Assembly (NCBI RefSeq): GCF_002954445.1
Contig: NZ_MQWA01000001.1
Location: forward strand, 57,090 to 110,497
DNA from: Rubritalea profundi
GTDB taxonomy: Bacteria > Verrucomicrobiota > Verrucomicrobiia > Verrucomicrobiales > Akkermansiaceae
Length of the DNA: 53,408 nucleotides
Direction: 5' to 3'
The notes under the pieces were generated by a model. That model did not search any database, was not told the DNA's origin, and saw nothing but the letters and a program-made list of their open reading frames with translations. Below are positions 1 through 53,408 of the stretch, one piece after another. Each line of letters starts with the position of its first letter. The stretch's first letter is position 1. A program made the translations under genes and the position numbers.

Positions 1-44
1 ATCCTAACTAAACCCTTTTTAACAATCTAACTAAGAGCACACCT

Positions 45-1151
45 ATGGCTGTTATTGATAAATATTTTAAGCTCCTCGTCGAATCTGGTGGATCAGATTT
101 ACACCTCACCGAGGGAGAATCTCCAAAGCTTCGCATCCATGGTAGCGTCACAGTAATTGAGGGTGAGTCGATTCTTAAAGGAGAATCGTTCAAGCAAATG
201 CTCGCAGAGATTTGCGAGCCGCGGTCATTCGAAATGTATCTTAAAGAAGGAGATCTAGACTTTGCTTACGCAATGGATGAAGAGTCGCGATTCCGGTGTA
301 ATTATTTCAAACAAAGACAAGGGCTCGGAGCTGTTTTCCGTCTAATCCCAACAAAAATTGCATCCCTAGAAGATCTTGGAATTCCTGAAGTCGTCAAAAA
401 TTTTGCACACATCCGTTCTGGTCTCGTTCTTGTGACCGGCCCTACTGGCTCAGGTAAGTCTACAACACTTGCCGCTCTGCTAGATTACATCAATCGCACT
501 CAATGCAAACACATCATCACAATCGAGGAGCCAATCGAATTCGTCCACTCGAACAAGCAGTGCATCCTTACTCAGCGGGAAGTTCCACACCAGTGCCCCA
601 CATTTTCCGATGGCCTTCGCGCCTCATTGCGTGAAGATGCCGAAATCGTATTGGTGGGAGAAATGCGCGACCTCGAGACCATTTCGCTCGCTCTCACTGC
701 TGCTGAGACTGGCATGTTAGTATTTGGCACACTCCACACTAACAATGCGCGTAAGACAGTTGACCGTATCATTGACGTTTTCCCGGCTGACCAGCAATCA
801 CAGGTGAGAACCATGTTGGCTGCATCACTGCGCGGAGTGTTAGCACAGTTGCTAATGAAGCGCATCGACGGCGGCCGAGTTGCTGTAAACGAGATCATGT
901 TCACCACTCCAGCCGTGTCCTCTATCATCCGAGAAGGGAAGACCCAGAAACTTACCGACGTCATCACCCAAGGTAAAGCGGAAGGCATGCAGTTCATGGA
1001 CGAAGCCATCTGGGATAAGCTCCGCGCTGGTATTGTCACCCCAGAGGAAGCGTACATGAAGGCTATCGACAAAACGCGCTTCAAAAACTTCTTACCGCTG
1101 GAGAGCCAAAGTCTCGGTGTCGCATCGGGCGAAAGTCCAAACGAACACTAA
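45..1151 (+). CDS. pilT: Type IV pilus retraction ATPase, PilT/PilU family
   Basis: Cytoplasmic hexameric ATPase of the PilT family, which powers retraction of type IV pili (twitching motility, DNA uptake, surface sensing). The 368-residue protein begins like PilT (SDLHLTEG near residues 17-24). It carries a Walker A motif GPTGSGKST at 132-140, an Asp box (TIEEPIEF), a Walker B region (AEIVLVGEMRD) and the His box FGTLHTNN. Length is usual for PilT. The C-terminal region (MQFMDEAIWDKL) also resembles PilU, so the exact paralogue is uncertain. The ATG at 45 is the first in frame and has no clear Shine-Dalgarno site. No pilus genes adjoin it; a hairpin terminator follows, so it is probably transcribed alone or as the last gene of a unit that starts outside the window. 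Confidence 0.9.
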   Translation: MAVIDKYFKLLVESGGSDLHLTEGESPKLRIHGSVTVIEGESILKGESFKQMLAEICEPRSFEMYLKEGDLDFAYAMDEESRFRCNYFKQRQGLGAVFRLIPTKIASLEDLGIPEVVKNFAHIRSGLVLVTGPTGSGKSTTLAALLDYINRTQCKHIITIEEPIEFVHSNKQCILTQREVPHQCPTFSDGLRASLREDAEIVLVGEMRDLETISLALTAAETGMLVFGTLHTNNARKTVDRIIDVFPADQQSQVRTMLAASLRGVLAQLLMKRIDGGRVAVNEIMFTTPAVSSIIREGKTQKLTDVITQGKAEGMQFMDEAIWDKLRAGIVTPEEAYMKAIDKTRFKNFLPLESQSLGVASGESPNEH

Positions 1152-1172
1152 ACCAAGCTCATTTAAGGAATC

Positions 1173-1198
1173 CCAACACGTACAGTGTTGGTTTTTTT
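1173..1198 (+). terminator. Rho-independent terminator after pilT
   Basis: A 7-bp stem (CCAACAC with GTGTTGG), a 5-nt loop and a run of seven T lie just downstream of the pilT stop codon. The convergent gene at 1210-2130 ends directly beyond it. Confidence 0.85.
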
Positions 1199-1209
1199 CC
1201 TCCCCCTTG

Positions 1210-2130
1210 TTACCACAGTTCTCTAATCGTGATTTTGAGCTTCGACTTCGACACAGAGTTCGATTCTTTCTTGGCAACCTCCGTGGATTCTCCACCTAGG
1301 ATTGACTTCTTTTTTATGGCTTGCGCTACCACTACAACTGGAGGCTGTAACGCCACCAAATTTTCCCTCTCCATTTTCTGCACGGCCGCCACCAAGGTCT
1401 CAGTCTTCCAGCTTCCAAGCTGACCACCTTTGTAGACTACCCAACGGTATGCCAAATCTTTGCCGGTCGTGAACGGAGCATAAGCGATAACTCTATACCG
1501 ATTCCCCCCTCTTATCTCAGCTGGCCCTTGACCGATGTAAATCCACTGAGACTCTAAACCAGTTAGAGGATCTATCCCACCCCTCATAGCTACATCAACC
1601 TGTAAAGTTTCTAGATCTTTCGGAGACCTCCCGTTCTGTCTTAAATAAGCAGTATACTCTTTACCTAAGTGACTCAGCGACTTTCGAGAAGCCAGGGTTC
1701 GCTCCTCCACCTTAAGTTCATAATACGACAACATTAACCGATACACCACATAGTGCTCCTTACCTCGCATCTTTTCAGCTTTCGCTTTTTTAAGGAGAAA
1801 CTGCATCTTGGGTTCCTTAAAATGCCCTCGCTCGTAGACCTTAATAAGATGAGTCCAAGCAAAATGCTTATAATCCACCTTGCCGCGCCTGATCTTTTTT
1901 AGCTGCTCGCGTGAAATTGAGTCTACTTTGAACTTTTCAAACTCATCCACCAATTTCTGCCTCGCCTCGCTGGTCCTCTCATCGCCCTTTAAATCAGGGC
2001 ACTCCCGCAAAATCGACGCTGCCAGCTTTTCCAAAGTGCGATCTAGATTCATCTCAGCCGCCACAGCGACTTCAGACCACACTAATCCTAGAGTCAGCAA
2101 TGCGGCAAAGACAGTTCTACAAAAAGTCAT
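1210..2130 (-). CDS. Secreted protein of unknown function
   Basis: The 306-residue protein starts with a typical Sec signal peptide: a charged N-terminus, a hydrophobic stretch (AALLTLGLVW) and an AVAA cleavage region near residue 25. The mature part is mainly charged and helical up to about residue 170. A C-terminal segment (GGIDPLTGLESQWIYIG, then RYRVIAYAPF) resembles the C-terminal end of type II secretion pseudopilin-like proteins (DP...G..Y motif), which is a weak hint only. I do not recognise the family. It points towards pilT from the other side, with the stops 58 bp apart. The next gene upstream, the S11-like protein, is 44 bp away on the same strand, so the two could be co-transcribed. 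A periplasmic or outer-envelope location is likely. Confidence 0.6.
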   Translation of the reverse strand: MTFCRTVFAALLTLGLVWSEVAVAAEMNLDRTLEKLAASILRECPDLKGDERTSEARQKLVDEFEKFKVDSISREQLKKIRRGKVDYKHFAWTHLIKVYERGHFKEPKMQFLLKKAKAEKMRGKEHYVVYRLMLSYYELKVEERTLASRKSLSHLGKEYTAYLRQNGRSPKDLETLQVDVAMRGGIDPLTGLESQWIYIGQGPAEIRGGNRYRVIAYAPFTTGKDLAYRWVVYKGGQLGSWKTETLVAAVQKMERENLVALQPPVVVVAQAIKKKSILGGESTEVAKKESNSVSKSKLKITIRELW

Positions 2131-2174
2131 AAATCATTACTAACACAAACAATTAGAATGATGCAAGATCTAGC

Positions 2175-3137
2175 TTATTGACCTAGAGCAATTTTTAGGA
2201 ACTCGCGGCGATCTGATGACGCCAAATACCCACCATTACGCCATGTCTCGTACTGGCTCCACCCTTGTGGGATAAGATTCTTCGCGAAAGCTTCTACATC
2301 TGAAGACCCCAGCACAACAAGGATCATTTGCACAGGAGTCACTTGTTCCTCGCCAGTAGGTAATTTTTTGACATACGAATATTTATCCACCAACAAACTA
2401 GCACATTGGCCAGCCATCGCTGAGGAACCGGCCTTCAAACCAACCACTTTCATCTTACGACGAAGCAACTTATTCGAATTGAGAACTTCTAAGCGCACCT
2501 CACGTTCATCACGTTTGAGAACCTTCAGACTCCTTTGCTTTTGTTTCGCGTAAAATCCATAGGCTGTATCTGTAGACAAAGCCAGCGAGAGACGAGCGAC
2601 ATCCGAGGCTGTTGACACATTACTGCGCCCGCTAGTATCCCCACCTGAAGGCAGATAGAAACGTGTATTATGCATTGCAAGTGAGCTAGCCAAATTATTC
2701 ATTTCATTGACAAACATAGACTGGGGGTCGCCAGCAAGTTGACGACGGTTAAGTAATTTTGACCCCACATGCGTAGCCAATGTCATTGCCGACACGCTAT
2801 CCTCTCCCAAAATTACAGCGTAGAGAGCATCTCGCATACTCAGCTGGTCGCCGGCTTGAAGTCCTAATGGGTTATCTATTCCTGAATAAAAGCCATGTTG
2901 AGGCACTACCAACATAGTCGTCGTACTCGTTGCCGACGCCTTTGTCCAATCTAAGGCCACCTTTGCTGTTACCATATGGCTAAGGCTAGCAATTGGACGC
3001 TTGTATTCAGACCCTGATGCCAAAAGCACCTTGCGTGAGTGCCTCTCCAGCACAATGTAGCTCTCCGGAGTCTGTGCTCCACTTGTAGAAATCAAAGTAA
3101 GACTGAAGAGTAGGGCTGGTATAAGGAATCGAATCAT
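2175..3137 (-). CDS. PBP5-like (peptidase S11) protein with degenerate active site
   Basis: The fold matches D-alanyl-D-alanine carboxypeptidases of family S11, which trim peptidoglycan stem peptides in the periplasm: signal peptide (residues 1-21), the DAL-like segment before the SGN region, the STASDVARL helix, and an NSNKLL segment before the third motif. All three catalytic motifs are altered. SxxK reads SLSH (51-54), so the general-base Lys is His. SGN reads LGE (110-112). KTG reads KAG (235-237). Codons at the first motif were checked on the DNA and are unambiguous. The reading frame is intact and of normal length (320 residues), so this looks like a maintained pseudoenzyme, perhaps a muropeptide-binding or regulatory protein, rather than a decaying gene. 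It lies 44 bp upstream of the secreted protein ending at 1210. Confidence 0.75.
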   Translation of the reverse strand: MIRFLIPALLFSLTLISTSGAQTPESYIVLERHSRKVLLASGSEYKRPIASLSHMVTAKVALDWTKASATSTTTMLVVPQHGFYSGIDNPLGLQAGDQLSMRDALYAVILGEDSVSAMTLATHVGSKLLNRRQLAGDPQSMFVNEMNNLASSLAMHNTRFYLPSGGDTSGRSNVSTASDVARLSLALSTDTAYGFYAKQKQRSLKVLKRDEREVRLEVLNSNKLLRRKMKVVGLKAGSSAMAGQCASLLVDKYSYVKKLPTGEEQVTPVQMILVVLGSSDVEAFAKNLIPQGWSQYETWRNGGYLASSDRREFLKIALGQ

Positions 3138-3462
3138 AGAGAATTGTACGAAAAATCTTTTGGACGATAATCCTCAGTGCTAAAAAAGCAACAGTAATTC
3201 AAAGTAAGACTGCGAAACGGCTTGCCTTTTTAGAAAGCTCTGATCAACGTCCAACAGCTCAACCTGCTGGTGCTCGAATCCTTGAGACCAGCAGAACGCC
3301 GAATGCAGCGCTGAGCGGGTTCTAGATACTTCAAACAGTATCGAGTCATTTTCACACTGCCGATGAAGAAAAGCACAATGTGCCAGCATCGGGTGGAAAA
3401 GAACCAACTCATACATTCGGCGACACATCGCTCGGCGCCAGGACAACGAACACATCCGACAC
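3138..3462. other. Intergenic region between divergent genes
   Basis: About 325 bp separating the divergently transcribed S11-like gene and the RRM gene; it must hold both promoters. I see no clear -35/-10 pair, RNA gene or repeat. Open frames on both strands here are compositional by-products of the Asn/Arg-rich coding region that follows. Confidence 0.4.
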
Positions 3463-4143
3463 ATGTCAGACACACAGAAACCAAACCAAGGTAATCGCGA
3501 AGGTGGCAACCGCCGCCCGCGTCGCAACAACAATAATAACAACCGTAACCGCAACAATAATAGCGGTGGTGGCGGTAACAACCGCAACCGTAATCGTAGC
3601 AATCGCCCACCAAGGCCGCTCGTACTTACGTTCTGGCAGAAGTTCCTTAAAGCGATTGGCTGCCTAGACGAAGACAAGCTACGAAAGGCCCAACGCCCGC
3701 AGCGCCCACAAGGAAAGCAACGCGAGCAAGACGGGCAAACCGATCGAAAGACAACAGCTCCAAAGAGCAACGTCCGCAACGCAAGGACAGAATCCAATGA
3801 GGGTTCTGACAAGCCACGCCGCCGCGCTCCTCAGCCAGTAGCAGTCGAGTCCGCTCGTCTTTACGTAGGAAACCTTTCTTACGATGCTACTGAGTACGAC
3901 CTCGAAGACCTCTTCAAGGGAGTTGGTACAGTCAAGAACGTAGAGATTATCTACAACCGCAACACGCACAAATCTAAAGGTTATGGCTTCATCCAGATGC
4001 TTAACAAAGAAGAAGCTGAGCGTGCTGTTGAAGTGCTTCACGACCAGCCATTCATGAGCCGTCAGCTGGTGGTAAATGGTTCAAAGTCTCGTAAAGAAGG
4101 TGATACTTCTGGTGAGACTCAGACAAGCGAATCAGCGGAGTAA
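3463..4143 (+). CDS. RNA-binding protein with N-terminal Asn/Arg/Gly-rich region and C-terminal RRM
   Basis: 226 residues. Residues 1-50 are a low-complexity, basic tract made almost only of N, R and G. A short hydrophobic segment (LTFWQKFLKAIGCL, 55-68) and a charged linker follow. Residues 132-205 form one RNA recognition motif with RNP2 LYVGNL (133-138) and RNP1 KGYGFIQM (172-179), including the aromatic residues that stack on RNA bases. Bacterial RRM proteins are usually short (80-120 residues); the long disordered N-terminus is reminiscent of eukaryotic RGG/RRM proteins and could promote RNA condensation (inference). Such proteins in cyanobacteria respond to cold, but no regulatory element is visible here. 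The ATG at 3463 is the first in frame. A strong terminator follows. Confidence 0.85.
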   Translation: MSDTQKPNQGNREGGNRRPRRNNNNNNRNRNNNSGGGGNNRNRNRSNRPPRPLVLTFWQKFLKAIGCLDEDKLRKAQRPQRPQGKQREQDGQTDRKTTAPKSNVRNARTESNEGSDKPRRRAPQPVAVESARLYVGNLSYDATEYDLEDLFKGVGTVKNVEIIYNRNTHKSKGYGFIQMLNKEEAERAVEVLHDQPFMSRQLVVNGSKSRKEGDTSGETQTSESAE

Positions 4144-4165
4144 TCCATCGCGGATAAACATTCCA

Positions 4166-4203
4166 AAGCCCCAGTTGCTCCATGAGCACTGGGGCTTTTT
4201 TGT
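4166..4203 (+). terminator. Rho-independent terminator after the RRM gene
   Basis: A perfect 10-bp stem (AAGCCCCAGT with ACTGGGGCTT), a 12-nt loop and a run of T close the RRM transcription unit before miaA. Confidence 0.9.
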
Positions 4204-4260
4204 TTCATCAAGCTGGACATCACCAACAAAACCTCAAACATAAGCACTTCCATCTATCGT

Positions 4261-5169
4261 ATGAGCCAGCCCATCTATATCTGCGGCCCCACCGCATCTG
4301 GAAAATCCTCACTCGCCATTGCACTCGCCCAGCAACTCGACGGCGAAGTCATCAATGCCGACGCCTACCAAGTCTACCGAGGAATAGAAACTCTCTCCGC
4401 CTCCCCCTCCAAAGAAGAGCTAGCCCAGGCACCCCATCACCTTTTCTCAGTGCTGGACACCAGCGAGGAGTTCGACGCCCAGCGCTACCGCGAACTCGCC
4501 CTCCCAATCATTGCTGACGTTCAATCCCGTGGCAAAACTCCCATCTTAGTCGGCGGCTCAGGAATGTACCTAAAATTCCTCACCCACGGTCCCTCTCCAG
4601 TCCCAGCCAACGACCCCAAACTTCGGGCCCAACTAGAACGACGCGACGACGCCTCCCTAGTCGAAGAATTCACTCAGCTCGACCCCGAGGGCGCAGCAGC
4701 GACTAACTTTCAAAACCGCCGCTACGTCATCCGCGCCCTAGAGATCTGCCTACTCTCTGGCCAGAAAATGTCTGAGATTAAGAACGACTGGAAAAACACC
4801 TCCACCGAGATCGACAAAAACCTCCGCGGAGCACTGATCCAATGGGAAGCGGAACCGCTCAGAAAACGTATTGCTCTACGGACCAAGCAGATGCTCGACC
4901 AAGGAGCCATCGATGAAGTCCGTGACAGCACAAACTTTTCCGTCACCTGCGAAAAAGCCATCGGCGTCCCGCAAATCCGCGCCTACCTTGCAGATGAAAT
5001 TGACCTCGCCATTTGTGAAGAAAAAATATTCTTCGCCACCTGCCAATACGCCAAACGCCAACGCACATGGTTCAACAAGGAATCCTGGCTCACCCAACTC
5101 CCCTACCGCAGATCAACCACTCCTCAAGAAGTGGCCAACGCTCTCACGGAGACTTGGAAGTCTACTTAA
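4261..5169 (+). CDS. miaA: tRNA dimethylallyltransferase (MiaA)
   Basis: Transfers a dimethylallyl group from DMAPP to N6 of A37 in tRNAs that read UNN codons. The 302-residue protein has the N-terminal P-loop GPTASGKSS (residues 9-17), the segment INADAYQVYRG in place of the usual DSxQVYRG, the VGGSGMYLK motif near residue 100 and the C-terminal QYAKRQRTWF motif. Two family motifs differ: the Ser after the conserved Asp is Ala, and the usual GTAKP stretch is replaced by SASPS. The Arg of the usual TRQ is Cys. The core fold and length are normal, so activity is plausible. It is preceded by the RRM terminator, so it has its own promoter. The ATG at 4261 places the P-loop at the expected distance from the N-terminus. 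Confidence 0.9.
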   Translation: MSQPIYICGPTASGKSSLAIALAQQLDGEVINADAYQVYRGIETLSASPSKEELAQAPHHLFSVLDTSEEFDAQRYRELALPIIADVQSRGKTPILVGGSGMYLKFLTHGPSPVPANDPKLRAQLERRDDASLVEEFTQLDPEGAAATNFQNRRYVIRALEICLLSGQKMSEIKNDWKNTSTEIDKNLRGALIQWEAEPLRKRIALRTKQMLDQGAIDEVRDSTNFSVTCEKAIGVPQIRAYLADEIDLAICEEKIFFATCQYAKRQRTWFNKESWLTQLPYRRSTTPQEVANALTETWKST

Positions 5170-5681
5170 CTCCAGCACGTCTGAACACGTATGATGAGAA
5201 GTCTTCAGAGCTCACTAATCACTAGAATTTGGCCTTTTTCAATTCTGGCCCGCGTTTAAAAATATGACAGCAGGCAAATGATACTTGAGCCGATGACGAG
5301 CACACCACCGAGGGCTTTTCTTAAATTTCTAGGATTTTTCATGGGAGGAATACTGTTAAAGTAAATTCAGTATGCACTTTAACTATCTAAGAAATATTTG
5401 CCGAGGTTTTTCACAACTTATTCACAAGCCACTAACAATCTATCCGGTATAGTGCTTCAGCGATAATCTCGCGCATCCAACAGAACTGCCAGCTAACTAT
5501 GATCCCTCTAGGACAGCTGAGGTATTTGACTCGACTGATGATAAACTAAGTCAAACTTTCACAGCTCTTGAAACAAACTTCCGGCAAGTAATTCTTTACA
5601 GTTTATCTATTGGAGGATTTGCATCATAAAATGGACCGAGTTTGGCTTGAATGTTCTGCCTGCCTGCCTACAACTCTACGC
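5170..5681. other. Long intergenic region between miaA and purB
   Basis: About 510 bp. It holds one CTAACAA heptamer at 5432, a possible 28-codon membrane-peptide frame on the minus strand (5256-5342), and the likely purB promoter region. No riboswitch fold, such as a purine aptamer, is evident to me. An open frame runs from 5610 into purB, but its N-terminal 24 residues look non-native. Confidence 0.35.
5256..5342 (-). CDS. Possible 28-residue single-pass membrane peptide
   Basis: ATG at 5342 to TAA at 5256. The predicted peptide has a basic N-terminus (KNPRNLRK) followed by about 20 hydrophobic residues (ALGGVLVIGSSIICLLSYF), the pattern of a small inner-membrane peptide. No Shine-Dalgarno site is seen, and 28 open codons can easily arise by chance, so support is weak. 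Confidence 0.15.
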   Translation of the reverse strand: MKNPRNLRKALGGVLVIGSSIICLLSYF

Positions 5682-7136
5682 ATGTCAGCAATTCCTAACG
5701 TGCTAGCCGAGCGCTATGCCTCAAAAGCTATCGTAAACATCTGGTCCGCAGAGGGCCGCATCGTGCTTGAGCGCGAATTCTGGATCGCCGTGATGAAAGC
5801 TCAGAAAGAGCTCGGTCTCGACATCCCACAGGAAGCGATCGACTCCTACGAGTCAGTTAAAGATCAAGTAAACCTTCCAGCAATCATGGAACGCGAACGC
5901 ATTACGCGTCACGACGTGAAAGCACGTATCGAAGAGTTCTGTGATCTTTCAGGTCACCAACACATCCACAAGGGCATGACCTCGCGCGATCTCACGGAGA
6001 ACGTAGAGCAGCTTCAGGTCTACCGCTCACTTCTCATTCTCCGCGATAAAACAATAGCCACACTTTCCAAGATCAACGAACGTGCCCAGCAGTGGCAAGG
6101 CCTTCTCATCACAGCACGCACACACAACGTGGCCGCTCAGCCTACTACTTTTGGTAAGCGCCTCGCAATGTTCGGTGAAGAACTCCTCGGCGGACTTTCC
6201 TCGCTCAACCATCTCATCGAGACCTACGCAGTACGCGGCCTCAAAGGTGCAGTTGGTACACAGATGGATCAAATTTCCCTGTTCGAAGGCGACATCGAAA
6301 AAGTGGACGCGCTCGAAAGTAAAATCTGCACGCACCTCGGCATTCCAGAGGTATTTGACAATGTTGGACAGGTCTACCCACGCAGCCTCGACTTCCGCAC
6401 AGTTTCTGTCCTCACCGACCTCGCGTCTGGTCCTTCTTCTTTCTCTCGCACACTTCGCCTGATGGCTGGTAACGAGACTGCTAGTGAAGGTTTTGCTAAA
6501 GGCCAGACTGGCTCCAGCGCTATGCCTCACAAAATGAACTCACGTTCCTGTGAGCGCGTCAACGGCTTCCAAACGATTCTCAAAGGTTACCTCGTGATGG
6601 CTACTGGCCTCGCTGGTGATCAGTGGAACGAAGGTGATGTTTCCTGCTCCGTGGTTCGCCGCGTGATGCTTCCTGACGCGTTCTACGCATGTGACGGAAT
6701 GTTCGAAACATTCCTCACCATCCTCAACCAGATGAATGCTTACCCAGCAGTGATCGACGCTGAGAACGAGCACTACCTGCCATTCCTCATGACCACTACG
6801 ATCATGATGGAAGCTGTCAAAGCTGGCGTTGGCCGCGAGACAGCACACAAGGTCATCAAAGAACACGCAGTTGCGACTGTCGACGCTCTACGGGCACGCG
6901 AAGTCACCAAAAACGACCTACTCGGTCGCCTTGCTACTGACGAGCGCATCCCGCTCACTATCGAGCAACTCGAGGCACTCCTCGAGGAAGGCCGTAGCAA
7001 TGCTGGCTCAGCACGTAGCCAAGTCGCAGCATTCAACAAGACAGTTAGCGCTTGGACATCTAAGTTCCCGAACGCTGCGTCCTACGAGCGGCTCAATCCT
7101 CTAATCTTTCTCTTGAAAAACCTTCAAATGGCCTAG
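5682..7136 (+). CDS. purB: Adenylosuccinate lyase (PurB)
   Basis: Catalyses two steps of purine synthesis: SAICAR to AICAR plus fumarate, and adenylosuccinate to AMP plus fumarate. The protein belongs to the fumarase/aspartase superfamily and carries its signature as GSSAMPHKMNS, plus the N-terminal RITRHDVKARIEEF and HKGMTSRDLTEN segments that hold the catalytic His and substrate-binding residues. I chose the ATG at 5682 (MSAIPNVLAERYASK) because the upstream in-frame extension from 5610 is Cys/Leu-rich and unlike the family; this gives 484 residues. It stands alone, with a terminator overlapping its stop codon. Confidence 0.93.
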   Translation: MSAIPNVLAERYASKAIVNIWSAEGRIVLEREFWIAVMKAQKELGLDIPQEAIDSYESVKDQVNLPAIMERERITRHDVKARIEEFCDLSGHQHIHKGMTSRDLTENVEQLQVYRSLLILRDKTIATLSKINERAQQWQGLLITARTHNVAAQPTTFGKRLAMFGEELLGGLSSLNHLIETYAVRGLKGAVGTQMDQISLFEGDIEKVDALESKICTHLGIPEVFDNVGQVYPRSLDFRTVSVLTDLASGPSSFSRTLRLMAGNETASEGFAKGQTGSSAMPHKMNSRSCERVNGFQTILKGYLVMATGLAGDQWNEGDVSCSVVRRVMLPDAFYACDGMFETFLTILNQMNAYPAVIDAENEHYLPFLMTTTIMMEAVKAGVGRETAHKVIKEHAVATVDALRAREVTKNDLLGRLATDERIPLTIEQLEALLEEGRSNAGSARSQVAAFNKTVSAWTSKFPNAASYERLNPLIFLLKNLQMA

Positions 7137-7155
7137 CATCTGCTGGGCCATTTTT
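7128..7155 (+). terminator. Rho-independent terminator overlapping the purB stop
   Basis: An 8-bp stem (ATGGCCTA with TGGGCCAT, one G-T pair) with an 8-9-nt loop and five T. The purB TAG lies inside the left arm. Confidence 0.75.
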
Positions 7156-7206
7156 GTAACTGGATCCTCAAATCTCCAATCTAGTATTTTTCAAATCTAT
7201 TCACGC

Positions 7207-9973
7207 ATGCACCCGATCACAGAATCCATCACTCAAGAGGCTGAAAACGTTCTTTTACCAGCACTCAAGGCGACGACTGAGCAAACAGAACGCGCCAGCT
7301 TGATCAAATCCTTCATCAAGAAACAAGACTCTAGGATTAGAGAGGTCCACGACCTAGGAGCTGGTGGCCTAGAAGTGGCAGGTGCACGCTCCGTGATGGT
7401 CGACAATGTGATTCGCACAGCATTTCTCACTAGCCAACAACACCTCTCCCCACAGGACCCCATCAAAGTAGCTGTCACTTCTGTTGGAGGTTATGGCCGC
7501 GGCACGCTCAATCCAGGCTCTGACATCGATCTACTCTTTCTACTGCCGGTAAGCTCCACTAAAATATCCAACCTCACCAAAGAACTTGTCCAGGAAATCC
7601 TCTATCTACTCTGGGATAGTGGCTTCAAGGTGGGGCATTCCTCACGCTCAATTGACGAATGCATCGAGGAAGCTAAATCCGAACAACAGTCTAAAACGGC
7701 ACTGATGGATACCCGCCTCATCGCTGGTGACTCAGCTCTCGTCGACGACTTCATTCTCCGCTACCAGCGCGACTGTATTCAGAAAAATCCTGACGCATTT
7801 TTCGAACTCCGTCGCCAAGATCTACGTTCCCGCCATCGCAAGTATTCTCACACCGTCTTCCTGCAGGAACCCCACGTCAAAGAAAGCTGTGGAGGCCTGC
7901 GCGACTTCCACAACATCATCTGGGTCGAACAAGTAAAACGCGGCACCAATCATTTAGAAGCCCTAGTGAAAGAGCGTATACTCACCAAATCCGCTTATAA
8001 AGAACTCAATGCTGCCTACGACTTCGTCCATCGTGTCCGCAATGAACTCCACTACCACACTGGAAGTTCCACAGACATTCTCACCTTGCGACTCCAGGGC
8101 ATTGTCGCCACTAACTTCCAGTATCCGGAAAAAAGCATCCTGCGCAGGTGTGAGTCATTCATGCGCGACTACTATCGCCACACCCGTGCTATTTACCATC
8201 ATACCTCATCATTGATGGAGATCTTCCAAATTGAGATTAATGAAAATGATGGCGCCAAAGGATGGTTAAAGTTTTTACCTAAACCCAAAAAAAAGCGCAT
8301 CGAACTCGATGGCTTCATCATCCGTGATGGCAGGATTTATCCGAAAAATAATGATATTTTTGAGGATGATCCTCACCGGCTCATGCGCGTCTTCCAAGAA
8401 TGCCAATTACGCAACCTGACCCTTGCTCCACAGACCCGTAAGCTCATCAAGGCCAACTGGCCGCTCATCACCGCTGAGTTCAGAAACGCCAAGGCGAACA
8501 GAGAAACCTTCCGCGCTATGTTAGAGCGCAAAGGAAGTGTCGCTGAGATCCTTAGAATGATGCACCGAGTGGGCGTTCTCGGTAGGTGGATGCCTGAATT
8601 TGGAGCTCTCGACTGCCTCGTTCAGCATGAATTTTTCCACCGCTACACAGCCGATGAGCACACCCTACGCTGTATCGAGCAACTTGATGCTCTAATAGAA
8701 GACGATAGAAGAGAGCGTGCTATTTACCGCAAAATACTCACCGATTTAGAGGACCCCTATGCCATCTATCTCGCCATGATCCTTCACGACACTGGACGCG
8801 CTGAAAACGTCCGTGAGCACACTGATGGCTCAGCAATGCTCGCCGCACAGGTCTGTTCACGTTTTAAAATCAAAGGCGCCCGACGTTCACTACTCACCTT
8901 CCTCGTCGACCACCACCTTACTTACTGGCGCTACGCTACGAGTAAGAACTTAGAAGACCCTGAGGTGATTGAAGAATTCGCTGGAATCATGCGCGACCAG
9001 GAACGTCTCGAAGCACTGTTAGTTTTCACCTATGCCGACTCAAATGGCACAAACGAAGAAGCCTGGTCACCATGGAAGGAAACTCTCATGCTGCAGCTTT
9101 TCCGATCCACCAAAGATTTCCTCTCCAGTGGCAAAAATCAATACAAGGCCGACCAAGCTGCTGAGTTAAAAAAGCTCAAGAAACGCACAAAGAATGCCCT
9201 TAAGGAAAAATACCATAAACAACTGGAAATTCATTTTGATACCATGCCAAAAGGGTATTTCCGCTATCGAGCCCCAGAGTCATTAGCTATCCACATTCGT
9301 GCTGTCCGCCGCTATACAAAAAAGGCAGAGAAAGCCCTAGCAGGCTTCCACGAATCCGACTTGCGCTGGATAAACCGCGACAACCGAGGCTACACTGAGC
9401 TTGTGGTTACAACGATGAACCGCCCGCTATTGTTAGAAAAAGTCGCCTGTGCTCTAGCGGCATCACAGATAAACGTCATAGCTGCAGATGTTTACACCAG
9501 TACCTCTGGTATTACCTGTGATATTTTTCACGTCTGCACCGAAGACCAACTCGCGGTGACGCATGCGGGTACTAAGAAAAAAAGTGGAAGAAACCTTTTC
9601 GAAATTGATCCAAAAAGATACCTATGACTCGTCAAAGCATCTTAAGAAAAAGCGCAATTTCCTACAAAAGGACACCACTGAGGGGGGCCTACCTTTTCCA
9701 GTTCAAGCGTTCGTCAACAATCAAGCCAGCCAGCAATTCACTGCGATAGAAGTCCAAGCGCTCGATCGCATCGGACTACTGCACGACATCTTTCTAAACA
9801 TTGGCAAATGCGGCCTCGCCACGGTTCATGCACGCATCTGCACCGAGAAAGGTGCCGCTATGGATACCATCTACGTCAGTAACATGGATGGCTCTAAAGT
9901 CACCGATCCAGAAATGATCTCGCACCTAGAGCACACTATCCAGCGACTCGTCGGTTTCGAGCACGCTGATTAG
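7207..9973 (+). CDS. glnD: [Protein-PII] uridylyltransferase GlnD, split by a frameshift at an A7 run
   Basis: GlnD uridylylates and deuridylylates PII proteins in response to glutamine. The first frame (7207-9627) holds the nucleotidyltransferase motif GGYGRGTLNPGSDIDLLF (residues 94-111), the PII-uridylyltransferase domain, an HD hydrolase segment (MILHDTGR) and the first ACT domain (ELVVTTMNRPLLLEK). It then ends prematurely. The second ACT domain (VQALDRIGLLHDIFLNIGK) continues in the +1 frame (open 9563-9973). The switch falls at a run of seven A near 9575-9586; with six A the sequence would read TKKKVEETFSKLIQKD, as expected. The join is therefore a one-base insertion, a read error, or a slippage site. 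Without ACT2 the protein would probably lose normal glutamine sensing. No glnB or glnK is adjacent. Confidence 0.88.
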
Positions 9974-10003
9974 CCACCCCCCTAACACCACCCATGTGAT
10001 ATT

Positions 10004-10627
10004 TTAGCGTATCGAACCACCCTCCTTCGGGCTCGTAATCGGCGGTGCCACAGGCTTGAGCAAACCGTCCTTTAGGTCATACACCATCGCGTAGACTGTC
10101 AATTCCTGACCTCGCTCCCAAGCTTCTAACACTGGAGGCGATTGGGAGACGTGGACAGCCTGCTCGATAGCATTGAGCTCGCACAGTCGGTCAAACTTCT
10201 CAGGCTCGTCGAGCTTAGTGAGCTCGGCGCCGTGGATATTGATGACATCGTTGACGTGGCGTATCCAACTATCAACAAGACCGAAGCGCTTACCAGACAT
10301 TGCCGCCTGCACACCACCACAGCCGTAGTGGCCACAAACGATGATGTATTTCACCTTGAGATATTCCACCGCGTAGTGGATGACTGCTAGGCTATTGAAG
10401 TCAGCATGGACGACCAGATTTGCCACATTGCGGTGCACAAAAACCTCACCCGGATTCAGCCCCAATAACTGGTTTGCAGGAACTCTGGAGTCGGCGCATC
10501 CGATCCACAAGTACTCTGGCGCTTGCCCTTCGGCCAAGTGCTCAAAATACTTCGCATCCTTGGCTGTGATTTCGTCCGCCCATTTTTTATTGTTTCTTAA
10601 AATCTTCTCAATGCCGTCCATCTGCAT
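10004..10627 (-). CDS. can: Beta-class carbonic anhydrase
   Basis: Zinc enzyme that interconverts CO2 and bicarbonate in the cytoplasm. It has the beta-class zinc ligands and dyad: CADSR (Cys and Asp) and, about 55 residues later, the CGHYGCGG segment with His and Cys. The NPGEVFVHRNVAN segment and the overall length of about 207 residues match bacterial Can. An upstream in-frame TTG at 10639 exists, but the ATG at 10627 (MQMDGIEKIL) is more family-like; the ATG at 10621 is equally possible. It is convergent with glnD, with a 30-bp gap, and divergent from rarA. Confidence 0.92.
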   Translation of the reverse strand: MQMDGIEKILRNNKKWADEITAKDAKYFEHLAEGQAPEYLWIGCADSRVPANQLLGLNPGEVFVHRNVANLVVHADFNSLAVIHYAVEYLKVKYIIVCGHYGCGGVQAAMSGKRFGLVDSWIRHVNDVINIHGAELTKLDEPEKFDRLCELNAIEQAVHVSQSPPVLEAWERGQELTVYAMVYDLKDGLLKPVAPPITSPKEGGSIR

Positions 10628-10742
10628 GACTGTTAACAAGATTGTAATTTCTGCAAGTATTTCCTCATCCTAAGCTGGAATTCTCTCAAAATTCCAGTGA
10701 TCACGGTTGCTAGTTTGGTTCTATTTTGTTTCAACTCAATCC

Positions 10743-12116
10743 ATGGATTCGCTTTTCCCCGAGGGGCCAGAACCAACCAAAGCCAAGAACCAAGAATCGA
10801 GCAACGCCTCGCAACCCTTGGCCGCCAGAATGCGTCCTCAATCAATCTCTGAAATTGCCGGTCAGCACCATATTCTGGGTGAAGGGAAATTACTCCGAAG
10901 AGCCATCGAGGCCGACCTCTTTAGCTCGCTCATCTTCTACGGCCCACCAGGCACCGGCAAAACGACACTGGCCACTGTCATCGCCCAGACCACAAATTCG
11001 CGCTTTGAAATGCTCAATGGCGTCGAGAGCAATGTCGCTGAAATCCGCGACAAAATCGCCCAAGCCCGGACTTGGTTAAACCTCCGAGGTGAAACAACCA
11101 TCCTCTTCATCGACGAAATTCACCGCTTCAACAAAGCCCAACAGGATGTACTCCTCCCCCACATCGAGAGAGGCACAGTCAGATTCATCGGCGCCACCAC
11201 CCACAACCCATACTACTACGTCAACTCGCCGCTCACATCGCGTTCACAGATTTTCCAGCTCGAACCCGTCTCCACTCAGGACATTGTGGGAGTGCTCAAA
11301 AGAGCCATCTCCGATAAAGAAAATGGACTCGGCAACCTCCAGATAGACGCCCACGAAAACGCTCTCATTCACATCTCTGAAAAATCTGACGGCGACGTAA
11401 GAAAAGCCCTCACCGCCCTCGATCTAGCAGCACTGACCACCCCCTCCAGCTCGGACGGCAGCGTTCACATCGACCTCAGCATTGCAGAAGAATCCATCCA
11501 GCGCAAAGCCATCGTCTACGATGCCACCGGAGATGCCCACTACGACACCATCTCGGCATTCATCAAGTCTATCAGGGGCTCAGACCCAGATGCCGCCCTC
11601 TATTGGTTGGCTAAAATGCTCCACGCCGGAGAAGATCCACGCTTCATTGCCCGACGCATTGTCATTTCAGCTAGCGAAGATATTGGCCTAGCAGACTCCA
11701 ATGCTCTCCGCGTTGCGATGGATGCCCAGCAGGCCTTCGAGTTCATCGGCATGCCTGAGGGCCGCATCCCACTGGCCCACGCTACAGTCTATCTCGCAAC
11801 AGCTCCTAAATCCAACAGCGCCTACGCAGCTCTTGGCGCCGCACTTGCAGATGTCGACAACGGCAGAACCCTAGCCGTCCCCCCTCACCTGCGCACCCCC
11901 ACACGCAAAAAACTCTCCGCAGCTTCTGGTGAAAGCGAAAATGCTCTCGAATATTTTTATTCTCATTCTTATGAAGGGAATTACGTTCCCCAGTCGTACC
12001 TTCCCGAGGGAAGACACTACTACACACCGACAGAAAACGGTTTAGAGAAGCGTATCAAAGAGCGCCTAGACCACTGGAAGTCCCTTCACGCACAACATTC
12101 ACCACCTGCACCTTGA
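10743..12116 (+). CDS. rarA: Replication-associated recombination protein A (RarA/MgsA), AAA+ ATPase
   Basis: Clamp-loader-like AAA+ ATPase acting at stalled forks and single-stranded DNA gaps. From the ATG at 10743 the protein has 457 residues: a conserved N-terminus ([22 protein letters not shown]), Walker [10 protein letters not shown] (67-75), Walker [17 protein letters not shown], sensor 1 (GATTHNP), and the RarA-specific C-terminal tetramerisation region with YLPEGRHYY. An upstream in-frame codon at 10707 would add 12 residues that do not look native. The stop lies 3 bp before the RND gene start, so the two are probably co-transcribed even though their functions are unrelated. Confidence 0.93.
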
Positions 12117-12119
12117 TCC

Positions 12120-15100
12120 ATGATTCGCTGGTTCGCTAAAAATCACGTCGCCGCAAATATCCTGATGATCGCCATTCTCTTGTTTGGTGGTTACACGGCC
12201 TATTTCCAACTCCCGGTAGAAATCGAGCCCGCTGTCTCGTTCCCTCAAGTTCGTATCAAGGTCCCCCTCCGCGGCGGCACCCCAAAAGATGTGGAACAAA
12301 AGGTCATCCTCCCTATCGAACAAGCCCTCGATGACCTCTCTGGGATTGACAGCGTCGAGTCCACTGCCAGCCGCAGCTCTGGAAGCATCATCGTCAACGT
12401 CGCTGAAAACACAGACATCGATAAACTCAAAACTGAGATCGCATCTAGAATCGACCGTATCACCACCTTCCCCACTGAAGCCGAAAAACCAAGAATCTAC
12501 ATCCCTAACACTGCCTATTTTTACGAGGTCATTTCCGTCACCATCTACGGCAACCTTTCCGATGACGACCTCATAATAGCCGCGAAAAAAGCGCGCGACG
12601 ACCTCACCTCCATCGAAGGTATTTCAAAAGTTGTCATCAAAGGACGGCTCAACAAAGAAATTACCATCGAAGTAAAACCCGAGGTACTCAATGCTTATAA
12701 TCTCACCATTGACAAGCTCTCACGCAAAATCCGTGAAACCTCCATCGACCTCTCAGCTGGATCAATCAATAATAATGGCGAGCGCATCCTCATCCGCTCC
12801 AGCTCACAGGCATACGGAGTTGAGCAATTTCGAAACCTCATCATTTCTAGAGAAAATGGCTCCGAACTCAAACTCGGCGATGTCGCCACCATCGTTGACA
12901 CCAGGGCTGCAGACCAGAAAGTCATTCGCTATAACAACCAGAATGCCATCGTTCTAGAAGTCTTGCGCCTCGATGGTGAAAATGCTCTCAAAATCGCCAA
13001 TTCCGTGCACGAATACGTGGCTAACGCTCAAGACAGCTTCCCCACTGGTGTCGAGCTCGCCACTTGGAATGACGACTCCGTCAGCCTCAAGGGCCGCCTC
13101 AAGACCCTCGGTGAAAACCTCCTACAGGGCGGAATCCTCGTGCTTATTTTCCTCGGCCTCTTCCTGCGTCCACAAATTGCCTTCTGGGTCGTTGCCGGCA
13201 TTCCTATCAGCTTCGCCGGTGGTATCATCGCCATGCATTATTTAGGAGTCTCAGCTAACAACATGAGCATCTTTGGCTTCATCATCGTTCTCGGCATTGT
13301 GGTCGATGACGCCATCGTTACCGGTGAAAACATCTACTCCAGAATGCGCGAACCCGGCAGATCCCCACTCGATGCCGCAGTACTCGGAACCGAGGAAGTT
13401 TCGGTACCTGTCACCTTCGGCATGCTCACCACCATTGCCGCATTTGTCCCACTCATGTTCATCGAGGGTTACATTGGTGAAATGGCTCGCCAAATCCCCC
13501 TGGTCGTCATCCCAGTCCTTCTATTCTCACTGGTCGAGTCCAAACTCATTCTCCCAGCACACCTCAAACACCTCAAAACCAACCGCAAAAAAACCGACTG
13601 GTTCATTCGCTCTCAGCGCTACATCGCCGACTCCTTAGAAAAATTCATCCAGCGCATCTACAAACCTTTACTCGATTTCGCACTACACCACCGCTACGCC
13701 ACCATCTCGCTATTCATCACAAGCCTGCTGCTCACAGCTGGATGGTACATTAAGTCCGACAACTTCAACCCCGCCCCATCCACCGACCGCTACTATATCT
13801 ACGCTTCTCTTGAAACCGTAACCGGAACCTCCTACGAAGCCACCGATGAACGTGTCAAGCACGTCGTCAAAAGCCTCGACTCTATTCGCGACAAATTCGT
13901 CGACTCAGGAACTGGTAAATCACTCATCGGTAACGTCCTCACATCCTCAGGTGGAAAACCTTGGAATAACAGCGCCAGACCAACTGACGGTTACATCCTA
14001 GTAGAAATCGTCCCCCCCGGACAACGCACTAGCCCTAGCCCTGGCCCCAAAAATATAGAAATCGCCACTGCCTGGGAACAAGCAGTCGGTGAAATGCAAG
14101 GGGTCAAATCATTCTACATCCGCAGCGAACAAAATAACTCTAAAGGCAAAAGAGTCGAACCTATCTCCATCGACCTTCGCTCCAATGACGACCAACAACG
14201 CCTCGCCGCCACCGAAAAGATCACCGACTGGCTCAGTGACAAAAATAACATCAGAAGAGCATGGAGCTCTAGCTCCCGCGAACAACGCGAACTAGAGATC
14301 AAACTCAATGCTCAAGGCCGTGAAGCCGGACTCTCCGAAGAAGCTCTAGCACGCCAAATCCGCAGTGCCTTCTACGGCACCCAAGTGCAAAAGATTCAGA
14401 TGGCTGACTCCGAACTCCGCGTCATGCTCAAGCTCCCCGAGGAACAAAGAACATCCCTCCACACCCTAGACACCCTACGCATTAGTCTACCTAACAACCA
14501 GCTCGCCAGCATCGCACAGTTTGCCACAGTCAAAGAAAGCAGCACCCCCCCCAGCATCGAGCGTAAAGATGGCCTCAGACTCAGCAGTGTCGTCGCCTAC
14601 CCCAAAGGTGACTTTAAAGTCACCACAATAGAACCAGAACTCACAGAATTCCTCGACATGCTCATGCTCGACTACCCCTCAGTCAGCTGGAGCTACGAAG
14701 GAGAACTTGCTGATTTCAAAAAAGGAAACCAACGCCTCATCGCCCTCGCTCTGATACTCACCTTCACCCTCTACTCCCTCCTCGCCATCCCATTCAAATC
14801 ATTCATCCAGCCATTCCTCGTCATGCTCGCCGTCCCATTTGGTGTCGTCGGCGCTTATTGGGGCCACGTCTTGCTCGACCTCGACATCTCCTACCTCAGC
14901 TTCTTCGGCATGCTCGCTCTTGCTGGCGTCGTGGTGAATGACTCACTCGTTATCGTCGACTTCATCAACAAACGCCGACTCGAAGGCGCACCGCTAAGAG
15001 AAGCCATTGCCGCGTCCGGCATCAGACGCTTCCGCCCGATCTTCCTCACCTCCATCACCACATTTGCCGGACTCATGCCAATCATTTTCGAAGACTCTAT

Positions 15101-15242
15101 TCAGGCACAATTCCTCATCCCTATGGCTGTCTCCTTAGGATTCGGAATCCTCTTCGCCACCTTCATCACGCTCTTCCTCATCCCCTGCGCCTACGCAGTC
15201 AGCGTAGACATCTCCATCTTCAAGCCGAAAAAGGACGAGTAA
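12120..15242 (+). CDS. RND-family efflux permease (AcrB/MexB-like, HAE1)
   Basis: Inner-membrane proton-driven transporter of 1040 residues, the usual RND size. It has an N-terminal transmembrane helix (ANILMIAILLFGGYTAYFQLP), two large periplasmic porter/docking loops and two membrane bundles. TM4 keeps the proton-relay pair in VVDDAIVTGENIY, and TM10 has the matching VVVNDSLVIVDFINK segment. The two halves show the expected internal duplication. No membrane fusion protein or outer-membrane channel gene adjoins it; instead it follows rarA by 3 bp and mnmE converges behind it. The partners are presumably elsewhere. Substrates cannot be inferred: it could export drugs, lipids or other hydrophobic compounds. 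Confidence 0.9.
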   Translation: MIRWFAKNHVAANILMIAILLFGGYTAYFQLPVEIEPAVSFPQVRIKVPLRGGTPKDVEQKVILPIEQALDDLSGIDSVESTASRSSGSIIVNVAENTDIDKLKTEIASRIDRITTFPTEAEKPRIYIPNTAYFYEVISVTIYGNLSDDDLIIAAKKARDDLTSIEGISKVVIKGRLNKEITIEVKPEVLNAYNLTIDKLSRKIRETSIDLSAGSINNNGERILIRSSSQAYGVEQFRNLIISRENGSELKLGDVATIVDTRAADQKVIRYNNQNAIVLEVLRLDGENALKIANSVHEYVANAQDSFPTGVELATWNDDSVSLKGRLKTLGENLLQGGILVLIFLGLFLRPQIAFWVVAGIPISFAGGIIAMHYLGVSANNMSIFGFIIVLGIVVDDAIVTGENIYSRMREPGRSPLDAAVLGTEEVSVPVTFGMLTTIAAFVPLMFIEGYIGEMARQIPLVVIPVLLFSLVESKLILPAHLKHLKTNRKKTDWFIRSQRYIADSLEKFIQRIYKPLLDFALHHRYATISLFITSLLLTAGWYIKSDNFNPAPSTDRYYIYASLETVTGTSYEATDERVKHVVKSLDSIRDKFVDSGTGKSLIGNVLTSSGGKPWNNSARPTDGYILVEIVPPGQRTSPSPGPKNIEIATAWEQAVGEMQGVKSFYIRSEQNNSKGKRVEPISIDLRSNDDQQRLAATEKITDWLSDKNNIRRAWSSSSREQRELEIKLNAQGREAGLSEEALARQIRSAFYGTQVQKIQMADSELRVMLKLPEEQRTSLHTLDTLRISLPNNQLASIAQFATVKESSTPPSIERKDGLRLSSVVAYPKGDFKVTTIEPELTEFLDMLMLDYPSVSWSYEGELADFKKGNQRLIALALILTFTLYSLLAIPFKSFIQPFLVMLAVPFGVVGAYWGHVLLDLDISYLSFFGMLALAGVVVNDSLVIVDFINKRRLEGAPLREAIAASGIRRFRPIFLTSITTFAGLMPIIFEDSIQAQFLIPMAVSLGFGILFATFITLFLIPCAYAVSVDISIFKPKKDE

Positions 15243-15275
15243 CGACCTTGGCCACAAGCCAAGCGACTTCACTTC

Positions 15276-16625
15276 TCACTTCCCGATACAGAAACTCCCA
15301 AAGATCTCTCCGAGAATTTCTTCAGTATCCACCCGCCCCGCAATCTCACCGATCGAATTCAAAGCCTCACGTAGGTCGATCGATGCAAATTCTATTCCAG
15401 TATTGAGCACCAGTGACTCGCGGGCATGCGACAAGAATTCTCCAGCCTTCTTCAAGCAATCTTGATGACGGGCATTGATAGCCATCGCATGGCCACCCCA
15501 TGTGGACTCGCTGAGTAAAAGCTCATCGGAAATAGCATCCGCCAAACCATCGAGCCCATTCTCATCGAGACAGGAAATTTGCACACCGCCAGCACCGCCC
15601 CATACATTGTCTTGGCCTAGATCGGTTTTATTCACCACTAGCAAATGGTGGCGGCCATTGATTTGCTCCTCAGTCAGCAATCGCTGACCAGGCTTTGAGC
15701 CATCGACCACCTCTAAAATAAGGTCGGCCAGCTCAATCTGCTTTTCTGAACGGACAATTCCTTGTTGCTCAATCTGGTCAGTAGATTCACGTACACCTGC
15801 GGTATCAATCAAGCGCACAGGAATCCCCTTCACGTTGATCACCTCTTCCACAGTATCTCGGGTTGTCCCCTCGATATCAGAAACAATCGCCCGCTCGTAA
15901 CCTAACAAACCATTGAGCAAACTTGATTTACCCACATTCGGCTCACCACAGATCACCGTTCTCACACCCTCACGCAGGATGCGTCCTTGTTCTGCGGTAG
16001 AAAGCATTTTTTGGATACCCAGCTGCACATCATCCACACGCTTGAGCATCGCAGCTCCAGTGTCGGGGTCGATGTCTTCATCCGGAAAATCAATATACGC
16101 TTCCACGTGGGCAACCACACCTAACAACGTCTCGCGTAGCGCTTCCGATTGGTCGCCTAGCTTCCCCTGCAGTTGCTCGTGCGCCGCACGCATCGCCATG
16201 TCGGTCTGAGCCGAGATGAGATCCATGATCGCCTCAGCTTGGGTCAGGTCTAGCTTACCATTCTCAAATGCTCGGCGGCTAAATTCGCCCGGGTCAGCCG
16301 AGCGTGCTCCACATTCTAAAAGTCTTTCTAACACACGCCGAGTGACCAGCACTCCACCGTGACAAGCGAACTCGACCACATCTTCCCCCGTGAAGCTACG
16401 TGGCCCTTGAAACACTGTCGCCAACACCTCATCCACAACATCACCGTCCGCATTGAGCACCTTGCCCAGAACTGCGTAGCGCTCGGGTTGGCTTTCCAGA
16501 CCACCTTTACAGCGCAAAGCCTTAGCAGACAGGCTGATAGCATCTGGCCCGCTCACACGGATCAGCGAGACTGCCCCAACTCCAGGAGCGGTAGCAATAG
16601 CAGCTACTGTGTCACCGGTAATCAT
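15276..16625 (-). CDS. mnmE: tRNA uridine-5-carboxymethylaminomethyl modification GTPase MnmE
   Basis: With MnmG it installs cmnm5 on U34 of certain tRNAs, using tetrahydrofolate and GTP hydrolysis. The 449 residues hold the N-terminal folate-binding domain (AAIATAPGVGAVSLIRVSG), a helical domain, the inserted G domain with P-loop GEPNVGKSS (227-235), switch II DTAGVRES and NKTD, and the invariant C-terminal CIGK with its functional Cys. The start ATG at 16625 overlaps the hisC stop (TAATG), so the two genes are translationally coupled. Two CTAACAA heptamers lie in the gene at 15902 and 16121. Confidence 0.95.
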   Translation of the reverse strand: MITGDTVAAIATAPGVGAVSLIRVSGPDAISLSAKALRCKGGLESQPERYAVLGKVLNADGDVVDEVLATVFQGPRSFTGEDVVEFACHGGVLVTRRVLERLLECGARSADPGEFSRRAFENGKLDLTQAEAIMDLISAQTDMAMRAAHEQLQGKLGDQSEALRETLLGVVAHVEAYIDFPDEDIDPDTGAAMLKRVDDVQLGIQKMLSTAEQGRILREGVRTVICGEPNVGKSSLLNGLLGYERAIVSDIEGTTRDTVEEVINVKGIPVRLIDTAGVRESTDQIEQQGIVRSEKQIELADLILEVVDGSKPGQRLLTEEQINGRHHLLVVNKTDLGQDNVWGGAGGVQISCLDENGLDGLADAISDELLLSESTWGGHAMAINARHQDCLKKAGEFLSHARESLVLNTGIEFASIDLREALNSIGEIAGRVDTEEILGEIFGSFCIGK

Positions 16626-17713
16626 TAGAGCACCTGGTCAAGGACTTCGAGACAACGAGCATTTTCCTGAGGAGTGCCGATGGAGATTCGCAACCAACCT
16701 GGGAGTTTGTAGCCCCGCATCGCACGGACAATCACACCTAGCTTGAGCATCTCAGCAAACACCCTGTCGCCGTCCCCTACCTCTACAAGGATGAAGTTCG
16801 CAACCGATGGCACGTAGTTCATGCCGCGCTGTTGGAATGCTGCTTCGTAAAAGGCCAGCCCTTCGTTGTTATTAGCAACGGTGTTTGCCACGTGGGCTGC
16901 GTCAGCGAGCGATGCCAGAGCCGCACGCTGCGCCACCTCATTAGTGTTGAATGGCTGGCGTGCTTTCTGCAGAATTGCAGCTACCTGAGGAGCGGCAAGT
17001 CCGTAGCCAATGCGAAGACCCGCGAGTCCGTAGGCTTTAGAAAAAGTGCGAAGCACAATCACATTGCGACCTTCACGCACATACTTCAAAGTATCTGGCG
17101 CATCACTGAGAAATTCAAAATACGCTTCATCGAATACTACGACAACATGCTCAGGGACTCTCTCCATGAAGCGTGTAATCTCTGTATCCCCCACAATCGT
17201 ACCTGTCGGGTTATTCGGATTAGCGATGAAAACTAAGCGCGTCTTCTCAGTGATCGCATCAGCCATCGCATCGAGGTCGTGGACGAAATTTGGATCCGTC
17301 ACCTCCACGTAGCCCGCACCAAACAAAGTAGCCATCAGCTTATACACCACAAACGCGTGCTCGGCTGCGATGAGTTCCGCATCAGGGTTAAGGAAACAAT
17401 GGCACAGCAACTCGATGATTTCGTTGGAACCATTGCCAAGAACCACATTCTCTAAATCTAAGTCGTATTTCTCAGCAAGTGCGCTGCGTAGCTTGTAGCC
17501 ACCACCATCTGGGTAGATGTGCATATCAGCCGCTGCGCTACGGATCGCGTCCAGAGCCATCGGCGCTGGGCCTAGCGGGTTCTCGTTCGAGGCAACTTTC
17601 ACGATACTCTCAGGATCTAGGCCCAATTCACGGGCTGTCTCAGAGATCGGTTTACCTGGCTCATAGGCTACCAAATCACAAACAAATCGGTTAGTAAATT
17701 GCTGAATACTCAT
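16625..17713 (-). CDS. hisC: Histidinol-phosphate aminotransferase (HisC)
   Basis: PLP-dependent class I/II aminotransferase of histidine synthesis, converting imidazole-acetol phosphate to histidinol phosphate. The 362-residue sequence has the HisC-type N-terminus (ASNENPLGP), the NPNNPTG motif (165-171), FDEAYFEF with the PLP-nitrogen Asp, and RTFSKAYGLAGLRIGYG with the Schiff-base Lys at about 226. No other his gene is nearby. It is followed directly by mnmE with a 1-bp overlap. Some members of this family act on other substrates such as aromatic amino acids, so the specificity is an inference from overall similarity. Confidence 0.9.
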   Translation of the reverse strand: MSIQQFTNRFVCDLVAYEPGKPISETARELGLDPESIVKVASNENPLGPAPMALDAIRSAAADMHIYPDGGGYKLRSALAEKYDLDLENVVLGNGSNEIIELLCHCFLNPDAELIAAEHAFVVYKLMATLFGAGYVEVTDPNFVHDLDAMADAITEKTRLVFIANPNNPTGTIVGDTEITRFMERVPEHVVVVFDEAYFEFLSDAPDTLKYVREGRNVIVLRTFSKAYGLAGLRIGYGLAAPQVAAILQKARQPFNTNEVAQRAALASLADAAHVANTVANNNEGLAFYEAAFQQRGMNYVPSVANFILVEVGDGDRVFAEMLKLGVIVRAMRGYKLPGWLRISIGTPQENARCLEVLDQVL

Positions 17714-17904
17714 GCGCCGAACTTAGCCCGCATCCCCCCACGAGCAAGCCCGAATCACATCGATTTTGTGGAATCTGGCCCCTCGGGACTATTGAGGCTC
17801 GAAACAGCTCTGCGGCTGTCACGGCGACTCTCCTAAAAGCATCTCACCTTAAAGACGTCTCCGGCTCAACCTGACAGCTGCGTCAAGCCGCAGCACTCCA
17901 AACA

Positions 17905-17940
17905 CAAAAAAAGTCCCGCTACTGTTTCCAGTAGCGGGAC
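17905..17940 (-). terminator. Rho-independent terminator of tRNA-Pro
   Basis: A perfect 12-bp stem (GTCCCGCTACTG and its complement) with a 4-nt loop, followed on the minus strand by a run of seven or eight T. It lies directly downstream of the tRNA. Confidence 0.9.
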
Positions 17941-17943
17941 ATT

Positions 17944-18025
<82 letters not shown>

Positions 18026-18154
18026 ATATGGAGTTGTTTGCACCGCATATACTTTGCAGTAACTTGGTCGTTTCTGCGGTGCGGCGGCAACCTGCACGAA
18101 TCACCCGTCTATTGCAAGCTCTCTTTTACTATAAACTGCATTTAATCCCCTCCC

Positions 18155-18334
18155 TCACAGATCACTCAGCGACTGCGCACGTGCACCACTTTCATCCACA
18201 ATCACTAACATCGGACGACAACAAATTTCACAATCGTAATCGAGCTCAACTATTTCGCCTCGTCCCAGCTCAGGCAAAGCAATTTCAAACCACTCAAAAC
18301 ATGTCGGACATTGGATTTCACCCGTATTCATCAT
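18155..18334 (-). CDS. CPXCG-type cysteine-rich small protein
   Basis: About 59 residues from the ATG at 18334 (the ATG at 18331 is equally likely; the longer frame to 18385 looks non-native). It has two Cys pairs, CPTC near the N-terminus and CEICCRP near residue 38, with an acidic segment between. This is the pattern of the small CPXCG-motif family, presumed to bind one zinc ion. The function of the family is unknown. It sits between tRNA-Pro and an L,D-transpeptidase-like gene, all on the same strand. Confidence 0.65.
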   Translation of the reverse strand: MMNTGEIQCPTCFEWFEIALPELGRGEIVELDYDCEICCRPMLVIVDESGARAQSLSDL

Positions 18335-18480
18335 GAAATGGTTAACAAATAAACTGAGATCAATCAAGTTTCTCCCACAATTCATCCCAATAGAGCCAAT
18401 CTCAATTCAACCGAGTTCTACTCGGAAATCACAAGAAATGGACACAACAACGGCACCGACGGTAGTTGTCGGAGGTTCCC

Positions 18481-19209
18481 TTAAGGAAGTTTCCACTCGG
18501 CGCGGAGCTTGGTGTACTCAGTCTGAGGAAGGAGAATGTAGAGAGGCGTTTTTCGGACATCGATCTTGCTGATGATTTGGCGCAGCTGTGGTTCGGGGAT
18601 GGTGGTGCAGCCGGCGGTGGCGGATTTCCCGGAGTTTCTCCAGATGTGGAAGAAGATGGCGGAACCGGCTTTGGGTTTGGCCTTTTGTTGGGCAGTGGCG
18701 GAGTTGTGGCCGATGTAGAGCTTGAGCGAATGTGGGTAGTCGTTCTGGCGCATTTGCGCTTTCTTCTCCCAATCACTGGTGGGGTCATGATCGATTCTCA
18801 GGTGACTATTGTAGTAGGGGGAAGAGGAGTCCTCGACCCAGAGATCGCGGGAGGTGACTTGGGTGTAGGATAAATTACGCTTTTTCTTGATGCTTTTATG
18901 GGCACCAAAGGCTTGACCAATCAGGAAAACTCCTGCTGGAGCGCGGCCGTCGCCTTCGCGCTTTAGGTGGGGTTTACTGGCAAACGGGTGGATACCACGG
19001 CCCCAGGCTAGCCCATTTTTACCGAGTCGGCCAGTGACGGGCTGAGTGACAGCCTTCCAGCTGTTTCCTTTTTTCTCGTAGAGGGTGACGCTGACATAGG
19101 AAGAATCCCAGCTTTTAGCGGTGCCGATGACGAGTTGCTTGCACTGCGATGGGAGCTGCCATGCCGCGAGGGGAAGTATACTGAGTAAGAGGAGAAGCAC
19201 GACTTTCAT
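18481..19209 (-). CDS. L,D-transpeptidase-like (YkuD-fold) exported protein
   Basis: 242 residues from the ATG at 19209, chosen because it begins a signal peptide (MKVVLLLLLSILPLAAW); the frame upstream to 19293 is only repeat sequence. A YkuD-type catalytic signature is visible: FFHIWRN with His188 and, 13 residues on, Cys201 in ATAGCTTIPE. The middle part (DGRAPAGVFLIGQAFG) is the usual segment that precedes the active site. Such enzymes make 3-3 peptidoglycan cross-links or attach lipoproteins to peptidoglycan; this one is closer to the YafK/ErfK-like L,D-transpeptidase relatives with a TAGCTTI motif. Periplasmic location is expected. Confidence 0.8.
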   Translation of the reverse strand: MKVVLLLLLSILPLAAWQLPSQCKQLVIGTAKSWDSSYVSVTLYEKKGNSWKAVTQPVTGRLGKNGLAWGRGIHPFASKPHLKREGDGRAPAGVFLIGQAFGAHKSIKKKRNLSYTQVTSRDLWVEDSSSPYYNSHLRIDHDPTSDWEKKAQMRQNDYPHSLKLYIGHNSATAQQKAKPKAGSAIFFHIWRNSGKSATAGCTTIPEPQLRQIISKIDVRKTPLYILLPQTEYTKLRAEWKLP

Positions 19210-19249
19210 ATGGCTACAATGTAGTTGATAGATGCAGACGTCAAGGAAT

Positions 19250-19319
19250 GTGGCGGCGGTTTCCAACCGCCTCGCCTTTACTATGATTGACAATGGAGGT
19301 TGGAAACCTCCGTCACGGG
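19250..19319. repeat. Pair of REP-like palindromes in inverted orientation
   Basis: Two short palindromes, GGCGGTTTCCAACCGCC (within 19250-19276) and GGAGGTTGGAAACCTCC (within 19291-19319), share a TTCCAAC core and face opposite ways. This is the layout of REP/BIME elements. They lie between the divergent transpeptidase and trpB genes and carry no coding potential. Confidence 0.7.
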
Positions 19320-19379
19320 GCGAATAACACGACTAATCCCGCTTGAAACTTGCTGGGTTTTGGCGTAGGTAGAGCACAG

Positions 19380-20573
19380 ATGAACGCGCAATTACCAGAT
19401 GCCAGTGGCCACTTTGGAACCTACGGGGGAATGTTTGTCCCCGAGACTCTGATGGCTCCATTGCAAGAACTAACCTCTCAATACGAGCAGGCGAAAGCCG
19501 ACCCTGAGTTTCAGAAGGAACTTGATTATCTTTTACGCCAGTACTGTGGCCGTCCTACGCCATTGTATTTTGCTGAGCGATGGACTGAAAAGCTCGGTGG
19601 AGCCAAAATTTATCTCAAGCGTGAAGACCTACTTCACACTGGAGCACACAAAATCAACAACGCGATCGGCCAGATTCTTCTCGCTAAACGTTTAGGTAAG
19701 AAGCGTATCATCGCGGAGACTGGCGCAGGCCAGCACGGCGTGGCGACTGCGACTGTTTGTGCACGCTTCGGTATGGAATGTATCGTGTACATGGGGGCTG
19801 TCGATATAGAGCGTCAGGCTCTTAACGTGGTGCGCATGAAACTTCTCGGTGCAGAAGTTCGCCCGGTGACAAATGGTCAGGCGACTCTCAAGGACGCAGT
19901 GAACGAAGCTCTGCGCGACTGGGTGGCGACTGTTGACCACACCCATTACATTCTCGGATCAGCGCTCGGACCACATCCATTCCCTATGATGGTGCGTGAT
20001 TTCCACCGTGTGATCGGGCTCGAAGCGCGTGAGCAAATTCTCGAGCAAGAAGGTCGCCTTCCTGACCTTTGTGTTGCTTGTGTCGGTGGAGGCTCCAATG
20101 CGATCGGACTTTTCCATCCATTCCTCGAAGACGAAAGTGTCGAGCTGATGGGCGTGGAGGCTGGCGGTGAAGGAATCATCAAAGAGCGCCACGCGGCACG
20201 ATTCCAAGGCGGCAAGCTAGGTGTACTGCAAGGGACCAAAACTTGGTTGCTTGCGGACGATGATGGTCAGATCGAACTCACTCATTCTGTCAGTGCCGGT
20301 CTCGACTACGCTGCTGTTGGACCTGAGCACGCTTACCTTAAAGACATTGGTCGTGCTGAATACAGTTACGCAACTGACTCTGAAGCTCTCGCCGCATTCT
20401 CTGAGCTGTCTGCATCAGAGGGTATTATCCCAGCTTTAGAGAGTGCTCATGCTATGGCTTACGTCAGCAAGATTGCTCCAACAATGGGCAAAGACCAAAT
20501 CATTATCATCAATCTTTCTGGACGTGGTGATAAAGATGTGGAGCAAGCTTCAAAGTACCTACTTAAGGACTAA
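19380..20573 (+). CDS. trpB: Tryptophan synthase beta chain (TrpB)
   Basis: PLP enzyme that joins indole and serine to tryptophan. From the ATG at 19380 it has 397 residues and all TrpB1 hallmarks: [14 protein letters not shown] at the start, [13 protein letters not shown] with the PLP Lys91, [16 protein letters not shown] with the catalytic Glu, and the phosphate-binding GGGSNAIG. An upstream in-frame start at 19350 would add ten residues, and the shorter form fits the family better. trpA and the other trp genes are not adjacent, which is unusual since trpB and trpA are usually neighbours. The stop codon lies within a CTAACAA heptamer. Confidence 0.95.
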
Positions 20574-20595
20574 CAACATCCATTAACAATTTTAA

Positions 20596-20631
20596 AAGCC
20601 ACCTTGGGAGTAATACTGCGGTGGCTTTTTT
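20596..20631 (+). terminator. Terminator between convergent trpB and the acyl-ligase gene
   Basis: An 8-bp stem (AAGCCACC with GGTGGCTT), a 16-nt loop and a T run. The ligase stop codon at 20630 abuts it, and A residues on the left side mean it may also serve the minus-strand operon. Confidence 0.8.
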
Positions 20632-22171
20632 ATGGCTGAGCGAGCAAATGCTTCAAGCTTGGGTAGTCGATTTTTGCATTGTGACGCTTGTCGACTGGAA
20701 TTTTGTCGAGCCGTTTGAGTTGCTCTACTAAAAGTGGCTTCAGCTGCTTGAGTAATGTGTCTTGATCGGCAGTTGTGAGTGTTCCTTGGTAGCAGAGAGT
20801 GACTTTTTCTTGGTAACTGACCAGAGCGCAGCGGTCGATGTTAAGTTGCTGCATGGCGGTGCATTCAATGCCGAATGGGTAAATCTTGTCGCCATTCTTT
20901 GCTGTGACAGCAGCTTTGCAGCGGCCCAGCATCCAGACTTGACCATGGGCATCGATCGTGGCTGCATCACCAGTTCTGTGCCAGATGACTCCATTTACTG
21001 AGAACTTTGCTTCGTCATCGCCAGTGCCATTGAGGTAGCCCTTGAGGACGTGCTCACCCGTAACAACAACTTCTCCCGCAATTCCCAAGGGCATGCTCAT
21101 GGCGTCGAACTCTACATCTGATAGAGCTGAAATTGCTTCAGAGCTTTGATCGGTGATGACTCTGAGGCGAGTGGCTGAAACGGGTTTGCCGACGAGTAAA
21201 CCGGCTCCATTCGCCATGCGTGATTTTTCATCTTCTGTTGTGCTCGACCAAAGGCTGTGTGCAATCGGCTCGGCCTCGGTAGAGCCAAAGACAGTGACTA
21301 CTTTAGCTTGGGGGAGTTTGGCTTGTAATTTTTCCAATAAGTGAGGAAATACTGGAGCGCCGCCCGTATAGATGGCATCAAGTGGTGGGAGTTTATCAGA
21401 TTCTAACAATGATTGAAAAAAGGCGGGAGATGCGGCACAGCGAGTCACCTTCCATTGCTTACATTGCTCTAGAACAGCGAGAGCATTGACATTACCTGGT
21501 GTTCTCAAGTCGCTGTTGGCGATGACGGAGGTGAGGCCGGAGGCTAAATTTGAAATAGCGAAGACGGGGAGAGTGATGAGGTCCACTTCCCCTTCCTTAT
21601 AGTCGAGCGACTCAGAAAGCGCTGCATGTTGAGCTAACAAGAAGCCATGGGTGCGGCACGCTGCTTTAGGCTTACCCGTGCTACCGCTGGTGAATGTGAT
21701 CAGCGCTGGGTGTGATGGGGAGACTTCGATGGGGGCCGACGAACATTGTGCTGCTGGTGACCAATATCGGCTGAATGGCGGCCACGGCTCTGTGCAGTAA
21801 TGCCTCTCTATAGCACGTATTTCTGGGTTAAGTAATCGGAGAAGCTGAGCTTTTGGAATACCAATGCAGGCTTTTACTTTTACAGTCCGAAGGCTTTGGA
21901 TAATCGTTTTCTTACCTGCTGACAGGTCGAGCAGCATAACAGTCATTCCTGCATGTAGGATGGAGAGAAAGGCGACGTAGAGCTCGACACTCACTGGGAG
22001 AAGAAGAAGCACGCAGTCTCCTGTAGCTAGGCCGTCTTTACGTAGTAGCTGGGAACCCGCTGAGATTTTCTGATAGAGTTCGGTGTAAGTCAGCTGCGAG
22101 TCCACATCGACGAGGGCAATCCGCTCAGGGTGTTGCTTCGCTCTACGCTCTAGATGTTTTATCAGATTCAT
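20630..22171 (-). CDS. AMP-forming acyl-CoA synthetase/ligase family enzyme
   Basis: 513-residue ANL-superfamily enzyme that should activate a carboxylic acid as an acyl adenylate and then pass it to CoA or another acceptor. Motifs seen: P-loop-like TFTSGSTGKPKA (159-170), FGSTEAEP (A5), WHRTGD (A7), the hinge GRCKAAVTAKNGDKIYPFGIE segment (A8), and a C-terminal HNAKIDY with the adenylation Lys (A10). The layout resembles the OleC-like and fatty-acid ligase group more than short-chain acyl-CoA synthetases, but substrate cannot be read from sequence. It is the last gene of a seven-gene minus-strand operon, starting 1 bp after the GNAT stop. It could activate the acyl group used by the GNAT protein or reduced by the HMG-CoA reductase homologue (inference). 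Confidence 0.85.
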   Translation of the reverse strand: MNLIKHLERRAKQHPERIALVDVDSQLTYTELYQKISAGSQLLRKDGLATGDCVLLLLPVSVELYVAFLSILHAGMTVMLLDLSAGKKTIIQSLRTVKVKACIGIPKAQLLRLLNPEIRAIERHYCTEPWPPFSRYWSPAAQCSSAPIEVSPSHPALITFTSGSTGKPKAACRTHGFLLAQHAALSESLDYKEGEVDLITLPVFAISNLASGLTSVIANSDLRTPGNVNALAVLEQCKQWKVTRCAASPAFFQSLLESDKLPPLDAIYTGGAPVFPHLLEKLQAKLPQAKVVTVFGSTEAEPIAHSLWSSTTEDEKSRMANGAGLLVGKPVSATRLRVITDQSSEAISALSDVEFDAMSMPLGIAGEVVVTGEHVLKGYLNGTGDDEAKFSVNGVIWHRTGDAATIDAHGQVWMLGRCKAAVTAKNGDKIYPFGIECTAMQQLNIDRCALVSYQEKVTLCYQGTLTTADQDTLLKQLKPLLVEQLKRLDKIPVDKRHNAKIDYPSLKHLLAQP

Positions 22172-23128
22172 CTAGCTGGGGTCATTGGATTGAAATGATT
22201 TTGACATGAGTGCGTAGCGTCTGAACTTTATGCCATCACAGCGCATGCTAATTTTTGTGGAACTATTGTCTTCATGTTGCAGTGCGTGAATAGCTTCTGT
22301 GTACCCTTTCTTTTTAGCAATAGTTTGAGCTTCGAGGACTAACAAGGATCCGATTCCTGCGAGCGATTTATCACCATTACTTGCTAACGTTTTGAGGATG
22401 ATTGCTGATTTTTGACCTCTCTTGGTGGCGGCGTGATCTGGGATACAAAATAGGTAGGCTACGAGTTCTCCGTCAGACTCAGCCATCAACACAAGCTCTG
22501 GATCTATCAACTCACGCGACCCCATATACTTCCCGATGAAGAATTCTAGGCTGATCGGAGTGTACAGGTAGTTGTTGCTGAAACTGAGGAGACTCAGTCG
22601 AAAAATGGCGATCAGGTCTTGCTCGAAGTTTTCTTTTGAGACGGAGCGAACAGTGATGCCTCTATTCTTAAATTTCTTGAGCAGCAGGGAGCAGTCCCTT
22701 TGTGGAGGTGTGAGGTCGACTAGATGGGAACAATAGGTAGAGAGTTGTTGAAAGCCTGCATTTTCAAAAGCTTGGTTATAGAAATCTGGCTCGATGGGCT
22801 CCATAAGAAAGGGGGCACGGCCATTCGTTTCGGTGACTAGTCGGTGCTTGAGCCAGGTGTTGCCATTCATCGGGCCAATGACTTTGTCACAGCCGTGATC
22901 GTTGTGAAGCAGCTCAGCGCAAGCGCGCAGGAATTGCTCTGGGGAATTGTTTTGCGAAAGCTCACAAGCACCGATTGTGCCAATTTTACAGCTGTCAGAT
23001 CCTGGCGCATGAGTATGCCAAAGCGCGGCTGAATGATTCTGGTCACTAACAATGCAGTCTGCGCCTTGAGTGAAAATTTGAGATTGCTCAGCTGTGAGCT
23101 TGGGTGATTTTCCTGTGATGGTTTTCAT
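22172..23128 (-). CDS. GNAT-family N-acyltransferase
   Basis: 318 residues from the ATG at 23128, which overlaps the stop of the upstream kinase-like gene (ATGA); longer in-frame starts lie inside that gene. The sequence has the GPMNGNTWLKHR segment typical of a poorly studied GNAT subgroup, then a GNAT core with VLMAESDGELVAYLFCIPD (strand beta 4) and a GIGSLLVLEAQTIAKKKGY helix that should bind the acyl-CoA pyrophosphate. Members transfer an acyl group from acyl-CoA to an amine or sometimes a hydroxyl. In this operon an attractive acceptor is the amino group left by the BtaA-like enzyme (inference). Translational coupling on both sides places it firmly in the pathway. Confidence 0.75.
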   Translation of the reverse strand: MKTITGKSPKLTAEQSQIFTQGADCIVSDQNHSAALWHTHAPGSDSCKIGTIGACELSQNNSPEQFLRACAELLHNDHGCDKVIGPMNGNTWLKHRLVTETNGRAPFLMEPIEPDFYNQAFENAGFQQLSTYCSHLVDLTPPQRDCSLLLKKFKNRGITVRSVSKENFEQDLIAIFRLSLLSFSNNYLYTPISLEFFIGKYMGSRELIDPELVLMAESDGELVAYLFCIPDHAATKRGQKSAIILKTLASNGDKSLAGIGSLLVLEAQTIAKKKGYTEAIHALQHEDNSSTKISMRCDGIKFRRYALMSKSFQSNDPS

Positions 23129-24432
23129 AGAAAAATAAGAAGTAGAGGGGTGGTGCCTAATAAAGCGAGTAAACAGAGTTTGAGCCAATAGGTGGGGTCG
23201 GGGTCACCTCTGCTCCTTTTCCAGAGATAGTAAGAGTGGCTTAGCGGGATTGTAAGTATGAGTGTTAGAAGGATGGTGGATTTCCAAGACACCTGACTTG
23301 ATAGTAACGACAATGAGGAGAGTAACACGAGGACTGAGAGACTGATCCCTGTGAGTAGTGACGCGGATCCATAGCCTAGGAACTTTTGCGTGCCCGCATG
23401 GAGCATGGAGATAATCATGGCGAGGCTACAGATGAATCCCAATTGTGCGCTATCATTGGTGAGGATGCCCTTCACCCCTAATGTAAGCCAGAGTAGTGTC
23501 GGGATCGCGATGGCTACGATGATTGCTAGTGTGTGGGAGACGATTAGGTGCTGGGGCATTTTTCTCTGCACTATAATGTGGCGGATGAGAACTACCAGAC
23601 AGGCCAACAAGCAGGGCAGTCCGCCGAGTGTGGCTGCGGCAAAAGTGTAGATCAGAGCAGTAAGGATCGCGCCTCCGTCGAGGGTGTGTAGTTTTCTAGT
23701 ATAGACTAAAACAGCTAGAATAACTAGCAGTATACTAATTCTGAAGATGAGTTCAGCTCCTGTGAGTGTGATGTGATAATCTAACAAAAGAAATGAACCT
23801 ATTGGGATCAATAGATTGTCTAACCCACTTCCAGCGGCGCCTTCAACAGCGGTGGCGAATAGGCCGACTGAGCAGGCGAGGGTGAGAATGGTAGGGAGGG
23901 ATATGTTGGTGGTTAGATAGAGTGGGATCGCTATACATACGAATGCTGTGGCAAGGAATGCGAGAGACCCTTCAACACTCTTTTTTCCAGCAAAGGTGTA
24001 GTAAATTTTTTTGCCATACTTGCTGCCAGCTAATGCTCCAACGGTATCCGCTAATGTCAGTAACAAGAGGGCTATTGTGTAGAGGGTGAACTTCCCATCA
24101 GCTAAGGAAAAAAGCCACGCTACCGAGATTGGGAAGAGTAGGTCACCTATGGAAATTCGTTCCACCGCAAAAAGTGACGAACCGATGGTGGTTCTTAAAG
24201 GAGTCAGCCTAACGGCAAGAAGAGAAGCTACTGCAATGCCCGCTAAGATGTTAACTGTCACAGGGGATTTAAAGAGTAGTGGGAAACTGAGACAGATGAC
24301 GCCCATGCCTGCATGTACAATTTTTCTGGCTGTCTCAGCTTTCAACCTGCCTCTGTGGATTCCAATGCTGGCGAGCACGAGTAATCCACTGAGTGAGGCT
24401 AATATTAGGAGAATATAGAGGCAGATCAGCAT
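23125..24432 (-). CDS. Polytopic membrane protein: dolichol/phytol kinase-like N-half with a DUF92-like C-half
   Basis: 435 residues with roughly a dozen hydrophobic segments. The N-terminal half matches the CTP-dependent lipid kinase family (DGK1, SEC59, plant VTE5): RKIVHAGMG near 37-44, LADTVGALAGSKYGKK at 127-142 and AGKKSVEGSLAF at 148-159. These enzymes phosphorylate dolichol, phytol or diacylglycerol. The C-terminal half contains LDGGAILTALIY followed by a Gly/Leu-rich membrane part, faintly like DUF92/TMEM19 proteins, the family of the phytyl-phosphate kinase VTE6. If right, one protein could perform two successive phosphorylations of a prenol to give a prenyl diphosphate for the UbiA enzyme. 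The DUF92 call is tentative. It starts 4 bp after the BtaA-like stop. Confidence 0.7.
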   Translation of the reverse strand: MLICLYILLILASLSGLLVLASIGIHRGRLKAETARKIVHAGMGVICLSFPLLFKSPVTVNILAGIAVASLLAVRLTPLRTTIGSSLFAVERISIGDLLFPISVAWLFSLADGKFTLYTIALLLLTLADTVGALAGSKYGKKIYYTFAGKKSVEGSLAFLATAFVCIAIPLYLTTNISLPTILTLACSVGLFATAVEGAAGSGLDNLLIPIGSFLLLDYHITLTGAELIFRISILLVILAVLVYTRKLHTLDGGAILTALIYTFAAATLGGLPCLLACLVVLIRHIIVQRKMPQHLIVSHTLAIIVAIAIPTLLWLTLGVKGILTNDSAQLGFICSLAMIISMLHAGTQKFLGYGSASLLTGISLSVLVLLSSLSLLSSQVSWKSTILLTLILTIPLSHSYYLWKRSRGDPDPTYWLKLCLLALLGTTPLLLIFL

Positions 24433-24436
24433 GGTG

Positions 24437-25531
24437 TTAGATCACTTCTTCGACGATGAATTTTGAATAAAAAAATGCTTTATCTGCGTCGAGCAGTCTG
24501 GATCCAAGCGCATCGAGAGTCTTTAACTGGTGTGCCATTGAGTTTGGACGTGACCTCGGAGCGAGCATATTCCAGTAGGCCAATCGAGCGCCAGTGGAGC
24601 TGTGTTGGTGGATTTTTTCGAGCAGGGCCTGCGTGTTATCCTCCGACATGTATTCAAAAATGTCACTGAGATTGAAGGCATCGAAGCGTGAATTGTTGGA
24701 TTCTAGAACCGACTCTAGTGGGAGTTCTGAGATGTGGATTTTATCGACGCTTTCTGAGATTTTTTTGAAATGCTCAGGTCGTAGAGCGTAGGGAAGGTGT
24801 GTTCCGTAGCTGCCATTGAGGATCCAGCGGAGGTAGGGGTTGGAGTGAGGGGGGAGCTCCACAAGAGCGTGCTTCGTGCGGTCTAGTATTCTGTCTGCGA
24901 CAGAGCCTTCGACGTACTTAAAGAAGGCTGGATCACGGCCCAGCTTGCCCATAGCGAACCGTGAGAAGAAGCATTTGAATAGCAATCGCCACCGCCAAGT
25001 GTTCCAGCGCGTGTCGTAGAAAATCTCTCGTTCCTCAGTACTACGAGGAGTGAGTAAGGCTGAGACCATTTTCCTTCCGTGCACCAGCGGGAGGACTTTC
25101 TCACGAAATAGCGTGAAATAGCTTTCAAACTTTCCGATACGTCCGAAGCCCTGCCGGATCTGATCGCTATAATAGTCCCAGTAGACTTTTACCTTTGGCG
25201 GAAGCAATGGGACACAAAGTTGGTAGAGTTCATTGCGATCATTTGACGAACCAGTCTCACCTAACAAGGTGAGGAACTGGGCATGAGTGAGAGCTTGATA
25301 AGCGGCTTTGCGTAGCTGGATACACGCAACCTGAGCGGGGTTCATTTCACTCACAGTCACCGACTCCGCTCCCGCAGCCAGCAGAGCGAATGCATTGTCA
25401 CCAGCTGAACCAATACTGAGGCAGTGTCGTCCTTTGGGTTCAAGTGCTTTTATGAGGATGTCAGCATCCTCCCAGCAGTTGGCGTAGCGCACCTGGGTGA
25501 AGTCTGCGTGTTGTTGGATTTCAGATGACAT
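24437..25531 (-). CDS. BtaA-like (DUF3419) S-adenosylmethionine 3-amino-3-carboxypropyltransferase
   Basis: 364 residues. The family prototype BtaA transfers the 3-amino-3-carboxypropyl group of SAM to diacylglycerol in betaine-lipid synthesis. Hallmarks: RYANCWEDADIL (15-26), the SAM-binding glycine segment LSIGSAGDNAFALLAAGA (38-55) followed by SEMNPAQ, and the C-terminal FNLSDIFEYM and AYWNM segments. BtaB, the N-methyltransferase that completes the betaine headgroup, is absent from the operon. The acceptor may therefore be a different hydroxylated lipid, and the product would keep a free amine. Its start overlaps the stop of the upstream dikinase gene by 11 bp. Acting next to UbiA and a lipid kinase points to a membrane-lipid substrate (inference). 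Confidence 0.8.
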   Translation of the reverse strand: MSSEIQQHADFTQVRYANCWEDADILIKALEPKGRHCLSIGSAGDNAFALLAAGAESVTVSEMNPAQVACIQLRKAAYQALTHAQFLTLLGETGSSNDRNELYQLCVPLLPPKVKVYWDYYSDQIRQGFGRIGKFESYFTLFREKVLPLVHGRKMVSALLTPRSTEEREIFYDTRWNTWRWRLLFKCFFSRFAMGKLGRDPAFFKYVEGSVADRILDRTKHALVELPPHSNPYLRWILNGSYGTHLPYALRPEHFKKISESVDKIHISELPLESVLESNNSRFDAFNLSDIFEYMSEDNTQALLEKIHQHSSTGARLAYWNMLAPRSRPNSMAHQLKTLDALGSRLLDADKAFFYSKFIVEEVI

Positions 25532-28028
25532 GATCGATCAATTGGATAGTTCCGGTGCTGCCATTCATCTCGACATAGTCACCAGTTTTGAGTGTGCGCG
25601 TCACAGCTGGGATGGAGACAATACAGGGCAGTTGCAGCTCGCGGGCGACAATTGCCGAGTGTGAGAGCAATGAGCCTCGCTCCACTAACAAGCCGCTTGC
25701 AGCGGGGAAGAGAACCACCCACCCTGGATCGGTTTGCTGCGCCACTAGGATTTCTCCTTCCTTGAGCGTTGCTGACCTAGGGTCGTGGACTACACGGACG
25801 AATCCTCTAACAATACCTGGGCACGCTCCTGTGCCAGAGAGGTCAGAGGAATCTGAACTCACTGCCGATTGTGCAGCTATGAGTGGGGTGTGTTGAGTAA
25901 CTTCTCCTCGAGTTTCAAAGCGATCTGGCGGAGTGGTGAATGAGGCAGCTTGTGCCTTTCGCTCAATAATCAGAGCTCTCAAGGCTGCTGGATCTTGGGT
26001 CGATTCATAAACTCCAATGACTTCTGAAATGGTAAGGAGGAAAACCTCTTGAGGGTCATCGATCCAACCCGCGTCAACTAGCTGCTGAGCTAAGAGCACG
26101 ACGATTTTCCTCACCCTGCCAAACAAGCGAGTGCGCTCGAAGCGTAGATTTTCCCTGTCACGGACCCTCGATTTTGCATTGTTAAGAACCCATTTGAAGA
26201 TCACTGACTTGATGCCACTGAGTTGGATTTCAGGTGTTTGGAATGGTTGAGGGTTTTGCGGGACTTTTCCGTTTCGAATCCTCTGCGCCATTCCTCCGAT
26301 GCCAGAAAGTAGGGAGACTGGGTCGTCCACCACAGTGGGTGACTCTAACTTAAGTTCCTCTAAGCAACGGTCGCCAAACTTTTCCAAGTAACTTTGATAG
26401 GCCTCGGCCAGTTCGGCATTCTGCATGAGATGAGCGAGCTTCACTTCACAGCTAAGGTCGGGGTCAGCTAAGCTAGCAGACAAGCTGGCATCTTTTGCCG
26501 CAATGCTGGCCATCTCCTTGATCCTTGTTGGCGGTTCGGCGCTGATGATGTCGCCAGTATCGAGCAATAAAGTGTTTTGAAGTGAGCCGTCACCTAACCA
26601 TTTTTCGCAAAGTGAACGCAGGGTGCCATAGTGAATCATGGCGAAGAAGTCATTGATCAATGGTGCATCCCAGCGTTGAAGGAGTTGGTCTTCTAAATCC
26701 CTGTAGTGCTGAGCGAGTTGCTTGCCATCCATATTTTCAAGCTCGGAAGCTTGCAGAGATAAGGCTTGATTGAGCCGTTGGTAGAAGCCATCCATTTGCT
26801 TCTTCAGGCCCCGATGATTTTTTATTAGTCCAAAGAAAGTGCCGACGAGTGCGCAGCCGTCCGCCATTTTAGAAACTCGGGTTTTCTCAATGATTGTCTC
26901 AACTATCTCATCGGGCATCGGCTCTTTGACTCCCATCATTTGCTCCATGAAGCTTCGATTCAACGAGAAGCCTGGCAGCAATGCGAGTACGTGATACCAG
27001 CTATTGAGGTTGTAGTAAACATGCCCATGGATGTGGCCTAACATGTTTTTAAAAACAGGGTCGCTGGCAATGACCCGTTTCTCTGGAACCGAGAGCATTC
27101 GGCAAAACTCGCGGTAGACATTTTCATAAGCACGCTCGGCAAATGAGAATGTCATAATTGAGGTGTGCCCAGAATAACTTTCCGCAATGTTGCTGTTATC
27201 CCAAACCGTGAGTGGGTCCGAATTTCTATACCCGTGTTTCAGAGTTGTGATGGGTCTACTCTGCAAGAGATAAAGGGAGCCATCCTGGTATGCCCACTCG
27301 ATGTCTTGCGGACTGTCGAAGTGCTCAGCGCAATGGCGGACGAGTTGTTGGACTTCTCTGCGCTGGGTTTTAGTCAGGCTGGGAACCTCTATTTTTTCAG
27401 GTGCCGTCTCCACCATCTGCACCCCTTCCAGAGAGGTTGGGCAAGGTGAGTGCTGGAACTTTTTGTGCGCAATGACTTCTTTGACGGTTGAACTATCGGC
27501 ATCGAGCGTCCAGCAATCGGCATCGACCTCGCCGGATACTAGGGCACTTCCCGTTCCCCACACTGAGGAGATGACAGTGTGGTCTAGATTTCCAGCAACA
27601 GGATCTGCGCTGAATGCAACACCGCTGACATCAGGTTCTAACATGCACTGAATCAGGACACTCGGAGGGGTTACATTTTCAATCGATTGTGAAGATTGGT
27701 AGCTTTCGATGTGGGCGCTCTTGGAACTTTGCTGAACTCGTTTTATTTTCTCTATCAGCTGTGAGCGCGGAACATTGAGGTAAGAGTCGAATTGCCCAGC
27801 AAAGGAGTGTTGCGCCCCGTCCTCAGCCGCTGCTGACGAACGCACAGCAAAGAGGTCTGAGCCCAATGCTGAAGATCGATTGAGAATTTCCTCACAGTCA
27901 GATTCCGTGAAATCGGCGACGACAAACCAGAATGGAATATTGAAGTCGGCTTGGCCGAGTTGGGCCAAGGCCTTTGCTTTCCCACCGAGCTTGTCGGCGT
28001 GTTCTAAATCTTGTGAGTGTAGGATCAT
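25521..28028 (-). CDS. PEP synthase-like dikinase with rifampicin-phosphotransferase architecture
   Basis: 835 residues. The N-terminal ATP-binding (PPDK_N) domain spans about 1-280, with GGKAKALAQL near 15-24, AVRSSAAAEDGAQHSFAGQF, and the QCMLEPDVSGVAFSADP motif. A helical middle region follows (about 290-700). The C-terminal swivelling domain starts at GTGACPGIVRG and carries the phospho-His790 in GSLLSHSAIVARE. The PEP/pyruvate TIM barrel of true PEP synthases is missing, so the order ATP domain, substrate domain, His domain equals that of rifampicin phosphotransferase (ATP plus substrate plus water gives AMP, Pi and phosphorylated substrate). In this operon a pathway intermediate is a likelier substrate than rifampicin. 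It overlaps the UbiA stop by 4 bp. Confidence 0.82.
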   Translation of the reverse strand: MILHSQDLEHADKLGGKAKALAQLGQADFNIPFWFVVADFTESDCEEILNRSSALGSDLFAVRSSAAAEDGAQHSFAGQFDSYLNVPRSQLIEKIKRVQQSSKSAHIESYQSSQSIENVTPPSVLIQCMLEPDVSGVAFSADPVAGNLDHTVISSVWGTGSALVSGEVDADCWTLDADSSTVKEVIAHKKFQHSPCPTSLEGVQMVETAPEKIEVPSLTKTQRREVQQLVRHCAEHFDSPQDIEWAYQDGSLYLLQSRPITTLKHGYRNSDPLTVWDNSNIAESYSGHTSIMTFSFAERAYENVYREFCRMLSVPEKRVIASDPVFKNMLGHIHGHVYYNLNSWYHVLALLPGFSLNRSFMEQMMGVKEPMPDEIVETIIEKTRVSKMADGCALVGTFFGLIKNHRGLKKQMDGFYQRLNQALSLQASELENMDGKQLAQHYRDLEDQLLQRWDAPLINDFFAMIHYGTLRSLCEKWLGDGSLQNTLLLDTGDIISAEPPTRIKEMASIAAKDASLSASLADPDLSCEVKLAHLMQNAELAEAYQSYLEKFGDRCLEELKLESPTVVDDPVSLLSGIGGMAQRIRNGKVPQNPQPFQTPEIQLSGIKSVIFKWVLNNAKSRVRDRENLRFERTRLFGRVRKIVVLLAQQLVDAGWIDDPQEVFLLTISEVIGVYESTQDPAALRALIIERKAQAASFTTPPDRFETRGEVTQHTPLIAAQSAVSSDSSDLSGTGACPGIVRGFVRVVHDPRSATLKEGEILVAQQTDPGWVVLFPAASGLLVERGSLLSHSAIVARELQLPCIVSIPAVTRTLKTGDYVEMNGSTGTIQLIDHVI

Positions 28029-28903
28029 TTGACTAAAAATGGGATGACGCCAAGGATGAGGTAGAGACAGAGTGTCCAGACTCCAGCGAGAGTCTCGAAG
28101 CTTTTTTGGCTAGTGCTCTTTGATTGGATAACAAGCTTCAGCGCGTAACAAAGCAGTAGAGCTAGTGTGATCGCAACCGGGAGTACGAAGTCTATGATGT
28201 TAGATGCTGCGATAGCAAAGACTGTGGTTAAGCAAAGGCTGCCAAACCAGACCCAACTGGCATTGCGCAGTCCCCAGAGTTTGCTGTAGGTGGGAACTCC
28301 ATTTTCTTCGCCACTGGGTTGCCTAAGCTTTCTACCAATTTCTATCACCAGCCCATTAAAGAAGCTGGCAGCTAGAAAACAGAGCAGACCAATCCACGGC
28401 TTTTGTCCGCTGGGGATCCAGTGGCAGGCTGTTGCGTAGAAATCAACGATTGGCATGATCAACATGTGAGTCCAAAGGTAGGTTATAGGTCTGGCCTTGA
28501 GCCAGTCTCTGGCAAAAAACTCCACACTCATCAGTGCCAAGTAGGTCCATGCAATGATCAGCACTATGGCTAGGCTGGGGACGAAAGTGACAGCCAATAC
28601 TAGCTGGATGATAGCTGAGATGGCGAAAACAATTCCCAGTTCCCTTAACTTAATAAGACCGCGCGGGACGGCGCGGTAGGGGCGGTAGAGGGCATCTTCT
28701 TCTGCGTCTTTAAATTCGTCTGCAATGCGTAACTGGAGGAAGAACAGCAATGAACTAACAAAAGCGACGACAAAGGACCATGCAACGGGTCTCTCACCTG
28801 TGAGCATCGCTGAGTAGCAAACAGCGCAGGAGCTAAAGGCCGCTACTAAAGGGCCGTGCTGGAGCACCGGGAAACGCTCTTTTTGGTATGTCCACCATTT
28901 CAT
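28025..28903 (-). CDS. UbiA-superfamily membrane prenyltransferase
   Basis: 292 residues with about eight transmembrane helices. UbiA enzymes move a prenyl (or phytyl/geranylgeranyl) group from its diphosphate to an acceptor within the membrane. The first Asp-rich motif reads RIADEFKDAEED (59-70), with three acidic residues for Mg2+ and diphosphate. The second site is GLVIEIGRKLRQPSGEE near residues 189-205, in place of the usual DxxxD. The RPYRAVPRGL segment just after the first motif is characteristic of one subgroup of UbiA proteins whose products I do not know. It overlaps the dikinase start (ATGA) and lies 75 bp after the HMG-CoA reductase gene. Confidence 0.88.
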   Translation of the reverse strand: MKWWTYQKERFPVLQHGPLVAAFSSCAVCYSAMLTGERPVAWSFVVAFVSSLLFFLQLRIADEFKDAEEDALYRPYRAVPRGLIKLRELGIVFAISAIIQLVLAVTFVPSLAIVLIIAWTYLALMSVEFFARDWLKARPITYLWTHMLIMPIVDFYATACHWIPSGQKPWIGLLCFLAASFFNGLVIEIGRKLRQPSGEENGVPTYSKLWGLRNASWVWFGSLCLTTVFAIAASNIIDFVLPVAITLALLLCYALKLVIQSKSTSQKSFETLAGVWTLCLYLILGVIPFLVK

Positions 28904-28978
28904 TTAGTTAGAAATAACCTACTTCGAGATGTTAGCATAAACGAAAAAAATTGAGAGTGTATCGATTTTTTCGATGAT

Positions 28979-30235
28979 TTAACGCGCTAGCTTATTATGA
29001 GCTCGAGTGAAGGTGTTAGTCGCTAGGGCACCTATGATTGAGAGTTCACCAGCGAGGAGGAGTGCAGCACAAACTTCTGCTAGCGCCGCAGCGTTGCCAG
29101 ATCCTTGAAGTCCCATCAGCTCCAAGGCTGCTTTTTGGCTGGGCAGGCCAGTTCCTCCACCCACAGTTCCGACCATGATACAGGGAATAGTGACCGCCGC
29201 ATAGAGACCTCCCTCATCGTTTAGCTCAAAGCGAGTGACACCCATTGCTGATTCAGCCACACAGGCCACATCCTGACCAGTGGCGAGGTAAAGTGCTGCT
29301 AGACCGTTAGCAAAATGGCCCTGGACACCCATCGTGCCACTGAGAACTCCACCGATGGCCGACAGCCTCCAGTAATCAACGAGTTGCTTTGCCGTTGCTC
29401 CTAAATATTTTTTGAGTAGCTCTGCTGACAAGTTAACCTCTGCTGAGACCTTCTTTCCTCGCACAGAGGTATAGGCTTGAGAGCTCGCTTTTTTGTCGCC
29501 AGATAAATTACCTTCGATATAAATTTGTTGAATTTCCAAAGGGTAGGTTTCACTGATAAAATCGCAAATATGTTGGGTTGCGATTGTCACCATGTTTTGG
29601 CCAGAGGCGTCGCCAGTGGTGAATTCAAAATTCAAGTAAACATGGTTTCCTTCAACTGTGGTGGCAACGTCCAGCAGCTTTCCATAAGCGCTGGTCGATT
29701 CTGCAATTTCTTGGAATTGTTCAAACTTCTCCATAGCCCAAGCGACGAAGCGTCCACAGTCAGACATTGATTTAAAAATGAAAGCTGGTGCTCGATTGAG
29801 CGCTTGATTGAGCAACATTGCGGTGCAACCACCAGCTGCGCTAACAAGGTGGCACCCGCGGTGGTAGCTCGCGACTAATGCAGCCTCACTAGTCGCCAGC
29901 GGGATCGGGTAATCCCCCTTAGCAAAGAGTCCATTGACTCTCAGTGGTCCAGCAATCCCCATCGGCACCTTGACCGAGCCTATGCAGTTCTCGATATTTC
30001 CATGGAAGGTCTCAATGTTTTCTTGGGTCCAGTCATCATAGATATCGGGATGGGGAGCTTGCCCGATCGAGCGCCACATGCGTTGGGCGCGGGAGTCATT
30101 GATCTTTGCATTCGGAAGGTAGCAGCAGAGGGGAGTTGTCTTATCTGGTTCTAAAAGCTTTGCTAAATCATCTAGATTTTTGTCCTCCAGCATTGATTTC
30201 AGGTGGAGGGTGGTGAGGGCACGCTTACTAGACAT
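28979..30235 (-). CDS. Hydroxymethylglutaryl-CoA reductase, class I-like
   Basis: 418 residues. HMG-CoA reductase reduces HMG-CoA to mevalonate with two NADPH. Features: ENCIGSVKVPMGIAGPL (82-98), the catalytic Glu in TSEAALVAS (115-123), the DASGQNMVT dinucleotide loop (209-217), GDKKAS with the catalytic Lys, Asp in ATGQD (318-322) and the C-terminal catalytic His413 in FTRAHNK. The set of active-site residues is complete. Class I enzymes typically read DAMGMN where this reads DASGQN, and TTEG where this reads TSEA, so cofactor or substrate preference may differ. No other mevalonate-pathway gene is in the window. It is the promoter-proximal gene of the seven-gene operon; the region upstream (30236 onwards) should hold the promoter. 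Confidence 0.92.
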   Translation of the reverse strand: MSSKRALTTLHLKSMLEDKNLDDLAKLLEPDKTTPLCCYLPNAKINDSRAQRMWRSIGQAPHPDIYDDWTQENIETFHGNIENCIGSVKVPMGIAGPLRVNGLFAKGDYPIPLATSEAALVASYHRGCHLVSAAGGCTAMLLNQALNRAPAFIFKSMSDCGRFVAWAMEKFEQFQEIAESTSAYGKLLDVATTVEGNHVYLNFEFTTGDASGQNMVTIATQHICDFISETYPLEIQQIYIEGNLSGDKKASSQAYTSVRGKKVSAEVNLSAELLKKYLGATAKQLVDYWRLSAIGGVLSGTMGVQGHFANGLAALYLATGQDVACVAESAMGVTRFELNDEGGLYAAVTIPCIMVGTVGGGTGLPSQKAALELMGLQGSGNAAALAEVCAALLLAGELSIIGALATNTFTRAHNKLAR

Positions 30236-30974
30236 GTGCTCAAACTAGAGAACTCAGCTATGCGGTCAAGAAAGGAGAATTAATTCTAACAAACCCTGCA
30301 ATTACAACGATCGAAAAATCATGCACAAAATGAGATAGAATCGTCTGATGAGAGCGCTACGCTTGTTACCCAACTATGATATAATCATCTAAATTATTTC
30401 TCTCAATCTTCTCACTATGACTCTGCCTACTCGCTTCAGTAGTTGAAACTGCACACACAGACGTTTTGTTAATCACTTCTGAGGAATCATCAGATAGTTG
30501 GAAATCATTTACCCAGTGGAAACGAAAATAGGATATGCGGACCAAGGTGGTGATGACTGCCGAGATCGAGCAAAATCACCAAGGAAAAGGTATTCAGGAG
30601 AAATTAGGAAATGGGTACGGGATTACATCGATACGAAGGAGACTAGATGGGTGATCCTTGATGGTGATATTCAGCCTAGTGGCCTAGGGATAGATTTACA
30701 AAGAAAAATGGCCTATGATAAAAAGCTTTAAAAATATTGGGGGTCGATGCACCTATCTCTTCCTAGAGCCATTTACGAACAGAGCCTGAACTGGTTCAAC
30801 CAAGAAAGGAACCCCAGCGATGCTACTCATTTCCCACTTTTCCCCATTGCCTGACCGCAGTCAGCTCGTCAATCCCCTCTTATTCCACCCTCTTCTCCCC
30901 CCCCCCAAACCCAGTCGCCCTAATCAACGGCGCGCTCTCAGGGTCACCCCGCAAAAAGCAAATCCCTAGCAGTA
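30236..30974. other. Intergenic region upstream of the HMG-CoA reductase operon
   Basis: About 740 bp. It should contain the operon promoter, reading leftward, and one CTAACAA heptamer at 30286. A 77-codon frame from a TTG at 30498 to 30731 has no family I recognise and is probably spurious or a remnant. The right part has a C9 tract near 30898 and a short motif at 30953-30977 (core AAATCCCTAGCAGTAATG) that recurs in similar form at 51428 and 43468. Confidence 0.4.
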
Positions 30975-32078
30975 ATGTCCCAACTTCAAGGACAATCTGG
31001 CAGTCGCTTGCTTTCGCTCGATTTTTAGCGTGGACTAACAATGTTTTTTCTTATTGCTGAGTTCTCGCAGCTATTTACCTACATGGTTTCACCTGAACTT
31101 GAAGGTTCAATTGCCGGGCTCTTCGGTCAGCAATTGTATCATGTCAAGTGGGAAGGAATGCATTTCTGGGATTTGATACAGCCCTTTTTCATGTTTATTG
31201 TTGCATTCGCCATGCCGTTCTCTTTTTCCCGAAGAATGGCCAAAGGTGATTCTATGCCTTCGGTCACGAAACATGTACTTGTAAGGGCGTTTCTAATGTT
31301 GTTTTTAGGCTGGGCGTTTTACTGCATTGGTCCAGGGAAGATAATGTTCAGATTTCAGAATGTGCTTTGCCAGTTAGCCGTGACTTATCTATTGGCTTTC
31401 TTAATCATTGGTAAAGCGCGGGTTTATCAAATTGGATTTTCAGTCATTCTCATTCTTGTTAGCGAAGGTCTTTATCGGTTTTTCCCTTTAGATGGATTTA
31501 ATCAGGCATTTGAACCCGGGAAAAATTTTGGCGCTTGGTTCAATATTCTCATTGCCGGGAAAGAGGATGGAGGTCATTGGGCCATGTTCAATGCGATACC
31601 TACGGCAGCGCATACAATTTGGGGTGTGTTGGCTGGTCAGCTGCTGATGAGTGATCGAACAAGTATGAAAAAGCTGCTAATCTTGATTGGCTCTGGAATT
31701 ATAGGTCTTGTTATAGGATACGGACTGAGCCCATTTACGCCAATTATCAAGCGAATTTCGACTTCGTCCTTTGTCTTTGCAAGTGGAGGCTGGTCGCTCT
31801 TGGCGCTTGCATTGTGCTATTGGCTTATCGACATTAAAAAACACCAAAAAGGCGTACTGTTTTTTGCTATTATTGGAATGAATCCGTTGTTCATCTATCT
31901 TTTTGCTCATGTGGGTGGTGCCGATCTTATCAGGAAAATATTTCTTCCATTTTCCAACCTACTATTTGGATGGTCAGGAGATCTTGCCGCACATATAATA
32001 TTAAGCCTAAACGTCTTATCCTTTTTATGGTATATCTGCTATTGGATGTATAAGAGGAAGATTTTCATAAGAATATAG
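30975..32078 (+). pseudogene. DUF5009/HGSNAT-like membrane acyltransferase with an in-frame amber codon
   Basis: A polytopic membrane protein of the family that includes bacterial DUF5009 proteins and the heparan-alpha-glucosaminide N-acetyltransferase fold. It is often linked to polysaccharide use in Bacteroidota and Verrucomicrobiota. The open part from 31041 lacks the conserved start. Reading upstream in the same frame from the ATG at 30975 gives MSQLQGQSGSRLLSLDF, then TAG (31026-31028), then RGLTMFFLIA. This restores the family N-terminus (RLLSLDALRGFDMF) apart from the stop and two neighbours. The conserved WEGMHFWDLIQPFFMFIVAFAMPFSF region and NPLFIYLFAH follow intact. Restart at the ATG at 31041 would lose most of the first helix. 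A broken pectate-lyase-like gene follows, so the pair looks inactive. Confidence 0.75.
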
Positions 32079-32198
32079 TAATCGATTTGGCCTTAACATA
32101 ATCCAATAGTGTAAGCGTCTCGCTTGCGCAAAATCCAGCCCCCTTTCTCACCTCTCAACGGCAACCTCAAGCGTCCCCAAAAAAAATCTACCAATAAT

Positions 32199-33724
32199 AT
32201 GAAAAACTGGATTGGAAGAATATCTATAGGGGTTTGCGGATTGATCGCTTTCGTCATTTTCAGTGGCATGGTGCAGGCTCAGACTTACTCCGATCTATGG
32301 GGGGAGGCTGCCGAAAAGTGGACGCCGCAAAGCCGATTGCCAGACTTCTCCCATGCTGGTTATCACTCTGGAAAAAAAGCCCTACCAAGGGTTCGGGTGA
32401 CGGCTAATGTGAAGCGCTTCGGCGCAAAAGGGGATGGTAAGACAGATGATACCGAAGCGTTTAAAAATGCCATTGAATCCACCAAGAGCGGAGCCATATT
32501 GATACCAGCGGGTCGTTACATTCTGAGTGACATTCTGTGGATCAAGAAACCGAACATCGTGCTTCGTGGTGAGGGTCCGTTCAAGACCGTGCTGCATTTC
32601 ACCAAAGAGTTGGAAGATGTCCGCCCCAACATGGGTGATACCTCGAGTGGTCGTCCGACTTCAAATTACTCGTGGTCGGGGGGCTTTGGGCGAAAGGTTC
32701 CAATCGATCGAACGCCATTTCTCCAATTATTTCGGAGCCCAAGCGGGGCGATCAGGTGATAAAACTAGAGAATGCAGCAGACCTGAAAGTGGGGCAACGA
32801 ATTCAGATTCAAATGGAGGACGATTCGAAGAAGTCCTTACTGGCGCACCTTTACTCGAACGACTCTGGTAGTACTGCAAAAATCACGAAGCCGATAAAAG
32901 TGACTTTTGTGAGTCGAGTGGCTGCGATTAAAGCTGATTATATCAAGCTTGAACGGCCGTTGCGTTGGGACATACGCAAGTCATGGAAACCGACATTGAT
33001 GACTTTCGCGCCGACAGTGTCAGAAGTCGGAATCGAGGAGCTTGGACTTTCGTTTCCCGAAAAAAGCCTATAAAGGTCACTTTACCGAGAGGGGGATGAA
33101 TGGGATAGCGATGACCGGTGTGTCGGATTGCTGGATTAAGCATGTGCGGATCTCAAACTGCGATAGCGGTATTTTTGTCGGTGGAAATTTTTGTACTGTC
33201 GATGGCCTATTGCTTGATGGCGAGCGCAAGCCAATGAAGGGTGATACAGGACATCATGGGGTGACGCTGGGGCAGGATTGCTTGATCCAGAAATTCGAAC
33301 TCCAAGCGAAGTTCATCCATGATGAACCATGTCCAATAGGCAGTCAGGAAATGTGATGAAGAACGGAAAGGGAAAAAATCTCTCGTTTGATCATCACAAG
33401 AAGGCTCCTTACGAAAACCTCTTCTGCAACATTGATGTGGGTGAGGGTTCTCAGATCTGGCGGTGTGGTGGTGGAAGGGATCTTGGAAAGCATCGCGGGA
33501 CTTTTTGGTGCATTCGGTCTGAGAAAGAGATCAAATGGCCGAACTCAAATTTCGGCCCAGGCTCTGTCAATGTGGTTGGGGTGAAAACCAGTTCAAAATC
33601 GGTAAAGGATCTGAGTGGAAAGTGGCTGGAAAACATTCCTCCAGATGAATTGTATCCGAAGGACCTTCACGCTGCTCAACTGCAACTACGTTTGCGCAAA
33701 AGCTCTAAACTTCGTTCGAGGTAA
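32199..33724 (+). pseudogene. Pectate-lyase superfamily (beta-helix) secreted protein, three frameshifts
   Basis: The first part, from the ATG at 32199, has a signal peptide (residues 1-28) and the N-terminal repeat typical of the pectate_lyase_3/GH55-like beta-helix family: VKRFGAKGDGKTDDTEAFKN, then GAILIPAGRYILSDIL and PNIVLRGEG. Continuity then moves between frames: to the frame open at 32672-33073 (shift at a G6 run near 32680), to the frame open at 33042-33356 (GHFTERGMNGIAMTGVSDCW), and to the frame open at 33329-33724 (GNVMKNGKGKNLSFDHHKK). All pieces fit one protein of about 500 residues, so this is a decayed or mis-read gene. The intact version would be a secreted polysaccharide lyase or glycosidase, and with the DUF5009 gene it may once have formed a polysaccharide-use pair. 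Confidence 0.8.
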
Positions 33725-33897
33725 GAGCCATTCGTGAGTTTTTTTTAAACGATCTAAGTGATCGGCAAGGCAGAGGTCATTACCGTCTCGTAAACGTAGA
33801 AACAAACACCCCGACATCGAGCTTGAAGGAATTGTTCCGTCACGGAGGTCACTTGGGAGGCTACTTATTGAGGAGCTCAAGAAGCAATACATTCGCT

Positions 33898-34551
33898 CTA
33901 GGGAGCCACGTCATCGATTTGTTTTCTTGGTGTGCGATCAATTACTCGATGCTTGATCCTATTTCTAAAATTGGAGCTGCAGGAGGTGATCTCATCCAAA
34001 GCTACCTTGAAGCTTAGGTGACGGATATTTACATCTTTCAAATTAGCGGCTTCCTGACTAACTGACTTAATGAGGTTGCAACCAATCATGGCCATCACCA
34101 AGGCCTTTTGAGCGATTTTAGGTGTTTTTACATTGAGTTTCTCCAATCCCATAGTCGTCTTCACGTCACGGAACCTCAATTCGATTTCCCAACGCTCCAA
34201 ACACATGGAAACAAGCTCTTTCCAGCCGTATTTCTTATGATCTAGCAATGTTGTAACCAAATGTTTTCTTTTTTGTTTTCCGTCTTTATCCGTATACCTG
34301 AAGCGAATAATCCTGATTTTCATTATCTTGCGGAGTGCCGCCCACTCATCTCCACTCAAATTACTGTGCTTGGGTTGAGTTTTGGGTTTTTCCCAAGTAT
34401 GAATACGTTCGCTAGGTCCAAATTTTTTGCCTTTCCGAAAATCAGCTTTGCGAGCCTGATGGAGGGGTATCAGCGAAATGATCCCTTTAAGCGAAAGACG
34501 TATGATGGTGGTTTTGCTCAGTATCCATAAGTTGAACTGTGCTGCCTTCAA
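33898..34551 (-). pseudogene. IS4-family transposase remnant (C-terminal part)
   Basis: 217 codons, starting only from a TTG. The conserved C-terminal DDE region is clear: PLHQARKADFRKGKKFG, then the YREK-like signature as ERWEIELRFRDVKTTMGLE (the catalytic Glu is in this segment). The N-terminal third with the first catalytic Asp is missing, and the C-terminus ends early at VAP compared with full-length IS4 proteins. I find no clear terminal inverted repeats. It lies beyond the decayed lyase gene and before the clpC terminator, so insertion and later loss may explain the damage in this interval. Confidence 0.75.
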
Positions 34552-34617
34552 TGGATTTAACCTCCAGCCCTTTTCAACGATCCTCAGGACTGATACGGCG
34601 ATTGAGTGTTTTACAAT

Positions 34618-34650
34618 AAAAAAGCCTCAGAGCGCATTACGCACTCTGAG
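34618..34650 (-). terminator. Rho-independent terminator after clpC
   Basis: On the minus strand CTCAGAG pairs with CTCTGAG, with an inner GCG/CGC-rich section, and a run of six T follows. It ends the mcsA-mcsB-clpC unit 35 bp after the clpC stop. Confidence 0.8.
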
Positions 34651-34684
34651 ACTTTGTGAATTTTATTAACTCAATCTAACGAGT

Positions 34685-37198
34685 CTACGCTTTCGCGGCT
34701 CCGTTAGATTTAGGCTTTGATTTGACGGGCTTAAAGACGAGCTCTTCGCCTCCCCGCTTGCAAGTGACCTTGATCGTATCGCCTTCTTTGACATCGCCGC
34801 GGAGCAGAGCTTCTGCGAGCGGATCTTCGAGGAAACGCTCTACAGCACGACGCATTGGACGCGCACCGTATGTCGGGTCGTAGCCTTTTTCAGCTAGAAG
34901 GTTGAGAGCAGTTTTCTCAAGCTTGATCTTAATTCCTTTATCTTCCAGACGCGCGAAGAGCTTCTTGCACTCGAGATCGACAATGACACCAAGATCCTTC
35001 TTCTCAAGCATGTGGAAGACCACAAGCTCGTCAAGACGGTTGAGAAATTCAGGGCGGAAGAACTTCTTTGCCGCTTCCACGATCTTCTCCTTCATACCTT
35101 CGAAGTCGCTTTCATCTGCACTCATCGCACCAAATCCGAGAGACGTCTGTTTCTTCACTGTGGAAGCTCCAGCGTTGGAAGTGAGGATGATGATGGTGTT
35201 ACGGAAATCGATCTTGCGGCCGAGACTGTCGGTGATCATTCCTTCTTCAAGAATCTGAAGCAGCAAGTTCGTCACGTCTGGATGCGCTTTCTCGACTTCG
35301 TCAAAAAGAATCACTGAATATGGACGGCGGCGTACCGCTTCTGTGAGCTGACCACCTTCTTCGTGGCCGACGTATCCTGGAGGTGAACCAATCAAACGGC
35401 TACTCGCAAATTTTTCCATGTACTCGGACATATCGATCTGAATCAAGGAGTCTGGATCGCCGAACATGAAGTCCGCAAGGTTGCGGGCGAGGTAGGTTTT
35501 ACCCACACCTGTAGGGCCGAGGAAAAGAAATGAGCCGATCGGACGGCGCGGGTCTTTGAGGTCAGCACGTGAACGACGTAGCGCTTTAGAAATTGCTTTC
35601 ACGGCAGATGCCTGGCCGATCACACGGCTTGAGAGCTGCTTCTCCATATTGAGGAGACGGTCAGCTTCTTTTTGCTCCATCCGCTGGAGAGGAACTCCAG
35701 TCCACTTGGAAAGGACCTCCATGATCTCTTCTTCACCGACATGAACTGTGCTTTCTTCACTGACAATTTTCCACTTAGAAAGTGTCGCCTCTAACTTCTC
35801 CTTTGCTTGCTTTTCTTCATCACGAAGTGCAGCCGCTTTTTCAAAGTCTTGGTCATTGATTGCAGCTACCTTAAGTTTGTTGATCTCAACAATGTTGAGC
35901 TCTAGCTCCTTCACCTCTGGTGGGCGAGTCATCTGTCCGATGCGGGCGCGGGAACCAGCTTCGTCTATCACATCGATAGCCTTATCTGGGAGGAAACGCC
36001 CAGTAATATAACGTGAGGAAAGCCTCACAGCGGTTTCAAGAGCTCCATCAGAGTACTTCGCCTTGTGGTGTGTTTCATATTTCTCGCGAAGCCCTTTGAG
36101 AATCTCGATGGTATCCTCGACAGAAGGCTCGTCCACTTTTACTTGCTGGAAACGACGCTCAAGCGCGCTGTCTTTTTCGATAAATTTGCGGTATTCATTG
36201 AGCGTCGTAGCACCAACTACCTGAAGCTCTGAGCGACTGAGGGCTGGCTTAATGATGTTAGAAGCATCCATGGCTCCTTCGGCGGAACCTGCACCAACGA
36301 TAGTGTGGAGTTCGTCAATGAAGAGGATCACATTTTTGACCTTCTTGATCTCATCCATCACTGCCTTGATGCGTTCTTCAAACTGGCCACGGTACTTGGT
36401 ACCAGCAACCATCAGGGCCAGATCGAGTGTGATCACACGCTTATCGCGCAAAAGCTCAGGGACGTTTCCTGAAATAATTTCTTGGGCTAGACCTTCGATG
36501 ATCGCTGTCTTACCGACACCAGCTTCACCTACGAGAACTGGGTTGTTCTTAGTACGACGGCAGAGGATCTGAATAACGCGCTCGATCTCTTCTTCGCGGC
36601 CGATCACCGGATCGAGTCCGCCTTCTTGGGCTTTCTTCGTCAGATCCTGACCAAATGCTTTAAGAGCTGGAGTCTTGGTCTTGGCTTCTCCACCTTCTTC
36701 AGCTACTTCCTCTTCACCATCTTCAAACACCTCGAAGACCTCGTCTTCGTCGTCAGGGTTGAAGTTAGGATCGATCTCGGCGAGCACTTCTTGCCGAGTG
36801 CGCTGAATGTCTATGTCGAGTGATTGGAGAACGCGTGCTGCCACACCTTCACCTTCGCGGAGTAAACCTAACAATAAATGCTCAGTACCCACATAGGAAT
36901 GGCTGAGTTGCTTGGCTTCTTTATTCGCAAGATTCAGAACCTTCTTCACTCGAGGAGTGTAGGGAATCTGGCTCGAAACATTTTGCTCAGGGCCTGAGCC
37001 CACTTGTTTCTCAACTTCTAGGCGAACGGTATCGAGCTCAAGCCCCATACGTTCCAGTACGTTTACTGCCACTCCCTGGCCGAGCTTAATAAGCCCGAGC
37101 AGTACGTGCTCCGTACCGACGTAATTGTGGTTGAATCGATCTGCCTCCTTGCGTGCTAGGGCAAGGACTTGCTGTGCTCTTGGGGTAAAATTATTCAT
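34685..37198 (-). CDS. clpC: ATP-dependent unfoldase ClpC (HSP100)
   Basis: AAA+ chaperone that unfolds proteins, many of them tagged by arginine phosphorylation, and feeds them to ClpP. The 837 residues include a double Clp_N domain (two [18 protein letters not shown] repeats, 1-145), an acidic linker, AAA1 with Walker [10 protein letters not shown] (224-232), a UVR-containing middle domain ([18 protein letters not shown]), AAA2 with GPTGVGKTY and an [12 protein letters not shown] pore loop, and the D2-small domain. Length and order match ClpC rather than ClpA or ClpB. It overlaps the mcsB stop by 8 bp, giving the order mcsA-mcsB-clpC. One CTAACAA heptamer lies at 36868. ClpP is not in the window. 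Confidence 0.96.
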
Positions 37199-38327
37199 TC
37201 TCGAAATTTAAGTCGCCAGTGATTTCACTACCACCAACTATGTCATTAGTTATTATATTTATAGCAGGGGCAGTGAGAGTTTGCAACCTACTGCGTAAGA
37301 TTTCTGCTCTGATAATGTCGCGTTCTTCTGGTTCTAACTCAGCGCCAGCGTGTAACTGCAAATGCGCAGGCTGGATTTCCATCATCATAGAGTCACATGC
37401 TTGCATGGTTCCCTCCGGAAAGTAGCCCATTGCCGCTCCCATTCGGAGTAAGGAAATGTGTGAAAATGCCTCTTTCGAATCAAACATCGTCGCATATCCT
37501 AGGATCCCGTAGGCTCGTCCAATTTTATCACTCAGCTGATTCGGCTCGTCTTCGAGCATCTTCAACCGCGCATTGGTCTCGTGAGTTTCGATCTGCGCTA
37601 TGACACGCTCGAGACGTGAGATAATCACCTCCTCGCTCTCGCCAAGTGTTGCTTGGTTAGAAATCTGAAAAAGATGTCCCAACGACTCAGTGCCTTCACC
37701 AAAGAGTCCACGGACCGCGAGGCCTATCTTATTCACAGCCTGAAGAACCTGGCCGATTTGCTCAGTCAGCACGAGTGCAGGTAAGTGCAACATAGCAGAC
37801 GCACGCATGCCAGTCCCCAAGTTGGTCGGGCAAGCGGTGAGGTAGCCGAGTTCATCATCATAGGCGAATTCGAGATCCTTCTCTAGAGCGCTGTCGACTT
37901 TGGAAAGTAGCTGGTGCGCTTCACGCAAGCGGAGACCAGCACGGATCGATTGCATACGCAGGTGATCTTCCTCGTTGATCATCAAAGAAAGCCTCTGACC
38001 ACGGTCAACGACAGCGGCACTGCCTTGACCGCGTGCTGCTTGCTCGCGGCTGATCAAGTGACGCTCCACTAGCACTTGCTTCTGCAGAGGTTCTAGTTCT
38101 GATAGTTCATGGGAAAAGCCATTTTTCATGACTTTGAGAGCCTCCACCTTGGGTCGCATTTTGTCCATCGCTGCGACACGCTCAGCTTTTTTAGCCCAAC
38201 CTGGAAATGACAGGTCTCGAAGGTTACGCGCTAGTCGTATACGGCTAGTTACCACCACCTCGTTGTTGACATTTTTGCCTATCATCCAGTCGGCCGGATG
38301 CTTCATCAATGTTGAAAATCGCATCAT
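37191..38327 (-). CDS. mcsB: Protein arginine kinase McsB
   Basis: Phosphorylates arginine side chains, marking proteins for ClpC-ClpP. The 378-residue protein has the phosphagen-kinase fold: TSRIRLARNL near 27-36, the ATP-contacting Arg segments, the EFAYDDELGYLTACPTN region with the catalytic Cys166, and GTGMRASAMLHLPAL. The C-terminal domain region with conserved Arg residues that read phospho-arginine appears present. It starts 4 bp after mcsA and overlaps clpC. Starts at 38327, 38324 and 38306 are all in frame; the last (MKHPADWM) resembles other McsB N-termini best. Outside Firmicutes this kinase is less common, so it is a useful lineage marker. Confidence 0.94.
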   Translation of the reverse strand: MMRFSTLMKHPADWMIGKNVNNEVVVTSRIRLARNLRDLSFPGWAKKAERVAAMDKMRPKVEALKVMKNGFSHELSELEPLQKQVLVERHLISREQAARGQGSAAVVDRGQRLSLMINEEDHLRMQSIRAGLRLREAHQLLSKVDSALEKDLEFAYDDELGYLTACPTNLGTGMRASAMLHLPALVLTEQIGQVLQAVNKIGLAVRGLFGEGTESLGHLFQISNQATLGESEEVIISRLERVIAQIETHETNARLKMLEDEPNQLSDKIGRAYGILGYATMFDSKEAFSHISLLRMGAAMGYFPEGTMQACDSMMMEIQPAHLQLHAGAELEPEERDIIRAEILRSRLQTLTAPAINIITNDIVGGSEITGDLNFENE

Positions 38328-38331
38328 ATTT

Positions 38332-38823
38332 TTAGCTTACTTGAGCCTCCAACTCTTTGATTCCATCACGCAACTTCACAGCGGCTTCAAAGTTTTCTTC
38401 AGCAATGGCAGAATCTAAATCCTTTTTCATAGCTGCTAGTTTTTTGCGTAGAGCCAATGAATCGGCCATGCCTGAGGGAACTTTCCCCTCGTGCTTTATA
38501 CCGTGGTGCATCTTCGCTAACATTGGGAGAATTTCTCCAAGGAAAGCGGTGTAGCACTGGCTGCAACCAAGTCTTCCAACTTTTCTGTAATCTTCCAGTG
38601 TGAACCCACAATGTTCACACGCTTCTGCAACCTCAGCAACCATCACTGGCTGGGCTTGTTCGGGTGTCTCGTCCATAAGAATATCAACCATTGAAAATGC
38701 GCCAGGATCGGTAAGTCCGCTTTTGTCAGCACAGTTCTCGCAGAGGCAAATCTTCTTCTGCCCCCCTTGCACTGCTTGGGTGTAAAACACCGTTGCTTTA
38801 TTATTACAGAGTTCGCATTTCAT
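38332..38823 (-). CDS. mcsA: McsA, zinc-binding activator of McsB
   Basis: 163 residues. Four CxxC pairs form two zinc sites: CELC and CENC near the N-terminus, then CEHC and CSQC near residues 90-110. The C-terminal part has a UVR motif (SAIAEENFEAAVKLRDGIKEL) that contacts ClpC or McsB. In Firmicutes McsA activates McsB and adapts ClpC. The usual first gene of the operon, the repressor ctsR, is absent; the gene upstream is an OmpA-domain envelope protein 184 bp away. A GAGAG stretch just before the ATG is one of the few possible Shine-Dalgarno sites in the window. Confidence 0.92.
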   Translation of the reverse strand: MKCELCNNKATVFYTQAVQGGQKKICLCENCADKSGLTDPGAFSMVDILMDETPEQAQPVMVAEVAEACEHCGFTLEDYRKVGRLGCSQCYTAFLGEILPMLAKMHHGIKHEGKVPSGMADSLALRKKLAAMKKDLDSAIAEENFEAAVKLRDGIKELEAQVS

Positions 38824-39006
38824 CTCTCAACCCAGAGTATGCACGTGAACGAAAAGTCCCAGCGCGAAATTATTTTTTTTCATCACCGTGCGATATAAAG
38901 GGCTGAGTAAATTTTCTATTTTACGTTTTCCGATTGATAGCAAGCATCATCGCTGGGACTTTTAGAAAATTTCGTATTTTTCGCGGTAGAAATCGCTTTA
39001 TTCCAA

Positions 39007-40278
39007 TCACCTCGTCGGCACAGCCCGGCCAGGAGAAACTGGAACTGCTTTACGTCGTTCATCCTCAACAGGTAGCGCCCGACGGGAGGGTTCCTCAATC
39101 ACCGCACGTGCAGGTGGATCTTCCTCGACCGGCTGGGCAGTTAGGATGGTCGGCGGCCCCGTTGGTTTGACTAAAATGGCTTTCGCTGGTTCGGGCTTCA
39201 CCGGCTCTGGCGGCAGGGCTCCCTCAAGAAACATCGTAGAGTCAGCAGTGGGTTGGCCGCGGCGCATCTTGATCACCACCCGCCGGTTCATCGCCTGCTG
39301 GTCTTTGTCACCCTTTTTAATAATCGGCTGTCGCTTACCATAACCAATCACAATCAGACGCCTCGGGTTGATCCGCATAGCATCCACCAACCATTGCTTG
39401 ACGGCCTTTGCCCGGCCGAGCGAGAGTTCACCATTCGGCAAATCACCACCTATCGTGTCAGTGTGCCCTTCAATCCAGCAGTTAAGATTTGGGTTTCTGT
39501 CGATTAGCAACGCAACCTTGAGCAAGCTATTGCGCGCGCTTTCCCTCAGTGTCGCTTGATTAAATTCAAATAGAAGATCAGAGCCGATCATTCCCTTGGT
39601 GTTCTGCAGGGCATTGCCATCCATCCGCGCCATCGCAGAAAGTGGGGTGAAGTTCTCTAAAGCTCCATCGTCAGCAAGCCCACCCGCCCCTTTCCGTTCT
39701 AATTCTTCGTTAAATTTATCTGGATCAAAAACGTCAGATTGCTGTTCACCTGGGTCAATCACTAGTTGGCCAGCAGCAGCCACTTGGAGCACGTCATCCA
39801 TTCTTCCAATCTCTGGCAGATCATCGGTGAAATCGGGGCCAGCTATTGGCTCTAAATTCTCAGCTAGGGCTTCGCCCTTCATCGCAGGAGCGACCATCTC
39901 AATATCAAATTGTGGATCAGTAATCTCTGGCGACATATCCAACTCCGTGTCCTCTGGAATCGCCTCTAGAATTTCGATCTCATCGAGCAACTTACCTGCC
40001 ACTTCTGGTGGTTCAGCTAGTTCCTCCCGCTGAATTTCTGGCAGAGACTCGCGGAATTCTATGTCTCGCACCACGATAGGCTCGGTTTCCACCTCGAAAA
40101 ACTCACGCAGAACTGGGAAAGTGATCTGCATATTCTTGAGTCCGAAGATGGCGGCCACATGGGACAACACTGCCAGCACAATGGCTATCAGCACCAAGCG
40201 CCCCGCGTGCTCGGTCTTGGGTAACTTAAAAGTCGATCCCTGCCGCACATTTTTCCAACTATATCCTCGATCTGCCAT
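39007..40278 (-). CDS. Inner-membrane protein with C-terminal OmpA/MotB peptidoglycan-binding domain
   Basis: 423 residues. One transmembrane helix near residues 27-49 (LVLIAIVLAVLSHVAAIFGL) is followed by a long acidic, Glu/Pro-rich periplasmic stretch (about 60-225). Then comes an OmpA-like domain (about 229-340) with the peptidoglycan-contacting WIEGHTDTIGG and LSLGRAKAVKQWL, and a Pro/Arg-rich tail (about 350-423). The layout resembles TonB- or MotB-like cell-envelope linkers rather than an outer-membrane porin. Its role is probably to anchor a membrane complex to the wall; the partner is unknown. It is transcribed toward mcsA. Confidence 0.78.
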   Translation of the reverse strand: MADRGYSWKNVRQGSTFKLPKTEHAGRLVLIAIVLAVLSHVAAIFGLKNMQITFPVLREFFEVETEPIVVRDIEFRESLPEIQREELAEPPEVAGKLLDEIEILEAIPEDTELDMSPEITDPQFDIEMVAPAMKGEALAENLEPIAGPDFTDDLPEIGRMDDVLQVAAAGQLVIDPGEQQSDVFDPDKFNEELERKGAGGLADDGALENFTPLSAMARMDGNALQNTKGMIGSDLLFEFNQATLRESARNSLLKVALLIDRNPNLNCWIEGHTDTIGGDLPNGELSLGRAKAVKQWLVDAMRINPRRLIVIGYGKRQPIIKKGDKDQQAMNRRVVIKMRRGQPTADSTMFLEGALPPEPVKPEPAKAILVKPTGPPTILTAQPVEEDPPARAVIEEPSRRALPVEDERRKAVPVSPGRAVPTR

Positions 40279-40459
40279 CTCGTTGTTCCTCTATAGCGTA
40301 AAGCATCCTTCTATTTGTTCAACCCTACACAATGTACTACCCATATTACTTAGCTAAACGCCCTCTCCTATCAGTCAATCGATTAAGTTAAACAACAACC
40401 TAATACAACACCTATTCAACCTTGTTATTAGATCCCAGATCAATCAAAACACACAGGAC

Positions 40460-41218
40460 ATGCAGAAGATTCCAGTAGAAGTATTTCAATCGAGCCAAGC
40501 AGCTGTCGCCAAGCTCGCAGCTGAAACAGCAGAACTTATCCGCGCCAACGATGCTGCGGGGAAGCAAACGGTCCTCGGGCTCGCCACTGGCGGCACACCT
40601 ATCGCCTATTACAACGAACTCATCCGTCTCCACCAACAAGACGGCCTTACCTTCGCGACTGTCACCAGCTTTAACCTCGACGAATACGCAGGTCTCCCAA
40701 AAGACCACGTCGAATCCTACTGGCACTTCATGCACCAGAATCTTTTCAACCATATCGACATCAAGCCAGAGAACATCAATCTCCCATCTGGCACTGTCGC
40801 TACAGCCGACATCCCAGCCCATTGTGCTGAGTACGAACAAGCAATCGTCGACGCAGGTGGACTCGACCTCCAGATCCTAGGAATTGGCCGCACCGGCCAC
40901 ATCGGCTTCAACGAGCCAGGCTCACCAAAGGACTCACTCACACGCGCGATCGAGCTAGACCCAATCACCCGTGAAGACGCAGCCCCCTCATTCGGCGGCA
41001 TAGATAACGTCCCTACAACCGCCATCACCATGGGCTGCGGCACCATTCTCAACGCTCGCCGCATCGTCCTCATGGCATGGGGCGAAGGCAAAGCATCGAT
41101 CGTCAACGAAGCCGTCACCGGCACGGTCAACGACATCGTCTCAGCCTCCTACCTGCAAGAGCACTGCAACTCCGTGTTCTTCCTAGACACAGCAGCAGCA
41201 TCCATCCTTGAAGCGTAA
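40460..41218 (+). CDS. nagB: Glucosamine-6-phosphate deaminase (NagB)
   Basis: Converts glucosamine 6-phosphate to fructose 6-phosphate and ammonia in amino-sugar catabolism. The 252 residues show GLATGGTPIAYY (phosphate binding), SFNLDEYAGL with the catalytic Asp74/Glu75 pair, and GIGRTGHIGFNEPGS with His147. The Asp usually seen in GxDGHIAFNEP is Thr here, a known variant of the subgroup with GRTGHIGF. Other nag genes are not adjacent. A strong terminator follows, and the gene is divergent from the OmpA-domain gene. Confidence 0.92.
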   Translation: MQKIPVEVFQSSQAAVAKLAAETAELIRANDAAGKQTVLGLATGGTPIAYYNELIRLHQQDGLTFATVTSFNLDEYAGLPKDHVESYWHFMHQNLFNHIDIKPENINLPSGTVATADIPAHCAEYEQAIVDAGGLDLQILGIGRTGHIGFNEPGSPKDSLTRAIELDPITREDAAPSFGGIDNVPTTAITMGCGTILNARRIVLMAWGEGKASIVNEAVTGTVNDIVSASYLQEHCNSVFFLDTAAASILEA

Positions 41219-41242
41219 ACGAGCAAATAACAACTCTTCAAT

Positions 41243-41277
41243 AGCCGTGACTCTCCCCGAGCTCACGGCTTTTTTTG
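41243..41277 (+). terminator. Rho-independent terminator after nagB
   Basis: An 8-bp stem (AGCCGTGA with TCACGGCT), a 12-nt loop and eight T, 25 bp after the nagB stop. Confidence 0.9.
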
Positions 41278-41408
41278 TTGCTCCCCCCGCAGAATCGTCG
41301 CACCCCTATTTAAGCCCTACCAACTTTCGTACTCTTTAGCGTATTTCGCGGTTCGCATTTAGCTTCATCATCCCGGCTCTGAAAACTGAACACTGCCAAC
41401 TGCAAACT

Positions 41409-42764
41409 CTACACTTCTTTCGCAGCGCCCATCTTCTCTTCGAAAAGGTTCCAGCATTCAATAAAACCGGAGGCATAATCTTCTGGTCGGGCTGTCACCC
41501 ACTCACGCACTTGCTCCATGGTGAACCACTCGGCGGTGGACACTTCACTGCATGGGAAACGCAGTGCCCCATCGTAGCGTGCTAGGTGGAGTTCAATAAA
41601 TTCAAAGCCAGTCTTTTCAGAAGCTGGGATCTTCGCAATCTTTTGGGTGTCGACCCCTTCGATTCCCAATTCTTCACCCAGCTCGCGGACCACACAGTCG
41701 CCATAGCTCTCACCAGCATCTAGGTGCCCAGCAGCGCTGCTGTCCCAACAACCTGGGAACTTATCTTTAAGGATTGAACGCTTCTGCAGTAGGATGTCCT
41801 TGTTCTTATTGAACACGAAAATATGCACGGCGCGATGCGTAAGGTTCTGCGCGTGCACATTTTTGCGAGTCTCTTGGCGGACGACTTCGTCATTCTCGTC
41901 AACCACATCAAAAATCTCATCATCCTTCTGAGGGATGTCCTTGAGCGGATTATCGTCGTAGAGCCGTGTGATCTCGATCCAGTCTTCAAGAGAAATTTCC
42001 TCGGCGCGGGCTGTCAATTTGAGACCCATCTTTGCTGCCACGTCTTCCCACGCAAGATGATCGGGAAGTTGCTTTTTGATTTGCTTACGGCGTTGGGAAA
42101 ATCCACGGCGAATGAGTTCATCAAACAAACGCGCATCGTAAACTGGCAAATCCCCTTCAGGCTTCGGCTCACAAACCATCACGGTAGAGTCAATCTTCGG
42201 CGGTGGCGTAAAGGCATCTGGCGGCACTAGCATCACCGGCTTGCTGACCCATTCGCTCTGCATCCTTAGCGTCAGCACCCCGTAATCCTTCGTTCTTGGC
42301 ACCGCGATGATCCGGTCGATAAATTCCTTCTGCAGCATGAGAACCGCACGCGAAACCATCGTTGGTCGCTTCATGAAGTTACGCATGATCGCGCCACCCG
42401 CTGAGTACGGGAGGTTCCCTAACAACTTGATCGGACCATATTTAAAGAGATCACGGATATCAAAACGCGCGGCATCCGCATGGTGGACTTCCACATCGGC
42501 ATTATCAGCGTACTTGTCCGTTTGGTACTCGGCGAGCCTTGCATCAAACTCGATCAGAATCACCTTCTTCACACGTCCCACAAGATGGACCGTGAGCGCG
42601 CCAGTTCCAGGGCCGCACTCGACTACGACGTCATTCTCATTTGGATGAAGCTGGTCCACTATCCCACGCGCCACTTTCGCGTCGCAGAGAAAGTTTTGCC
42701 CCAACTGACGCGATGGAGTGACCCCCGCATCGCTAAGCACCTTTTTGATCTCGCCGATATTCAT
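41409..42764 (-). CDS. rsmA: Fusion: 16S rRNA dimethyladenosine transferase (RsmA/KsgA) plus C-terminal Nudix hydrolase
   Basis: 451 residues in one uninterrupted frame. Residues 1-270 are RsmA, which dimethylates two adjacent adenines in helix 45 of 16S rRNA: LGQNFLCD (21-28), SAM-binding VVECGPGTGALTVHL (47-61), LGNLPYSAGG (the NLPY active site) and FSQRRKQIKKQL. Residues about 280-451 are a Nudix domain related to the Idi/YfcD branch (VVDENDEVVRQETR near its start), with a full Nudix box starting at GHLDAGES (346) and REL.EELG (Gx5Ex7REUxEExGU satisfied). The domains are joined by a short linker with no internal start signal. A CTAACAA heptamer falls in the NLPY region. The Nudix substrate is unknown. 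Confidence 0.9.
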   Translation of the reverse strand: MNIGEIKKVLSDAGVTPSRQLGQNFLCDAKVARGIVDQLHPNENDVVVECGPGTGALTVHLVGRVKKVILIEFDARLAEYQTDKYADNADVEVHHADAARFDIRDLFKYGPIKLLGNLPYSAGGAIMRNFMKRPTMVSRAVLMLQKEFIDRIIAVPRTKDYGVLTLRMQSEWVSKPVMLVPPDAFTPPPKIDSTVMVCEPKPEGDLPVYDARLFDELIRRGFSQRRKQIKKQLPDHLAWEDVAAKMGLKLTARAEEISLEDWIEITRLYDDNPLKDIPQKDDEIFDVVDENDEVVRQETRKNVHAQNLTHRAVHIFVFNKNKDILLQKRSILKDKFPGCWDSSAAGHLDAGESYGDCVVRELGEELGIEGVDTQKIAKIPASEKTGFEFIELHLARYDGALRFPCSEVSTAEWFTMEQVREWVTARPEDYASGFIECWNLFEEKMGAAKEV

Positions 42765-43514
42765 GCCTTTCTTCTAGCGAACAATCCCAGACAATCAATC
42801 TAGGGAGTAAAAAAGCAGAGCCCCTGCTCCAGAGTTCCTACACTAGGGAGCAAGAAAGCGATTTTTAGACAGAATTAACAAAATTTCACAGAATTTTTCA
42901 TGGGGAGCACAGAACAACGGCATCAGAAACATCATGGTTTGCCGGAAATTGGCGTGGCCAACTCCAGTTTCGTAGGTTAATTCTGAAAAATTCTGTTAAT
43001 TCTGTCCAGCGCCGCAGGCAACCTGTCCGCCATAGCTTCAGAGCGAAGGAAGATCAGCCCAAGTCCCTCCCTAGTGTCGGAGCCCTGACCCCTGCCCCAA
43101 AATCTAGGCAACCCTCGCAAATACTCTACTCTGTGCTATCAATAGAGGATGAAAAACCTTTTGATGAATCTCTTCATCCCACTGGCCACTCAGCAGGTCC
43201 ATGCCGCGGATAGACCAGATGGGGTAAAACTCCTCTCATCCCACGAGACCATTGCAGTTTTCAATGGCACACGCTTTCAGAAATGCCGCCACCACGCGGG
43301 TAAAATGCCGCACGTCCATCTTGATTTGCGTTAAAATGTTTAGCGCATAGAAATCTACCAGAATGACTAAATGAAACTATATACCGGTTGCAGTGAGCCT
43401 GTCTCTCCGTCTGTTTGTGTACAGTCTGCCTCGGCTCTCCGTTTCGTTCTCGACAAAACCCCCGACAAAAAGCAATTTCCTAGAAATTTCCAAGCAATAG
43501 CACTCAATCAATTT
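42765..43514. other. Intergenic region with a large inverted repeat
   Basis: About 750 bp between rsmA and the PVC cytochrome gene, serving both promoters. Two copies of a 20-bp sequence around GACAGAATTAACA lie in inverted orientation at 42868-42886 and 42986-43006 and could form a stem with a loop of about 100 nt. A 61-codon frame from the ATG at 43149 (MKNLLMNLFIPLATQQ) has a GAGG close to its start but no recognisable family; I do not call it. Frame-open sequence continues upstream of the chosen start of the cytochrome gene to 43371, including an imperfect copy of the motif seen at 30953 and 51428. Confidence 0.5.
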
Positions 43515-46500
43515 ATGAAATTTCTCCTATCTCGCCACTCTATGGTAGCAGTATCTACGCTGCTACTTCTGCCCCTATCCCCTCTTTCAGCTGTCCCCGA
43601 TGCGTCAGCGAAAAAAATCGAAGGAACCGCCAGCGAAGAGCCGGTAAAAGTCATAGAGTCCGACGAGGCAATCCTCGCCACCATCAGCTATCCCGACGAC
43701 ATGAAGGCCGGGATCTTCGCCCGTGAACCAGATGTGTTCAACGCGACCGCAATTTCAATGGACGAACAGAATCGCTTGTTCGTTGCCGAGACCCACCGCT
43801 TCGATCGCGGGATCGAAGACAACCGTCGCAACTGGTACTGGCTCCGTGACGAGGTCGGCCTGAAGACCACCGCCGACCGCCTCGCACTCCTCGAGAAGTA
43901 TGCCGACAAGAAGACGCCAGGCTACTACACCGAGCACGCCGAGAAGATCCGAGTGCTAGAAGACAAAAATGGCGACGGCAAGGCGGAGAGATCATGGATC
44001 TATGCCGATGGTTTCAACAACCCGCTCGACGGCACAGCAGCCGGCATCATGGCAGCGAACGGCAAAGTCTACTTCGCCTGTATCCCTAACGTCTGGATGC
44101 TAGAAGACAAGAATGGGGACGGCGTCTCCGACACCAGAACCTCACTGCAAGAAGGATACGGCATCAGCGTCAGCCTCAGCGGGCACGACCTCAACGGCTT
44201 CGCCTTTGGCCCAGACGGCCGCATCTACTTCACCATCGGTGACCGCGGTTACGATCTTAAAACAGCCGACGGCCGCCATCTCTACGACCAGTATGGTGGT
44301 GCAATCTTCCGCATGGAGCCCGATGGAAGCAACCTGGAAGTGGTCCACTACAACCTCCGTAACCCAAAGGAGATCGCGTTTGATCAATACGGAGTCGCCT
44401 TCTCTGTCGATAACAACGCCGACATGGGCGACAAAGCACGGGTAGTTCAGATGGTCGAAGGCGCTATGTCGGGGTGGAACCGCGGCAACCAGAGCTTCCG
44501 CAACTGGCCACACGCCATCGACGTCACAAGACGGCACGAAACTCCGTGGATGGCTGAGTCTTGGTGGAAAATAGAAGCCAAAAACCGCCCCAAGGCTTTC
44601 CTTCCACCGGCCGGGCACGTCAGCGTCGGACCATCTGGACTTGCCTACAACCCCGGTATCGGTCTGTCCAAAAAGTGGGACAACAACTTTTTCGTCTGCG
44701 ATTACCGTGGCGGAGGCAGCGAAGTGATTGGCTTCGAAATGAACCCTATGGGTGCCGGCTACAAAGTTGCCAGCAACGAGACATTTATCAAAGGATTCCT
44801 CAACACCGACATCGAGTTCGGATTTGATGGCAAGGTCTACGTCAGCGACTTTACCGGTGGTTGGAAAACCTACGATTTCGGCACGATTTTCGTATTTTAC
44901 AATCCAGTCGAGATCGCCAAACCTGTCGTCGCCGAAGTGAAATCTCTCTTCGCCAATGGATTTGACTCACTTTCCCCAGAAAAACTAGCCCAACTCCTAC
45001 AGCACCAAGACTTGCGGGTCAGACAGCGAGCTCAGTTTGCCCTCGCCGGCTCTCCGAAAAACCGCACGCATTTCGTCGCAGCAACGGCAAGCGCCAATCC
45101 ACTCATCACCCGCCTCCACGGCGTCTGGGGTCTCGGCCAGTTGAGCCGCACCCACAAGGACAAGGCCTCCACAGAAAATCTCGTAAAACTGACTCAGGAC
45201 GAGCACTGGCGCGTGCGAGGTCAAGCATCTCAGGCTCTAGGTTTCTCAGCCGCACAGATCGGCCGCAAGGCGCTCATCGAGCGACTCACTGACAAACACC
45301 CAAACACCCGCATGCTGGCAGCCACCGCGCTGGGCAAGCTGGGTCATAGGGAAGACGTCCCTCACCTCATCAAGGTCCTCGAACAGAACTCCAATGGAGA
45401 CGCCTACCTGCGCCACGGTGCGGTGAACGGACTTCGCCTGATCGCTGAAGCCAACAAAACCGCCGAGGATTTACTGAAATTCAAGAATCACAAATCGGCG
45501 GAAGTTCGCCTTGGTCTAATCATCGCACTCCGCCGCCTCGCTGCCCCCGGCATCGCCCATTTTCTCAAGGACTCCGACCCAGCACTGGTGATTGAAACCG
45601 TTCAAGCCATCAACGACGGATACATCGAAGGTGCCCGTGCTGCTCTGGCGGCACAGACCCAACTAGTGGGAACCTCGTCGGTCCCGATCGACTACCGCAT
45701 CATCAACTCCATCGTTCGTCTGGGCAATCCCAAGGGCATCCTCTCCCTCCTTGCCATGGCGGAAAACGAGAAGCTTCCCGACGACAGCCGGATCGAATGC
45801 CTGTTCCAACTGGCTCGCTGGGAGAAACCTCCCGCTGGCGACCCTACCACTGGAAAAATTCGCCCAATAACCGGCGATCGCAGCCTTGAAACCGTCCGCC
45901 CTCAAATCACCAAAAGCCTCGAGAGGCTGCTTGATCAGGCGAATGGCAAGGTCCTCGCTGAGGTGCTGAAGACCGGTAACAAATTCGGCGTCTCCACATC
46001 CCAAGAAACCCTGCGCGCCCAACTGCTCAATGACGACAACATCCGAGAGGTGCGACTCGCAGCCCTCAAGAACCTACTTAATAACAAGGACAGTAAGTTG
46101 ATCAAAACTCTGCAGAAAAGCCTCCGTGCCAAAGAGCCAGAAGTACGCCGATCCAGCCTGCAAGCCCTCACCAAGCTCTCTTCCAAAGTGGCTCTCAAAG
46201 AGTCCCAAAGGATGCTCGAGAGCAAATCCCCCTTCGATCGCCAGATCGCCATTCGGGCACTAGCATCCATCAAGGACAAGAAAGCCACCGCATCCATCCT
46301 CGCCATGCTGAAGACCATCGAGAATCAGCCAATCGAGGTTCATCTCGACATCATAGAAACAGCAAAAGCTGCCGGTGATCCCGGCTTAACCAAAGCTCTG
46401 GAAGCCTACGAAGCGAAACTCTCCAAGGACGACCCGCTTGCCGCCTTCCAAGTAACGCTGGCGGGTGGAGACATCGGCAAAGGACGCGCCGTCTTATACG

Positions 46501-46892
46501 GTCACGGCGCAGCACAGTGCACCCGTTGCCACAAGGCTGACCCCAACCGCAAGGGCGGAGTCGCTGGCCCCGATCTTAAGAACGCCGGCAAGAAGCACAA
46601 TGCCGCCTACCTGCTGGAGTCATTGATCTTGCCGAATGCCCGGATCGCCTCCGGCTTTGGCATGGTTTCTCTCACCATGAAGGATGGTAGCCTACTTGCC
46701 GGCATGCTCGCCAAGGACACCCCAGAGTCAATCACCATCACCAGTCTCGCCGATGGGAAAGAGTCGACGCACCTGCGCAAAGACATTGCTTCCGTTTCAC
46801 AGGCTATGTCGACCATGCCTCCGATGGGGCACATGCTCACTAAGAAGGAAATCCGCGATCTCATCGCCTACCTCCAATCCTTGAAATTCTAG
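43515..46892 (+). CDS. PVC-type membrane-associated dehydrogenase with HEAT repeats and C-terminal cytochrome c domain
   Basis: 1125 residues from the ATG at 43515, which starts a signal peptide (MKFLLSRHSMVAVSTLLLLPLSP); the frame to 43371 adds an atypical 48 residues. Order of parts: an N-terminal seven-bladed sugar-dehydrogenase-like propeller (about 70-470) with repeated DKNGDGKAERSW- and DGVSDTRT-like loops, a HEAT-repeat array (about 490-900), and a C-terminal c-type haem domain with CTRCH near residue 1001 plus the GVAGPDL and LLESLILPNA segments typical of the Planctomycetes/Verrucomicrobia haem-binding domain. Such proteins are abundant in this phylum and probably oxidise sugars or sugar alcohols in the periplasm. 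Local G+C is visibly higher than in the 20-34 kb region, consistent with a different history. Confidence 0.88.
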   Translation: MKFLLSRHSMVAVSTLLLLPLSPLSAVPDASAKKIEGTASEEPVKVIESDEAILATISYPDDMKAGIFAREPDVFNATAISMDEQNRLFVAETHRFDRGIEDNRRNWYWLRDEVGLKTTADRLALLEKYADKKTPGYYTEHAEKIRVLEDKNGDGKAERSWIYADGFNNPLDGTAAGIMAANGKVYFACIPNVWMLEDKNGDGVSDTRTSLQEGYGISVSLSGHDLNGFAFGPDGRIYFTIGDRGYDLKTADGRHLYDQYGGAIFRMEPDGSNLEVVHYNLRNPKEIAFDQYGVAFSVDNNADMGDKARVVQMVEGAMSGWNRGNQSFRNWPHAIDVTRRHETPWMAESWWKIEAKNRPKAFLPPAGHVSVGPSGLAYNPGIGLSKKWDNNFFVCDYRGGGSEVIGFEMNPMGAGYKVASNETFIKGFLNTDIEFGFDGKVYVSDFTGGWKTYDFGTIFVFYNPVEIAKPVVAEVKSLFANGFDSLSPEKLAQLLQHQDLRVRQRAQFALAGSPKNRTHFVAATASANPLITRLHGVWGLGQLSRTHKDKASTENLVKLTQDEHWRVRGQASQALGFSAAQIGRKALIERLTDKHPNTRMLAATALGKLGHREDVPHLIKVLEQNSNGDAYLRHGAVNGLRLIAEANKTAEDLLKFKNHKSAEVRLGLIIALRRLAAPGIAHFLKDSDPALVIETVQAINDGYIEGARAALAAQTQLVGTSSVPIDYRIINSIVRLGNPKGILSLLAMAENEKLPDDSRIECLFQLARWEKPPAGDPTTGKIRPITGDRSLETVRPQITKSLERLLDQANGKVLAEVLKTGNKFGVSTSQETLRAQLLNDDNIREVRLAALKNLLNNKDSKLIKTLQKSLRAKEPEVRRSSLQALTKLSSKVALKESQRMLESKSPFDRQIAIRALASIKDKKATASILAMLKTIENQPIEVHLDIIETAKAAGDPGLTKALEAYEAKLSKDDPLAAFQVTLAGGDIGKGRAVLYGHGAAQCTRCHKADPNRKGGVAGPDLKNAGKKHNAAYLLESLILPNARIASGFGMVSLTMKDGSLLAGMLAKDTPESITITSLADGKESTHLRKDIASVSQAMSTMPPMGHMLTKKEIRDLIAYLQSLKF

Positions 46893-47002
46893 AATAGTTA
46901 TTCCAACAGACCTGGAGCCAGCGGATTCGTCCATACTAGCCTAGGCTAATAATGTCTCTGCGGACGCCGACCTGGCTAGGGCTTGTTAGCTAGCTCAACA
47001 CT

Positions 47003-47086
47003 AAAAAACTCTGCGTCTCTGCGCGAGGCTCTGAACTCATTTCTCGCGCAGAGGCGCACAGGCGCAGAGCCAAACCTGATGATTCT
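47003..47086. repeat. Dispersed repeat A, copy 1
   Basis: An 80-bp sequence rich in CTCTGCG and CGCAGAG words that can fold back on itself. A second copy lies at 47420-47502 in the same orientation, with small indels. Intergenic; no coding potential. Confidence 0.75.
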
Positions 47087-47116
47087 ATGATAGTCAGTCA
47101 CACAATACTGCGGTTG

Positions 47117-47158
47117 CAATATCCAACAGCCAACAAGGAATATCCAATGACCAAGTAG
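47117..47158 (+). repeat. Dispersed repeat B, copy 1 (AATATCCAA family)
   Basis: Contains AATATCCAACAGCCAACAAG then GAATATCCAATGACC. Related copies lie inverted at 47231-47270 and direct at 49772-49822. Each combines two AATATCCAA words around a CAACAAGG core. Confidence 0.75.
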
Positions 47159-47230
47159 TAGGCGTCACCACGGTGTTTTGGAATGGCTCGGTATTGGTTG
47201 CCAGCGACGCCGATTCGCGTGCCCTCCTTC

Positions 47231-47270
47231 GGTTGGATATTCCTTGTTGGACATTGGATATTTCTCTTTC
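47231..47270 (-). repeat. Dispersed repeat B, copy 2 (inverted)
   Basis: Reverse complement of the AATATCCAA family (GGTTGGATATTCCTTGTTGG and GGATATTTC). With copy 1 it forms a potential stem spanning about 150 bp. Confidence 0.75.
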
Positions 47271-47419
47271 TCCCATCCCACCCAGCACATCCCGTCTGAC
47301 CACCATAGTTTCAACAAAGGAGCAAGCCAGCCGCCAGGCTCCACACCACACTCGCCCAGGCTCGCGCGCCGCAAAGCTGAATCCAGCCCCAGTAGTCCAC
47401 CGGCTTACCAACTTTCAAC

Positions 47420-47502
47420 AAAAAACTCTGCGTCTCTGCGTCTCTGAGCGAGGCTCTGAATTCATTTCTCGCGCAGAGCCGCAGAGCAAAACTTGATGAT
47501 TC
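47420..47502. repeat. Dispersed repeat A, copy 2
   Basis: Second copy of the CTCTGCG/CGCAGAG element first seen at 47003-47086, same orientation, with one extra CGTCTCT unit. Confidence 0.75.
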
Positions 47503-47521
47503 GGATTTAGGATTCCCCCGA

Positions 47522-47593
47522 CTTCCCAACTTCCCAAGTTCCCAACTTCCCAACTTCCCAAGTTCCCAACTTCCCAACTTCCCAAGTTCCCAA
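47522..47593. repeat. Short tandem repeat, nine 8-bp units arranged as three 24-bp blocks
   Basis: Unit (C or G)TTCCCAA repeated nine times without interruption. The first base follows the pattern C, C, G three times, giving a higher-order 24-bp period. The rest of the interval 46893-47756 holds only the dispersed repeats A and B and no gene that I can support. Confidence 0.9.
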
Positions 47594-47756
47594 GTTTCTA
47601 GCGCCTCCCGCTGTCGAAAGTCAAAAGTCCCAAAGTCAAACCTAGGAAGTCTGGTGACTTCAATTTATAAAAATAACCATCGCGACCACGCGATCTAACC
47701 ATCGCCTTAGACCTTCCGACCTTAGACACGTCCGTACTCCAAAAGTCTCCCGAACT

Positions 47757-48815
47757 TCAAGACTCCGGCACCGGCCCGATCGTGCCGCCCTCAACAAACT
47801 TCGTTTTGATCATCGTCTGGCAGGTGTCTTCTTTTCCCTCGCTGATATTCCGGACCCAGCGCACGATGCGGTTTCCTATCGACTGGGAGCTCCAGCGGAT
47901 ATGCGAGACCGATGGCTGGCACTGGCTGAAATACGGGTCGTTGTCGACGCAGATCAAGGAAAGATCCTGCGACACCCGGATGCCCCGATTCACCAGAAAA
48001 CTTTGCGTTGCGAAATAGGTGGAAGCGGAGCCGGCTATGATCGCGGTGGGTGGGGAGCGTTGGAACGACGAGTCAAGGTAAGCATACAGTCCTTCCAGCC
48101 CACCCTCCCAACCCGGCATATTGTAGGAGCCCGTAGTGATACCGCCAGCCGACAATGCATCGAGAAAGGCAGCACCAACAATTCCCGGCTCCGATACCTT
48201 ATAAAGGCTGTCCAGCAACACAATCCGTTGGTTTCCGAGGTCGATTAGCCGTCGCGTGGCCTCAGTGAGGGCTGGAACATGGTCCGGTCCGATCCCTGCG
48301 ATTTTTAGTTTGCGCCGTCGACCACTGTCCGCAAAGGCCGGAATCTTTTGTTGCATGCACCACCCCAGCACCTCACGCGTGCCGCCAAGCACCACTCAGG
48401 CGTCCGCCTCGGTCTTTTTCACCATCCGGCCGAGTCGCCGCACGTTCATCTTGAGTTCCGTTAAGTGGCTCGGCGCATAGAAGGCGGTGTGCCCCGCCGC
48501 CTCCAGCTTGTTCTTGCAGTGGATAAGGTAATTCTGAGTTTAGTCGCTTTACTCGTAACATAGAATCGCCACCCACAACCCTGGCGGCTTGGCCAGTTCT
48601 TCAGGTAACTCGATCTTGCGGCGGCGACCTGCACTCTGGCCCACCAGCAGGCCCTCCTTCTCAAGCTGTTTCAGTGCGGCCTCGACCGTTGTGGTGTTCA
48701 TACCCAGCTCCGCTGCCAGCTCGCCTCTACCGGGGATCGTCCCACTCCAATGCCCCCGCAATATTTCCTCGCGCAGGTGCGAAGCAACCTGCTCGACAAT
48801 GGAGTATGTTGTCAA
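47757..48815 (-). pseudogene. GntR-type HTH / LacI-type sensor transcriptional regulator with three in-frame stops
   Basis: One continuous frame of 353 codons. The N-terminal 75 residues are a winged-helix GntR domain (YSIVEQVASHLREEILRG, then GRGELAAELGMNTTTVEAAL). The C-terminal part is a periplasmic-binding-protein-like sensor (GTREVLGWCMQQKIPAFAD, then the SLICVDNDPYF segment). Between them, in the same frame, are TAA at 48549-48551, TAA at 48540-48542 and TGA at 48396-48398; the sequence between and around these codons is family-like. TGA replaces an expected Trp, and the TAA codons probably replace Gln or Arg. No frameshift is needed, so this looks like true nonsense decay. Regulators of this kind control sugar-use genes in this phylum; the likely former targets are neighbours such as the PVC dehydrogenase or the PEP-CTERM gene (inference). 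Confidence 0.8.
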
Positions 48816-48986
48816 TTCATGCCTGTATGAAAACCACGCAGGCGTCGAGAAAGAAAAACATCGACAAGTTCGGGGGGGGCAGAATGCGTGCCAGTTCGCG
48901 ATTGATTCCGGTTTTATCCACGGTGGATCGATCCGGTAAGCTCGCGAAGAACCAAAATAATAGAACTAACAACCAATTATTACATC

Positions 48987-49658
48987 ATGAAAATTAACAA
49001 ACAATTGAAAAAAAGCATGTCCATCACAGCTGCAATGGCCCGACTCGCAATATCCGCTAACGCCGCCATCACATATAGTTTTGAGAAATTCGAGAGCGTC
49101 GGCATCGGCCAACTGGCCGTTACAAACACCACGGATTGGGACAACTCTGCGGACTTAGCGAACCAAAACAAGGTCAATGTTATTTCGAATCTTACGGGTG
49201 GCCCGACCGGCCAGCACGTGGCGATCGGTGGCAACAGAGGCAAGCACATGAGCACGGAAGCCGGCCTGCTGACGCTGTTCACTGAAGGGGTTGCGTCGAT
49301 CGACGTCAGCTACTCTCTCCGGTTTGGAACCGACAACAGCGGCTCAGCAGTTAGGCTCGAATACTCGGCAGACGGCACTTTCGATGACAAAGTATCCACC
49401 GTTTCGTACAACCCGACGGAAGCTGGCACGTTGACCCCCGACGCGGGCACTTGGTACGACTTTACAACCACGATCCTCAATACCGAAGTAACGTTTACCG
49501 ATACGGCGAGGCTCCGTTGGGACAAGGTCGCTGCGTCCAGTAGTGCGTCGAATACCGCCATCCTCGACGACATCAAAATCGCCGCCGTCCCAGAACCTTC
49601 CACTACCGCCCTACTCGGCCTCGGTGGACTCGCACTCATCCTCCGTCGCCGCAAGTAA
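48987..49658 (+). CDS. PEP-CTERM sorting-domain protein
   Basis: 223 residues. The N-terminus has a weakly hydrophobic export signal (KKSMSITAAMARLAISANAA). The mature part is rich in Thr, Ser, Asn and Gly, with a beta-rich pattern. The C-terminus is a textbook PEP-CTERM signal: VPEPSTTALLGLGGLALILRRRK, split here as VPEP, a hydrophobic helix and RRRK. PEP-CTERM proteins are processed by exosortase and displayed on the surface or in extracellular polymer. No exosortase gene is in the window. A CTAACAA heptamer sits 15 bp before the start and a terminator follows. It is divergent from the broken regulator. Confidence 0.85.
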   Translation: MKINKQLKKSMSITAAMARLAISANAAITYSFEKFESVGIGQLAVTNTTDWDNSADLANQNKVNVISNLTGGPTGQHVAIGGNRGKHMSTEAGLLTLFTEGVASIDVSYSLRFGTDNSGSAVRLEYSADGTFDDKVSTVSYNPTEAGTLTPDAGTWYDFTTTILNTEVTFTDTARLRWDKVAASSSASNTAILDDIKIAAVPEPSTTALLGLGGLALILRRRK

Positions 49659-49689
49659 TCTGGCCTCGGAAAACCAACCATCCTTTCAA

Positions 49690-49721
49690 CCCCACTCCCC
49701 ATCACCGGGTGTGGGGTTTTT
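49690..49721 (+). terminator. Rho-independent terminator after the PEP-CTERM gene
   Basis: Stem CCCCAC/GTGGGG with a 15-nt loop and five T. A diverged copy of this region, with the gene tail, recurs at 51020-51122. Confidence 0.75.
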
Positions 49722-49729
49722 CTGTGGCC

Positions 49730-49744
49730 GGGGCTTCCAGCCCC
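49730..49744. repeat. REP-like palindrome
   Basis: GGGGCTTCCAGCCCC, a 6-bp stem around TTC, of the same design as the two palindromes at 19250-19319. Confidence 0.45.
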
Positions 49745-49771
49745 GTAGTCCAAGCGACTTCTCATGGAATT

Positions 49772-49822
49772 TGAATATCCAATATTCAACAAGGAATATC
49801 CAACCGAAGAAGGAACACGAGA
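49772..49822 (+). repeat. Dispersed repeat B, copy 3
   Basis: Direct copy of the AATATCCAA element of 47117-47158, here with AATATCCAATATTCAACAAG and a second AATATCCAA. It lies in the gene-poor stretch 49722-49940, where I see nothing else. Confidence 0.75.
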
Positions 49823-49940
49823 AGCAACGATTACTTTCTTGTCCTACGCTGTCGCAGCAGCAATCCACAGATAATTACAACTTCATCATCAATGACCTCA
49901 AGGGGGGTGATGGCTGATTCAAGTTGGGCTTAGGTGAATT

Positions 49941-50945
49941 TCATGGATGGTTGATCTCTGTTTCTAATACGTTTAGTGAAGTTATGATCTTTTCAAAAGA
50001 CGGGCGACGTCCAAAAATCATTTCTTGCATGGCTGCGTAGTCCTTTTGCATGGCATTGAGGGTATGATCTTGCGGGATTAGTTTAAGCGTGTCTCTGACT
50101 GCAGAATCATAATTAGCCCAGCTGCGAGGGTAGAATTTTTCTTAAAAAGGACAACATGATCCAGCAACTCCATCTTTCCTAATGCAGACGCTTTCAGCGT
50201 TTCATCGGCGGCCATGAGACAAAGATCATAATAATGTCGCGAGTAGCGCTTAGGGATAATTGAACCTATGGGGCGATGGGCTTCATGATGCAGGATCGTG
50301 GCTTTCTCCCAAAAGGTGCGCTCCGCATCAATCGCACGAACAGAGCACTGCGGGGCATCAAATTGAGCTGGGAAATTTTCTGCAGCGTCAGGTGTGATGG
50401 TGTGTTCCGAGTGCGGCAGCCAGGAAGCCAAAGGGCCGATTTCCAGTTGGATGTAGGGTAGTAGGCCTGCCGAGTTCGACGTTTTGGGATATTTAACCCG
50501 AACAACATGCCCTTGGTCTTTTTCGTCCGGTTTAACTTCAAGTTCGCAGTGTGAACCGAGCGCTTCTTCCATGCATGGTACCATCTTTTCAGCAATATAG
50601 GCGCAGGCCTTCTGATTCAGAACTTCGTTGACCTGGCGCTGTTTCGTCTTCGAACGCTCCGCCATCGGGTCTTGAACCTCACTCACCACTCTCCAGTCCA
50701 ACACCAAGTCGATGTCCTCCGAGAAGCGGTCGATCAGCCCATAGACTTTCGACAGGCTCGTGCCCCCCGTGAAAATCAGCTGCGTGGATAGTTCAGGATG
50801 TTCAAACAGTTGCTTCAGCGTCCAGCAGACCCAGAAGTCTTTTTCCACCACGGCAATCGTGCCCATGCCGCGCGGTTCCGCGGTCAGCGTGAAAAGTTCA
50901 TTTCGCTCCTTCTCGGACAATGTTGCTACACGGTTCCGAAAAAAG
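49941..50945 (-). pseudogene. AbiEii-type nucleotidyltransferase toxin gene, start lost and frameshifted
   Basis: Family-like sequence runs from about 50945 (FFRNRVATLSEKERNELF) leftward. It has VVEKDFWVCWTLKQLF, the nucleotidyltransferase signature GGTSLSKVYGLIDRF, SEDIDLVL with both Asp, and ERTFWEKATILHHEAHR. AbiEii toxins of type IV systems transfer nucleotides to RNA or tRNA targets. Two defects are visible. No ATG belongs to the family N-terminus; the frame continues into a repeat element (50951 on). A frameshift near 50138, at an A5 run, ends the frame at 50078, while the next frame continues with YPRSWANYDSAVRDTLKLIP and ends at 49941, matching the family C-terminus. No antitoxin gene precedes it, so the toxin is probably dead. 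Confidence 0.8.
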
Positions 50946-50950
50946 GAGTC

Positions 50951-51020
50951 AAAAAAAAGGGGTCGGGTGATAAATCTTATAATTTTCTGTTTAACTTCTC
51001 GCCATTCTTTTGCTCCTTGG
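50951..51020 (+). repeat. 66-bp direct repeat, left copy
   Basis: Begins with AAAAAAAAGGGGTCGGGTGA and ends near TTCTTTTGCTCCTTGG. The right copy is at 52961-53027. The GGGGTC(A/G)GGTGATAAATC motif resembles flanks of REP-type or IS200/IS605-type (Y1 transposase) units in related genomes; this is from memory. It abuts the truncated AbiEii gene. Confidence 0.85.
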
Positions 51021-51122
51021 CGGACTCGCCTCATCCTCCGTCGCCGCAAGTAACCCGGCCTCAGAAAACCCACCAGCCTTCCAACCCCATTCCCCGGTCA
51101 CACGGGGGGCGAGGTTTTTTCG
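51020..51122 (+). pseudogene. 3' remnant of a second PEP-CTERM gene with its terminator
   Basis: About 100 bp resembling the tail of the PEP-CTERM gene at 49615-49721: codons for GGLA, then with one base missing LILRRRK and a stop, followed by a similar trailer (CGGCCTCAGAAAAC) and a degraded hairpin. No coding sequence precedes it; the 66-bp repeat abuts directly. Confidence 0.65.
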
Positions 51123-51462
51123 CTTGGAGTGCTGAGGCTGGACTCAGCTTTGGTGCTCTATCACGTCACCGACCATTCCCCATTAAACCCCTCGCCCTAA
51201 ACCGACACACACCCGACACACACCCGACACAGCGCATCCCAAGCCTTCCCAAGCCATCCGCTAGGCTCCGCACCGCACTCGTCAACGCACGATCCCACTT
51301 CAGCCCGACGAAGGAGGAGGGCTGCACTTCAGCATAGCGTGAGTGGGCGAACGCAACCCTCGCCTGCCGCAAAGCTGAGTCAAGCATCAGCAATCCAACC
51401 CCTCGTCCTAAACCGGCACTCGTCCCCAAAATCAAATTCCTAGCAATAGTAAGTTGATTTAC
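51123..51462. other. Gene-free accessory stretch with degenerate repeats
   Basis: About 340 bp. It contains the phrase CCTAAACCG twice (51195 and 51407), an inverted pair GGACTCAGCTTTG (51136) and CAAAGCTGAGTC (51370), a stretch near 51254 similar to 47333 (GGCTCC and CACTCG words), and a motif at 51428-51453 shared with 30953. No gene is supported. Confidence 0.5.
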
Positions 51463-52185
51463 CTACTCAAGGCTGCGCAGTTTTCTGATCGATCTTTGAA
51501 TTTCATCTCCGAGGCCCTGCAGTTCTTGGGGGGCGATGATGGCCTGTAACTCGTGTTCAATCTCTTCAGCGGACAATTGATCACATTCGTTTTTTAGAAA
51601 AGTGGTAAAATCAGCAATGGTCTTGAGTTTGGGTTTTGTTTTCACCTGCCGGGTATAAGAGGGTTTGCTGATCCTTTTTTCAAGAATATCAGGATCAGGT
51701 TTAGTTCGGAACACCTCGATGTAAATATAGATATCATAGAGGTCTCTCGCCAGTCTTCTCTCCAGCCATGCACCCAGCTTGTTGGCGAAGGCCATTGGGT
51801 GGGGGACTACCGAAATAATGCAGGGTTGAAGTTCGTGTTTTTTAGCGAGTTTCGCCGTGCTGATTGCAATCGGCTCGAAAGCTTCATAGGGGTTGGCTTC
51901 AATAATGATATTCGACTGATTGTAGATGGCATCGATTTTCAGTTTTTTTGAATCCATGGAGTGCCGGACCGGCGCATCACAAATCTCATTCATTAAATCG
52001 ATGAGGCTGTCGCTGAAATCTTTTTTACTTTGGGACGGCTGGAAGCTGAAGTCGGCATGAATGGTTGAACGGTCAATTCCCTGGAGACGCAGAGACATGC
52101 CGCCTTTTAGCACTGCCATAGGGCCAAAGTGTTTCGCTATTTTTGTAATGACTTCCAGTAAGGATTTTTCAAGTTGATCGTCCAT
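51463..52185 (-). CDS. AbiEii/AbiGii-family nucleotidyltransferase toxin
   Basis: 240 residues in an intact frame. The toxin signature is present but altered: LKGGMSLRLQGI (22-38) followed by STIHADFSF, where the first Asp of the usual DxD is His (the codon is CAT). AbiEii toxins need a GS..DxD type site, so activity may be reduced or the metal ligands rearranged. The rest (AKKHELQ, AFANKLGAWLERR, ARDLYDIYIYIE) follows the family pattern and keeps the RDLYD segment. It starts 17 bp inside the restored end of the antitoxin gene, typical of coupled type IV toxin-antitoxin systems. The system may protect against phage by abortive infection (family knowledge). Confidence 0.75.
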   Translation of the reverse strand: MDDQLEKSLLEVITKIAKHFGPMAVLKGGMSLRLQGIDRSTIHADFSFQPSQSKKDFSDSLIDLMNEICDAPVRHSMDSKKLKIDAIYNQSNIIIEANPYEAFEPIAISTAKLAKKHELQPCIISVVPHPMAFANKLGAWLERRLARDLYDIYIYIEVFRTKPDPDILEKRISKPSYTRQVKTKPKLKTIADFTTFLKNECDQLSAEEIEHELQAIIAPQELQGLGDEIQRSIRKLRSLE

Positions 52186-52194
52186 AATTTTTAA

Positions 52195-52785
52195 CTAGCC
52201 CTCTAACGAAGCTGATGAATTTCGAGTTTTTATAGCATGATAGATACTCTTCCAAGCGTTCCTGATCCAGTGACGAAATATCGATGTCGCTGTTGATGTT
52301 AAATGGAAATTTTTTCCGCGCAGGTAAAAATAGCATGCATCAATCAATGCCTTCTCCTTATTGGCATACCTTCTGCCGTTCACGTTGATGATGCCAAAAT
52401 GCTGTTCAGCTTGATGGCTGCTCATGGAAATGGTTCCTATATCGGTTTTAATGACCTTACCCTTCGGGCGCGTCGTCATCATGTGACATAACCATCGCGG
52501 GGAAGTTCCAATCATCTGGTGATAGCAGAGGGCTGTGCCCAAACTCAGGTACCCTTCAGGATATATTTTCAAGGCCATATCTTCCAGCGCCGCACCTTCA
52601 GTATAAAAATATCCGCGCATCGCCCGCTTCAGATAACCGCTGCTTATCATCTTTCGCATGCGTGCATCCAGTGTGGTATTGTCCCGATTGCCAAATAAGT
52701 GCGCAAGATCCCCTTTGCTAAAGACATAGCCCATCTCGGGGGCCATTTCTTTTAACAGAATCGGTAGATCCAACGCGTTTTTCAT
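52195..52785 (-). CDS. AbiEi-type antitoxin/regulator, C-terminus frameshifted at an A6 run
   Basis: 196 residues from the ATG at 52785. The N-terminal half is a winged-helix domain (DARMRKMISSGYLKRAMRGYFY), followed by the AbiEi core (GYLSLGTALCYHQMIG, then KEKALIDACYFYLRG). AbiEi proteins repress their own operon and neutralise the AbiEii toxin. After RGKNF the frame becomes un-family-like and stops at 52195. In the neighbouring frame, reached by a one-base change in the AAAAAA run near 52311-52316, the sequence reads FNINSDIDISSLDQERLEEY and ends at 52169, overlapping the toxin start. The frameshift is either an error, a mutation or slippage. If real, the toxin may be under-controlled, which would explain its weakened active site (inference). 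Confidence 0.75.
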   Translation of the reverse strand: MKNALDLPILLKEMAPEMGYVFSKGDLAHLFGNRDNTTLDARMRKMISSGYLKRAMRGYFYTEGAALEDMALKIYPEGYLSLGTALCYHQMIGTSPRWLCHMMTTRPKGKVIKTDIGTISMSSHQAEQHFGIINVNGRRYANKEKALIDACYFYLRGKNFHLTSTATSIFRHWIRNAWKSIYHAIKTRNSSASLEG

Positions 52786-52960
52786 GTAGGTGAATAAATT
52801 AATAAAAATAATCTAAATGTCAATGTGAATTTGCTAAGCGCAGGTGTGATAAAAGCTGTGTCCTGTAGTTCAAAGCAAGATTCAAGCAGATGTCCTCTCC
52901 CAGCTTCAGGCGAACCGGTCAATGAAAAAGTGAAAAAAGCATAAAGAAAGGGTCAGGCAT

Positions 52961-53027
52961 AAAAAAGGGGTCAGGTGATAAATCTTATAATTCTCTGTTT
53001 AACATCTCGCCATTCTTTGCTGCTTGG
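52961..53027 (+). repeat. 66-bp direct repeat, right copy
   Basis: Near-identical to 50951-51020 with a few substitutions; the two copies bracket the AbiE pair. A second GGGTCAGG word precedes it at 52950. The rest of 52786-53097 has no supported gene. Confidence 0.85.
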
Positions 53028-53157
53028 CATGGCCGGCTTCATCTCCTTCGCCAATTTGCTCACACAGGGGGCACTGCCCATGTGAAGGTTTTGGTAACAA
53101 CAACATCACAAAAAGACAGCAACAACATCACAAAAACATCACAAAAAGACAGACTAA

Positions 53158-53217
53158 ACACAAAAAGACAGACTAATAGAAAGGTGAACACAAAAAGACA
53201 GACTAATAGAAAGGTGA
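53158..53217. repeat. Two perfect tandem copies of a 30-bp repeat, in a larger degenerate array
   Basis: Copies at 53158-53187 and 53188-53217 are identical. Both contain the core CACAAAAAGACAG, which recurs in partial units from about 53104 (three or four further copies). The array is AC-rich. A reading frame across it encodes only Lys/Thr/Asn-rich repeats and is not called. Confidence 0.9.
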
Positions 53218-53265
53218 GCCTCCCTATCCATTATTTCATATGGGTTTTGCAATATTACGACCCTC

Positions 53266-53406
53266 CTATAGAATCCATATCATAAACATACTCTCCCACA
53301 CCTTTACTCTGCTTAGATGGCGACCAACTATGTCAGCTACTTCATCGTAGGTCATAACCCGCCCAATTTTCTGCTTGAGATAAGCCCGAATCTTAGGAGT
53401 ATAGAC
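53266..53406 (-). CDS. Partial protein-coding fragment, C-terminal end, truncated by the window edge
   Basis: From the right edge a frame of 46 codons reads leftward to a TAG at 53266-53268. It includes TPKIRAYLKQKIGRVMTYDE and VADIVGRHLSRVKVWES, a helix-turn-helix-like segment, and then a hydrophobic tail. I do not recognise the family; it could be the end of a transposase or a DNA-binding protein. The true gene extends outside the window. Confidence 0.35.
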   Translation of the reverse strand, partial: VYTPKIRAYLKQKIGRVMTYDEVADIVGRHLSRVKVWESMFMIWIL

Positions 53407-53408
53407 GC

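Follow-up and report, generated by a model that had tools for sequence, protein, structure and literature searches.

A maintained and probably inactive S11 peptidase-like protein in Rubritalea profundi, from an orthologous group with recurrent loss of catalytic motifs

What keeps a gene for a DD-peptidase-like protein in a genome when the residues expected of the enzyme are no longer there? The question is raised by an open reading frame in a 53,408-nucleotide stretch of the Rubritalea profundi genome, referred to here as the window. A first-pass annotation made from the letters alone had described its product as an S11 carboxypeptidase-like protein with SxxK, SGN and KTG all changed in an otherwise intact protein of normal length, possibly a maintained pseudoenzyme. 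The frame (2175-3137, minus strand) opens with ATG and runs without interruption for 320 aa, and the S11 fold is kept. The features needed here are as follows.

2175..3137, minus strand: gene of the putative S11-like pseudoenzyme, 320 aa (Pfam, predicted fold)
3075..3137, minus strand: probable Sec signal peptide, spanning roughly residues 1-21 (sequence by eye; predicted helix 5-17)
2976..2987, minus strand: motif 1, residues 51-54, SLTK changed to SLSH, with the catalytic Lys gone and the Ser kept (alignment)
2796..2804, minus strand: motif 2, residues 112-114, SDN changed to EDS (alignment)
2427..2435, minus strand: motif 3, residues 235-237, KTG changed to KAG (alignment)
2295..2297, minus strand: residue 281, Val in the window protein and Arg in 112/114 intact orthologues (alignment)
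1210..2130, minus strand: 306-aa, secreted-looking protein downstream of the S11-like gene (no Pfam match)
3463..4143, plus strand: RRM-protein gene, divergent, a recurrent neighbour (Pfam; homologue in 56/171 orthologue loci)

None of the three motifs of a functional S11 DD-carboxypeptidase or endopeptidase (SxxK, SxN, KTG) is present in the window protein. Compared with intact orthologues it retains Ser51, Lys235 and Gly237 and lacks Lys54, Ser112, Asn114 and Thr236. The changes to SLSH and KAG are as first described, but motif 2 had been read two residues too early, as LGE; alignment of ..LLGSDNVAA.. in intact orthologues with ..ILGEDSVSA.. in the window sets the register at EDS, and motif 2 in the orthologues themselves reads SDN, not SGN. 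Residue 281, Val here, is elsewhere the Arg that we take to be the probable substrate-carboxylate Arg of S11 enzymes. The N-terminus is hydrophobic and, by eye, resembles a Sec signal peptide.

Membership of the S11 family is supported by the Pfam Peptidase_S11 model (PF00768), against which the window protein scored 86.5 bits with a cut-off of 27.6. It also exceeded the cut-off of 22 of Beta-lactamase2 (PF13354), with 29.5 bits; the S11 model is thus the closer of the two, and an assignment as a serine beta-lactamase was rejected. An AlphaFold2 model built from an input alignment of 61 relatives from named genomes was confident (pLDDT 92.1, pTM 0.88) and has the predicted fold of a DD-peptidase. 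The top VIA match was the Streptomyces K15 DD-transpeptidase (1esi; Z 32.5, rmsd 2.0 over 246 residues), Z ranged from 28.1 to 32.5 across the best 50 structure matches listed, and Foldseek matched the model to Bacillus subtilis DacB with E 1.1e-14. In the model Ser51 starts a helix (50-68), residues 112-114 lie between helices 101-111 and 114-131, and residues 235-237 lie at strand 236-239. PADLOC gave no match for either the window protein or its 306-aa downstream neighbour, and a relation to defence was rejected.

The genome from which the window comes (4.17 Mb, 4 contigs) holds two S11 loci, this gene and a canonical one, L001, with intact STQK, SGN and KTG, which supplies the normal S11 paralogue that the first-pass annotation had proposed to look for. 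All 11 gene-bearing genomes of the window's genus likewise have one canonical S11 gene each with its motifs intact, as do all 25 genomes of the genus Akkermansia that were searched with the S11 model. Nothing supports the idea that an S13 enzyme has taken over in the window's genus: the S13 model matched in 2 of 12 genomes, and both matches cover just a short part of the canonical S11 frame.

To place the window protein we collected its orthologues. A search of the named genomes with the window protein alone as query found no relative. A first set of 58 genomes contained a strong orthologue in 49, a weak match in 6 and no match in 3; a family sample of 195 genomes gave matches at E <= 1e-30 in 179 (counted by hand), weak ones in 12, which look like the canonical S11 paralogue, and none in 4, and the gene is therefore absent from 16/195, incomplete genomes being counted in. 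Among 171 aligned orthologues from 171 genomes, SxxK, SxN and K[TS]G are all kept in 114. The remaining 57 miss at least one motif; SxxK is missing in 47 and all three motifs in 26, and the losses show no fixed order (8 rows lack SxxK alone, 4 KTG alone and 2 SxN alone). Intact orthologues of the same family and order (L004, L006, L007 and others) are 33-49% identical to the window protein and have the same conserved C-terminal Trp and Gly positions, and neighbouring genes are common to many of these loci; unlike the window protein, which has none of these, they keep SxxK, SDN, KTG and, in all but two, Arg281.

The shared neighbours support orthology; their counts are lower bounds because flank lengths differ. 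A phosphofructokinase gene (pfk) lies inside the fetched stretch of 125/171 loci (83/114 intact, 42/57 not intact), and miaA is found in 41/171. The window's pfk lies elsewhere in its genome, with the RRM gene and miaA placed as they are beside the intact L004. Near its N-terminus the RRM protein is rich in Asn, Arg and Gly. The 306-aa protein has a 38% identical homologue at the same place in Rubritalea marina; of the 39 genomes searched just two others matched it, both weakly. It may be a candidate partner in this Rubritalea subclade. Farther along the window are a ClpC-like ATPase adjoining a protein that carries an ATP:guanido phosphotransferase domain (34685-38327, minus strand), an arrangement like McsB-ClpC in a verrucomicrobium; an AbiEii-like nucleotidyltransferase of the type IV toxin-antitoxin family (50078-51073, minus strand); and a 1173-aa protein (43371-46892, plus strand) that has DUF7133 and HEAT repeats and also matches cytochrome c.

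Within the window's genus, which includes Rubritalea marina DSM 17716, the gene is present in 11/12 genomes, intact in two (L004 and L020) and not intact in nine; other named relatives carry the labels Luteolibacter, Roseibacillus, Haloferula and Akkermansia. Relatives that share the inactive state are only 41-51% identical to the window protein. Because relatives of the same clade are also changed in all three motifs, the changes go beyond chance or sequencing error, and a lone oddity was ruled out, with other lineages carrying motif changes of their own. Members of the Rubritalea clade have the inactive state in common; their residues at the motif positions vary, and His54 is confined there to the window protein.

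Two trees were built without the motif columns. The quick tree (122 rows) placed all 8 inactive Rubritalea members together (SH-aLRT 85). The careful tree (61 rows, 6 of the 8 included) joined the window protein with L005 (100/96), recovered the inactive Rubritalea clade (99/91) and placed the intact L004 as its sister (100/98). The former requires 16 or more switches between the all-intact and the not-intact state, the latter 9 or more in the state of SxxK; these counts infer neither root nor direction. A single ancient loss was rejected, since the tree separates the inactive groups: with p-values that are optimistic because the groups were chosen with the tree already in view, the AU test rejected a single clade of the four inactive groups (p 0.003), marginally rejected Rubritalea plus Akkermansia (p 0.044) and did not reject Rubritalea plus the L025/L026/L171 group (p 0.056). 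The data are better read as several independent losses, whose number they do not fix. Recurrent motif loss across an order of Verrucomicrobiota is supported and widens the pseudoenzyme reading beyond the window; the same kind of loss in many relatives suggests a job without catalysis, and this recurrence is what makes the finding interesting.

The largest inactive set comes from the genus Akkermansia, by which we mean the genus that holds A. muciniphila strain CSUN-56. An orthologue is present in 73/76 genomes, and SxxK is absent from all 70 orthologues examined, all of them in the full-length range: motif 1 reads M..N in 54, each with the same MLxN replacement, S..Q in 14, T..H in one and C..Q in one. 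The inactive Akkermansia copies, whose replacement residues are fixed in the MLxN group, lie apart from Rubritalea in the tree and keep Arg281. The CSUN-56 copy (L271; SLSQ/SDN/KAG) is orthologous to the window gene, and both lack SxxK and have KAG as motif 3. It stands directly upstream of pfk (L271 3986-6081; G000:C1:4089012-4090079), whose product there matches PF00365 with 325.5 bits. Three of the 76 genomes lack the gene, one of them, G140, a single contig with no close match to pfk either; G177 has pfk, and the side of it that the S11-like gene occupies in L271 is taken by another gene, of 397 aa. Since some genomes of the family and of Akkermansia do without it, the gene is dispensable in places. 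Seven metagenome bins labelled A. muciniphila (L215, L228, L246, L267, L270, L277 and L280) have orthologues with intact motifs, unlike the 70 copies of CSUN-56's genus, and fall outside that genus, which makes their labels doubtful. A. muciniphila is reported to retain the class A PBP (PMC8406291), so the setting is not a wall-less one.

Selection was estimated by codon maximum likelihood with the motif columns left out, and the inactive clades prove to be under strong purifying selection there. For the inactive Rubritalea set omega was 0.031, a rough value because synonymous sites are saturated, and omega = 1 was worse by 570 lnL. The inactive Akkermansia sets gave 0.067 (MLxN) and 0.043 (other copies of the genus), and three intact sets 0.015, 0.052 and 0.063. 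NG86 medians on disjoint pairs with dS of 0.05-1.5 were 0.086 for pairs without SxxK (8 usable of 14, none from the window's own clade) and 0.12 for intact pairs (32 usable of 48). In Tajima tests the window protein had more unique changes than L004 with 8/8 outgroups, at p<0.05 in 5/8, the outgroups not being independent. As the window protein and its inactive relatives evolve faster than their intact sister, some relaxation is real; given the low omega of the inactive clade and the much poorer fit of omega = 1, it is mild, and the rate shift is an acceleration, not neutrality. The first-pass annotation had named intact orthologues in close relatives, together with relaxed selection here, as the pattern that would count against it; such orthologues do exist, the sister among them, and the window protein is the faster, but the relaxation is too mild to complete that pattern.

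Constraint on the former active site differs between the two genera. In the inactive Rubritalea clade (8 rows), conservation is comparatively low at residues 51, 112, 114, 235 and 236 (a fraction of 0.08-0.32 of the columns is less conserved than these), residue 237 is a gap in 7/8, residue 54 is Gln in seven and His in the window protein (0.68), and Asp113 is invariant. Across 36 thinned MLxN rows, residues 51, 52, 54, 113 and 114 do not vary at all, residue 112 is Asp in 35, and Arg281, which the window protein has lost, is kept in all 54 MLxN copies. The cleft seems free to change in Rubritalea; in most Akkermansia copies it is constrained again, with the replacements MLxN and DDS fixed.

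Shared neighbours, an inactive clade within the genus, purifying selection (with the caveats of saturation and the faster rate), an intact paralogue and a confident S11 fold together sustain the original proposal of a maintained pseudoenzyme, and the window protein is very probably a maintained, inactive member of the S11 family. The best explanation as a whole, to which we assign a probability of about 0.55, is a maintained, inactive, exported S11 protein whose gene was kept by a non-catalytic role. The S11-like protein would be exported to the periplasm, where its ancestor may, besides its catalysis, have served peptidoglycan assembly as a structural or partner-binding protein. Since D-Ala is removed by the canonical paralogue, several lineages could then have discarded catalysis, and what kept the gene afterwards would be the non-catalytic role. 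In Rubritalea the retained function might reside on the surface of the fold, through binding of a cell-wall protein or glycan, and not in recognition of peptides by the cleft; a place outside the cleft seems most likely, given how variable the columns of the old active site are in the inactive clade. For a maintained and inactive protein, the chances of such a surface scaffold are about even. We put forward more tentatively, at slightly under even odds, a broader view in which one S11 lineage across this order has a primarily non-catalytic job and lost catalysis several times independently, the site having been rebuilt in most Akkermansia (M-L-x-N, D-D-S) for a different ligand or partner.

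Other readings account for part of these data. The window protein could, as first proposed, bind peptidoglycan peptides or regulate a PBP; a non-hydrolysing cleft that still recognises stem peptides or beta-lactams non-covalently, acting as a sensor or as a shield of PBP substrates, is consistent with the kept S11 fold, with Ser51, Lys235 and Gly237 in the window protein, and with the invariant or nearly invariant cleft residues and universal Arg281 of the Akkermansia MLxN copies. It is nonetheless unlikely, because the motif positions of the inactive Rubritalea members are among their less conserved ones, most of these members have lost residues of motif 3, and the window protein itself lacks Arg281. 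The retained Ser51 and Lys235 might allow residual chemistry, and an enzyme in which either His54 or Lys235 activates Ser51, its substrate perhaps a different one, would fit the alignment of these residues and Gly237 as in an S11 active site, as well as the His found at the same position in one Akkermansia copy (TLAH). Against it, the closest relative, L005 (51% identity), reads GMVQ and has no Ser, and the other seven clade members have Gln where the window protein has His. In the K15 enzyme a K38H change is said nearly to have abolished penicillin binding. That mutant of the homologous enzyme, with the same Lys-to-His change at SxxK, has been solved (PDB 1j9m), and we consider altered chemistry the most improbable of the readings discussed here.

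A gene redundant with the canonical S11 enzyme and decaying towards loss would explain the faster rate relative to the intact sister and the absence of the gene from some genomes, including G140, where its pfk neighbour is missing as well. An intact reading frame, an inactive state held in common by such divergent species, omega far below 1 and the number of full-length inactive copies in Akkermansia, most with one and the same replacement, argue against decay, which we judge quite unlikely, if somewhat less so than altered chemistry. The maintained, inactive protein with a non-catalytic role remains the preferred explanation.

Low-molecular-mass PBPs are mostly treated as enzymes, and their knock-out phenotypes are often mild. 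An orthologous group that repeatedly loses catalysis and keeps the gene offers natural separation-of-function mutants, with which non-catalytic roles of these proteins become testable, also in Akkermansia muciniphila. Since inactive copies score above the Pfam S11 cut-off, anyone annotating them from PF00768 alone would call them D-Ala-D-Ala carboxypeptidases, a name to which their motifs, as read from sequence, give no support. An inactive S11 protein of this group is not described in the titles and abstract openings covered, a body from which subscription papers are mostly missing; the passages of one paper naming both Akkermansia and carboxypeptidase (PMC12819154) are unrelated in content.

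With the S11 DD-peptidases Streptomyces K15, E. coli PBP5 and PBP6 and B. subtilis DacB, the window protein has the family PF00768 in common and a fold over residues 25-295 or more, and it differs from them by its changed SxxK, SxN and KTG. MEROPS lists non-peptidase homologues of S11, and in other families the degenerate LytM factors EnvC and NlpD work without catalysis. That a PBP can have a role apart from catalysis has a precedent in B. subtilis PBP2B, of another family, an inactive mutant of which supports division (PMC5656894). As in these cases, a cell-wall enzyme fold would here do a structural or regulatory job.
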